DNA from: Bacteroidales bacterium
GTDB lineage: Bacteria; Bacteroidota; Bacteroidia; Bacteroidales; UBA1402
Direction of reading: 5' to 3'
NCBI GenBank assembly: GCA_028694375.1
Contig: JAQUTN010000004.1
Coordinates: 1 to 44,413 of the forward strand
DNA length: 44,413 nucleotides
Shown: piece after piece, positions 1 to 44,413 of the stretch
Layout: every line of letters begins with the position of its first letter
Position numbering within the stretch: the stretch's first letter is position 1
Made by a program: the position numbers and the translations under genes
The notes under the pieces: generated by a model
Databases searched by the model: none
Seen by the model: the letters and a program-made list of their open reading frames with translations, nothing else
What the model was told of the DNA's origin: nothing

Positions 1-1793
1 AAAACATAATTCATACGGGCAAAATACGACAGAAGTCGTGAGGGAGTCACATAGCTCGAAGAGAACGGGCTCTGATTGGTACTGGCCGTTTTATCGTATT
101 GGCTAATCATGGCGAAAGCATTTTCTTTCGTATAATTGGCAGGGAAGAAATCGGCATTAATGGTCATTCCGCTTCCTCCTGAATCGGAGACTTCCTGGCC
201 CAACAACACGTTCAATTTATTTGCCTCATTAATATCAATTTCATAACTCAGGGTGTTGGACCAACGATATAACCAGCTATCACCTTTGTACATAGTTGCG
301 GAACCGGCATGAAGCACCTCTCCTGTAGTATCGTCCAGGTAATTATTATGGATGGGACCTCCCCAAATTTTATTCTGATTCCAGGAGCGTTGAAGCGTCA
401 GGTCGGTATGATAATCCAGGCCTTTAAACAGAGTCCAGTTAAAAGATCCGATGGAACGAAGTGTCTGCCGCTTTCTAAGCGGTTCATAATCACTTATACG
501 ATTGTAAGGATCGTATCTGTCCCAAAGACTGAGCTTTCCGTATTGTTCCACAGCACCTTCATTCAATGCGTTCAGGTCTCCCAAAATATCGCTTGTAGCA
601 ATTGGACGAAAACGAAAAGCATACGACAGAATGGAACCTGCTCCGGAAGTCGTGCCTTCATCACTCATACTGGTCACGTCTACATAACGAGTGTCAAGAC
701 CAATATTCATTTTCTCGTTAAGCTTTTGATCTACTTTCAAAGATACGCTTGCCCGCTTATTGAACGAATTGACCTTCATACCTTGTTCGTCATTATAGTT
801 GATCCCCAGAATGATTTTGGTTAAATCGGTACCTCCGCTAATTGTCAAATCGTGATTGTGTGAAAATGAATTGTTATAGACTTTTTTCTGAATATCGTAG
901 GCTTCCACATCACGATATCTTTCAATATCACCATAGGAACCTATCCCAAAGAGTTTGGTAAAGGAGTCCAGATAGTTCGAACCATTTGCATCGGCATTGG
1001 CCCAAACATATGTGAGATATTCGTATGGATTCAAGGTTTCCAGGTATTTAATCGGTTGATTAAACTTAGCATAACCATTGTACGACACGAGCGTTTTTCC
1101 GCTTTTTGCCCCTTTGGTTGTTACCAATACAACGCCATTGGCACCTCTTGCTCCGTAGATGGCAGTAGATGCGGCGTCTTTAAGCACATCAACACTTTCT
1201 ACCTGATCCGAAGGAACATCACTCAAGGTACCCGGGACGCCATCAATCAAGATAAGCGGTTCGTTCGACTGTGAAATCGAACCGCCGCCCCTGACCCGAA
1301 TGGAAATGGTGGCATCCGGACGACCATCTTGTGTGATCACATTAACACCGGCCATTTTCCCTTGTAAAGCCTGAGCCACATTAGGAACAGGAATAAATGC
1401 AATTTGTTTTGCACTAATAGAGGCCACCGCACCGGTAATGTCTCTTTTACGGACTGTACCGTAGCCGATTTTTACTACCGCTTCCAGTTCCTTGACATCT
1501 TCTTCCATGGTTACATTTATCACAGACCGGCCGTTGACAGCTATGGTCTGCGGTAAATAACCAATGTAAGAAAAAAGCAATTCACCATCGGCAGGCACCG
1601 AAAGAGAATAAGCACCGTCCAAATTGGTAACTGTGCCTCTGTCTCCTGCGGCCACATTCACACCGACCAGCGGTTCACCCGCGGCGTCTTTGACAACACC
1701 GCGCACCATTTGCTCCTGCGCAAATGCAAACAAGCAAGTCGCAGCCAGGAACGAGGTTACGAATGCTCGTCTGAAAAATGATACAAGATTCAT
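1..1793 (-). CDS. SusC/RagA-family TonB-linked outer membrane protein (C-terminus beyond window)
   Basis: This is the N-terminal 597 codons of a TonB-dependent outer-membrane receptor that imports glycans or peptides; the frame stays open to the left edge. The start is the ATG at 1791-1793. Residues 1-25 form a signal peptide (cleavage about FAFA|QEQ). A carboxypeptidase-regulatory-like domain follows (about 30-105, VRGVVKDAAGEPLVGVNV). The junction GYGTVRKRDITGAV begins at residue 110, then comes the plug, which carries the SusC signature LILIDGVPGTLSDVP and the segment STAIYGARGANGVVLVTTKG. The beta-barrel part begins after about residue 230. A SusD-like lipoprotein would be expected downstream, outside the window. 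The substrate cannot be read from this gene. No ECF sigma or anti-sigma gene lies upstream. Family assignment is secure. Confidence 0.95.
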   Translation of the reverse strand, partial: MNLVSFFRRAFVTSFLAATCLFAFAQEQMVRGVVKDAAGEPLVGVNVAAGDRGTVTNLDGAYSLSVPADGELLFSYIGYLPQTIAVNGRSVINVTMEEDVKELEAVVKIGYGTVRKRDITGAVASISAKQIAFIPVPNVAQALQGKMAGVNVITQDGRPDATISIRVRGGGSISQSNEPLILIDGVPGTLSDVPSDQVESVDVLKDAASTAIYGARGANGVVLVTTKGAKSGKTLVSYNGYAKFNQPIKYLETLNPYEYLTYVWANADANGSNYLDSFTKLFGIGSYGDIERYRDVEAYDIQKKVYNNSFSHNHDLTISGGTDLTKIILGINYNDEQGMKVNSFNKRASVSLKVDQKLNEKMNIGLDTRYVDVTSMSDEGTTSGAGSILSYAFRFRPIATSDILGDLNALNEGAVEQYGKLSLWDRYDPYNRISDYEPLRKRQTLRSIGSFNWTLFKGLDYHTDLTLQRSWNQNKIWGGPIHNNYLDDTTGEVLHAGSATMYKGDSWLYRWSNTLSYEIDINEANKLNVLLGQEVSDSGGSGMTINADFFPANYTKENAFAMISQYDKTASTNQSPFSSSYVTPSRLLSYFARMNYV

Positions 1794-1930
1794 AATACGT
1801 GTTTTGATTGTTGAGAAATAAGGTTAATAGATTATGGGATTAAATTAAAAAAAAGAGCATAACGAAAATTAAATGCATATAAATCCAACTTAATGTCTGT
1901 GAACTTGGCGCTTTTTATGGTTAAGACATG

Positions 1931-1956
1931 CAAATGTAACAGATTTTTTTATACAA
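1931..1956 (-). promoter_or_regulatory. Candidate promoter of the SusC-like gene
   Basis: On the minus strand TACATTTG (1938-1931) fits the Bacteroidota -7 consensus TAnnTTTG. A TTG lies upstream at 1956-1954 with a spacer of only 15 nt, shorter than the 19-22 nt seen elsewhere in this window, so the -33 assignment is weak. The implied leader is about 130 nt. Confidence 0.4.
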
Positions 1957-1964
1957 TATAGCTT

Positions 1965-1980
1965 AACACACTATTGTGTT
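1965..1980. repeat. Inverted repeat AACACA-CTAT-TGTGTT
   Basis: Perfect 6-bp arms surround a 4-nt centre, just upstream of the candidate SusC-gene promoter. It could be an operator or a small hairpin; there is no T-tract to make it a terminator. Confidence 0.35.
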
Positions 1981-2156
1981 GGTTAATTTTTTATAATTTT
2001 TTACTTGTAAGCTATAAATCAGTTATTTATCTAACATAAGCATCTTTTGTGTATTTTTTTCTATTTAGGAATATTAGCGCTGCGTTGAAATTTTTCTGTT
2101 CATAAAATAGAGGATATTCCCATTAATCTGTATTTTTACCGCTAAAATCATTCCCC

Positions 2157-2660
2157 ATGAAAGTCTTTAAACCATTATTTCCCATTCTGCTTTTTTGCGT
2201 TTTGAGCCTGAATCAAGCCTATGCTTTAGAGGCATCTGAATCAACACCGGCCTCTGAGGAAGCAAGGGCTTACAGAACCGCCATCGAAAACCGGCAGTTT
2301 GTTTTTCAGGCACAAACGGCACATCCTATGGCCTGGAGAAGCGTCAATCTGGACTACGGATTTTACCTTAAAGTCAGTCAAGACACGATAAAGGCTTACC
2401 TGCCCTATTACGGAAGGGCTTACAAAGCTCCGCTCAGTCCGGACGAAAGCGGAGTTAAATTTATTTCGACAGATTTTGATTATCAGATAAAAGAAGGGAA
2501 AAACGCCAGGTTGGACATAACTATCAAACCCAAAGACATCTCAGGGAAGAACTATGTCCTATATCTTTCGGCCTTTCCGGGCGGAAACTGCAGCCTCTCG
2601 GTTCAGGATCCAGACCGTCAGCACATCCACTTTAATGGCGTTCTGGAATTGCCTGATTAA
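2157..2660 (+). CDS. DUF4251 family exported protein
   Basis: A 167-residue protein with a clear signal peptide (residues 1-23, ending NQAYA). The mature part matches DUF4251, a small family of predicted periplasmic or envelope proteins found in Bacteroidota. Family hallmarks are FVFQAQTAHPMAWRSVNL near residues 49-66, DTIKAYLPYYGRAYKAPLSP near 77-96, and a C-terminal strand region ending in IHFNGVLEL. The function of the family is unknown and nothing here resolves it. The gene is divergent from the SusC-like gene and converges on malQ with a 20-nt gap. It appears complete and monocistronic. Confidence 0.88.
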   Translation: MKVFKPLFPILLFCVLSLNQAYALEASESTPASEEARAYRTAIENRQFVFQAQTAHPMAWRSVNLDYGFYLKVSQDTIKAYLPYYGRAYKAPLSPDESGVKFISTDFDYQIKEGKNARLDITIKPKDISGKNYVLYLSAFPGGNCSLSVQDPDRQHIHFNGVLELPD

Positions 2661-2680
2661 AAAAAGAAAGCTTTCCCGGT

Positions 2681-4936
2681 TTAGCGGCCGGAATCAAACA
2701 GCATCTGACGTATTGTATTGTTTAGAGAAGAGGAATTCATAAAATCCTCTATATTAAGATGTATTCTGTAATTCCAATGATTCTTTGAGTTTTCCGGCAC
2801 ATTGATACGCTCCGTTTCGGCCCGGTTTTTTCTCAAATCGGCATGCATCGCCAACCAGTCCTGCCAGGGAAGAATCACCCACATAGCCTTGGAGGCAAGC
2901 TGCTGTTGTAGTATTCTATAGGCCAGATCGGCACTGCATTCAACAGGAGCAGCCCCCTGTTCGCGCAAAACCTTTTGCCAGTAACGACCGGCCTGTTCGG
3001 GATGCTTTTTCCACCAGGCTCTTATCGGCGACATATCGTGTGTGGAACTTGTACATACTGATAAATAAGGAATACGATCCAGAGCTTCAAATTCAACACC
3101 AAGACTTTTGGGCATACGCTCCAATTCGAGGCTCAGCATACAGAGTTGCTCCATAACTTCGGGGACACAGGCCGGGATCATTCCCAAATCTTCGCCACAA
3201 GCGATCATGCTGCTTGAGGAAATCAATTCGGGCAATATTTTCATGGCTTGCTCTTTCCAGAATTTGTTATGCCTTTCGAAATAAAAATGTTCATACAGTC
3301 TATCAAAGGCTTGCTGTTGTTCAGCATTCAAGCAGCGGTAGGCTGCCGTTTGATTTCCAAGAATTCTGGGGTGATAACAGCCTGCTTTGTCCTTGTCTTC
3401 GACAAAAAGAACTTCGATACACATACGACACAAAGCCTCACGCACCCAGGAGACTTCTTTTTGATCGGAGTCTCCGAAATAAGTCCTGACTTTAGCCTGG
3501 GTGTTGAGTTCTTCTTTCAGTAAATAGCATTTGCCCAGTGCTTTTAGAAAACCAAAAATCTCCTGATTTGGATAATCACGGAGCAAAACCTCATCAATGA
3601 AGGGCCTGCACATAATCTGCCGGTCAAAGTCCAATCCAAAAGCTCGGATTTCCTTAGGAGTATAAGGCAGAGCCGGCTTGAAATAGCCCAACAAACCGGA
3701 ATAAGAATCGGCAGGAATACTCCAGATACGGAAAAAACCCAAAATATGATCAACTCGGTACGCATCAAAAAACCTGGCCATATGTTGCATGCGCTTATGC
3801 CACCAGGCGTATTGCTGACGCTGCATTTCCTCCCAGTCGTAGACCGGGAAACCCCAATTCTGGCCCTGATCCGAAAATTCATCGGGTGGAGCCCCCGTTT
3901 GAAGATCTCTGCGAAACAACAATTCATGCTGCCAGGTTTCCACACTAAAGGGATTGACCCCTATGGGAATATCTCCCTTTAACAGTATCCCTTTTTGAGT
4001 GGCATAGCTATGCACCTGTTCCAGTTGCCTGTGGAGCTGAAACTGTATATAATAATGTATAGCAATGTCCTTATGCCATGATTGTTTCGGATCACAAAGC
4101 ACAGAGACCCTTTCGTCGCTGAATTTGGAATATTCTCCCCAGGTACCGGGATCGGGATTGTTATGCTTACGTAATAAATAACAATAGGCGGCATAGGGCC
4201 TCAGCCAGTAAAGATTTTCTTCGACGAAATGTCTGTAGTCGTCCGATTGATTAATTCGTTCTTCTTCCTGGTCGAAAACTAAGTGAAAATAATCCCATTT
4301 CAGAGATAAAACATCTTCGTAGAGCAGGCTTTCGCTTAGATTCAATCCCTTAGCTCTTTCTTCGAAGGCTTCAGCCTTTTCTCTGTCTTCAAGCGCCGGC
4401 AACATGGAAGGAGCGGCATAAACAGGATGCAGGGCAAAGACCGAAATAAGGCTGTAAGGATAAGAATCGTACCAGGAAAAACTATTGGTCGTATCGTTGA
4501 TAGGTAATAGCTGAAGGATTTTTTGTCCGCTATGTTCGAGCCAGTCTATCATGGGAAACAAATCGCTGAAATCTCCTATGCCCCAGCCTTTTTCCGAGCG
4601 AAGCGAGAAGACGGGAATGGCGGTTCCGGCAATTTTTGCAGGCTCAAGCTGCCAGGCATCCCGGACTTCCTGCAGCTGCTCTGTGAGGGAATTTATTTCC
4701 AATTGATGACGGCCCCATTCCCGACGCTTTATCTCGCCGTTTTCCCTGAGCAGGTAGCGGTACACAACAACACCTTTTTGCCGGGCCGGCAAATCAAAGG
4801 ACCAAAATCCTCCGGACTGATAAGTCATCGGCCTTGCCAGTTCGTCATGCAGCCAGGCTGTTCTTTCCTGAGATCCGCAAAAAAGCAGTTCTTGTCCCGG
4901 ATAAGTTTGGTAATGTATACTGAATCGTATGGTCAT
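2681..4936 (-). CDS. malQ: 4-alpha-glucanotransferase (GH77, amylomaltase) with one N-terminal starch-binding domain
   Basis: This enzyme transfers alpha-1,4-glucan segments between maltodextrins and releases glucose, in cytoplasmic glycogen/starch/maltose metabolism. The 751-residue protein has a CBM20-like domain at about residues 1-95 and a GH77 barrel from about 105 onward, starting AIPVFSLRSEKGWGIGDF. The catalytic set is present: nucleophile Asp396 in DAYRVDHILGFFRIW, acid/base Glu582 in ACGEDLGMIP, and the third acid Asp634 in STHDMSPIRAWW. Bacteroides MalQ proteins are usually near 890 residues with two CBM20 domains, so this one appears to lack one. It lies 101 nt downstream of rpsO, behind that gene's terminator. 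I found no good TAnnTTTG promoter in the gap. Confidence 0.95.
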   Translation of the reverse strand: MTIRFSIHYQTYPGQELLFCGSQERTAWLHDELARPMTYQSGGFWSFDLPARQKGVVVYRYLLRENGEIKRREWGRHQLEINSLTEQLQEVRDAWQLEPAKIAGTAIPVFSLRSEKGWGIGDFSDLFPMIDWLEHSGQKILQLLPINDTTNSFSWYDSYPYSLISVFALHPVYAAPSMLPALEDREKAEAFEERAKGLNLSESLLYEDVLSLKWDYFHLVFDQEEERINQSDDYRHFVEENLYWLRPYAAYCYLLRKHNNPDPGTWGEYSKFSDERVSVLCDPKQSWHKDIAIHYYIQFQLHRQLEQVHSYATQKGILLKGDIPIGVNPFSVETWQHELLFRRDLQTGAPPDEFSDQGQNWGFPVYDWEEMQRQQYAWWHKRMQHMARFFDAYRVDHILGFFRIWSIPADSYSGLLGYFKPALPYTPKEIRAFGLDFDRQIMCRPFIDEVLLRDYPNQEIFGFLKALGKCYLLKEELNTQAKVRTYFGDSDQKEVSWVREALCRMCIEVLFVEDKDKAGCYHPRILGNQTAAYRCLNAEQQQAFDRLYEHFYFERHNKFWKEQAMKILPELISSSSMIACGEDLGMIPACVPEVMEQLCMLSLELERMPKSLGVEFEALDRIPYLSVCTSSTHDMSPIRAWWKKHPEQAGRYWQKVLREQGAAPVECSADLAYRILQQQLASKAMWVILPWQDWLAMHADLRKNRAETERINVPENSKNHWNYRIHLNIEDFMNSSSLNNTIRQMLFDSGR

Positions 4937-4963
4937 GGCAAGAAGGATAGAACAGGATTGGTA

Positions 4964-5021
4964 TTAAAAAAGACCGGCCTCAAAAGCCAGGGAAATTCCA
5001 AAACTTTCAAGACCGGTCTTT
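4964..5021 (-). terminator. Rho-independent terminator of rpsO
   Basis: On the minus strand the arms AAAGACCGG (5021-5013) and CCGGTCTTT (4977-4969) form a 9-bp stem. The loop is unusually long (35 nt) and may contain a small internal hairpin. A U-rich run (4970-4964) follows. It sits 16 nt after the rpsO stop. Confidence 0.65.
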
Positions 5022-5037
5022 GGTGTGGATCAGATTC

Positions 5038-5307
5038 TTATCGTCTGATACCCAGCTCTTTGATCAAGGAACGATATTTTTCAATATCTTTTTCCTTGAT
5101 GTAATCAAGCAAACGACGACGTTTGCCCACCATCATTTTGAGGGAGCGTTCGGTGCTATAATCTTTACGATTTGACTTTAAATGTTCAGTCAAATGAGAA
5201 ATACGGTATGAAAACAAGGCGATCTGGGACTCGGGGGAGCCAGTATCCGTGTTGGACGTCCCGTATTTTTCGAAGATTTCTTGCTTTTTTTCTTTCGTCA
5301 AATACAT
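5038..5307 (-). CDS. rpsO: 30S ribosomal protein S15
   Basis: An 89-residue S15, the small-subunit protein that binds the central domain of 16S rRNA. The whole length is typical: MYLTKEKKQEIFEKYG at the start, the GSPESQIALFSYRISHLTEHL helix pair, and the basic MMVGKRRRLLDYIKEKD segment. The frame stays open upstream for 13 more codons, but the family start and the promoter-like TACCTTTG at 5351-5344 support the ATG at 5305-5307. It has its own promoter and terminator, so it is probably monocistronic. Confidence 0.97.
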   Translation of the reverse strand: MYLTKEKKQEIFEKYGTSNTDTGSPESQIALFSYRISHLTEHLKSNRKDYSTERSLKMMVGKRRRLLDYIKEKDIEKYRSLIKELGIRR

Positions 5308-5343
5308 TCTGTTGTAATTTAAGTAATTAGAAAATAGTGGCCG

Positions 5344-5351
5344 CAAAGGTA
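5344..5351 (-). promoter_or_regulatory. -7 element of rpsO promoter
   Basis: TACCTTTG on the minus strand matches TAnnTTTG and lies 37 nt upstream of the rpsO ATG, just past the stop of the helicase gene. I see no clear -33 TTG at the usual distance. Confidence 0.5.
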
Positions 5352-5392
5352 ATACAATTATTTCTATTATCGAGCATTCGCTTTAGAAAAAA

Positions 5393-7216
5393 TTATTTCT
5401 TGCGCGAACCCACATTTCTGCTTTTGAAAGGCTTGCGTCCTCCCCCGGAATTAGAGTCCCGATAGTAGCCTCCGGGAAAATCTCTTTCTTCACTGCCTCT
5501 GTTGTAGGACGGCTTTCTGTTTCGGGTAAATTTATTTTCGGGCGCATATGCTTTGCGTTCTTTCGATGCACGACTCATCTGCTCGGGAGTGGCCAGATCG
5601 ACTCTGACGTTACGGCCCAGAAAATCGAGATTTCTGAGAGCATGTACTACTTCTCTGGCAGATTTATCCTCCACGTCAAACAGGGAGTAGCGTGTGAAAA
5701 AATCGATACGACCTACCTGAATTTTCCTGTCCACATAATCATTGACCAGGCCCAGAATATTTTTGGGATTGATGCCGTCCATTCTGCCCAAGCCGATAAA
5801 TATCCTGGTAAAACCGGGTTCAGCACCGCTGACATCCCGCGAAGCATGGGGATTTTTGGCACGCTCGCGCTTGCCGGCAGCCGTTTCGTCAATGGTTTGA
5901 ATATCTTCTGCCTCCTGATAATAATCGATCAGGCGATTGAACTCCAGCGAAACTATGCGTTTGATCAGGTCTTCTTTTTCGAGCCATTCCAATTTACGGT
6001 AAACCTGAGGCAACAAGTCGGCGATTTCTTTTTCGCTTACCTTGACTTTTTCGATGCGATCCATCAGATTGAATACCTGCTTGGCACAAATATCTTTGCC
6101 ACTGGGCATGGTGGCTGCCGTAAAAGTCTTGTTTATTTTTTTCTCAATCTCTCTGATTTTGTGCTTTTCCTTGAGGTTGATGATGGAAATGGATATGCCT
6201 GTTTTGCCCGCCCGGCCGGTACGGCCACTGCGATGGGTATAGGCCTCGCTTTCGTCGGGCAGGCTGTAGTTGATAATATGACTCAGGTCGTTTACATCCA
6301 AACCTCTGGCAGCCACATCGGTAGCCACCAGTAATTGTATGTTGCGTACACGAAACTTTTGCATCACATAATCACGCTGGGCCTGAGACAAATCTCCATG
6401 CAAGGCATCGGCATTGTAGCCGTCTTGAATAAGCTTGTCGGCAATTTCCTGAGTATCTTTGCGGGTACGGCAAAATACAATTCCGTAGATATTGGGGTAA
6501 TAATCTGCTATACGTTTAAGGGTCAGGTATTTATCCTTAGCCTGCACCATATAATAAAGATGTTTTACGTTGGCCGTGCTCTCGTTTCTGTTACCAATCA
6601 CAATCTCGCGGGGCCGGGACATGTATTTTTTGGAGATACGGGCAATTTCGTCGGGCATAGTTGCCGAAAACAACAAAGTATTCCGGGTTGTTGGCACTTC
6701 GGCTAATATCGCATCAATGCTTTCTGAAAAGCCCATATTCAACATCTCGTCTGCCTCGTCCAATATCACATTTACGATGGCAGAAAGATCCACACAACGT
6801 CTGTTCATCAAATCGAGCAAACGACCGGGAGTGGCCACAACCACATGAACGCCTTTTTTTAAAGTCTTGATCTGGCTTTCTATACTGGATCCGCCATAAA
6901 CAGGCAGTACTTTTAAGCGAGGGAGATATTTCGAGTAATCATTCAGGTCGTCTGCTATCTGGAGACAGAGTTCCCTGGTGGGACAAAGCACCAAAGCCTG
7001 AGGCTGCCTGAGTTCCTGATTGATTTTTTGCAACACCGGCAATCCGAATGCGGCTGTTTTACCTGTACCCGTCTGAGCCAGGGCGATGATGTCGTTTTCT
7101 TCTCCAAGTAAATAGGGGATTACCTCTTCTTGAACGGGCATCGGGTGCTCAAAACCCAACTCCGTGATGGCCTGCAATAATTCGGGGATCAGGCCCAATT
7201 GTTCGAATGTCTTCAT
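5393..7216 (-). CDS. DEAD-box ATP-dependent RNA helicase with DbpA-type RNA-binding domain
   Basis: A 607-residue RNA helicase of the DeaD/CsdA type that remodels RNA or ribosome assembly intermediates in the cytoplasm. The Q motif lies at the N-terminus. Walker A is AQTGTGKT (47-54), followed by PTRELCLQ, DEAD (153-156), SAT (184-186), LLVATDVAARGLDV and HRSGRTGR (328-335). A DbpA RNA-binding fold spans about 469-545 (TRIFIGLGRMDGINPKNILG onward). The last 50 residues are a basic Gly/Arg/Ser-rich tail, probably disordered and RNA-binding. Ribosome assembly or cold adaptation is inferred from the family. The gene lies directly upstream of rpsO. Confidence 0.95.
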   Translation of the reverse strand: MKTFEQLGLIPELLQAITELGFEHPMPVQEEVIPYLLGEENDIIALAQTGTGKTAAFGLPVLQKINQELRQPQALVLCPTRELCLQIADDLNDYSKYLPRLKVLPVYGGSSIESQIKTLKKGVHVVVATPGRLLDLMNRRCVDLSAIVNVILDEADEMLNMGFSESIDAILAEVPTTRNTLLFSATMPDEIARISKKYMSRPREIVIGNRNESTANVKHLYYMVQAKDKYLTLKRIADYYPNIYGIVFCRTRKDTQEIADKLIQDGYNADALHGDLSQAQRDYVMQKFRVRNIQLLVATDVAARGLDVNDLSHIINYSLPDESEAYTHRSGRTGRAGKTGISISIINLKEKHKIREIEKKINKTFTAATMPSGKDICAKQVFNLMDRIEKVKVSEKEIADLLPQVYRKLEWLEKEDLIKRIVSLEFNRLIDYYQEAEDIQTIDETAAGKRERAKNPHASRDVSGAEPGFTRIFIGLGRMDGINPKNILGLVNDYVDRKIQVGRIDFFTRYSLFDVEDKSAREVVHALRNLDFLGRNVRVDLATPEQMSRASKERKAYAPENKFTRNRKPSYNRGSEERDFPGGYYRDSNSGGGRKPFKSRNVGSRKK

Positions 7217-7272
7217 TAACTGTGTTTTATACCAGAGGAAACCCTCCAGGCTTCTATCGTCAGAAGCGGGCG

Positions 7273-7280
7273 CAAAGGTA
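7273..7280 (-). promoter_or_regulatory. -7 element of the DEAD-box helicase promoter
   Basis: TACCTTTG on the minus strand, 56 nt before the ATG. No matching -33 TTG is seen. Confidence 0.5.
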
Positions 7281-7360
7281 GTATAAATAATTGAATTTTA
7301 GGCTTAAATGAATAAATTAATCTCTAAGGATAAAAATTATTTTCTGTCGGAGATCTTAGG

Positions 7361-7368
7361 TATATTTG
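7361..7368 (+). promoter_or_regulatory. -7 element of the PfkB-family kinase promoter
   Basis: TATATTTG exactly fits TAnnTTTG and lies 22 nt upstream of the ATG at 7391, implying a leader of about 15 nt. No exact TTG is found about 20 nt upstream. Confidence 0.55.
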
Positions 7369-7390
7369 CTTGTTTATTCAATCGTAAACT

Positions 7391-8317
7391 ATGCGCAAGA
7401 TTATTGGTATAGGAGAAAGTATCCTGGATATTGTATTCAAAAACAGACAAGTCATGTCGGCCACTCCCGGCGGCTCTGTGTTCAACGGACTGATTTCTCT
7501 GGGAAGGCTGGGTCTGCCGGTATATTTTGTCAGCGACATTGGCCAGGACCAGGTGGGAAAGCTAATCACCGATTTTATGGAAAACAACGGCTTGTCTTCC
7601 AGATACATGAATCTGCACCCAGACTCCAATACCGCAGTCGCCCTGGCTTTTTTGAACGAAAACAACGACGCTAATTACACTTTTTACAAAGATTATACAG
7701 TTAAAGGCTTACAGGGCAATTTCCCTCCCATCAATCCCGACGATATTGTTGTTTTTGGTTCTTATTATGCCTTGAATCCTCTGTTGCGCAAACGGGTAAA
7801 AGCTTTTTTGGAAAAAGCCGTCCAAAAATCAGCCTTGATTTATTACGACATTAACTTTAGAAAATCACACAGCTATCAGGCCAAAGCTCTGAATCCGGTG
7901 TTGATTGAGAATTACCGTTACGCCGACATCATCAGGGGATCGGAAGACGACTTCAGGGCTTTGTATCAAAAACAGCAGGCCGGCGAAATATATCGTGAAA
8001 AAATGGCTCCGTATTGCGATAACTTTATTTTTACAGCGGCCGACAAAAATGTGGAATTCCACTGCCCGCGATTCAAGGCAAGTCTCCCTGTTAAAAAAAT
8101 CCCCACCCTCAGCACCGTGGGTGCAGGCGATTCTTTCAATGCGGGCATACTATACGGGCTTATGCAGGCAGGCATCAAGCGTAAGGACTTAGGGCTGCTC
8201 AACCAAAGCGACTGGGAAAAAATTATTGCTTTGGGTATAGATTTCTCGGCCAAAGTTTGCCAATCTTACGAAAACTACATTCCCAAGCCTGAAAGTTCAA
8301 CCGGAGTGATTAATTAA
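7391..8317 (+). CDS. PfkB-family carbohydrate kinase
   Basis: A 308-residue cytoplasmic sugar kinase of the ribokinase/fructokinase superfamily. The N-terminal motif TPGGSVFNGLISLGRLG (about 25-41) is the substrate-binding signature, and TVGAGDSFNAGILYGL (242-257) is PfkB signature 2 with catalytic base Asp247 and the anion hole GAGD. Length is normal. The sugar substrate cannot be assigned; fructose is the common one for close Bacteroidota relatives, but that is inference. The gene stands alone, divergent from the helicase and convergent with the M16 peptidase gene. Confidence 0.92.
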   Translation: MRKIIGIGESILDIVFKNRQVMSATPGGSVFNGLISLGRLGLPVYFVSDIGQDQVGKLITDFMENNGLSSRYMNLHPDSNTAVALAFLNENNDANYTFYKDYTVKGLQGNFPPINPDDIVVFGSYYALNPLLRKRVKAFLEKAVQKSALIYYDINFRKSHSYQAKALNPVLIENYRYADIIRGSEDDFRALYQKQQAGEIYREKMAPYCDNFIFTAADKNVEFHCPRFKASLPVKKIPTLSTVGAGDSFNAGILYGLMQAGIKRKDLGLLNQSDWEKIIALGIDFSAKVCQSYENYIPKPESSTGVIN

Positions 8318-8384
8318 GCGATGGTAGTACTGACTAAGCAATCTCAAAAACAAACCAGGCAGTTGCCAGAGTACTTTATACTAA

Positions 8385-9614
8385 TCAAGAGTATACCAAC
8401 AAGGACAGTTCCTTAGGATTAAACACTTCAGAAGCCACCTCGCAGAGCTGCATGGCATCGATAGCCTCGATTTTGGCCATAAAATTGCCCAGCGGCTGGT
8501 ATTGGTTGTAATAGAGCAGGCTTTTCCCCATATTCAAAGCCCTGCTTTCTTTGTTTTCGGCCGCTATGCTCAATTGGCCAAAGAGTTGTTTTTTGGCAAA
8601 ATGCAATCTGGCCGAACTCAGAGGCTGTTCTCGCAATCGCTTCAATTCTTTGTCAATCAGCGCCAGGCAACGATCGGTGTTTTTGGGATCACTGCCAAAA
8701 TAGATCGAACACAGGCCGGTATCGGTATAAAAACTGAGTCCCGATTCGACGGTATACACCAAACCGCTATGTTCCCGCAACAAAGTGTTCAGCCGGCTGT
8801 TCATGCCCGGACCGCCCAAGAGGTTGTTCAGCAAAAACAAAGCATAACGTTTTTCGTCGTACATGGAATAGGCTGTATTGCCATACAAAACATGAGTTTG
8901 ATGGGTGTTCCTTGGGAAATGATTTTTGAAAGCATTAGCCCGGAGAGGCCTGCTGCGCTGATAAAAAACCGAATCAGCAGAATTATCGGGAATAGGAGCC
9001 AGATACTTTTGTATCAGGGCATCTGTTTTTTTATTTTCCAGCGAAGACAGGGAGAAAAAAACCAGGCGGTCGGTGGTATAACAGCGCCGGGTAAATGCCC
9101 TGAAATCGGGAGATTCGAAAGTCTGTAAACTTTCGGGTATACCCAGAATATTCCGGCCAAAAGGGTGATGTTCAAACAAACAGCGCTCAAAATCATCGAA
9201 AATCAGTTCCGAAGGAGAGTCTTCGTAACTGTTGATTTCGTCCAACACTACTTCTCTTTCTTTTTCGACCTCTCTTTGAGGAAAAGTGGAATAAAAAAGC
9301 ATATCGCACAAAAGCTCCAGTGCCCTTTCGAAATCGTTTTTGAGAAAAAGGCCGTATACAAAGGTGTCTTCCTTGCCGGTGCTGGCATTCAGCTCTCCGC
9401 CAACGGCATTCAGGCGGTTGAGTACGTGAAATGCTTTGCGTTTCCGGGTGCCTTTGAATAATAAATGTTCCGTAAAATGTGCCAGCCCCTGCTCTTTTTC
9501 TTCTTCGTCACGCGAACCGGCCGCGATGGCAAATCCGCAACACGATACCTCGGCATCGCAGTTCTTGCGTATTACGCGTATCTGATTGGGCAAGGTATAT
9601 ATATCCTCTTTCAT
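8385..9614 (-). CDS. M16-family zinc peptidase
   Basis: A 409-residue insulinase/mitochondrial-processing-peptidase-like protease. The inverted zinc motif HFTEH gives ligands His46 and His50 with catalytic Glu49. The distal ligand is Glu126 in EREVVLDEINSY, 76 residues later, as is usual for M16. The N-terminal region (VIRKNCDAEVSCCGFAIAAGSRDE) is typical and there is no signal peptide, so it is probably cytoplasmic. The C-terminal half is the inactive-repeat domain. The start overlaps the stop of the WbqC-like gene by ATGA (9611-9614), so it is the last gene of the dapB operon. The substrate is unknown. Confidence 0.93.
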   Translation of the reverse strand: MKEDIYTLPNQIRVIRKNCDAEVSCCGFAIAAGSRDEEEKEQGLAHFTEHLLFKGTRKRKAFHVLNRLNAVGGELNASTGKEDTFVYGLFLKNDFERALELLCDMLFYSTFPQREVEKEREVVLDEINSYEDSPSELIFDDFERCLFEHHPFGRNILGIPESLQTFESPDFRAFTRRCYTTDRLVFFSLSSLENKKTDALIQKYLAPIPDNSADSVFYQRSRPLRANAFKNHFPRNTHQTHVLYGNTAYSMYDEKRYALFLLNNLLGGPGMNSRLNTLLREHSGLVYTVESGLSFYTDTGLCSIYFGSDPKNTDRCLALIDKELKRLREQPLSSARLHFAKKQLFGQLSIAAENKESRALNMGKSLLYYNQYQPLGNFMAKIEAIDAMQLCEVASEVFNPKELSLLVYS

Positions 9615-10327
9615 TGCTTATGTATTAAATATAAACAGGCTTCCGGGCCGGTGTTGAACAAGAGGTCAATCACTGACAAATCGGGTATAAAGCCAAACTT
9701 CCGGTCAAAGACCTGTACATAAGGGCCGGGCAATAATTCCATAAGTCTTGCCTTTTTGGGGTGCAGAACATTGCTGTAATCCAGAATTTCCCTTCCCCGG
9801 CCGGCTGTTTCACGAACCAGGTTTAGCTTATTTTCTGCTTCTTCGCGATTGAGTCTTTTTATCGTTTCGGTTTCCCGGCCGGCCTTCTCTGATTGCCCGA
9901 TATAGGTGGTGGTGTATTCAATCTCGGGTGCCAGATTGAGCAAACTGCAAATTACCTCTCTCAAAGCCTCATTATAATCGAACAAATACTTGAATTTCTT
10001 TTCGTAAAAGGGGCGGATATCGTCCTGATAAAAATCAAAAAACGGACTGGAGCGATATGCAGAAACCAGGCTATTCCAATGCATGTGCTGCCAATTGCCG
10101 TGACCGGATAGTTGTATATCGCGGATCCTGCTTGTGCCGGGCAGTGTTTTTTGCACCGGAATACTCAGGACCAGAGGCCCGTTGGCGGCAGCTATCACGC
10201 AACGATTACGATAGGATTGCTTTTGATAATTCTCGTGTTGTTCTATCAAAGCCCTTTCGGCTCTTGCCAGTAAAACATAATAAGACACCGGCGCCAGATA
10301 GGCCGTTGATAACAAGACTACAGACAT
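9611..10327 (-). CDS. WbqC-like family protein
   Basis: A 238-residue protein of the WbqC-like family (PF08889). Recognisable parts are the N-terminal STAYLAPVSYYVLLARAE, the middle WQHMHWNSLVSAYRSSPFFD (a conserved W-x-x-x-H-W-x-S-L-x-x-A-Y core), and RPYVQVF-like GPYVQVFDRKFGFIPDLSVIDLLF near the C-terminus. WbqC was named from an O-antigen locus, but in Bacteroidota the gene usually sits beside lepB, as here, and its biochemical role is not established. It starts 8 nt after lepB and overlaps the M16 peptidase gene by 4 nt, which argues for translational coupling. Confidence 0.9.
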   Translation of the reverse strand: MSVVLLSTAYLAPVSYYVLLARAERALIEQHENYQKQSYRNRCVIAAANGPLVLSIPVQKTLPGTSRIRDIQLSGHGNWQHMHWNSLVSAYRSSPFFDFYQDDIRPFYEKKFKYLFDYNEALREVICSLLNLAPEIEYTTTYIGQSEKAGRETETIKRLNREEAENKLNLVRETAGRGREILDYSNVLHPKKARLMELLPGPYVQVFDRKFGFIPDLSVIDLLFNTGPEACLYLIHKQ

Positions 10328-10335
10328 TACAAAAA

Positions 10336-11787
10336 TTATACGGCTTTTTTCATAAAACGCTTCCAGCGTATTTTACCCTGAAACCAATTGCGGTCTTTGT
10401 CCAGCGACAGCCATACGCGCATGGGTTTGCCCACCACATGGTCTTCGGGTACAAAACCCCAGGCTCTGGAATCGGCCGAATTGTGTCGGTTGTCGCCCAT
10501 CATCCAATAGTAATCCATTTCGAAGGTATACTGCTCTGCAGGCTCACCGTCAATAAAATAACGGCCCTGGCGTTCCTCGAGCCTGTGGTGCTCGTAGGCA
10601 CTGATTACCCTGCCGTAAAGCAGGACATTGTGAGAGTTCAGTTCAATCCTTACTCCTTTTCGGGGTATCCACAAGGGCCCGAAATCATCGCGTGTCCACG
10701 AAATTTCATCGCTCAAAGTAAATATCGGACCGCCCAGATCGTAAGGTCCGATTTGCGCCGGTTCTATACGGACGGCATTCACTATGGGATTTTTTTTGAT
10801 TTTTTCTATCACTTCTTTGGTGGCAGGGAAATGATACACCGGCAGTTTGTTGCCTTGCGCATCGGGCTCAAAACCAAGCAATTCAAGCAAATCATTACGA
10901 TCGGGCAATAAATAACGATCATCCTTGCTTATATTCCACTGCCTAAACTGGGTTTCGCTGAAATAAGAGCCTTTGGTTTGTACAAAGTAATTGTATTGGG
11001 TGCCGGCTTCGTCCTCCAGCATCTGGCCGTTAATATAAACCTGATTGTTGATGATTTGCAAACTATCTCCGGGCATTCCGATGCATCGTTTCACGTAGTT
11101 TTCGCGGCGGTCAACGGGACGGTAAATAATTTCACCAAAGGTTTTTGGATTGCTGCGTACTATACGGGCAGCCTCCGGCACACTCAAACCCTTTTCGCGG
11201 GCTAACGAATAACAAATGCTGTAATAATCAGGGTTTTGCATAGCCAAAGCCACTGTGTCACCGGCGGGGAAATTAAAGACTACTATATCCTTGCGTTGAA
11301 TTTCGCCCAAGCCTTTTAAACGTTTATAAGGCCATTGGGGGTTTTCAATATAAGACTTAGTATTTACTATGGGCAGGGTGTGTTGAGCCAGGGGAAACGA
11401 CAAGGGGGTATTGGGCATGCGAGGCCCGTAGCTGAGCTTGCTGACAAATAAATAATCACCCACCAACAGCGACTTTTCGAGCGAAGGGCTGGGTATCTGA
11501 TAATTTTGGAAAAAGAATAAGAATACAAAATAAACAGCCACCAGGGCAAATACAATGGCATCTACCCAGTCCATAATCACTCTGAAGGTTTTGTTTTTTG
11601 AATTTTTCCAGAAAGACCAAGGTATAAAACGGCTGATAAACAGATCAAAGGCAAAGGGAATAGGCAAAAGCCACCACAGACTGCCTGTCCATACTACAAA
11701 AAAGATAAAGACCAGAGTCCACAGGCCAAAACGTATCCACTTGCCTTTGGCGGCGACAAATCGGCATTTTTTTTCTGTATTGCTCAT
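10336..11787 (-). CDS. lepB: Signal peptidase I, long Bacteroidota form
   Basis: This protease cleaves signal peptides of secreted proteins at the periplasmic face of the inner membrane. It has 483 residues. Transmembrane segments lie at about 20-42 and 74-93. The box around the nucleophile is QIPSPSLEKSLLVGD, placing Ser102 as the catalytic serine by alignment with E. coli PSGSM. The general base is Lys233 in NYVKRCIGMPGDS. The terminal box is MMGDNRHNSADSRAWGFVP (429-447). Large insertions at about 120-225 and 250-420 are usual in this phylum. The gene lies 10 nt after dapB and 8 nt before the WbqC-like gene. Confidence 0.96.
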   Translation of the reverse strand: MSNTEKKCRFVAAKGKWIRFGLWTLVFIFFVVWTGSLWWLLPIPFAFDLFISRFIPWSFWKNSKNKTFRVIMDWVDAIVFALVAVYFVFLFFFQNYQIPSPSLEKSLLVGDYLFVSKLSYGPRMPNTPLSFPLAQHTLPIVNTKSYIENPQWPYKRLKGLGEIQRKDIVVFNFPAGDTVALAMQNPDYYSICYSLAREKGLSVPEAARIVRSNPKTFGEIIYRPVDRRENYVKRCIGMPGDSLQIINNQVYINGQMLEDEAGTQYNYFVQTKGSYFSETQFRQWNISKDDRYLLPDRNDLLELLGFEPDAQGNKLPVYHFPATKEVIEKIKKNPIVNAVRIEPAQIGPYDLGGPIFTLSDEISWTRDDFGPLWIPRKGVRIELNSHNVLLYGRVISAYEHHRLEERQGRYFIDGEPAEQYTFEMDYYWMMGDNRHNSADSRAWGFVPEDHVVGKPMRVWLSLDKDRNWFQGKIRWKRFMKKAV

Positions 11788-11797
11788 ATTTTTTTAA

Positions 11798-12511
11798 TTA
11801 GAATCCGAGTAAATCGTGCATGCCCAACATGCCTTTTTTCCCGAGGGTGAATTCGGCAGCCATTACGGCTCCTAAGGCAAACCCGGCTCTGCTTTTGGCA
11901 TCGTGAATAATTTTGAGGCTGTCTACCTCCGATTCGTAACAAACTTCGTGATAACCGGGCACACTGCCTTCGCGTTCGGAAACAATACCCAGTTCATCGG
12001 TTTTATTGCTTTCATAATTAACCCAGGTCTTTTTTCTGTCCAGGTTTTTTAGGATATCCTCTGCCAGACTCACTGCGGTGCCGCTGGGCGAATCTACTTT
12101 CTGAGTGTGATGAATTTCCTTCAGCTTTACTTCGTATTGCGGGAAAGCATTCATTTTTTCGGCCAGCATTTTGTTCAGAACGAAAAACAAATTGACTCCC
12201 AGGCTAAAATTGGAGGCGTAAAAAAAGGTTTGTCCCTGCTCACAGGCCTGACGTATTTCAGCCATATGTTCCAGCCAGCCTGTTGTTCCAGAAACCACAG
12301 GTAAACCGGCCGCAAAACAACGGCGATAATTCTGCAAGGCAGTGGAAGGGCTGGTAAATTCAATGGCAAGGTCGGCTGTACGGAAATCGTCCGATTCAAA
12401 TAGTTCCGGATTGTTTACATCTATGGCACAGGCTATACTATGACCTCTTTCCAAAGCTATCCTTTCTATTTCGTGCCCCATTTTACCATAACCGATCAAA
12501 ACTATCTTCAT
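11798..12511 (-). CDS. dapB: 4-hydroxy-tetrahydrodipicolinate reductase
   Basis: NAD(P)H-dependent reduction in the diaminopimelate/lysine pathway, feeding peptidoglycan and lysine synthesis in the cytoplasm. It has 237 residues, slightly short for the family but complete. The nucleotide-binding loop is GYGKMG (7-12) and the substrate motif is HHTQKVDSPSGTA, with His134 and Lys138 equivalent to E. coli His159 and Lys163. SGTTGW (74-79) is also conserved. It is first in a tight operon dapB-lepB-wbqC-M16. A TACCTTTG promoter element lies 24 nt upstream. Confidence 0.96.
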   Translation of the reverse strand: MKIVLIGYGKMGHEIERIALERGHSIACAIDVNNPELFESDDFRTADLAIEFTSPSTALQNYRRCFAAGLPVVSGTTGWLEHMAEIRQACEQGQTFFYASNFSLGVNLFFVLNKMLAEKMNAFPQYEVKLKEIHHTQKVDSPSGTAVSLAEDILKNLDRKKTWVNYESNKTDELGIVSEREGSVPGYHEVCYESEVDSLKIIHDAKSRAGFALGAVMAAEFTLGKKGMLGMHDLLGF

Positions 12512-12534
12512 GCTGTTGTATTTTACTTAAACGA

Positions 12535-12542
12535 CAAAGGTA
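12535..12542 (-). promoter_or_regulatory. -7 element of the dapB-lepB-wbqC-M16 operon promoter
   Basis: TACCTTTG on the minus strand, giving a leader of about 18 nt before dapB. No clear -33 TTG. Confidence 0.5.
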
Positions 12543-12587
12543 CTGGAATATTTTTAAATGCCGGGAGATGGATTGAAAAAATACTCG

Positions 12588-12595
12588 TACATTTG
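12588..12595 (+). promoter_or_regulatory. -7 element for the Ig-like lipoprotein gene
   Basis: TACATTTG fits TAnnTTTG, 42 nt upstream of the ATG at 12638 and back-to-back with the dapB promoter. No TTG at the standard distance. Confidence 0.5.
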
Positions 12596-12637
12596 TCCTG
12601 AACTCTAAGATATTCCAACCCTGTGTTCTAATTTCAG

Positions 12638-14530
12638 ATGAGAAGTTTTCGCAACCTCCTTATTCGTGTTCCGGTATGTTTGCTTTGCTTGCAACTAGTG
12701 TCCTGTGCCAGTATAGGATCCCCAAGCGGAGGCCCCAAGGATGAAGCCCCTCCTGTTTTACTTAAAACCCTGCCCGAAAACAACAGCCGCAATTACACCA
12801 AAAAGAAGCTGGAAATCTATTTTGATGAATTGATCTCCGTAGAAAACGCCTCCGAAAGAGTGATTGTTTCTCCCCCGCAAAAAACAGCCCCACAGGTAAA
12901 TGCCGTTATGAAAAAAATCGTGGTGGAGCTGCAGGATAGTCTAAAAGCTAACGAAACCTATACCATCGATTTCACCAATTCCATAGTTGATCTGAACGAA
13001 AAGAACCCCTACGGCGATTATGCTTTTGCTTTTTCGACCGGTTCCGACATCGACACCCTGAGAGTTTCGGGTATAGTGTTGCGGGCATCAAACCTAAATC
13101 CCGAAAGAAATATTTTGGTGGGAGCTCATTTGGATTTAAATGACAGCGCTTTTATAAAAGAGCCCTTTTTGAGAATTTCCAAAACCGATGCTCAGGGGCG
13201 TTTCTGCATTAAAAACCTTAAGCCGGGGCCTTATAAAATCTACGCTCTCGACGATAAAAACCGTGATTACCGCTTTGATCAGCCCGGTGAGGCTCTGGCC
13301 TTTCCCGATTCAACTGTCAGCCTCTGGACCGAAATTTGCCAACGCTACGATACTACCTGGATCGACAGCCTTACCATAGATACCATACGATTGGTTGATT
13401 ATATTTGTTATAAGCCGGACGATATACTTTTGAAATTATACGAAGAAGATTTTGGTAGACAATATTTAGTCAAATCGGAGCGAGCTTCCAAAGAATATTT
13501 TTCACTGATCTTTGGTTACAAGGCAGACAGCCTGCCCCGAATAAAACTGCTCAGTCCCGGGCCGGGAGATATTGGTGCTCAAACAGACAGTACAGACTGG
13601 TTCTTTTGCGAAAAGAATCCGACCAACGACAGCCTGGTTTATTGGATCAAAGACAGCAGCATCTACCGTTGCGACACCTTGCATATTCAACTGGATTATT
13701 TAAAAACTGATTCCAACAACATCCTCTCTGCAGTCAGAGATACACTGAGACTATTCACCAGAAAACCGGCAATTGCCTCCGGAAGAAATCTCTCCGACCG
13801 CGAGCGGAGCCGCAGAGACAAAAGAGATCAAGACAGTGTAATTCAATCCCCGCCGATCGATCACCTTAAGCTGGAAACCAATATTAAACCCACATTAGAT
13901 ATTTATTCCACACTTTATTTTACCTGGGAAAGCCCGGTAAAAAACATTCAGGGCGATCCTTACAGACTGTACCGCAAAAAAGATACCCTCTGGGTAGAAG
14001 TCAAAGATTTCACTATAGAAGCTCATCCGGAGAAATTTCGAACCTATCTGTTGGATGCCCTCTGGGATTTCGAAGCCCAATACAAGGTAGAAATCGATTC
14101 AGGCTGTGTAGAAGGCTGGTACGGCAAAACCAACGCAAAATTCAGCCAAAGTTTCAGCATACGCGCCGAGAAAGAGTATTCGCGCCTGACGGTAAGCATA
14201 AGTGGATTCACAGGCCCGGCTTTTGCCGAATTGCTCGACAAAAGTGACAAGGTTGTACGCAAAACAAGACTGGAAGAGGGTGTGGCTGATTTTCTGTTTA
14301 TTAAACCTGGCGATTATTATCTTAGGGCTGTAGACGATGTAAACAACAACTATCTTTGGGATACCGGGAATTATGCCCTGAAACGCCAACCCGAAGAGGT
14401 TTTTTACAACAATAAACTGTTCAGTCTCAAAGCCAATTGGGAAATAAACGAAAGTTGGAACATAAGAGCCTTAGCTTTGAAGGAGCAGAAGCCCAAAGAC
14501 CTGAAACCGGCCGAACCCAAAAATCGATAA
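12638..14530 (+). CDS. Ig-like domain lipoprotein (Big_5-type)
   Basis: A 630-residue predicted lipoprotein. The signal peptide ends in a lipobox LVSC with Cys23 as lipidation site, followed by GSPSGGPKDEAPPVLL, the usual opening of this Bacteroidota family. Residues about 38-140 form a Big_5-type Ig fold (PENNSRNYTKKKLEIYFDEL, then ANETYTIDFTNSIVDLNE). A carboxypeptidase-regulatory-like segment follows (DAQGRFCIKNLKPGPYKIYA, about 185-205). A second copy-like segment near the C-terminus has LFIKPGDYYLRAVDDVNNNYLWDTG. It probably faces the periplasm or cell surface. No enzymatic motif is visible. The DUF3108 gene follows after 9 nt, so the two are probably co-transcribed. Confidence 0.85.
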   Translation: MRSFRNLLIRVPVCLLCLQLVSCASIGSPSGGPKDEAPPVLLKTLPENNSRNYTKKKLEIYFDELISVENASERVIVSPPQKTAPQVNAVMKKIVVELQDSLKANETYTIDFTNSIVDLNEKNPYGDYAFAFSTGSDIDTLRVSGIVLRASNLNPERNILVGAHLDLNDSAFIKEPFLRISKTDAQGRFCIKNLKPGPYKIYALDDKNRDYRFDQPGEALAFPDSTVSLWTEICQRYDTTWIDSLTIDTIRLVDYICYKPDDILLKLYEEDFGRQYLVKSERASKEYFSLIFGYKADSLPRIKLLSPGPGDIGAQTDSTDWFFCEKNPTNDSLVYWIKDSSIYRCDTLHIQLDYLKTDSNNILSAVRDTLRLFTRKPAIASGRNLSDRERSRRDKRDQDSVIQSPPIDHLKLETNIKPTLDIYSTLYFTWESPVKNIQGDPYRLYRKKDTLWVEVKDFTIEAHPEKFRTYLLDALWDFEAQYKVEIDSGCVEGWYGKTNAKFSQSFSIRAEKEYSRLTVSISGFTGPAFAELLDKSDKVVRKTRLEEGVADFLFIKPGDYYLRAVDDVNNNYLWDTGNYALKRQPEEVFYNNKLFSLKANWEINESWNIRALALKEQKPKDLKPAEPKNR

Positions 14531-14539
14531 AAAAGTGGT

Positions 14540-15433
14540 ATGAAAATACCTTCAGTCCTTTGTTTATTCATTGCAGGGCTTATTATAAGTCAGGATTTAT
14601 CCGGCAAAGAATTTTGCTCCATGCAAAACACCAGTTTTGCCGTTGGCGAAAAAATCAGCTATCAGGTCTACTACAACATAGGCTTTATCTGGATTCCTGC
14701 AGGAACTTGCGACTTTGAAACAAGTATGACTACCTGGACAGCAACAGCACTGGCCTCTAAACCCGGTTATACAAGCGGAAACCACAGCATTGCAGCTTTA
14801 AACAGCCACCCTGCCCTGCATCTCAAAGCCACCGGGATTACCCACAGGGCCTACGATGCTTTTTTTACGGTCAGGGATACTCTGGAGTCTTATGTCAACC
14901 CGCTTAATCTTATTCCCTACGAAAGCAAAAAATATACCCACGAAGGCAAGTGGCATGGCCAGGATAATTTTTTGTTCCAGCCATCCGATACCAGCGAGGG
15001 CTGGAATGTTCGTACCCAACTAAAACGCAGGGAAGTCTGGAAAGATCCCGCATACAATCACACCAAAGAGTGCGGCTTCGATATAATCAGCAGTGTATAC
15101 CGTATGCGCAACATTCCCGACGAGTTGCTGTTTTCGGGACAGGCTATTCATATACCGGTACGGCTTGACGATGGCCAGTACGATGTCTGGCTGAAGTACA
15201 AAGGCAAAGCTCTCATAAAACTGCATCGGGGCAATACCCATTACGCTCATTATTTCGAACTGAGCCTGGTCGAAGGTACAATCTTTAAAAAAGGAGATGT
15301 GCTAAAACTATGGCTGGGCAACGACCTCAATCGTCTTCCCTTGCAAATAGAGTCGCCTATCCGCGTTGGCTCGGTGAAAGCTGTTTTCGAGGGTGCTGAA
15401 AACTTACTTCATCCACAGGAAGACTTAGATTAA
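14540..15433 (+). CDS. DUF3108 domain exported protein
   Basis: A 297-residue protein with an N-terminal signal peptide (about 1-22). It matches DUF3108: FAVGEKISYQVYYNIGFIWI (about 33-52), an alternating-strand body with YDAFFTVRDTLESYVNP (about 105-121), FDIISSVYRMRNI (about 179-191), and the closing KLWLGNDLNRLPLQIES. The family is a predicted periplasmic beta-rich fold without known activity. Its position directly after the Ig-like lipoprotein suggests a shared envelope role, which is inference. The gene ends 21 nt before the convergent cysS stop. Confidence 0.85.
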   Translation: MKIPSVLCLFIAGLIISQDLSGKEFCSMQNTSFAVGEKISYQVYYNIGFIWIPAGTCDFETSMTTWTATALASKPGYTSGNHSIAALNSHPALHLKATGITHRAYDAFFTVRDTLESYVNPLNLIPYESKKYTHEGKWHGQDNFLFQPSDTSEGWNVRTQLKRREVWKDPAYNHTKECGFDIISSVYRMRNIPDELLFSGQAIHIPVRLDDGQYDVWLKYKGKALIKLHRGNTHYAHYFELSLVEGTIFKKGDVLKLWLGNDLNRLPLQIESPIRVGSVKAVFEGAENLLHPQEDLD

Positions 15434-15447
15434 AAAAACGGGGGGGG
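15432..15447. repeat. Homopolymer pair A7-C-G8 between convergent stops
   Basis: Seven A, one C and eight G lie between the DUF3108 stop and the cysS stop. It is non-coding. The G8 tract is the longest G run I noticed in the window and is a likely site of length variation or sequencing error. Confidence 0.6.
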
Positions 15448-15454
15448 CAACCAA

Positions 15455-16948
15455 TCAGGGAGCTGACCATTTCCAGTCGAAGCCCTCTTTTCTGTCCATT
15501 ACTTCGAAACCCAAGTCCGCGAGCTGTTTGCGTATCTTATCGGCTTTTTCCCAGTCTTTGTTGGCTTTGGCTTCCATGCGGAGCTCCAGCAACATATCGA
15601 TGGCGGCCCTGTAAGCTGCACGTTCTGCCTGAGTGTTTGCATTGTCCTGTCCAAGTTCCGATTGGGAATCAAGGCCGAGTATTTCGTTGACAAACAAGGC
15701 ATAGACGTCCCGGAGTTCTTGCAGATCAGCCGCTGTAATGCCTGCATTTCCATCAAATATGCTGTTGATGGCCTTGCCTGCTTCAAAAAGATGCGAAATG
15801 ACTATGGGCGTATTCAGGTCATCGTTCATGGCATCGAAGCATTTCTGCCTCAAATCCCCGATGTTGATCGTCGAAGTCTCTGAAGGCTTAAGTTCCTGCA
15901 AGCGTTTGCAGATATCCATCAGACGGCCATAACCTTTTTCCGAAGCCTGCAAAGCCTCGTTGCTAAAGTCCACCGTGCTGCGGTAATGAGCCTGCAAAAT
16001 AAAAAAGCGAATGGTCATGGGAGCATAAGCCTGCGTCAGTATGGGATGACTACCCTGGAAAAATTCTTCCAGAGTAATGAAATTCCCAAGCGATTTGCCC
16101 ATTTTTTGGCCGTTGATGGTGATCATGTTGTTGTGCATCCAATAACGCACGCTTTCCTTCTCGAGAGCTGCTACCGACTGGGCTATCTCGCATTCGTGAT
16201 GAGGGAAAAGCAAATCCATTCCGCCGCCGTGAATATCGAACTGCTCACCAAGGTAGCGTGTTCCCATGGCAGAACATTCCATGTGCCAGCCCGGGAAACC
16301 CTCGCTCCAGGGAGATGGCCAACGCATAATGTGTTCGGGAGTGGCTTTTTTCCATAAGGCAAAGTCGATGGTGTTTTTCTTTTCGTCCTGGCCGTCGAGG
16401 CGACGGGTGGTACTGAGCATGTCTTCGATATTGCGACCCGATAACTTGCCGTAATGATGGTTTTCGTTGTATTTTTCCACATCAAAATAAACCGAACCTT
16501 CACTTACATAAGCATAACCATGATCGAGTATTTTCTGCACCATTTCTATCTGCTCAATAATATGTCCCGATGCATGAGGTTCTATACTCGGAGGCAAGAC
16601 CCCAAGTGCATCCATTGCCTTATGATAGCGATTGGAATAATACTGAACCACTTCCATAGGTTCGAGCTCTTCGAGCCTGGCCTTTTTGGCAATTTTATCC
16701 TCTCCCTCGTCTGCATCGTTTTCCAGATGGCCTACATCGGTAATATTGCGAACATAGCGCACCTTATAGCCCAATTGACTTAAATAGCGAAACAGTATAT
16801 CGAAAGTAATGGCCGGGCGTGCATGTCCCAAATGAGGATCACCGTAAACGGTAGGTCCGCATACATAAAGCCCTACACGACCTTCGTGTAAGGGTTTGAA
16901 AACTTCTTTTTGCCTGCTTAATGTATTGTAAATACTCAGTTGTTGCAT
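15455..16948 (-). CDS. cysS: Cysteine--tRNA ligase
   Basis: A class I synthetase charging tRNA-Cys. It has 497 residues from the ATG at 16946-16948; the frame is open further upstream but the family start is [15 protein letters not shown]. The HIGH motif is HLGH (39-42) and the KMSKS motif is KMGKS (282-286). Zinc ligands are Cys30, Cys225, His250 and Glu254. The C-terminal anticodon-binding region ends [13 protein letters not shown]. The start overlaps the last 13 nt of the GH3-like gene. No separate promoter was found, so it is probably read from the GH3-like gene's promoter. Confidence 0.96.
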
Positions 16949-18015
16949 AATATAAATTTGTAGGGCTTCTCCGAAACAAAGCGAATGGCAGGGCCTTCGG
17001 AGCAATATCTCCACAATCCGGAACAAGTGGTAATAATCATTCTGTAATCTTTGCCTAAAACAACTTCTTCCAGGGGAACTGCATTTTGAGGTTCAAGCGC
17101 AAGGTTTACCGGTATAAATTCGTAAAAAACACTGGTGTCGAGCATCAGTAACAGAGCGGCCTCGCCGGGTTGATCCTGAATACCAAAAAAGCCTTCGGCA
17201 CTGCAATACGAAGCCTGGTAATTCAATCCTTCAACGCCCTGCTCCATTTGGTTGACAGAGGGCATGCCTCTGTGAAAGAAAACCTCAGCCGAAGGACAGA
17301 TTTCCTGTAGGCTCTTTTTGTCGAAAAAAGCATAGGCTTTTTCCAAAACAGCCCTCATCCGGGAAGGTGTCCCCTGAAAATTCGATATTTTATCTTGCTG
17401 ACATTTCTTTATTATTTCCTCTGTCAGTTGCTCCTTGGCCGACTCTTCTTCGGGCAATTCGTTGGGAAAAGTTAGTAAGCTCAGTATAAATGGCATATTC
17501 TTACGCAAAACAGACGAAATATTTCCCAGGTTTTCTTCTTTAAAGTCTACCCCCAACCAAATTGAAAAGGCAGAGAAAAGCCGGCTATCGGGGTGATCCT
17601 TCAAATACAGAGCATAGCAATCGTTGATGCCCTGAAAGAAATTCTCGCTGATCATTTGATCGCTGACAGGCAAAAAATGCTTGTTGTTTCCGGATTTTTG
17701 ACCGCCGTTTTTTGGAGTCTTGACAAAATGCTTACAAATGCCCGGCCAAAGGATATTAGGTTTGCCGGCGGCCATTTTGCGCAAATAGGGTTGAATATCG
17801 GAGTTTTGCAGAATAGGGAGTCTTTCCCGAAAATCCTGATAACTAAAAATGCTTCTGAAATCGTATTTTTTGCCATAAAGGCAGCCCTGAGCCTCATTCA
17901 ATAAGTTGAACAGCTGCTCATTCTGAATATCAAAAGACGCGTGGGCGTAATCTTTCAATTCTTCCAGTCTGGTTTTGAATGATAACTGGGCAATGTCCGT
18001 AAAAAAATCACTCAT
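16936..18015 (-). CDS. GH3-family (acyl-adenylate-forming) homologue, C-terminally truncated
   Basis: A 359-residue relative of GH3 acyl-amidosynthetase-like proteins. The family-like N-terminus is [20 protein letters not shown], then [19 protein letters not shown]. The start is taken as the ATG at 18013-18015, because a full promoter (18042-18072) lies between it and the upstream in-frame ATG at 18072. Two oddities. The ATP-binding segment, normally like KSSGTTGDKSKFIPVS, reads [20 protein letters not shown], so the S-G-T-T core is gone. The protein also stops at PYKFILCNN, where homologues read PY-x-x-x-x-TGR and continue about 140 residues with the C-terminal lid domain. It is therefore unlikely to be a working adenylating enzyme: either a decaying gene or a repurposed fold. 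Confidence 0.72.
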
Positions 18016-18041
18016 AGCACCGGGGGCTTGAATATTAGCTT

Positions 18042-18072
18042 CAAAAGTAATGCATTTTTCCACAGCATTCAA
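18042..18072 (-). promoter_or_regulatory. Promoter of GH3-like gene and probably cysS
   Basis: On the minus strand TTG (18072-18070), a 20-nt spacer and TACTTTTG (18049-18042) match the Bacteroidota promoter. It lies 26 nt upstream of the ATG at 18015 and rules out the longer start. Confidence 0.7.
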
Positions 18073-18108
18073 GCCGGAAATAAAATTTCAAAAATAATTT
18101 TCTTGAAT

Positions 18109-18897
18109 TTATCTCTCGGTTTCGGCAGCCATAATGTCGGCATACAAGCCTTGTCGGCTTTCTACAATGGCAATCGCTTCCTGAGCTGCTTTTTGCTGGG
18201 CCTGTTTCTTGTTGTAACCTTTGCCGCAAGCCACGTAAATATCGTTTAAATACAGACGGGCTTCAAAACTGAGCGGTGATTCTTCGCCGGCAGGCAACTC
18301 GATATGTTCAAAATTCAATTTTACTTTTTGGTGCTGGCTCCACTCAATTATTTTTGATTTGAAGTTAATTTCCTGATTAGCTATACGTTCAATATCAATA
18401 AAACGCTGTATAATTTTCTTCTTAAGAAAACGCTTACAGCTGCGGTAGCCTTTATCCAAATAGATGGCACCGATAAGAGCTTCGAGCGTGTTTCCAAATA
18501 TTGATTGTCTGGGAGATGAAGCATGCTCTGCTTTGAGTACCCACTTGTCTAAACCCAATTCCAAAGCAATGTTATTTAAAGTTTCCCTTTGCACAATTTT
18601 TGACCGGGTGTTGGTGAGAAAGCCTTCGCCTTCGGATTCAAAATGACTGAAAAGCAAATCGGTCACCAGTACATTCAAGACAGCATCTCCCAAAAATTCA
18701 AGACGTTCATTGTTGAGTAAAACGCCATCGTGTTCTCTGATAGAAGCCGATTTATGTCGTAAAGCCAATTCATACAAAGCCAGATTACGGGGATAAAATC
18801 CCAGAATCTTTTTAAAAACAGCATACGATTCCCTGTTTTTCTTTTTATAAAAAGTCTTCCTGAAAAAAAACGGAAAAGTTATACGCCTCTGTTCCAC
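18109..18897 (-). CDS. rnc: Ribonuclease III
   Basis: Double-strand-specific endoribonuclease for rRNA and mRNA processing. It has 262 residues. The catalytic signature is NERLEFLGDAVL (63-74), with Glu64, Glu67 and Asp71, and the second acidic site is LEALIGAIYLD around Glu139. A C-terminal dsRNA-binding domain covers about 178-248 and ends GKGYNKKQAQQKAAQEAI. The start overlaps the end of fabF by 19 nt, a common arrangement (acpP-fabF-rnc) that suggests one transcript. Confidence 0.96.
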   Translation of the reverse strand: MEQRRITFPFFFRKTFYKKKNRESYAVFKKILGFYPRNLALYELALRHKSASIREHDGVLLNNERLEFLGDAVLNVLVTDLLFSHFESEGEGFLTNTRSKIVQRETLNNIALELGLDKWVLKAEHASSPRQSIFGNTLEALIGAIYLDKGYRSCKRFLKKKIIQRFIDIERIANQEINFKSKIIEWSQHQKVKLNFEHIELPAGEESPLSFEARLYLNDIYVACGKGYNKKQAQQKAAQEAIAIVESRQGLYADIMAAETER

Positions 18898-20144
18898 TTT
18901 CTGAAAATAATGCTGGCATTGTGTCCTCCGAATCCGAAAGTATTGGACAAAGCCGCACGAACTTCGCGTTTACAAGCTTTTCCAAAAGTAAAATTAATAC
19001 CGTAATCAATTTCCGGATCTTCGTCTCCTTCGGCAAAATTAATGGTGGGAGGAATGATGTTTTCCTGAATGGCCTTGATGCAGGCAATAGATTCAATAGC
19101 TCCGGCCGCACCCAGCAGGTGTCCTGTCATGGATTTGGTGGAACTGACATTTAATTTATAAGCGTGTTTACCAAAAATAGTTTTAATGGCCTTTACTTCA
19201 GCAATATCACCCAAAGGTGTAGAGGTGCCGTGCACATTGATGTAATCAATTTCTTCCGGCTGCATTCCGGCATCTTCCAGGGTGTTGGCCATCACTTTGA
19301 TGGCGCCCAATCCGTCGGGATGAGGTGCTGTAATATGATAAGCATCGGCCGACAAACCACAACCGCCAACTTCTGCATAAATAGGAGCCTTTCGGGCCAG
19401 GGCGTGTTCCAGTTCTTCGAAGATGAGACAAGCGCCGCCCTCGCCCAATACGAAACCATCACGGCTTTTACTGAAAGGACGACTGGCAGTGGCGTATTCA
19501 TCGTTGCGTGTAGAAATGGCGCGCATGGCGTTAAACCCGCCTACACCACAAGGAGTGATAGCCGCCTCGGAACCTCCGCATACTATCACATTGGCTTTGC
19601 CCAGACGGATGTAATTGAAGGCGTCAAAAAAAGCATTATTCGACGAGGCGCAGGCCGATACAGTACAATAGTTTGGCCCTCTGAATCCGTACATTATCGA
19701 AATATGTCCTGCCGACAAATCGGCAATCATCCGGGGAACAAAAAATGGACTGAATCGGGGCTTCCCGTCTCCGGTAGCAAAATCGGCTACTTCATTCTCA
19801 AAACTTTGTATACCTCCGATACCGGCACCCCAAATAACACCAATCCTGTCTAAATCTTCTTGCTCAGGAATTAAACAAGCATCGGAAATGGCCTCTTTTG
19901 ACGCTATTATGGCATATTGCGCAAAAAGGTCGTATTTGCGTACTTCCTTACGGTCGAAATAATCTTCAGAATTATAATTTTTTACCTCGCAAGCAAATTT
20001 TGTTTTAAAATGCGTAGTATCAAAACGTGAAATAGGCCTTGAACCACTTACTCCGTTAAGTAATCCCGTCCAGAAATCTGTTACGGAATTACCCAAAGGG
20101 GTAATAGCTCCAAGGCCTGTTACGACAACTCTTTTTAATTCCAT
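18879..20144 (-). CDS. fabF: 3-oxoacyl-[acyl-carrier-protein] synthase II
   Basis: Condensing enzyme elongating acyl-ACP with malonyl-ACP in type II fatty acid synthesis. It has 421 residues. Catalytic triad: Cys165 in TVSACASSNNAF, His305 in VHGTSTPLGD and His342 in MTGHLLGAAGAIE. The C-terminal SNTFGFGGHNASIIF loop is intact. The gene lies 70 nt after acpP and overlaps rnc. Confidence 0.97.
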   Translation of the reverse strand: MELKRVVVTGLGAITPLGNSVTDFWTGLLNGVSGSRPISRFDTTHFKTKFACEVKNYNSEDYFDRKEVRKYDLFAQYAIIASKEAISDACLIPEQEDLDRIGVIWGAGIGGIQSFENEVADFATGDGKPRFSPFFVPRMIADLSAGHISIMYGFRGPNYCTVSACASSNNAFFDAFNYIRLGKANVIVCGGSEAAITPCGVGGFNAMRAISTRNDEYATASRPFSKSRDGFVLGEGGACLIFEELEHALARKAPIYAEVGGCGLSADAYHITAPHPDGLGAIKVMANTLEDAGMQPEEIDYINVHGTSTPLGDIAEVKAIKTIFGKHAYKLNVSSTKSMTGHLLGAAGAIESIACIKAIQENIIPPTINFAEGDEDPEIDYGINFTFGKACKREVRAALSNTFGFGGHNASIIFRKWNRGV

Positions 20145-20214
20145 TTATTTAGGAATTGTTCAAGAAGCTCCGTGCTCGGTTTTCCTCTTTGATACCGGGA
20201 ACTCCTGTGCGGAA

Positions 20215-20454
20215 TTATTTGTTCAGAGTTTTTTCAACGTAATCGATTGCATCACTGACTGTTGAAATCTTTTCAGCTTCTTCATCAGGAATACTAATGC
20301 CGAATTCTGATTCGAAACTCATAATCAGCTCCACAGTGTCGAGAGAGTCGGCACCAAGATCATTGGTAAAGCTAGCAGCAGGAGTAACTTGCGAAAGCTC
20401 GATGCCCAATTTTTCCGCAATAATCGATTTAACTTTATCTGCAGTTTCAGACAT
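20215..20454 (-). CDS. acpP: Acyl carrier protein
   Basis: A 79-residue ACP carrying the growing fatty acid on 4'-phosphopantetheine attached to Ser37 in [10 protein letters not shown]. The protein is acidic, as usual, and starts [17 protein letters not shown]. The frame is open upstream for 25 more codons, but that stretch contains the leader hairpin (20487-20506), and the ATG at 20452-20454 is the family start. It heads the acpP-fabF-rnc run. Confidence 0.97.
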
Positions 20455-20486
20455 AACAGTTAATTTTTTAGTGAATAAATAGGTTT

Positions 20487-20506
20487 GTCTCAAAAAAAAA
20501 TGAGAC
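20487..20506. repeat. Inverted repeat GTCTCA-A8-TGAGAC in the acpP leader region
   Basis: Perfect 6-bp arms surround eight A residues, 33-52 nt upstream of the acpP ATG. The outer bases TTTGTC and GACAAA could extend the stem past a bulge. On the acpP transcript the loop would be U8. It may be a leader hairpin or an operator. It does not look like a terminator because no U tract follows the stem. Confidence 0.5.
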
Positions 20507-20537
20507 GACAAAGGAATGAAATATTTCAAACAAACAC

Positions 20538-20545
20538 TAATTTTG
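20538..20545 (+). promoter_or_regulatory. -7 element of purN promoter
   Basis: TAATTTTG fits TAnnTTTG, 61 nt upstream of the purN ATG. No TTG about 20 nt upstream. Confidence 0.4.
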
Positions 20546-20606
20546 TGCTGTAAATATTCTAAAAAGCATTTTTACATTTTATTTAAACACTGAATATCAA
20601 GATATT

Positions 20607-21185
20607 ATGAATATCCTCAAAAAGCATCGACTAGCCATTTTTGCCTCCGGCTCCGGCTCAAACGCCGAAAATATTGTCCGTTATTTTGCCGATAGGTCTG
20701 ATGTGGAAGTTGTTTTATTCCTATCCAACAAAAAAAATGCCTACGTGCTCGAAAGGGGGAAAAAGCTTCACATTGCCTCCTATGCTTTTGAAAAATCAGA
20801 ACTGGAAGAGGGAGGCATTTTACAACTCTTGCAGAAAAAAAAGGTGAGTTTTATTGTTCTGGCCGGTTATCTTCAAAAAATACCCTCAGACCTTATTCAG
20901 GCTTATCCAAACAAAATAATCAATATTCATCCTGCCTTACTCCCCAAATTTGGAGGCAAAGGCATGTACGGCGATCGAGTGCACGAAGCCGTCATACAGG
21001 CAGGCGAAAAAGAATCCGGCATTACCATCCATTACGTAAATGAACATTACGACCAGGGAAACATTATTTTTCAGGCCAGCTGTCCGGTATTGGCAACTGA
21101 CACAGCAGCTGAGCTGGCGCAAAGGATTCACGAACTGGAATACTTCCATTATCCCAGGCTAATTGATAAGCTTCTAAAAGGCTAA
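20607..21185 (+). CDS. purN: Phosphoribosylglycinamide formyltransferase
   Basis: Third step of de novo purine synthesis: transfers a formyl group from 10-formyl-THF to GAR. It has 192 residues. The N-terminal loop FASGSGSNAENI (12-23) binds phosphate. The catalytic residues are Asn106 and His108 in IINIHPALLPKFGGKGMYGD and Asp149 in HYDQGNIIF. The gene is monocistronic, divergent from acpP and convergent with the PspC operon, sharing the hairpin at 21243-21278. Confidence 0.96.
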   Translation: MNILKKHRLAIFASGSGSNAENIVRYFADRSDVEVVLFLSNKKNAYVLERGKKLHIASYAFEKSELEEGGILQLLQKKKVSFIVLAGYLQKIPSDLIQAYPNKIINIHPALLPKFGGKGMYGDRVHEAVIQAGEKESGITIHYVNEHYDQGNIIFQASCPVLATDTAAELAQRIHELEYFHYPRLIDKLLKG

Positions 21186-21237
21186 TTATCGCATTCCGGA
21201 GAAATTTTCAATCATGAAGTCAGGGACTCTTTAGTCC

Positions 21238-21278
21238 AAAAAAATCCTCCGGAAGTAGCTTTTGCTATCCGGAGGATT
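21238..21278 (-). terminator. Strong hairpin terminator of the PspC-PadR-PspC operon
   Basis: An 11-bp perfect stem (21243-21253 with 21268-21278, AATCCTCCGGA / TCCGGAGGATT) is capped by a further TAGC-TTTT-GCTA mini-stem. On the minus strand it is followed by T7 (21244-21238). It may also stop purN readthrough, but the plus-strand T run is poor. A second small stem, GGACT/AGTCC, lies at 21224-21237. Confidence 0.75.
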
Positions 21279-21309
21279 GGTTTATGCCTCAGATTAATTT
21301 GTGCTTAAA

Positions 21310-22848
21310 TCAAAAAGAGTTTTTAATAATAAAGCCATTATGCTCGTTGGTATATCCCACAAAAGGATAAAACGAACCTCTGTTATGCTTTAATTCCTGC
21401 CATTTTCCCTTTTTCCCCTGTACATAGAGAATACAATCATGGGGCAAACTTAAATGCAGGCTCATTTGTTCAAAAGACCAGGGTTGATCTTTGTCAAAAT
21501 ACAAAGGCTTGACTTTAATTCTGTTTCCTTCCAGCTTGACAAAATCAATAGCGTCTTCTGCCTTCATTTGAGCAATAAAGTTGTTTTTTGCCCTTAAATT
21601 CACTTTTTGGGTCATTTCGGGAGTATCACCTGTACTCAGACGGATTCTGGGGAAAACATAGAGAAACTTGTTTTCGGAGCTGCTTTTGTTGCAATAAATA
21701 AAGAAATCATCTTCGCAAGTGCATATAAACTGTTCAGGCGAAGAAAAGTCGGCTTCCATCTCAAGATAGATAGTATCTGAGGGCAGCTCCAGTACTTCGG
21801 TGTTCTGAAATTTTCCTTCGCCCCAAAATGCACGGCTGGCGAGCAAACTGCTGAAAGCGAGAACAAAAAGGGACAGTATCCAAATGGCAAGAAAGATAAC
21901 TCCCAGGTTTAACTTACGTACCCGCAGCTTAAACAACAGTACAATACCTTCGTACAAGAATAATAGCAAGGGTACAAAGACGGCAATCAGTGTCAACACC
22001 TTAAACCAGATCAAACCCGGGTGCAATGGCAACAAGCCCAGATAGCCAAACCAATCAGCAGGTATATCCCAGAAATACAACAACATAGGCAAAACCAACA
22101 AGCCGGTGGCTCCGATCAAAATCAGCACAATACTTACAAAGACCCTGAAGAAACTGAGTAAGAAACTGCCCAGAGATGAATTCCCCGATTCTCTGTAATT
22201 CGTTTCGGATTGATTCCCCATGTCGTGCACAACCCTGCGGGCTGAGCTTCGTCCCCCTTTCATGGCTCTTTTTTCCTGCGGTGTGCGCGCCATTGGCACC
22301 ACTATCCACATGATAAAATACATAATAAAAAGAAAGCTGGCAAAACCTCCCATTCCGAACAGCCTAAAATGTACGTGATCATCAATATTCCAACGGAAAC
22401 TAATCATTCCTATCACAACAAAAATCACATACAAGAGACGCAGGCCAACAGGATCAATACCAAAATATTCGCCCATGCCGCTGAAGACTCCACCCAGCAC
22501 CTTGCGTTCAGCACTGCGATACAATCGTTTTGAACTCCGGGTGTAATTACTGCTTTCGCCGGATTCAGTCTTGCCTGCCGAGGCAGCTTGTTCTCCGAAG
22601 TCGGGTAAATTCAGCGATTCGATGGCTTGTTGTATCTGTTTCTCGTCCACAACCTGATCGATTGACTTTATACAATCTGACAAGTACTCCCCTATGCGGC
22701 TTTCGATGTCCTGAACACGCTGATCAGCATCAGTTTCTTTTTCATAATAGGCCTTGAGCTGGTCCAGAAAATTTTCCAGCAAAGCATAAGCCTCCTCGTT
22801 CAAGGTAAAGGCCCAGCGACCTATGCTTACTTTAATTACATTTTTCAT
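21310..22848 (-). CDS. Large PspC-domain membrane protein
   Basis: A 512-residue membrane protein. Residues 1-90 are a cytoplasmic-looking domain (VSIGRWAFTLNEEAYALLENF, VQDIESRIGEYLSD) homologous to the N-terminus of the first gene of this operon. A PspC domain follows at about 107-190 (RLYRSAERKVLGGVFSGMGE), with an insertion between its two hydrophobic segments. Three more hydrophobic stretches lie at about 220-330. The last 160 residues are soluble and strand-rich, possibly extracytoplasmic. PspC proteins respond to envelope stress in Proteobacteria; a similar role here is inference. It overlaps padR by ATGA and is the last gene before a strong terminator. Confidence 0.82.
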   Translation of the reverse strand: MKNVIKVSIGRWAFTLNEEAYALLENFLDQLKAYYEKETDADQRVQDIESRIGEYLSDCIKSIDQVVDEKQIQQAIESLNLPDFGEQAASAGKTESGESSNYTRSSKRLYRSAERKVLGGVFSGMGEYFGIDPVGLRLLYVIFVVIGMISFRWNIDDHVHFRLFGMGGFASFLFIMYFIMWIVVPMARTPQEKRAMKGGRSSARRVVHDMGNQSETNYRESGNSSLGSFLLSFFRVFVSIVLILIGATGLLVLPMLLYFWDIPADWFGYLGLLPLHPGLIWFKVLTLIAVFVPLLLFLYEGIVLLFKLRVRKLNLGVIFLAIWILSLFVLAFSSLLASRAFWGEGKFQNTEVLELPSDTIYLEMEADFSSPEQFICTCEDDFFIYCNKSSSENKFLYVFPRIRLSTGDTPEMTQKVNLRAKNNFIAQMKAEDAIDFVKLEGNRIKVKPLYFDKDQPWSFEQMSLHLSLPHDCILYVQGKKGKWQELKHNRGSFYPFVGYTNEHNGFIIKNSF

Positions 22849-23192
22849 TGATTTGGGGTATTACGAATTATTTCTATACTATCAATAATTTCCTTCCAGG
22901 TCACATCCAGTTCAGAGAGCATTTCCCTTCCCTTGTCAGTGATGCTGTAATATTTCCTGGGAGGCCCTTGCGGAGATTCCTCCCAACGATAATTCAGCAA
23001 ACCCTGATTTTTTTGCCTGGTAAGCAGGGGATATAAGGTCCCTTCCACCACAATCATACTGGCATCTTTAAGAATTTTGATCAGGGAAGATGCATATTCA
23101 TCCCCTTTGGACAAGATGGACAAAATGCTGTATTCCAGGATCCCCTTTCTCATCTGAGCCTTAACATTGTCTGTATTTATCTCCTGGTTCAT
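22845..23192 (-). CDS. PadR-family transcriptional regulator
   Basis: A 115-residue winged-helix repressor of the short PadR type. MRKGILEYSILSILSKGDEY (about 14-33) is the first helix region, VVEGTLYPLLTRQKNQGLL (about 48-66) the recognition helix, and GPPRKYYSITDKGREML (about 76-92) the wing. The C-terminal dimerisation helix is WKEIIDSIEIIRN. It is sandwiched between two PspC genes with 4-nt overlaps at both ends. It probably binds the perfect dyad at 23835-23859 in the operon promoter (autoregulation, inferred). Confidence 0.92.
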   Translation of the reverse strand: MNQEINTDNVKAQMRKGILEYSILSILSKGDEYASSLIKILKDASMIVVEGTLYPLLTRQKNQGLLNYRWEESPQGPPRKYYSITDKGREMLSELDVTWKEIIDSIEIIRNTPNQ

Positions 23193-23761
23193 TTCTCTGA
23201 TTGTTTAGCTGAATAACGCAATAAATTTTCGGCCGTTACCGGAAGCCCCTGCATTTGGAGTTTTTGAGCAGGAGTCCTGGCGTCTTGCACACATATCCAC
23301 AAAATGATGTACACCCAAAACGACAAAAATCCCAAAATCATACCCAATAAAAACAAGATCCTCAATAGAGTGGCATCTACGCCTAAATAGGCTCCCAGAC
23401 CTCCGCAAACGCCACCTATCTTACGATCATCGGGATTGCGGAAAAGCCTGCGTGAGGCTCCTCTTTTGTTCGATGTATATGGCACGTGGTATTCCGTGAA
23501 ATCATTGCTGCCATCGGGCATACCCATGCGGGCTACGACCTGTCGGATAAGGCCTTCGCCCACTACCTGATTGGGAGAACTGATTTCTTCACGAAGAATT
23601 TCGGCAATACGGGCTTCTATATCGTCCATTATTTCCGACACATCTTCGGCCTCTCCCAACTTGATCTTAAATTGTTCAATGTAATCCTGCAAAATACGGC
23701 AGGCATCCTCTTCCATCTGAAAAGAATAGCCTCCAATCCCTTTTGAAACGACTTTTTTCAT
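23189..23761 (-). CDS. Small PspC-domain membrane protein
   Basis: A 190-residue protein with an N-terminal domain (about 1-90: GIGGYSFQMEEDACRILQDY, IMDDIEARIAEILREE, NQVVGEGLIRQVVARMGMP) and a C-terminal PspC domain (about 100-165: RRLFRNPDDRKIGGVCGGLG, then two hydrophobic helices ending WICVQDARTPAQK). It is the first gene of the operon and a paralogue of the N-terminal half of the 512-residue gene at the operon's end. Probably an inner-membrane protein. Function unknown beyond the PspC name. Confidence 0.88.
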   Translation of the reverse strand: MKKVVSKGIGGYSFQMEEDACRILQDYIEQFKIKLGEAEDVSEIMDDIEARIAEILREEISSPNQVVGEGLIRQVVARMGMPDGSNDFTEYHVPYTSNKRGASRRLFRNPDDRKIGGVCGGLGAYLGVDATLLRILFLLGMILGFLSFWVYIILWICVQDARTPAQKLQMQGLPVTAENLLRYSAKQSEK

Positions 23762-23816
23762 TTGTTCTAATTATTGATTTTGTCTGGTTCTAATAATAGA
23801 ATCCGATATTCGGGGA

Positions 23817-23847
23817 CAAATATAATGTAGTATATAGTACTATGCAA
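23817..23847 (-). promoter_or_regulatory. Promoter of the PspC-PadR-PspC operon
   Basis: On the minus strand TTG (23847-23845), a 20-nt spacer and TATATTTG (23824-23817), a full match to the Bacteroidota promoter. The leader is about 50 nt. The -33 TTG lies in the centre of the dyad at 23835-23859. Confidence 0.75.
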
Positions 23848-23859
23848 TACATAGTACTA
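23835..23859. promoter_or_regulatory. Perfect dyad operator, probable PadR site
   Basis: Arms TAGTACTATG (23835-23844) and CATAGTACTA (23850-23859) are perfect 10-bp inverted copies around a 5-nt centre, CAATA. The dyad covers the -33 element and part of the spacer of the operon promoter, so a bound dimer would block RNA polymerase. PadR sites are dyads of this general size; assignment to this PadR is inference. Confidence 0.65.
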
Positions 23860-23897
23860 AGATTTAAGTTTATTTCACAATTAGAAAGGCCCGAATT

Positions 23898-23934
23898 AAA
23901 AAAGCCCCCGGTTCCTTTTTGGACCGGAGGCTTT
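23898..23934 (-). terminator. Rho-independent terminator of tRNA-Gln
   Basis: A GC-rich stem (23901-23914 with 23921-23934, core AAGCC-x-CCGG / CCGG-x-GGCTT with one mismatch) is followed on the minus strand by a six-U tract (23903-23898). It begins 5 nt beyond the tRNA 3' end. Confidence 0.8.
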
Positions 23935-23938
23935 TTGG

Positions 23939-24009
23939 TTGTCTCACGAAGATTCGAACTTCGACAGGCAGAACCAAAATCTGCAGTGCTACCATTACAC
24001 CATGAGACA
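23939..24009 (-). tRNA. tRNA-Gln (anticodon UUG)
   Basis: A 71-nt cloverleaf including the discriminator base. The acceptor stem TGTCTCA / TGAGACA is perfect and starts with U1, as usual for tRNA-Gln. The anticodon stem is GCAGA / TCTGC with loop TTTTGGT, so the anticodon is TTG. The T-arm carries GTTCGAATC and the D-arm GGTGTAATGGTAGC. CCA is not encoded. It lies downstream of tyrS with its own promoter and terminator. Confidence 0.96.
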
Positions 24010-24038
24010 ATCCTGTTTAGCTTTCTGAAAAAGCGCTG

Positions 24039-24070
24039 CAAAGATAGGTATTTTTTATGTTACCAGCCAA
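24039..24070 (-). promoter_or_regulatory. Promoter of tRNA-Gln
   Basis: On the minus strand TTG (24070-24068), a 21-nt spacer and TATCTTTG (24046-24039), 29 nt before the tRNA 5' end. Confidence 0.65.
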
Positions 24071-24079
24071 GTGTTTTTA

Positions 24080-25381
24080 TTAATTTTCGGCAGTGGCAGT
24101 AATCAAAAAATAATTTTTTTTGCCTTTCTGTATCAAGAGGTAGCGGCCGTGCAAGAGGAAAGAAGTGTCCAGGAGCTGATCAAACTGCAGGCACTTGTTC
24201 TTGTTAATTGACAAGCCCCCGTTTTGCACCATCTTGCGCATCTCGGCTTTCGAAGGGAAAACCGCTGAATGTTCGGCTAAAAGATCGACGGCTTTTACAC
24301 CTTGTTTAAACAAGTCGGGATCTACTTTAAAACCAGGAATACCTTCGAATACATCTAAAAAGGTTTTTTCGTTAAGACGGAGCAATTGTTCGGCCGAAGA
24401 GGAGCCAAATAAAATAGCTGCAGCTTCCATGGCGGCTTCAAACTCTTCCCGGGAATGCACCATGCAGGTAACTTCTTCGGCCAGCCTTTTTTGCATCATT
24501 CTCAAATGGGGTGCCTGATAATGCTCTACACTGAGGGTTTCGATTTCTTCACGGCTGAGGAAGGTGAAAATCTTCAGGTATTTTTCGGCATCGGCATCGC
24601 TTACATTCAGCCAAAACTGCACAAATTTATAAGGAGATGTGTAACGGGAATCCAACCATACATTGCCCGATTCTGTTTTGCCGAACTTGCCGCCGTCGGC
24701 CTTGGTAATCAAAGGACAAGTCAGAGCATAGGCCTCTCCTCCGTTTTTGCGGCGTATTAATTCAGTGCCGGTGGTAATATTACCCCACTGATCGGAACCG
24801 CCCATTTGTAACTTACAATTTTTATGCTCGTTGAGGTAAAGAAAGTCGTAACCTTGCAAAAGCTGGTACGAAAATTCCGTAAAGGACATACCCACATTGG
24901 AATCGGCACTCAGTCTTTTCTTGACGGAATCTTTGGCCATCATATAATTTACGGTAAGGTGTTTACCAATATCCCGGATAAAATTTAAAAAACTGTAGTC
25001 TTTCATCCAGTCGTAATTGTTTACCAATTCCGCCGAGTTGGCTGCGTTGCTTTCGAAATCCAGAAATTTGGCTAACTGCCGGCCTATTCCTTCCTGATTA
25101 CGCCTTAGTGTTTCTTCGTCCAACAAATTGCGCTCTCCGGATTTGAGTGAGGGATCACCGATCATACCTGTTGCACCGCCAATCAAGGCAATGGGCTTAT
25201 GCCCTGCGCGCTGCAAATGCCTGAGCATCATCACACCAACCAAATGGCCGATGTGCAGGGAGTCGGCAGTGGGATCTATACCTACATAGGCGGTAGTCAT
25301 TTCTTTGTTGAGTTGTTCCTCCGTTCCGGGCATCATGTCGTGTATCATGCCCCGCCAGCTTAATTCTTCAATGAAGTTCAT
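24080..25381 (-). CDS. tyrS: Tyrosine--tRNA ligase
   Basis: A class I synthetase for tRNA-Tyr with 433 residues. HIGH motif HIGH (43-46), tyrosine/ATP pocket GGSDQWGN (194-201), KMSKS-equivalent KFGKT (232-236), and a C-terminal S4-like RNA-binding domain (about 365-430). The upstream in-frame ATG at 25420 lies inside the promoter element TATTTTTG (25425-25418), so the ATG at 25379-25381 is the start ([15 protein letters not shown] is also the usual family N-terminus). Confidence 0.96.
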
Positions 25382-25417
25382 TGTTGATCTAAAAGTAAAA
25401 ATGAGTATTACAGGGCA

Positions 25418-25425
25418 CAAAAATA
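25418..25425 (-). promoter_or_regulatory. -7 element of tyrS promoter
   Basis: TATTTTTG on the minus strand, 36 nt upstream of the tyrS ATG. No clear -33 TTG. Confidence 0.45.
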
Positions 25426-25467
25426 CATTTATTTTATGGGAAATTTGACTCTTTCTTATAAAGTAAC

Positions 25468-25498
25468 TTGTTTTAATTGATTCTTCATCTTATATTTG
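25468..25498 (+). promoter_or_regulatory. Promoter of the OmpR-type regulator gene
   Basis: TTG (25468-25470), a 20-nt spacer and TATATTTG (25491-25498). The leader is about 80 nt. Confidence 0.7.
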
Positions 25499-25584
25499 TA
25501 TTGCTTTAGCAAGAAAACGATATTCATTATATCTCGATTCATTTATCTTTATCTCATATATCATCCACATTTAAAACTAAAACA

Positions 25585-26268
25585 ATGAAAACGCTTAGAA
25601 ACTCGGCATTGATTTTTACAACAAAACCATCTGCCATCGCCCCCCAGATCCAGGAATTCCTGGAAGATCGCAAAGCTTATTTTGAAACGGCCAACAACGT
25701 TCAAAAAGCCTTGGATTTTATCAACGCAGATTCCCCTTGTCTGGTAATCTTTGACACGCCCACTGACGATCCCAAAGCATTGGACCTGTGCAAAAAGATT
25801 AAAAAACTCAAAGAAGAAACCCGCTTCAACGTCTATTTTCTTATCGACAACAACAGCAATCTGGAAGAGCAACTCAATTGGTTCAAGAACGGTGTAGACG
25901 AATTTGGAACCAGAGATACCAACAGTATTCTGATTTGCCAACGCATCAGAAATATTCTGTCCAAATACGAGGAAAGCCTCATTGAAGTTATACCTCAAAA
26001 AGGCATTGTCATTGACAGCGATCGCTATCTGGTGTACAAAAACGGCAAAGACATTTTTCTGCCACGTAAGGAATTCGAATTGCTTCAACTCCTGAATTCA
26101 AGGCCGACCAAAGTGTTTACCCGCGAAGAAATCTTCAGACATGTCTGGGGCAATCGTTCCATAGTAGGCGACAGAACCATAGATGTACACATTCGTAAGA
26201 TTCGCGAGAAAATTGGTGACAACCACATTGTTACCGTCAAAGGTGTAGGTTATAAGTTTATTTCTTAA
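25585..26268 (+). CDS. OmpR-type winged-helix regulator with degenerate receiver domain
   Basis: A 227-residue protein. Residues about 8-120 align as a receiver, and residues about 135-227 are an OmpR/PhoB-type winged helix (FLPRKEFELLQLLNSRPTKV, TREEIFRHVWG, RTIDVHIRKIREKIG, TVKGVGYKFIS). An Asp sits at the phosphoacceptor position (Asp57 in LVIFDTPTD). The acidic pair normally at the end of strand 1 is replaced (ALIFTTKPS), the Thr/Ser of strand 4 is not evident (VYFLIDNNS), and the K-P of strand 5 reads GTRD. It therefore probably does not follow normal phosphorylation control. No histidine kinase lies nearby. Its 3' end overlaps convergent tatD by 11 nt. Confidence 0.85.
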   Translation: MKTLRNSALIFTTKPSAIAPQIQEFLEDRKAYFETANNVQKALDFINADSPCLVIFDTPTDDPKALDLCKKIKKLKEETRFNVYFLIDNNSNLEEQLNWFKNGVDEFGTRDTNSILICQRIRNILSKYEESLIEVIPQKGIVIDSDRYLVYKNGKDIFLPRKEFELLQLLNSRPTKVFTREEIFRHVWGNRSIVGDRTIDVHIRKIREKIGDNHIVTVKGVGYKFIS

Positions 26269-26944
26269 ACAAGCTGTTTACATTTTTTTCCAGCTGAATT
26301 TCCAGAGCCGCAACAGAGCATGCAAAAGCCTGTGCGGCTCTTTTGTATATCTCCTCAATGGCTATTCCCGATGCATCGGTCTCAAAAAACAGTCGCTCCG
26401 GCGGACAGGCCTGCAGGGCTGCTTCGTTGAACTGAGGGCCGAAAGAAAGATAGAAACCATGCTGAAGCCATTGCAAGCTCTGTGTTTTTTTCCCTCTGAA
26501 GCCATGAATAATCCAGGCCGGAATTTCTGGATGTTTTTTTTTAGCGGCCAAAATCTCGGCCATGCTGCCCAGCTGATGAATGAGTACCGGTTTTTTTAGC
26601 GCCCCGGCCATTTCCAATTGCAGATCGAAAACCTTCGATTGCTGTTCAAAAAGTACCGGGCATTTTTTGTCCAGGCCAATTTCTCCTATCAGGCCGACAG
26701 AAGGATGAGCAAAAATATGGTTCAGAGAGTCGGAGTCAGGAACAGAATGCGCCCGCCAGGGATGAATTCCTGTGCTCAGATTAACGTGGGGAGGCAAACT
26801 CATGTCGGGAATAAAATCTTCGGGTTCTATGTTCAGAAAATACCACAAAGAGTTCTCCCCGGCACTATACAAAGAGAGAGGCTGTTTCTGTTCGATCAGC
26901 TTCAGGTAGTGTTGTGCTCTGTGGGTGTGGATATCAATAAACAT
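26258..26944 (-). CDS. TatD-family metal-dependent hydrolase
   Basis: A 228-residue TIM-barrel hydrolase of the TatD DNase family. Metal ligands are visible: His6 and His8 (DIHTH), Glu88 (IGEIGLD), His123 (LIHQ), His147 (IIHGFRG) and Asp190 (ETDAS). It is a little shorter than typical TatD (about 255). The C-terminus IQLEKNVNSLFKK is the usual N-x-x-x-L-F ending. It lies 27 nt after yidD and is the last gene of the run. The substrate is not known, although nuclease activity is the family norm. Confidence 0.92.
   Translation of the reverse strand: MFIDIHTHRAQHYLKLIEQKQPLSLYSAGENSLWYFLNIEPEDFIPDMSLPPHVNLSTGIHPWRAHSVPDSDSLNHIFAHPSVGLIGEIGLDKKCPVLFEQQSKVFDLQLEMAGALKKPVLIHQLGSMAEILAAKKKHPEIPAWIIHGFRGKKTQSLQWLQHGFYLSFGPQFNEAALQACPPERLFFETDASGIAIEEIYKRAAQAFACSVAALEIQLEKNVNSLFKK
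26266..26289 (+). terminator. Weak candidate terminator of the regulator gene inside tatD
   Basis: TAAACA-AGC-TGTTTA forms a 6-bp stem that includes part of the regulator's stop, followed after 2 nt by T7. It lies within the 3' end of the convergent tatD. The stem is AT-rich and weak. Confidence 0.35.
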
Positions 26945-26971
26945 AGTTCTTTTAGCATATTTCTTCCATTC

Positions 26972-27193
26972 TCAGGGCACCGGATCGTAGCCATGCCCTC
27001 CCCAGGGATTACAGCTGACTATTCTTTTTATGGCCAGCCAGGCTCCTTTTATGGGGCCGTGTTTTTGCACAGCCTGCATGGCATATTCCGAACAGGTAGG
27101 GGTATAGCGGCAGGATGACGGGAATAAGGGAGAAATAAACAACCTGTAAAACCGCAGCGGTAACAAGACTAAAAAAATAACCAGTTTTCTCAT
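26972..27193 (-). CDS. yidD: Membrane protein insertion efficiency factor
   Basis: A 73-residue YidD that assists YidC-dependent insertion at the inner membrane. The amphipathic N-terminus ([20 protein letters not shown]) is followed by the conserved Cys-rich core [15 protein letters not shown] and the ending [18 protein letters not shown]. The start overlaps the rnpA stop by ATGA, the classic rnpA-yidD coupling. Confidence 0.96.
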
Positions 27194-27579
27194 GTTATTT
27201 TATTTCTTAAAACCCGGAGGGCTTCTTGCATTTTTAGTTCCAGATCCTTGTATTCGGGCACTTGTTCCGACATCCAGATAAATGCCAGCATTAATTGCAG
27301 GTTTTTTTCTTGCATTTCTCCTGACAGACTGCTTTTATGCAGGCGATACGCTTCTTTGATAAGACGTCTTGTCCTGTTTCGTTGTACTGCCTTGCGTATC
27401 TTTTTTTTAGGAACGCTTATCATAACCTGCACAGATGATTCTTCAGTCTGTGGTGCCAACAACCAACATATCCTCAGTGGGTAAACAAAGAAAGATTTCC
27501 CCTGCTCAAAGAGTTTGTTGATGCGTAATTCTCCACACAAATGTTCCGTTTTGCCGAAGGATAAGCGGATTAAATCCAT
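27190..27579 (-). CDS. rnpA: Ribonuclease P protein component
   Basis: The protein subunit of RNase P, aiding 5' maturation of pre-tRNA by the catalytic RNA. It has 129 residues from the ATG at 27577-27579. A GTG four codons upstream is less likely because it lies inside the hairpin at 27584-27627. The RNR signature is [20 protein letters not shown], and the N-terminal [20 protein letters not shown] is typical. A promoter -7 element sits in the loop of the upstream hairpin, so the transcript could start about 16 nt before the ATG. yidD follows with a 4-nt overlap. Confidence 0.93.
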
Positions 27580-27580
27580 A

Positions 27581-27627
27581 AAAAAAGACACCTTATTTCT
27601 GCAAAAATAGCGAAATAAAGTGTCTTT
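27581..27627 (-). terminator. Terminator of hemD directly before the rnpA start
   Basis: On the minus strand AAAGACAC-U-UUAUUUC (27627-27612) pairs with GAAAUAA-G-GUGUCUUU (27599-27584). This is a 16-bp helix with one G-U pair and a 12-nt loop, followed by UUU (27583-27581) and then the rnpA ATG. The loop carries TATTTTTG, a promoter element. Confidence 0.75.
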
Positions 27628-27634
27628 ATATCAA
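27602..27634 (-). promoter_or_regulatory. Candidate rnpA promoter nested in the hemD terminator
   Basis: TATTTTTG (27609-27602) lies in the hairpin loop. A TTG (27634-27632) lies upstream with a 22-nt spacer, slightly longer than the 19-21 nt seen elsewhere. Initiation would fall in the 3' arm, leaving rnpA mRNA without the hairpin. Confidence 0.5.
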
Positions 27635-27646
27635 TTCAAAAGAATA

Positions 27647-28408
27647 TTACTTTTTTATATTGTTTCCATTCTCCTTAAGAAACTGCTCCAAGGCTGCCGT
27701 AATAGAAGGGGCCGAAGGTGTAGGAGCCTCCAAATCAAGTCGCAAACCGGCTTCGCGGACGGCTCTGGCAGTGGTTGGCCCTAAGCAGGCAATGCGAATA
27801 TCTCCCTGCTCAAAATTCGGAAAATTCTTTAACATGGCAACAACTCCCGATGGACTGAAGAAAATCAACATATCGTAGTCAAATGTTTCTCCTTCTTCAA
27901 AATCATTACTAACTGTACGATACATTATTGCTTTGGTGTAATTAATGTTGTTTTCGTCCAGCTTGGTAATTAAATCGTCTTTGTGAACGTAGGATACCGA
28001 AACTAAAAAGTTGTTGTCGTTGTTGTGTTTTTGAATCAGTGCAACCAGATCTTCGACCTTACCGCTTTCCGGATAAAATATCTTACGTTTTCGGTATTGA
28101 ATGTATTTTTGCAGATAGAGGGCAATTTGTTCCCCTACACAGAAATACTTCAGGTCTTCGGAAACCGACACTCTCAGCTCCTCACACAAACGAAAAAAAT
28201 GATCAATGGCAGTTCTGGCGGTAAAGACCACAGCAGAATAATCCTGAATAGCAATTTTCTGTTGCCTGAACTCCTTAGCACTTATGCCTTCTACTTTAAT
28301 AAAAGGCCTAAACACACACTTAACTCCGTATTTTTTTTCAATGTCGAAGTAAGGGGATTTCTCAGAGGACGGTTGCGGCTGAGAAACAAGGATCTTTTTG
28401 ATTTTCAA
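27647..28408 (-). CDS. hemD: Uroporphyrinogen-III synthase family protein
   Basis: A 253-residue HemD-like protein (cyclisation of hydroxymethylbilane in tetrapyrrole synthesis). Two Rossmann-like lobes are seen: ILVSQPQPSSEKSPYFDIEK at the N-terminus, YSAVVFTARTAIDHFF (about 58-73), then MLIFFSPSGVVAMLKNF (about 179-195) and IACLGPTTARAVREAGLRLD (about 205-224). The start codon is TTG (28408-28406): there is no in-frame ATG until about residue 160, a stop lies five codons upstream, and the family N-terminus begins exactly there. No other heme genes are in the window, so the role in heme or corrinoid synthesis is inferred from the family. Confidence 0.88.
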   Translation of the reverse strand: MKIKKILVSQPQPSSEKSPYFDIEKKYGVKCVFRPFIKVEGISAKEFRQQKIAIQDYSAVVFTARTAIDHFFRLCEELRVSVSEDLKYFCVGEQIALYLQKYIQYRKRKIFYPESGKVEDLVALIQKHNNDNNFLVSVSYVHKDDLITKLDENNINYTKAIMYRTVSNDFEEGETFDYDMLIFFSPSGVVAMLKNFPNFEQGDIRIACLGPTTARAVREAGLRLDLEAPTPSAPSITAALEQFLKENGNNIKK

Positions 28409-28425
28409 CGCGATAATCGTTTAAA

Positions 28426-29214
28426 TTATACAATATCTCGTATCCAAATAATGCCTTTGTAAAAGATACAAAGGGGCAAAATTTCGAGTCCGCAAAGGTA
28501 AATAATAAAATGAAACCACGAAAGTCTTTGCTGGGAAAAATAATGCAAAGTCTTGGCTGAAAGTATCAATTTGCTTGAAATCCAAAGGATTAGAGCAACT
28601 GTTAACATGTTTTCCAAGCTTATAAATACTATCTCATTAATAAAAACAAGAATAGCGTACAACAAGGAAAGCACGATAAACAAAAGCAAATTATCGTTTT
28701 GCCATTGCCTGGCTGTGGTAGCATCAAACTGAAATAAAGTAAAAAACCAATACAACAAAGACTTTACCAAAATAAACACTCCCAAAAAGAGCAAAGCATA
28801 GCCTAAGTGTACAGTGTCCAATTTGTTCAGGTTGGCTTGTTGACCCGATTGAAAGATCAGAGACAACAACAAAAGACAGATAATGAAACCAAAAACCGCA
28901 AGCAACCTCTGATAACGCACTAATCTGACATCAGAATCAACAAAAATGCTGGATCTTTCACGGTAAACAAAAATATCTTTGAATGAATGAAGAAACAGTG
29001 TACTCCTTGTGCCGAATACATACGAAAAAACAAAAAGGCCCAATATCAATATGATAAAGGGCTTTAAGCCGGACATGGGGCCTTCTTGTCTTGGCAAGCC
29101 TTCGTGCAATGGGCTTTGTATTGTCAGAGATTTTTCGGCAATATCAGCCGGGAGGCTGTCCGGGGCCTCCGGATAGTTAAACGATTCTGCACGAACGTAA
29201 TCCTGGACAGCCAT
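28426..29214 (-). CDS. DUF4271 integral membrane protein
   Basis: A 262-residue protein with a 60-residue polar N-terminus and about five to six hydrophobic helices (about 50-65, 107-122, 133-155, 174-193, 205-220, 235-255). It matches the Bacteroidota family DUF4271, usually encoded next to hemD, as here. The function is unknown. The gene lies 6 nt after sdhB and 17 nt before hemD. Its last 25 codons contain a probable hemD promoter element. Confidence 0.85.
   Translation of the reverse strand: MAVQDYVRAESFNYPEAPDSLPADIAEKSLTIQSPLHEGLPRQEGPMSGLKPFIILILGLFVFSYVFGTRSTLFLHSFKDIFVYRERSSIFVDSDVRLVRYQRLLAVFGFIICLLLLSLIFQSGQQANLNKLDTVHLGYALLFLGVFILVKSLLYWFFTLFQFDATTARQWQNDNLLLFIVLSLLYAILVFINEIVFISLENMLTVALILWISSKLILSAKTLHYFSQQRLSWFHFIIYLCGLEILPLCIFYKGIIWIRDIV
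28493..28500 (-). promoter_or_regulatory. Candidate -7 element for hemD inside the DUF4271 gene
   Basis: TACCTTTG on the minus strand, 84 nt upstream of the hemD TTG start. No -33 TTG at the expected distance, and it lies in coding sequence, so chance is possible. Confidence 0.35.
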
Positions 29215-29220
29215 GGCTGT

Positions 29221-29976
29221 TTAATCTTTTATTTTGGCACTCAAAAATTCTCTGTTCAGACGGGCAATGTTGGTAATGGATATATTTTTGGGACATTCAG
29301 CTTCGCAAGCACCGGTATTGGTACAATTGCCGAATCCTAATTCGTCCATTTTCTGAACCATTGCTTTGGCGCGGCGTGCTGCTTCCACTTTACCCTGAGG
29401 CAACAAAGCCAGCTGACTGACTTTGGCAGATACAAACAGCATGGCCGAGCCGTTTTTGCAGGCTGCCACACAAGCTCCGCAACCAATGCAGGCAGCTGCA
29501 TCCATCGACATATCGGCAACAGGTTTGGGAATGGGTATGGCGTTAGCATCGGGAATTCCGCCGGTATTAACCGAAACATAGCCTCCGGCCTGGATAATCT
29601 TATCGAAAGCAGAACGATCCACCATCAGGTCGCGGATTACCGGAAAACCATGTGAACGCCAGGGCTCAATGGTGATGGTTTCGCCGTCCCTGAATTTGCG
29701 CATGTGAAGCTGGCAGGTGGTAATATCTTCGTCCGGCCCGTGAGGATGGCCATTGATATACAAAGAACACATTCCACAAATCCCTTCACGGCAATCGTGA
29801 TCAAACACAACAGGCTCATTACCTTTTGCTATCAATTGCTCATTGAGTTGATCCAACATTTCCAGAAAAGAACTGTCGGTAGAAACTCCGTCCAGCTTAT
29901 ACGTTTCAAAAGCACCTTTGGCTTTGGGCCCTCTTTGACGCCAGATCTTCAAGCTTATGTTTATTGTCTTTTCCAT
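29221..29976 (-). CDS. sdhB: Fumarate reductase/succinate dehydrogenase iron-sulfur subunit
   Basis: The electron-transfer subunit between FAD and menaquinone. It has 251 residues. The [2Fe-2S] cluster is bound by Cys62, Cys67, Cys70 and Cys88 ([10 protein letters not shown]). The [4Fe-4S] and [3Fe-4S] clusters are bound within [11 protein letters not shown] (163-173) and [13 protein letters not shown] (218-230). The layout is that of type-B complexes. It starts 1 nt after the sdhA stop. Confidence 0.96.
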
Positions 29977-29977
29977 A

Positions 29978-31933
29978 TTATTTGTAATTGCGTTGTTGTA
30001 CTTTTACGAACTCATAGTTCAACTCTTCCTTGATCATCGCAGGTTCCTTGTCTTCGCCAAGGTATTTCCAGCAGGCTACGTAGTTGAACTTGTCGTCCTG
30101 ACGTAAGGCTTCTCCTTCGGGAGTCTGGAATTCTTCCCGGAAATGGCCGCCGCAGGATTCCTCACGATGTAGTGCATCGCGGGCCATCAACTCACCTATC
30201 TCGATAAAATCAGCCAAACGCAGGGCTTTTTCCAGTTCGGTATTTAAATCAAGACCTTCTCCGGGAATAAAGACATTACTCCAGAATTCCTTTTTTACTT
30301 GTTTGATGTCGTCGATGGCTTTGAGCAAACCTTCTTTATTGCGACCCATGCCCACAAAATCCCACATAATGTGGCCCAATTGTTTGTGTAAGGAATCAAC
30401 TGATCGCTTGCCTTTTATCGACATAATACGTTCTACGCGATCGCTGATTTTACGTTCAGCATCCACAAATTCGGGCAAATCTGTCGAAATGCGCGGTGTG
30501 CGGATCTCGTCAGCCAAATAATTTTGTATGGTATAGGGCAATACAAAATAACCGTCAGCCAAACCTTGCATCAAGGCCGAAGCTCCCAGGCGATTTGCCC
30601 CGTGATCGGAGAAATTGGCTTCCCCTATGCAATACAGCCCGGGAATGGAAGTTTGTAATTCATAATCAACCCAGACGCCTCCCATAGTGTAATGGATGGC
30701 CGGATATATCATCATGGGCGTTTCGTAGGGATTATCGTCTACTATTTTTTCGTACATCTGAAATAGGTTACCGTAACGGGCTTCCACGACGTCTTTACCC
30801 AAACGCTCTATGGCATCTTTGAAGTCAAGATATACAGCCAGGCCGCTTCCTACTCCGTAACCGGCATCGCAACGTTCTTTGGCTGCCCTGGAGGCTACGT
30901 CTCTGGGCACCAGGTTACCAAAAGCCGGATACCTGCGTTCCAAATAATAATCTCTGTCTTCTTCGGCTATTTCGGTTGGTTTTAATTTGCCGGCACGGAT
31001 AGCCTGGGCGTCTTCTATCTTTTTGGGCACCCAGATACGGCCGTCATTACGTAAGGATTCGGACATCAGGGTGAGTTTTGACTGCGATTCTCCGTGCACG
31101 GGAATACAGGTCGGGTGAATCTGAGCATAGCAGGGATTGGCGAAATAAGCGCCTTTTTTGTACACCTGCCAGGCGGCAGAACCATTGGATCCCATAGCGT
31201 TGGTGGAGAGAAAAAAGGCATTGCCGTAGCCTCCGGTACCAATTACCACGGCATGTGCTGAATAGCGCTCAATTTTGCCGGTAACCAAGTTGCGGACAAT
31301 GATGCCTCTGGCTTTGCCGTCCACAACAACCAGATCCAGCATTTCCCGCCTGGTATAGAGCTTAACACTGCCTTTGTGCACCTGACGGCTCAAGGCTGAA
31401 TAAGCTCCAAGCAAGAGTTGCTGTCCCGTTTGCCCCCTGGCATAAAAAGTACGGGAAACCTGAGCACCGCCAAAGGAGCGGTTGTCGAGCAAACCGCCGT
31501 ATTCGCGGGCAAAAGGAACACCCTGAGCCACACATTGATCAATGATACTGTTGGAAACCTCGGCCAGACGGTACACGTTGGCTTCGCGTGCGCGATAGTC
31601 TCCTCCTTTTATGGTATCGTAAAACAAACGGTAGACAGAGTCTCCGTCGTTTTGATAATTTTTAGCCGCATTGATACCTCCCTGAGCGGCTATGGAGTGC
31701 GCGCGCCGGGGAGAATCCTGAATACAGAAATTCAGCACGTTAAAGCCCAGCTCTCCCAGTGAAGCAGCTGCGGAAGCACCTGCCAGTCCGGTGCCCACCA
31801 CAATAACGTCCAGACGCCTCTTGTTGGATGGATTTACCAGTTTCTGATGAGCTTTATAATTAGACCATTTTTCACTCAATGCACCTTCTGGTACCTTTGC
31901 GACGATTGTCTTAGTATTTTTATCGGTACTCAT
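29978..31933 (-). CDS. sdhA: Fumarate reductase/succinate dehydrogenase flavoprotein subunit
   Basis: The catalytic subunit interconverting fumarate and succinate, on the cytoplasmic face of the membrane. It has 651 residues. FAD dinucleotide loop [20 protein letters not shown] (45-64), covalent-FAD His79 in [12 protein letters not shown], substrate loop [12 protein letters not shown] (273-284), VPRDVASRA with Arg344, HYTMGG (414-419) and [13 protein letters not shown] (442-454). In anaerobic Bacteroidales this enzyme works mainly as a fumarate reductase; direction here is inferred. Confidence 0.97.
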
Positions 31934-31939
31934 AGCCTT

Positions 31940-32620
31940 TTATAGTATAAGATTTACAATCAGATAATAAATGGGAATCAGGATAAAGAGGCCTACCACA
32001 ATGGTCGAAACAATGTTCGAGATAACCTTGATACGAGGCAGCCAGGTGTTGTTGCTCAAGCCGATACTCTGTAACGCACTCCAGACACCATGCGTCAAAT
32101 GAAACCACAAAGCTACCAGCCATACTATATAAAGCAGGCAGTAAACCGGGCTTTGGAACAAGCCTTCGACTAAGGCTGCTCCTGCAATACTGACTTCTTC
32201 TCCGTTTATTTTACCAATTAACTCTGTCAATTGCATTTTGTACCAAAAGTTATACAAATGCAGACCCAGGAAGCCCAAAACAATGATACCCAGTACCAAC
32301 ATATTTTGCGAAGCCCACTCAACACCCTTGGGTCGCTTATTGACTGCATACACGTCCTTACCACGGGCAATCTTGTTTTGCAGGCTCAGCCAAAAAGCGT
32401 ACAGAATATGAACCACCATCAGGAAAGCCAGACCCATGGTCGCCACCAGGGCATACCAGTTGGCACCCAAAAAGTGACAGATAGCATCGTACACCTCAGG
32501 TGAAATAATGACAAAAATATTCATAATACTATGGAAGGTGAGGAACAGCACCAGTGCAGCTCCCGTAATACTCATTATGAGTTTTCTTCCGATCGATGAA
32601 TTGATAATAAAAACAGCCAT
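31940..32620 (-). CDS. sdhC: Type-B succinate dehydrogenase/fumarate reductase cytochrome b subunit
   Basis: A 226-residue membrane anchor with five predicted helices, binding two hemes and menaquinone. Candidate axial histidines by comparison with Wolinella FrdC are His30, His71, His121 and His174. The start MAVFIINSSIGRKLIMSITG is typical. It is the first gene of sdhCAB, with a full promoter 46 nt upstream and a 6-nt gap to sdhA. Confidence 0.95.
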   Translation of the reverse strand: MAVFIINSSIGRKLIMSITGAALVLFLTFHSIMNIFVIISPEVYDAICHFLGANWYALVATMGLAFLMVVHILYAFWLSLQNKIARGKDVYAVNKRPKGVEWASQNMLVLGIIVLGFLGLHLYNFWYKMQLTELIGKINGEEVSIAGAALVEGLFQSPVYCLLYIVWLVALWFHLTHGVWSALQSIGLSNNTWLPRIKVISNIVSTIVVGLFILIPIYYLIVNLIL

Positions 32621-32665
32621 TTTCGATTATAATTAGCAAGTTTAACCTCTTTGATTAAGAAGCGG

Positions 32666-32697
32666 CAAAAGTACATTGTTTTTGAGAAACCGGCAAA
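32666..32697 (-). promoter_or_regulatory. Promoter of the sdhCAB operon
   Basis: On the minus strand TTTG (32697-32694), a 20-nt spacer and TACTTTTG (32673-32666). This is among the clearest promoters in the window. Confidence 0.75.
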
Positions 32698-32753
32698 CAA
32701 TTAAAGAAATATTTCCGGAATATCAAAAACAATAATCTAGTAAAAATTTTACG

Positions 32754-32761
32754 TACTTTTG
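32754..32761 (+). promoter_or_regulatory. -7 element of the serine acetyltransferase operon promoter
   Basis: TACTTTTG, 21 nt upstream of the ATG at 32783. An in-frame TTG at 32759 lies inside this element and so cannot be the start. No clear -33 TTG. Confidence 0.55.
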
Positions 32762-32782
32762 CCGGAGAAATATACAACAATT

Positions 32783-33679
32783 ATGAATACTAACCAATCC
32801 AAAAGGCTAAAAGAAACCATTTGCCAATTGTCTCAGTATGAATCGTTCAAAGAACTGAGACATGAGCAGGCTTATTCTGACAGCCTCCCCTCGGCAAGCA
32901 AACTCGAAGAAATTATTCAAATTTGCCGCAGTATTCTTTTTCCGGGTTATTTTGGAAACACCTCCGTCAACAAACAAAACCTGACGTATCACATCGGACT
33001 GAACACCGAAAAATTATTGGTCCTGCTCAGCAGTCAAATCGCCGCCGGATTGTGTTTCTCTCCCAAAGAGAAATGCCTGAATGCCACGGAGCTTAAACAA
33101 GCGGCTGATACTATTGCCGAAGAGTTTATTTTCAATCTGCCCGAGCTGCGCAAAACTCTCTACACAGACATTATGGCCAGTTACTACGGTGATCCTGCAG
33201 CCGAAAGCATCGACGAAGTTATCTATTGCTATCCGGGCATCAGGGCCATCAGCAACTACCGCATCGCACATCTTTTGCTAAACCTCGAAGTTCCCATCAT
33301 TCCCAGAATAATCACCGAAATGGCTCATTCCGAAACCGGCATCGACATCCACCCGGCAGCCAGCATAGGGCATTCTTTTTCGATAGATCACGGAACGGGT
33401 GTGGTAATTGGCGCAACGGCCATTCTGGGAAACAATGTCAAGCTTTATCAGGGTGTCACCCTGGGAGCCAAAAGCTTTCCTCTGGACGAAAAAGGCAATC
33501 CCATCAAAGGGGTCGTACGTCACCCTATTTTGGAAGACAACGTCATTGTTTACTCCAACGCAACCATACTGGGAAGAATAACCATAGGCAAAGACGCTGT
33601 AGTTGGCGGAAACATCTGGGTTACCGAAGATGTACTCCCCGGATCCCGAGTCTGTCAACCCAAACGCATCTCTGAATAA
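32783..33679 (+). CDS. cysE: Serine O-acetyltransferase
   Basis: Makes O-acetylserine from serine and acetyl-CoA for cysteine synthesis. It has 298 residues. A helical N-terminal half is followed by a left-handed beta-helix of hexapeptide repeats from about residue 185 (GIDIHPAASIGHSFSIDHGT). Active-site residues by comparison with Haemophilus SAT are Asp202/His203 and His247 in VVRHPIL. The QGVTLGAKSFP loop is conserved. It is the longer, EpsC-like Bacteroidota form. It probably forms an operon with the following methyltransferase (6-nt gap), although the functions are unrelated. Confidence 0.94.
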   Translation: MNTNQSKRLKETICQLSQYESFKELRHEQAYSDSLPSASKLEEIIQICRSILFPGYFGNTSVNKQNLTYHIGLNTEKLLVLLSSQIAAGLCFSPKEKCLNATELKQAADTIAEEFIFNLPELRKTLYTDIMASYYGDPAAESIDEVIYCYPGIRAISNYRIAHLLLNLEVPIIPRIITEMAHSETGIDIHPAASIGHSFSIDHGTGVVIGATAILGNNVKLYQGVTLGAKSFPLDEKGNPIKGVVRHPILEDNVIVYSNATILGRITIGKDAVVGGNIWVTEDVLPGSRVCQPKRISE

Positions 33680-33685
33680 GAACTC

Positions 33686-34840
33686 ATGCAAGAACAAAGT
33701 TTTGAAATGCTGGCCAAAACCCTCCAGGGCCTGGAAGAGGTGCTGGCCGAAGAAATTATTCAACTGGGTGGGAACAAGGTAGAACTCGGAAAGCGCTCCG
33801 TTTTTTTCGAAGGGGATAAAAGCCTTATGTACAAGGCCAATCTTCGTCTGAGAACGGCCCTGCGCATACTTAAACCCATAGCCAGCTTCGATGCCGCTCA
33901 TCCCGACCAGATTTACAAAGCAGTCAAAGCCGTTGACTGGGAAAATTATATGGATGCCGGCCAGACTTTCATGGTAGAAACCGTAGTATATTCCGAAACA
34001 TTCAGGCATTCCAATTTTGTTTCCTACAGAGTTAAAGACGCTATTGCAGACCACTTCAGAGAAAACAGCGGCAAGCGCCCTTCGGTGCAACTGGTCAATC
34101 CGGATTTGTATATCCACCTGCACATAGCCCACAAACACTGCACCCTCTTGCTTGACAGTTCTGGAGAGTCCCTACACAAAAGAGGCTGGCGCGTAAGGCA
34201 AACCGAGGCCCCTCTTAACGAGGTTCTTGCTGCCGGGATGCTGCTGCTGGCAGGCTGGAAAGGGCAATGTCCTCTGACAGATCCCATGTGTGGATCGGGA
34301 ACCTTGCTAATCGAAGCAGCCCTGATTGCCCTGAATATCCCTCCGGGCATTTATCGTCAGCATTTTGCCTTCGAAAAATGGAAAGATTTTGATCCGGAAC
34401 TTTTTCAATCACTCTACGAAGAAGAAAATCAAAAAGAATTCCCTTTTCGTATTCAGGGCGGCGATATTTCGGCACAGGCTATTGAAATTGCAGCCGAAAA
34501 CATAAAAAATGCCGGTTTAAGCAAGTATATTGACCTCAAGGTTCAAAGCGTACAACAACTTACGCAGGCTCCCCCCGATGGTCTGCTGGTATGCAATCCA
34601 CCTTACGGCGAACGACTCAGTGACAACATGCTGACTGAATTATACCAAGGTTTAGGTGAAAGACTAAAACATATCTTTACCGGCAACACAGCCTGGATTC
34701 TGAGCTCCCGCAAAGATCTCCTAAACAGCCTGGGCCTGAAGCATTCAGCACGTCACTTTTTAACAAACGGAGCGCTGGACTGTGAATATCGCCGTTACGA
34801 TATATTCAGCGGAAGAAAAAAAGACCAAACCGTACTCTAA
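33686..34840 (+). CDS. THUMP-domain class I rRNA methyltransferase (RlmL N-domain-like)
   Basis: A 384-residue SAM-dependent RNA methyltransferase. The N-terminal ferredoxin-like/THUMP region (about 1-160) begins MLAKTLQGLEEVLAEEI. The Rossmann domain has motif I DPMCGSGTLLIEAALIA (199-215) and the N6/N2-purine-type catalytic motif CNPPYGERL (303-311). It resembles the N-terminal half of E. coli RlmL, which makes m2G2445 in 23S rRNA; the exact target here is inferred. It lacks the RlmK half. RNase H follows after 9 nt. Confidence 0.92.
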   Translation: MQEQSFEMLAKTLQGLEEVLAEEIIQLGGNKVELGKRSVFFEGDKSLMYKANLRLRTALRILKPIASFDAAHPDQIYKAVKAVDWENYMDAGQTFMVETVVYSETFRHSNFVSYRVKDAIADHFRENSGKRPSVQLVNPDLYIHLHIAHKHCTLLLDSSGESLHKRGWRVRQTEAPLNEVLAAGMLLLAGWKGQCPLTDPMCGSGTLLIEAALIALNIPPGIYRQHFAFEKWKDFDPELFQSLYEEENQKEFPFRIQGGDISAQAIEIAAENIKNAGLSKYIDLKVQSVQQLTQAPPDGLLVCNPPYGERLSDNMLTELYQGLGERLKHIFTGNTAWILSSRKDLLNSLGLKHSARHFLTNGALDCEYRRYDIFSGRKKDQTVL

Positions 34841-34849
34841 AACAACACT

Positions 34850-35470
34850 ATGGCTAAAAAGAATCGCTTTTACGTTGTTTGGCAGGGCCGCAAACCGGGC
34901 ATTTACTCAAGCTGGGAAGCCTGCAAAGCAGAAGTACAGGCTTTTGAGTCAGCGCGTTATATGGGTTTTGAAACCCAAAAAGAGGCCGAACAGGCCTTTA
35001 AGGAGGGTTGGAAAAAACACTATTCCCTGAAAAACAAAACCAACAGTCCTGCTTCCAAAGCACGTCCAGGTGGAGAGGCACTCACCGTCGATGCTGCCTG
35101 TAGCGGCAATCCCGGCAAAATGGAATACCGGGGAGTCTTACTCCAAAGCGGCAAAGAAATTTTTCGCGAAGGCCCTTTTGAAGAAGGCACCAACAACATC
35201 GGCGAATTTCTGGCCATAGTACATGCACTGGCTCTGCTGGAAAAACGCAACATCCGCCTGCCCGTTTATTCCGACAGTGCCAATGCCCTGCTTTGGGTTA
35301 AAAAGAAAAAATGCGGCACCAAACTCACGGCAAGCCCCCAAAATGCTGAGCTTTTTCGACTGATCAGCCGGGCTGAACAGTGGCTACTCAGCCATAACCA
35401 GGAATTTTCCCTTTACAAATGGGATACGAAAGCCTGGGGTGAGATTCCGGCGGACTTTGGCAGAAAATAA
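34850..35470 (+). CDS. Ribonuclease H with N-terminal viroplasmin domain
   Basis: A 206-residue RNase HI-type enzyme degrading RNA in RNA-DNA hybrids. Residues 5-50 are a caulimovirus-viroplasmin-like hybrid-binding domain (RFYVVWQGRKPGIYSSWEAC). The RNase H core carries the acidic set Asp81 (TVDAACSGNPG), Glu119 (NNIGEFLAI), Asp142 (VYSDSANAL) and the last acid in WDTKAWGEIPADFGRK (probably Asp202). This shortened core with a WGEIPADF ending is common in Bacteroidota. The stop lies 6 nt from the stop of the convergent membrane-protein gene. Confidence 0.94.
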   Translation: MAKKNRFYVVWQGRKPGIYSSWEACKAEVQAFESARYMGFETQKEAEQAFKEGWKKHYSLKNKTNSPASKARPGGEALTVDAACSGNPGKMEYRGVLLQSGKEIFREGPFEEGTNNIGEFLAIVHALALLEKRNIRLPVYSDSANALLWVKKKKCGTKLTASPQNAELFRLISRAEQWLLSHNQEFSLYKWDTKAWGEIPADFGRK

Positions 35471-35476
35471 GACTTC

Positions 35477-36550
35477 TTACTTGCCCAGTGCTGTCATTGA
35501 CTTTTCAATGGGTAGAATATTTCCCGGATTAAACCGCAACACCAACTGCTGTTGATGATTCAATCCACCTTGTCTGGTGTAATGAAAATTGAAGGATAAA
35601 TAACAACTGGCTCTTTTGGTCGAGATCAGATAAACAAAGGCATCGGTCCGGTTGTAGAACCCGGCCTGATAAAAAGGATCTCCCTGATTGAGCAGATTAC
35701 CTTTGACAGGATACAGTGGAAACAGATTGTCGCCTGCGTACAACACATTCTTTAAACCGAAGCGCTTCCACCGGGCAAAAAATTCCATATAAAAAGCCTG
35801 AGGCAGGTGTATTCCTTCCAAAACAGAACGGTCTCTCTGATATCCGACTATATAACCGGTCTGTATGGCTATTGAATCAAGCGGCAGTAGCTGTGAAAGG
35901 TCCAAACCCAGATAGGGATGCACGATCAAATCGTCACTCACTCCTGTTCGCGGAGCCGGCCTGGCACGGTTGGCTAAATGATTTAGCTGGATCCGGCCTC
36001 CTCCAAACAAGAACTCCTGCTGGTAACGAGCCTGTAAAATCAGCCGAAAGGCTTCGTAACGCTCCAGGCTCTGGGCGCTGCGCCAATCGCACAAAAATTC
36101 CACATAGCCCCGTGGAGCCACATATTGAAACAGACCTCCTTGCATGTTAGGATGCATGTAAACCAACGAATCGTACATCAAATAATCGGGCAGGCTCTCG
36201 ATTAAATAACTGAATGGAACCGCACCAAGATTTACTCTGAACCTGTTGTTCACATAACGGTAATAAACCGTAGGTTTGACCAAGGCTTCTTCGATGCCCT
36301 TGCCTAAGGGCTGTATGTAATTCAGGCCCAGCATCAGTTTGTGATTCCCCTGATTTTCATCAGTCATTCCCAGCCCGAGTTCCGGAGCAATGCGCATGCC
36401 GAGAATAGTTTGCGGGCGTTGAAAATCAACTTTGTATTCACGGTTGTCAAAATACGACAAGACTTCCAGGTCGTACAAGAGTTCCTGAGCCTTGGAACTA
36501 GTGCACAAGAATAAAAAAGCGACAGTCAGCCCTAGAGAAAGTCTTCTCAT
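35477..36550 (-). CDS. Putative outer-membrane beta-barrel protein, family not recognised
   Basis: A 357-residue protein from the ATG at 36548-36550. The signal peptide MRRLSLGLTVAFLFLCTSSK ends at AQ. The mature part has many amphipathic strands rich in Tyr, Arg and Gly (for instance VKPTVYYRYVNNRFRVNLGA, YVEFLCDWRSAQSLERYEAF, CYLSFNFHYTRQGG) and ends LVLRFNPGNILP, compatible with a barrel. Upstream in-frame starts would overlap priA and precede the signal peptide, so I reject them. It lies 19 nt after priA and is the last gene of the run. I cannot name a family. Confidence 0.7.
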   Translation of the reverse strand: MRRLSLGLTVAFLFLCTSSKAQELLYDLEVLSYFDNREYKVDFQRPQTILGMRIAPELGLGMTDENQGNHKLMLGLNYIQPLGKGIEEALVKPTVYYRYVNNRFRVNLGAVPFSYLIESLPDYLMYDSLVYMHPNMQGGLFQYVAPRGYVEFLCDWRSAQSLERYEAFRLILQARYQQEFLFGGGRIQLNHLANRARPAPRTGVSDDLIVHPYLGLDLSQLLPLDSIAIQTGYIVGYQRDRSVLEGIHLPQAFYMEFFARWKRFGLKNVLYAGDNLFPLYPVKGNLLNQGDPFYQAGFYNRTDAFVYLISTKRASCYLSFNFHYTRQGGLNHQQQLVLRFNPGNILPIEKSMTALGK

Positions 36551-36569
36551 TTTGCTATTTATTAAATAT

Positions 36570-38963
36570 TTATACAGGATCGACATCAAAATAAAGTTGA
36601 ACCTGACGATACACTTTATCTTTCATAAACCGATCTCTGGCCCGACAAAGATAGTCTTTAGAGGCTTTTAACGAAATTTCCGGCCCTATTTTGAGTATGA
36701 TCTTTTGGATACAGAGTCCTTTTACCCGAGATACCAGGGGTGGTAAGGGCCCGAAAACAGAAGCCTCTATGTCTTTGGGCATAAGTGCAGCAAAAAAAGA
36801 GGAAGCCTGCCCGAGCAAAGTCTCATCCCGATGTCTGAACATAACTTCAATGAGTCGGCTAAAGGGAGGATAGCCAAATTCAGAACGCTCCTCGCATTCT
36901 TTTTGGAAAAAGGCTTTGTAGTCGTTTTTCAAAACATTTTGTATAACAGAGTGCCGGGGATCTGTCGTCTGAATAACAACACTGCCTCTTCCAGTCTTTC
37001 TGCCGGCACGTCCGCTTACCTGGGTCATCAACTGAAAAGCGTGTTCATGGGCTCTAAAATCAGGGTAATTCAACATAGAATCGGCATTGAGAATTCCCAC
37101 CAACTGCAAACGATCAAAGTCCAGTCCTTTGGTCAGCATCTGGGTGCCAATCAACACGTCTATTCTGTGTTGTTCAAAATCATCTATTAATTTCTCGTAG
37201 GCAGCGCGATTGTGCATAGTATCTGAATCCATACGAGCAATACGTACCGAGGGAAACAGACGGCTGACTTCTTCTTCTACCTTTTCGGTGCCATAGCCCC
37301 GGAGTTCAAAGTCTGTATTTCCACACGAAGGACAAACTCGTGGTCGGCCATATTCCCTGCCACAATAATGACAACGCAATACTGAACCCTGTTTATGAAA
37401 AGCCAGGCTCACATCACAACGTTTGCAACGAGGCACCCAGCCGCAGGCGGTACATTCTAGCAAAGGAGCATAGGCCCTTCGGTTGCGGAAAAGCATGATT
37501 TGATGCCCGGCTTCCAGCGTTTCGCGCATTTTTTCTATCAGGGGAGGCGAAAGCAGTGATTTCATCCTTTTCTTGCGCTTCAACTCAGCGGTATTAACCG
37601 CCATGACGTCGGGCAATTGCCAATCCATGTATCTGCTGGATAGGTCTACTAATTTGTATTTACCTTTACGACAATTGTAATAACTTTCTATGCTGGGTGT
37701 AGCTGTTCCCAGAACGGTCCTGGCTCCATACAAAGAGGCCAGCACTATGGCAGCATTACGGGCGTTGTAACGGGGGGCGGGGTCTTGTTGTTTATAGCTG
37801 TTCTCGTGCTCTTCATCTACTATAACCAGTCCCAGGCTCTTGAAAGGTAAAAAGACAGAGGAACGCACTCCCAGAATGATATCAAAAGATTCGTGTCCGA
37901 GTTGTTTGTTCCAAAGATGGGTCCTTTCGGCATCGCTGCAGGCAGAATGATACACTCCCAGTCTGTTGCCGAACACTGCTTTTAGGCGAGTTCTGAGCTG
38001 AGTGCTGAGCGCAATTTCAGGTAAAAGATAGAGCACTTGTTTTCCCTGCCTCAAATTTTCCAGTATCAGCTGAATATAAATCTCGGTTTTTCCGGACGAA
38101 GTTACTCCATGCAAGAGGCATACATTGGTGCCGCTCTCCCAGCCCTGTCGTATAGCCTCCAGGGCTTTTTGCTGTTCCTCACTGAGTTGTTTAACTGCCC
38201 CCATTGCCTCAACAGGCAGATTCTCCGATTTTATTTCAACTTCGCGAACCTCCAGGATATTTTTTTGGATCAGGGCTTTTAATACAGCAGCACTCAAACC
38301 CGCCTCTATAAGCCGATCTTTGAACAAGCCCGGACCATAATTATCAGATTGGACATGACTTTGGTCAGAAACTTGTGCCAAGGATTGTCCCCGAGCCTGA
38401 ACTGTCGGTTCAACCGAGGCTTTGAGTGGGCTTTGCCCAAAGTCCCCGGCAGAAGACTGAGTCGGAATATCTGCGATATTTTCTGCCGAACTCAATCGGA
38501 GAAAAATCCGAAGAGCTTCCTGCTGTTTTTTGGCTCTTGACAGTGCGGCCAGGCTTTGCTCTATCGCCTGAGAATTATTCCTGAGCAAAGGCTGCAGGCA
38601 GATGAAGCTTCTGGTCCTGATTTTCGAAGCTCCGGGCACTTTGAGGCCTGCCGGTAAAGCCGCCTTCAACACTTCGCCGGGCGTGCAGAGATAATACGAA
38701 GACAGCCATTGCCAAAACTCCAGCTGGTAAGCATTCACAATCGGTTCTTCGTCTATAAGGACGGCTATCTCTTTCAGGGAAATACCGGCGGGTGCCTGGC
38801 CATAAAGTCGGGACACTATGCCTGTATACATTTTTTTCTGTCCCAGGGGTACTCTTACCCTGCATCCCGGTCGGATTTTTTTCGCCAGAGCTTCGGGCAC
38901 ACTATAACTCAGGCCCGATCCAAAAGCCAAAGGCAGTATCACATCGGCGTATAAGGCTTTCAT
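36570..38963 (-). CDS. priA: Primosomal protein N' (replication restart helicase)
   Basis: A 797-residue helicase that reloads the replisome at stalled forks. The N-terminal 3'-DNA-binding domain covers about 1-105. Walker A is GVTSSGKTE (286-294) and the Walker B box is DEEH (383-386). An eight-cysteine zinc-binding segment lies in the helicase core (ECTACGWVPRCKRC, RCHYCG, CPSCGN), and motifs V/VI follow (IGTQMLTKGLDF, QVSGRAGR). An unusual Ser/Gln-rich linker lies at about 160-210. The start overlaps the previous gene's stop by ATGA. Confidence 0.96.
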   Translation of the reverse strand: MKALYADVILPLAFGSGLSYSVPEALAKKIRPGCRVRVPLGQKKMYTGIVSRLYGQAPAGISLKEIAVLIDEEPIVNAYQLEFWQWLSSYYLCTPGEVLKAALPAGLKVPGASKIRTRSFICLQPLLRNNSQAIEQSLAALSRAKKQQEALRIFLRLSSAENIADIPTQSSAGDFGQSPLKASVEPTVQARGQSLAQVSDQSHVQSDNYGPGLFKDRLIEAGLSAAVLKALIQKNILEVREVEIKSENLPVEAMGAVKQLSEEQQKALEAIRQGWESGTNVCLLHGVTSSGKTEIYIQLILENLRQGKQVLYLLPEIALSTQLRTRLKAVFGNRLGVYHSACSDAERTHLWNKQLGHESFDIILGVRSSVFLPFKSLGLVIVDEEHENSYKQQDPAPRYNARNAAIVLASLYGARTVLGTATPSIESYYNCRKGKYKLVDLSSRYMDWQLPDVMAVNTAELKRKKRMKSLLSPPLIEKMRETLEAGHQIMLFRNRRAYAPLLECTACGWVPRCKRCDVSLAFHKQGSVLRCHYCGREYGRPRVCPSCGNTDFELRGYGTEKVEEEVSRLFPSVRIARMDSDTMHNRAAYEKLIDDFEQHRIDVLIGTQMLTKGLDFDRLQLVGILNADSMLNYPDFRAHEHAFQLMTQVSGRAGRKTGRGSVVIQTTDPRHSVIQNVLKNDYKAFFQKECEERSEFGYPPFSRLIEVMFRHRDETLLGQASSFFAALMPKDIEASVFGPLPPLVSRVKGLCIQKIILKIGPEISLKASKDYLCRARDRFMKDKVYRQVQLYFDVDPV

Positions 38964-40078
38964 GGCAATTCCAGATAAGTCCAGACCGGATAATGATCTG
39001 AATAATGAACATGATCGACTTTGGTTCCGTAAGAACGCAGCTCCGGGGAATGCAGAATATAATCTATCCTGAACAAATAAAACTTTTCGTGAAAGGTGAT
39101 TCCCAAACCCCGTCCGTTTTGCGACCAGGCATCGCGCAAGCCTTTTTTGATGCGACGGTAAGTGTAAGAGGCAGGGATATCATTAAAATCACCACAAACC
39201 ACTACCTTATAGGGTGTTTCACGAATAAGACCGGCAACAGTTTCGGCCTGCGGGGCTCTCAACCTGGCCGCCTGCCCTAATTTTCTACCTAGTTTTTCGG
39301 CAACCTGGCTAATGTTGTCCCTGTCGGGATTTTCTACAATTGTTTTATATAGGCTTTTATCCTCTTTGGTTAATTTGTTTGATTCCAAATGATTGTTTAT
39401 AAAACGCAGGGTATCCTGCCCAATTTTAACATCGCAATAATGGGAAGCATTAGATTGACTCTTAAAGGGTAATCTGCCGGATTTCAGAATCGGATGTTTT
39501 GAGAATACCCACAAATTACCGGTTCTGTATTTACTGGATTGAATGATTTCCAAACTGTGGTAGGGATAATCTTTGAGTGCAGCAATAATCGTGTTTTTCT
39601 CCAGGAGTTTCTTATCGAAGCTGTAACCGGCCTCCTGTAAACAAAGAATATCTGCTCCGCTTTGCCGCAAATAGTTTAAAACCGGATTGGGATTTTGTTT
39701 GAAATTCGCCTGATAACCTGCAAATTGCATAGTATTGTAAGTCAACACTTTTATTGTTTGTCCTCCCTTTGCCTGCTCTTTGATCAGCTTAATAGGAAAC
39801 CAGGCCTTTTGTTCCGGCAAGCACACTAAGAGTGGCAACAAAGACAACAGAAACCAAATACTTCTGCGAAATGCCCAGTAAAGTAACAAAAAAACGTTTA
39901 AAAAGGCCAAGGGCACAAAGGCATAATTCGGATAAGAACTCAGAATGGCACGTTCCGGACTTAAAACAGACATCTTGGCACTGAGCAGCAACAAAATAAC
40001 CACTGCCAGATTCAGCAGAATCAACACTGAGTCTCTTAACACACGAAATAGGTTCGGTTTATTTTTGGCGTTTTTCAT
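38960..40078 (-). CDS. Membrane-anchored endonuclease/exonuclease/phosphatase family protein
   Basis: A 372-residue protein. Three N-terminal hydrophobic helices (about 15-35, 50-68, 72-87) precede an EEP fold (about 108-372). Visible motifs are VLTYNTMQF (Asn115), ILCLQEAGY (Glu149), FINNHLES (His230), VVCGDFNDIPAS (Asp297, Asn299), RIDYIL (Asp339) and YSDHYPV (Asp361, His362), so the catalytic set is intact. The catalytic domain probably faces the periplasm. The substrate is unknown (nucleic acid, phospholipid or phosphoester). It overlaps priA by 4 nt and follows the rhomboid gene after 42 nt. Confidence 0.9.
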   Translation of the reverse strand: MKNAKNKPNLFRVLRDSVLILLNLAVVILLLLSAKMSVLSPERAILSSYPNYAFVPLAFLNVFLLLYWAFRRSIWFLLSLLPLLVCLPEQKAWFPIKLIKEQAKGGQTIKVLTYNTMQFAGYQANFKQNPNPVLNYLRQSGADILCLQEAGYSFDKKLLEKNTIIAALKDYPYHSLEIIQSSKYRTGNLWVFSKHPILKSGRLPFKSQSNASHYCDVKIGQDTLRFINNHLESNKLTKEDKSLYKTIVENPDRDNISQVAEKLGRKLGQAARLRAPQAETVAGLIRETPYKVVVCGDFNDIPASYTYRRIKKGLRDAWSQNGRGLGITFHEKFYLFRIDYILHSPELRSYGTKVDHVHYSDHYPVWTYLELP

Positions 40079-40120
40079 TGAACCAAGTTCAAGGCTACGG
40101 CAGCAGGCCGGGATTGTTTA

Positions 40121-41011
40121 TTATTGTCCGGATTTAAATAAAAATTGTTTTTCTTTTTCGCTCAGGCTTTCATAACCCGATTGCTTGATTTTATCAAGGA
40201 TGGCATCTCTGTGATCTTCTTCTCTTTTTTTGCGATCCCGGTATTCCTGATCACTCTCAGGCCTGCCCCTGTTGGCTTTTTCGTAGCGGGGACGATGGTA
40301 TTTGGTTCTTCCGCCGACTTTGACCCGAAAGCCTTTGTTTTTCAGTGCAAAAAAATTCAAACTCAAATTTTCTCTTGAGAAAAAGCCAAAAAGCAAACCA
40401 AACAAGGCTCCACCCAGATGAGCCAGGCTGCCTCCGGCATTATCTCCGGCCAGGCTCAGCAAATCGATCACAACCATCGCTATGGCAAGCCATTTAAGCT
40501 TGACCTGGCCTATAAACATAAGCATCAGGCTTTCGTTAGGCCGGTAAAAGGCAACGGCCAGCGTCAGAGCCAGGACCGAAGCAGAAGCTCCCATAAGCAC
40601 TGTATGCTCTACTGCGGCATTGTAAATGGGGAAAAAATTATAAGCCAGCACATAAAACAAACCTCCCGTAAGGCCACCAAGCAGATAAACCATCAAGAGC
40701 TGCCGGCTTTTGAACCAGCGTAAAAAGTATAAACCGAAAACATACAGCCAGATCATGTTGAATAGCAGGTGAAAAAAGCCCAGATGCACAAACATATAGC
40801 TCAAAAAAGTCCAGGGTTTTTGCAGAATCTGATCCCAGGCCGCAGGTAGTTGCAGCATAAGCAAGAGCTGACCGCCGTCGTATTGAAACAAACGACAAAA
40901 AACCCCAAAAAGCTTGATGAACAAAAAAACACCTACATTGATAAATATCAGCTTGGTAGCCATATTTCCCTGTAGATACTTAAGTTTAATATTATCCCAT
41001 AAAGATGCCAT
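40121..41011 (-). CDS. Rhomboid-family intramembrane serine protease (second of two)
   Basis: A 296-residue integral membrane protease with about six helices. The serine lies in MGASASVLAL (Ser143), the catalytic His is His198 in LAHLGGALFG, and HLLFNMIWLYVFG (81-93) is the conserved HxxxN region. A polar C-terminal tail of about 80 residues follows the last helix; it is rich in Lys, Arg and Glu (DREYRD-like QEYRDRKKREEDHRD). It overlaps the first rhomboid gene by 20 nt. The substrate is unknown. Confidence 0.93.
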   Translation of the reverse strand: MASLWDNIKLKYLQGNMATKLIFINVGVFLFIKLFGVFCRLFQYDGGQLLLMLQLPAAWDQILQKPWTFLSYMFVHLGFFHLLFNMIWLYVFGLYFLRWFKSRQLLMVYLLGGLTGGLFYVLAYNFFPIYNAAVEHTVLMGASASVLALTLAVAFYRPNESLMLMFIGQVKLKWLAIAMVVIDLLSLAGDNAGGSLAHLGGALFGLLFGFFSRENLSLNFFALKNKGFRVKVGGRTKYHRPRYEKANRGRPESDQEYRDRKKREEDHRDAILDKIKQSGYESLSEKEKQFLFKSGQ

Positions 41012-41762
41012 TGCCTATTCCCTTTTTTTTCCAGAAGCGGATCATAAAAAATCCAAAGATCATTCCTCCGAGATGGGCAAAGTGAGCCACATTGTCTCCG
41101 CTAAAATTGGCCACACCCGCAAAAAGTTCAATTACACCATAACCGATCACCATGTATTTAGCCTTGATGGGAACCGGAATAAACATTATGTACAAAGGGG
41201 CGTTGGGAAACAACATGCCAAAACCCAGCAAAATACCGAAAACGGCCCCGGAAGCCCCGACCGTGAGCATAGAATCCAGGAGAGCATCTCTGGAGCGTAA
41301 AATCATTTCAGCCGAATAAGGCACTGAGGGATCTATGTTCCAATATCTCCCCAATACCCCAATTTCTCCGGTTAAAACATAATTGTCTACCGCCTGCATA
41401 AAAGGTATTAAATCAATATACCAGGTTATTTGCTGAATAATACCTGCACCTACTCCGGTCACCAGATAAAAAAGCAAAAAACGCTTTGGCCCCCACACTT
41501 GTTCCAGCAGGCGCCCAAACATAAACACAGCAAACATATTAAAGAACACATGACCGAGCCCTCTGGTGCTGTGCATAAACATGTAAGTGAAAGGCTGAAG
41601 CAAATTGAACTTATCGGATTTGAAGTAATGCAAGCCCAAGAAATCCTGAATGACAGGAAATAATGTAGCAGCCAGCCACAGAATAAAATTGATTATTATC
41701 AGATTTTTGGTAATCGGAGGAATAGAAGACCAAAATGAATTTCTCGGAGTGTATACAGACAT
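40992..41762 (-). CDS. Rhomboid-family intramembrane serine protease (first of two)
   Basis: A 256-residue rhomboid. The serine lies in VGASGAVFGILLGF (Ser171), the histidine in VAHFAHLGGMIFG (His230), and the HVFFNMFAVFMFG region is at 71-83. Helices are predicted at about 18-38, 55-65, 72-85, 95-112, 165-185, 203-218 and 228-242. A roughly 30-residue loop between the fourth helix and the serine helix (about 125-155) is longer than in E. coli GlpG. It is the first gene of the five-gene minus-strand run down to 35477. Confidence 0.93.
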   Translation of the reverse strand: MSVYTPRNSFWSSIPPITKNLIIINFILWLAATLFPVIQDFLGLHYFKSDKFNLLQPFTYMFMHSTRGLGHVFFNMFAVFMFGRLLEQVWGPKRFLLFYLVTGVGAGIIQQITWYIDLIPFMQAVDNYVLTGEIGVLGRYWNIDPSVPYSAEMILRSRDALLDSMLTVGASGAVFGILLGFGMLFPNAPLYIMFIPVPIKAKYMVIGYGVIELFAGVANFSGDNVAHFAHLGGMIFGFFMIRFWKKKGIGNGIFMG

Positions 41763-41778
41763 AAAAAAAATATTTAGG

Positions 41779-41786
41779 CAAAGGTA
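41779..41786 (-). promoter_or_regulatory. -7 element of the rhomboid-EEP-priA run
   Basis: TACCTTTG on the minus strand, 16 nt before the ATG, implying a very short leader. No clear -33 TTG. Confidence 0.45.
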
Positions 41787-41907
41787 AGGATTTTTCCAAA
41801 AACAGCTTATTTTTGACTCGTCAAACAGCTGTATTCATCGAAATTCAGAGCAAAAAGGCGATTTAGAAGTATTTTTTTTAAAGAATTACTCATTTTTGCT
41901 TGTTTTA

Positions 41908-41939
41908 TTTGCAAAACTTAAAATTTTCGTTTTTATTTG
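41908..41939 (+). promoter_or_regulatory. Candidate HU promoter
   Basis: TTTG (41908-41911), a 20-nt spacer and TTTATTTG (41932-41939), one mismatch from TAnnTTTG. An identical TTTATTTGC word occurs at 41904-41912, so the region carries two copies 28 nt apart. Confidence 0.4.
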
Positions 41940-41993
41940 CGTTCAAGTTTTGGATCCCTCCTTATTTTTCAACTTTTTATTATCCTAATTATC

Positions 41994-42263
41994 ATGAACA
42001 AAACAGAACTTATCAGTGCTATTGCCGAAAAAGCCGGCTTAAGCAAAGTGAGTGCAAAAAAAGCCTTGGAAGCATTCTTAGGTAGTGTAGAACAAACCTT
42101 GTCAAAAGGCGAAAAACTGACCTTGGTTGGTTTTGGAACTTTCTCTGTGGTTAAAAAGGCTGCCCGTACAGGTGTTAACCCCGCCACCAAGAAACCCATC
42201 CAAATACCTGCTAAGAAAGTTGTAAAATTTAAAGCCGGTGCAGATTTGGCCGCTAAAGTATGA
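41994..42263 (+). CDS. HU-family DNA-binding protein
   Basis: An 89-residue histone-like nucleoid protein that bends DNA as a dimer. MNKTELISAIAEKAGLSKVS forms the N-terminal helices, GEKLTLVGFGTFSVVKKAAR the central strands, and GVNPATKKPIQIPAKKVVKF the DNA-binding beta-arm with its intercalating Pro (NPATKK). The frame is open upstream, but the ATG at 41994 gives the family start. It is monocistronic with a strong terminator. Confidence 0.96.
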   Translation: MNKTELISAIAEKAGLSKVSAKKALEAFLGSVEQTLSKGEKLTLVGFGTFSVVKKAARTGVNPATKKPIQIPAKKVVKFKAGADLAAKV

Positions 42264-42282
42264 AGCTAAGCTTCTTATAAAC

Positions 42283-42316
42283 AAAAAAACCGCTTGGATT
42301 TCCAGGCGGTTTTTTT
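42283..42316 (+). terminator. Rho-independent terminator of the HU gene
   Basis: A 15-bp stem (42283-42297 with 42302-42316, core ACCGCTTGG / CCAGGCGGT with one G-U) with a 4-nt loop. The 3' arm ends in seven T. It overlaps the argS promoter. Confidence 0.85.
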
Positions 42317-42323
42317 ACTTTTG
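42294..42323 (+). promoter_or_regulatory. argS promoter nested in the HU terminator
   Basis: TTG (42294-42296) lies in the left arm of the terminator stem, then a 19-nt spacer and TACTTTTG (42316-42323), which begins with the last T of the terminator's T-tract. The leader to the argS ATG is about 20 nt. Confidence 0.65.
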
Positions 42324-42350
42324 TAGCTTATTATCTCTTGCCCAATTATA

Positions 42351-44144
42351 ATGAACATATATACCCTACTCGGGGAAAAAACCCGCCAATGCCTGCAGGC
42401 TTTATATCAACTGGAGGCCGACGATTCTTTGCTTCAGTTGCAAAAAACCAAAAAAGAATTTGTGGGCGACCTAACCTTAGTGGTTTTTCCATTTGTCAAG
42501 GCTGCCAAAAAATCTCCCGCTGCCACAGCGGAGGAAATCGGCAGCTGGTTGTTGCAGCACACTCCAGAGCTCCGCAGCTATAATGTAATCAAAGGCTTTC
42601 TGAATTTGAGCGTATCTACTGCCTACTGGCTGCAAGCTCTGCAGGAAATGTCCCGGGATGATGATTTCGGCATACTCAAAGCCGGTGATTCTGCTCCGCT
42701 GGTAATGATAGAATATTCATCACCAAACACCAACAAACCCCTGCATTTGGGCCATATACGTAACAATCTGCTGGGATACAGCCTCAGCCGCATAGTCTCA
42801 GCCAATGGCTGCAGGGTGGTGAAAACCAACATCGTAAATGACAGGGGGATCCATATTTGTAAGTCCATGCTGGCCTGGCAGAAATGGGGACAGGGCGAAA
42901 CACCTGAATCAAGCGGGAAAAAGGGCGATCATCTGGTGGGCGAATATTATGTGTTGTTTGACAAACATTACAAGCAAGAACTGGGCGAGCTCCAAAAACA
43001 AGGCCTGAGCCCCGAAGAAGCCGAAAATGCATCGATTCTGATGCAGGAAGCCCGCGAAATGCTACGGGCCTGGGAAGCCGGAGATTCCGAAATCCGGAGC
43101 CTGTGGGAAACCATGAACAATTGGGTTTACAGAGGTTTCGAAGAAAGTTACATAAAACTGGGCGTGGATTTCGACAAAATCTATTACGAATCACAAACCT
43201 ATCTTTCGGGCAAACAAAAAGTGCTCGAAGGCCTCGATAAAGGGGTCTTTTACCGCAACGAAGACAGCTCAGTCTGGGCAGACCTCAGCTCCGATGGCCT
43301 GGATCAAAAATTACTGCTTCGAACGGACGGTACCTCGGTTTATATGACTCAGGACATTGGCACGGCTGCTCTGCGCTTCGAAGAATACCCCATCGACAAA
43401 ATGATTTACGTGGTGGGAAATGAACAAAATTATCACTTCAAAGTCTTATCAATTCTGCTGGACAGACTCGGTTTTGCCTGGGGCAAGGATTTGGTGCATT
43501 TCTCCTACGGTATGGTAGAACTACCCGAAGGCAAAATGAAATCGCGCGAAGGCACAGTTGTTGACGCCGACGACCTGATAGAAGAAATGATTTCCACCGC
43601 CCGTGAAACTTCGGAGGAACTGGGCAAGTTAGATTCCTGCAGCCCGGAGGAGGCTGCCGATATAGTTCGTATCGTAGGGCTGGGAGCTTTAAAATACTTT
43701 ATTCTCAAGGTTGATCCCCGCAAAAACATGACCTTCAACCCCAAAGAATCTATAGACTTTAACGGGAACACCGGGCCCTTCATTCAATACACCTACGCCC
43801 GCATTCGTTCCGTTCTCAGAAAAGCAGAAGAGTTGGGCCACAGTGCCCGGTTGCAGGGGGAACTGGCAAGTCGGCTGTCTGAAAAAGAACTATCTTTGTG
43901 TAAGAATCTGTATGAATTTCCTGCTGCCGTTAAAGAAGCCGGTACCACTTACAGCCCGGCGATCATTGCTAATTACGTGTACGAACTGGCCAAAGAATAC
44001 AACCAATTTTATCACGATTATTCCGTTTTGCACGAAACAAATTCCGCATTGAGAGAATTTCGTATCCTTCTTTCGGAACAAACAGCCAAAGTAATCAGAA
44101 TAGCCCTGTATCTTTTAGGCATCGAAGTGCCGGAACGGATGTAA
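42351..44144 (+). CDS. argS: Arginine--tRNA ligase
   Basis: A class I synthetase for tRNA-Arg with 597 residues. The N-terminal Add-1 domain covers about 1-100. The HIGH motif lies in SSPNTNKPLHLGHIRNN, with HLGH at 132-135. The KMSKS region is KMKSREGTVVD (395-405), a common ArgS variant. The C-terminal DALR anticodon domain covers about 470-597 and ends LYLLGIEVPERM, the standard ending. The MBL-fold gene follows after 18 nt. Confidence 0.97.
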   Translation: MNIYTLLGEKTRQCLQALYQLEADDSLLQLQKTKKEFVGDLTLVVFPFVKAAKKSPAATAEEIGSWLLQHTPELRSYNVIKGFLNLSVSTAYWLQALQEMSRDDDFGILKAGDSAPLVMIEYSSPNTNKPLHLGHIRNNLLGYSLSRIVSANGCRVVKTNIVNDRGIHICKSMLAWQKWGQGETPESSGKKGDHLVGEYYVLFDKHYKQELGELQKQGLSPEEAENASILMQEAREMLRAWEAGDSEIRSLWETMNNWVYRGFEESYIKLGVDFDKIYYESQTYLSGKQKVLEGLDKGVFYRNEDSSVWADLSSDGLDQKLLLRTDGTSVYMTQDIGTAALRFEEYPIDKMIYVVGNEQNYHFKVLSILLDRLGFAWGKDLVHFSYGMVELPEGKMKSREGTVVDADDLIEEMISTARETSEELGKLDSCSPEEAADIVRIVGLGALKYFILKVDPRKNMTFNPKESIDFNGNTGPFIQYTYARIRSVLRKAEELGHSARLQGELASRLSEKELSLCKNLYEFPAAVKEAGTTYSPAIIANYVYELAKEYNQFYHDYSVLHETNSALREFRILLSEQTAKVIRIALYLLGIEVPERM

Positions 44145-44162
44145 TCACAAAAACAAGATACT

Positions 44163-44413
44163 ATGAAAATCACTTTTCACGGAGCAACCCAGACCGTCAC
44201 CGGCTCCAAGCACCTGATTTCGCTGACCAACGGAAAAAACATTCTGCTGGATTGCGGCATGTTTCAGGGTTTGGGCAAAGAAACAGTAGAATTGAACAAT
44301 GAATTTGGTTTCAATCCCGCTGAGGTCAATTACCTGATTCTTTCGCATGCGCACATCGATCATTGCGGGCTGATTCCCAAACTGGTCAAAGAAGGCTTCA
44401 GGGGACCCATCTT
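44163..44413 (+). CDS. Metallo-beta-lactamase-fold RNA-processing protein (3' part beyond window)
   Basis: The first 83 codons of an MBL-fold hydrolase, cut by the right edge. The start MKITFHGATQTVTGSKHLIS is typical of the beta-CASP/CPSF73-like RNA-processing branch. LLDCGMFQG follows near residue 30 and the zinc motif HAHIDHCG near residues 62-69. The beta-CASP domain itself is not in the window, so the subfamily is inferred. It lies 18 nt after argS and is probably co-transcribed. Confidence 0.85.
   Translation, partial: MKITFHGATQTVTGSKHLISLTNGKNILLDCGMFQGLGKETVELNNEFGFNPAEVNYLILSHAHIDHCGLIPKLVKEGFRGPI

Follow-up and report, generated by a model that had tools for sequence, protein, structure and literature searches.

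Background

HAAS-PadR-like wHTH systems were described in mSystems in 2024 (PMC11237479), in a study that drew its proposal of a HAAS-PadR coupling from neighbouring genes and domain architectures and that nowhere uses the word "operator". PadR proteins contact DNA through two tyrosines (PMC6457526), and several members of the PadR-2 subfamily offer points of comparison with the locus studied here. LltR, LstR and LftR of Listeria are PadR-2 repressors of transmembrane-protein or transporter operons, as proposed below for our PadR, and LltR and LstR mainly control their own operons (PMC6624303, PMC6457526); however, they belong to Firmicutes, and their operator and promoter context is unlike that of our site. 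For cdPadR1 of C. difficile, another PadR-2 protein, EMSA showed that binding to its own promoter requires TACT(N11-12)AGTA, and this operator (box 3/4, TACTATGTATTATTATAGTA) overlaps promoter elements in the manner of the site reported here (PMC5050560). cdPadR1 has two boxes and, in the excerpted text of that report, is not linked to HAAS-PspC proteins, whereas in our site the arms are perfect and the spacer is fixed and carries a Bacteroidota -33 TTG. The closest solved structure to our PadR is that of BF2549 of Bacteroides fragilis (PDB 5h20; Lee 2017, as cited in PMC6457526).

Here we analyse a stretch of 44,413 nucleotides of contig JAQUTN010000004.1 from a Bacteroidales bacterium (the window). 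No earlier description of the operator presented below was found for Bacteroidota in the literature searched. The system is known and so is the operator class; the phylum-wide operator, its overlap with the promoter and the regulon members appear undescribed in the same literature.

Results

The locus comprises three minus-strand genes in the order HAAS-PspC (PspC1), PadR and PspC (PspC2), and both junctions are ATGA overlaps (Table 1), in agreement with the gene order and overlaps given in the initial annotation. We regard these three genes as the complete operon because the next gene beyond is convergent. PspC domains (PF04024) are present in both PspC1 and PspC2, the latter also carrying LiaI-LiaF-TM (PF22571); the proteins that the initial annotation named PspC are HAAS-PspC proteins of the described system. 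PspA and PspF are absent from the three-gene operon, so that it does not qualify as a classical Psp operon. Its likeness to the HAAS-PadR systems lies in a stand-alone PadR wHTH gene coupled to membrane-protein genes, in a HAAS with the GxP motif in the partner (PspC1, at a score below the cut-off), and in fused PspC and LiaI-LiaF-TM sensor domains. The operon is a HAAS-PadR system as defined in PMC11237479, to which the present analysis adds the operator, its overlap with the promoter and more regulon members.

The HAAS match of PspC1 scores 20.6 bits, under the Pfam cut-off of 27; the protein carries GMP as its HAAS GxP motif, and HAAS was recognised in 21 of 28 PspC1 orthologs. The N-terminus of PspC2 is homologous to PspC1 but has NLP in place of GxP, with HAAS matches in 21 of 39 PspC2 orthologs. 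The C-terminal beta domain of PspC2 (residues 343-477, predicted strands) is without any Pfam match, unlike that of most orthologs, and the toastrack family PF22744 is matched by 31 of the 39. A Foldseek comparison of the PspC2 model with the PDB gave no match below E 1, a weak test, PspC2 being a membrane protein whose model has a pTM of 0.55.

The model of the window PadR (pLDDT 94) consists of a wHTH and one C-terminal helix (H7-27, H34-43, H50-62, E66-73, E76-84, H86-111), and the protein has the features that define the PadR-2 subfamily, namely about 110 residues with this architecture. Comparison with PDB 5h20 gave E 3e-38 in sequence and Z 15.5 in structure, with 59% identity over 103 residues, and BF2549 and the window PadR probably belong to the same PadR group. 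Y33 and Y54, the signature DNA-contact tyrosines, are invariant across 34 PadR sequences.

Upstream of the operon, the dyad TAGTACTATG-CAATA-CATAGTACTA (23835-23859) has perfect 10-bp arms and a 5-nt spacer, as the initial annotation had recognised within a longer span, 23817-23859, that takes in the -7 box as well as the dyad. No other perfect dyad with arms of at least 10 bp and a spacer of 3-10 nt occurs in the window. Since a first-order Markov control (20 runs) gave an expectation by chance of 0.15 such dyads in the window (mean; maximum 1), the dyad alone is only mildly unusual, and the weight rests on its conservation. In the coding (minus) direction it reads TAGTACTATG-TATTG-CATAGTACTATATACTACATTATATTTG, and on closer inspection the core is a near-palindrome of 9+1+9, TACTATGTA-T-TGCATAGTA, in which a single pair, T8/G12, breaks the symmetry. 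G12 creates the TTG; full symmetry would read TTA. The combination of TTG and TAnnTTTG is the promoter type of Bacteroidota. The TTG had been placed exactly at the centre of the dyad; it does lie within the spacer, but it starts at the central base (23847-23845) and is not strictly centred. The second promoter element, TATATTTG, was located where it had been reported, 20 nt further on (23824-23817). A second, overlapping dyad, TAGTA-N5-TACTA, situated between operator and -7 box, was not retained as a candidate, since the sister species lack it.

An inverted repeat whose 10-bp stem could pair might also act in RNA, as a terminator or attenuator hairpin. This is extremely improbable here, since the dyad is upstream of the -7 element, hence outside the transcript, and has no T tract; in relatives, moreover, its distance is fixed to the -7 element and not to the gene, and the upstream tRNA-Gln already has a terminator-like hairpin of its own.

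Table 1. Positions of the operon, its promoter elements and related sites (window coordinates unless a contig or locus is named).
Feature	Position	Strand	Remarks
PspC membrane protein 2 (PspC2)	21310..22848	-	512 aa; HAAS-like N-terminus, PspC, LiaI-LiaF-TM, C-terminal beta domain
PadR-2 family predicted repressor	22845..23192	-	115 aa; PF03551 E 2.4e-18; ATGA overlap with both neighbours
HAAS-PspC membrane protein 1 (PspC1)	23189..23761	-	190 aa, first gene; PspC PF04024 E 9e-21; HAAS PF22564 E 6e-4
-7 element TATATTTG, consensus TAnnTTTG	23817..23824	-	20 nt from TTG
Candidate PadR operator	23835..23859		On minus strand TAGTACTATG-TATTG-CATAGTACTA; TACT-N11-AGTA core; conserved ahead of orthologous padR genes
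-33 element TTG	23845..23847	-	Within dyad spacer; TTG in 31/36 aligned sites, fixed spacing to -7 element
Terminator-like hairpin of upstream tRNA-Gln	23899..23936	-	Between tRNA-Gln (23936-24009) and operon
Extra site, this genome	C31:12115-12139		Followed by -7 element and 66-aa PspC (E 1.5e-22), lone pspC
Extra site, this genome	C20:2719-2743		Ahead of ABC ATPase and MacB/FtsX-type permeases
Exact site outside Bacteroidota/Chlorobiota	L094		Corynebacterium; PadR
Exact site outside Bacteroidota/Chlorobiota	L171		Aestuariibacter; PadR, then HAAS gene
Exact site outside Bacteroidota/Chlorobiota	L170		Enterorhabdus; PadR
Exact site outside Bacteroidota/Chlorobiota	L124		Pirellulaceae MAG; PadR
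Exact site outside Bacteroidota/Chlorobiota	L162		Gracilibacterium; PadR visible only with TGA=Gly, E 1e-43; HAAS-PspC behind
PadR of L162	L162:2245-2640	-	Open only under table 25 (TGA=glycine)
HAAS-PspC of L162	L162:1677-2231	-	Open only under table 25 (TGA=glycine)

PadR orthologs were collected blind to the motif, 30 loci coming from relatives and 29 from a phylum-wide draw (n=59). Allowing up to 4/19 mismatches, the 19-bp core TACTATGTATTGCATAGTA was found upstream and on the same strand at 25 of the 30 relatives' loci and 11 of the 29 phylum loci (36/59 in total), and at none of the 59 downstream of PadR; palindromes with permuted arms and the spacer kept scored a mean of 0.00 and a maximum of 1. 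The initial annotation had proposed a search for the dyad upstream of orthologous PadR-PspC operons, where its absence would have spoken against the operator; the dyad proved to be conserved across Bacteroidia, and this refuting outcome did not occur. A recognisable site was absent near the gene at L010, L023, L029 and L031 among the relatives' PadR loci, one of which adjoins a run of N. At most of the remaining phylum loci, the corresponding position before the -7 element is occupied by the variant TACTATGYAAAACAAGATAC. This variant is that of the Flavobacterium-like loci L201-L215, where only a degraded right arm is left and the central TTG is lacking, and the PadRs of these loci are about 57% identical to the window PadR. 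When the arms were held constant and any spacer was allowed, the spacers recovered phylum-wide were chiefly TATTG, TGTTG or TTTTG. As the N5-spacer pattern with 3 mismatches occurs at background level in single genomes, loose scans were not used.

The site also accompanies the gene. A 21-bp version (up to 3 mismatches) was detected in 26 of 36 relatives with a close PadR and in 0 of 24 without one (n=60, Fisher p 4e-9). PadR itself occurs in single copy in 93 of the 98 members of class Bacteroidia sampled in the draw, and in none of the draw's other 297 genomes, at E 1e-20. Many protein families bind symmetric sites, and in principle a DNA-binding protein unrelated to PadR could recognise the dyad; we deem this very improbable, given that the site follows padR from family to family and from phylum to phylum, even into a lineage that uses a different genetic code, and that relatives without padR are also without the site.

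When the 36 sites were aligned, the central TTG was present in 31, TAnnTTTG lay 19-21 nt past the TTG position in 35, position 8 was T in 34 and position 12 was G in 32, where symmetry would demand A. We infer that a single-base change has fitted the PadR palindrome to act as a -33 element, and PadR binding and polymerase entry would therefore be mutually exclusive. That PadR activates or fine-tunes the promoter from this site instead of repressing it seems improbable, because the site sits over the -33 element itself with fixed spacing, and PadR regulators of transmembrane-protein operons in Listeria repress their target promoters 17- to 77-fold (PMC6624303).

An exact 19-mer scan over 84,980 species, one genome each, yielded at least 117 sites, against about two chance exact matches expected in the whole collection from a base-count estimate. 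Among the matches listed, 111 are labelled Bacteroidota or a subgroup, one Chlorobiota, and five fall elsewhere (Table 1). Of the listed sites, 103 are followed by 700 bp of sequence or more, and at 89 of these PadR lies downstream on the same strand; 84 of the 89 were taken from the ORF table, which missed five (L094, L108, L111, L142, L166) because the ORF ran into the dyad. TAnnTTTG is found 19-21 nt past the TTG at 106 of the 117 listed exact sites. The five listed sites outside Bacteroidota and Chlorobiota are all among the 11 without this spacing, and all five adjoin a PadR gene.

This genome has two additional occurrences of the site that keep its spacer (Table 1). One stands ahead of a lone pspC, the other ahead of an operon for a MacB-like ABC transporter, and the earlier description of the module as self-contained was thus too strong. 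The 66-aa PspC at the first of them fell under the 80-aa ORF cut-off. That site was also considered as the promoter of a minus-strand thioesterase, a candidate rejected because the orientation of the TTG and the -7 element face the PspC. When the lone pspC promoter of this genome (L216) is compared with that of a sister species whose PspC is 89% identical (L217), the two align well except for a clean 28-bp gap in the sister species that corresponds to the operator. Judging from alignments, the extra operator sites are labile between sister species. The 28-bp gap is flanked by TATA repeats, which fits palindrome loss by slippage or gain as a unit. At the ABC operon, the sister species (90% identical permease) is without the operator and without most of the intergenic sequence.

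Other genes follow the 19-mer in other genomes. Among the matches listed, it stands alone ahead of MacB-like ABC operons at L116, L118 and L135, precedes PadR, PspC and ABC genes in one run at L102 and L117, and has genes for secreted or outer-membrane proteins behind it at L095 and L157. In two Bacteroidia (L110 and L169), the exact operator and promoter lie directly ahead of an M50 (RseP-like) site-2 protease gene, and no PadR gene was found downstream of the site at these two loci. All these members, the protease included, would fit an envelope role of the regulon, which is not to say that they prove it.

Discussion

The identity of the dyad as the PadR operator is well supported, and so is the initial proposal of autoregulation from a site over the -33 element, both by conservation at orthologs and by the operator class, which is one bound by a PadR-2 protein. 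The window core, TACT-ATGTATTGCAT-AGTA with an 11-nt spacer, is of the class in which 11-12 AT-rich nt part an inverted TACT/AGTA, and lies in the promoter of the padR operon. The predicted binding step has the backing of experiment on a relative, cdPadR1.

The site itself, the geometry of its promoter, its conservation, its occurrence together with PadR, the other genomic sites and the protein families are observed; from these we infer a circuit made up of binding, repression, HAAS-to-PadR transmission and an envelope signal. A PadR dimer on the dyad would cover the spacer-embedded -33 TTG and shut out RNA polymerase, and PadR would thereby repress its own HAAS-PspC operon by simple autorepression. 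The HAAS-PspC membrane proteins would sense membrane disturbance and strip PadR off the DNA via the HAAS domain, and this release would raise the PspC proteins and, in this genome, the lone PspC and the MacB-like ABC exporter as well. Taken jointly, the dyad as operator of the operon's PadR, autorepression and HAAS-mediated release on membrane disturbance make up a reading that we consider likely from genome comparison.

Direct drug sensing is possible for PadR-2 proteins, and the same operator and autorepression could be combined with another mode of release, in which a small hydrophobic compound in the dimer pocket frees PadR, as in LmrR, and the PspC proteins are effectors and not sensors. 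The PadR model superposes on LmrR structures (Z about 13-15), Trp99 of PadR, which falls on LmrR Trp96 by offset at the alignment end, does not vary among 34 PadRs, and the regulon includes a MacB-like ABC transporter. We nevertheless hold such release to be rather unlikely, because HAAS-bearing membrane proteins are linked in nearly every genome, a fact that a purely soluble drug sensor leaves unexplained.

A defined operator makes the HAAS-PadR proposal a testable circuit. It also makes the putative regulon readable from genomes, with PspC proteins, MacB-like exporters, a site-2 protease and outer-membrane proteins as its candidate members. Little is known of how Bacteroidota control their response to envelope stress, and the operator provides a handle on how envelope damage may be sensed. 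In a wider and more tentative proposal, which we think conceivable but less than probable, the operator, PadR, HAAS and PspC could form an ancestral, near-universal envelope-stress switch of Bacteroidia, with an operator so constrained that its 19-mer recurs next to PadR genes in Actinobacteria, Proteobacteria, Planctomycetes and Gracilibacteria, and with promoters entering or leaving the regulon as the whole dyad is acquired or lost.

Two further observations concern operon structure. L162, with its PadR and HAAS-PspC genes behind the exact operator, places a HAAS-PadR operon within the candidate phyla radiation. In padR-first operons, an ATG lies exactly 4 nt past the -7 TAnnTTTG at 23 of 81 loci (frame checked in part), L074, L080, L081, L066, L100 and L164 among them, which suggests that the padR mRNAs of many such operons may be leaderless.
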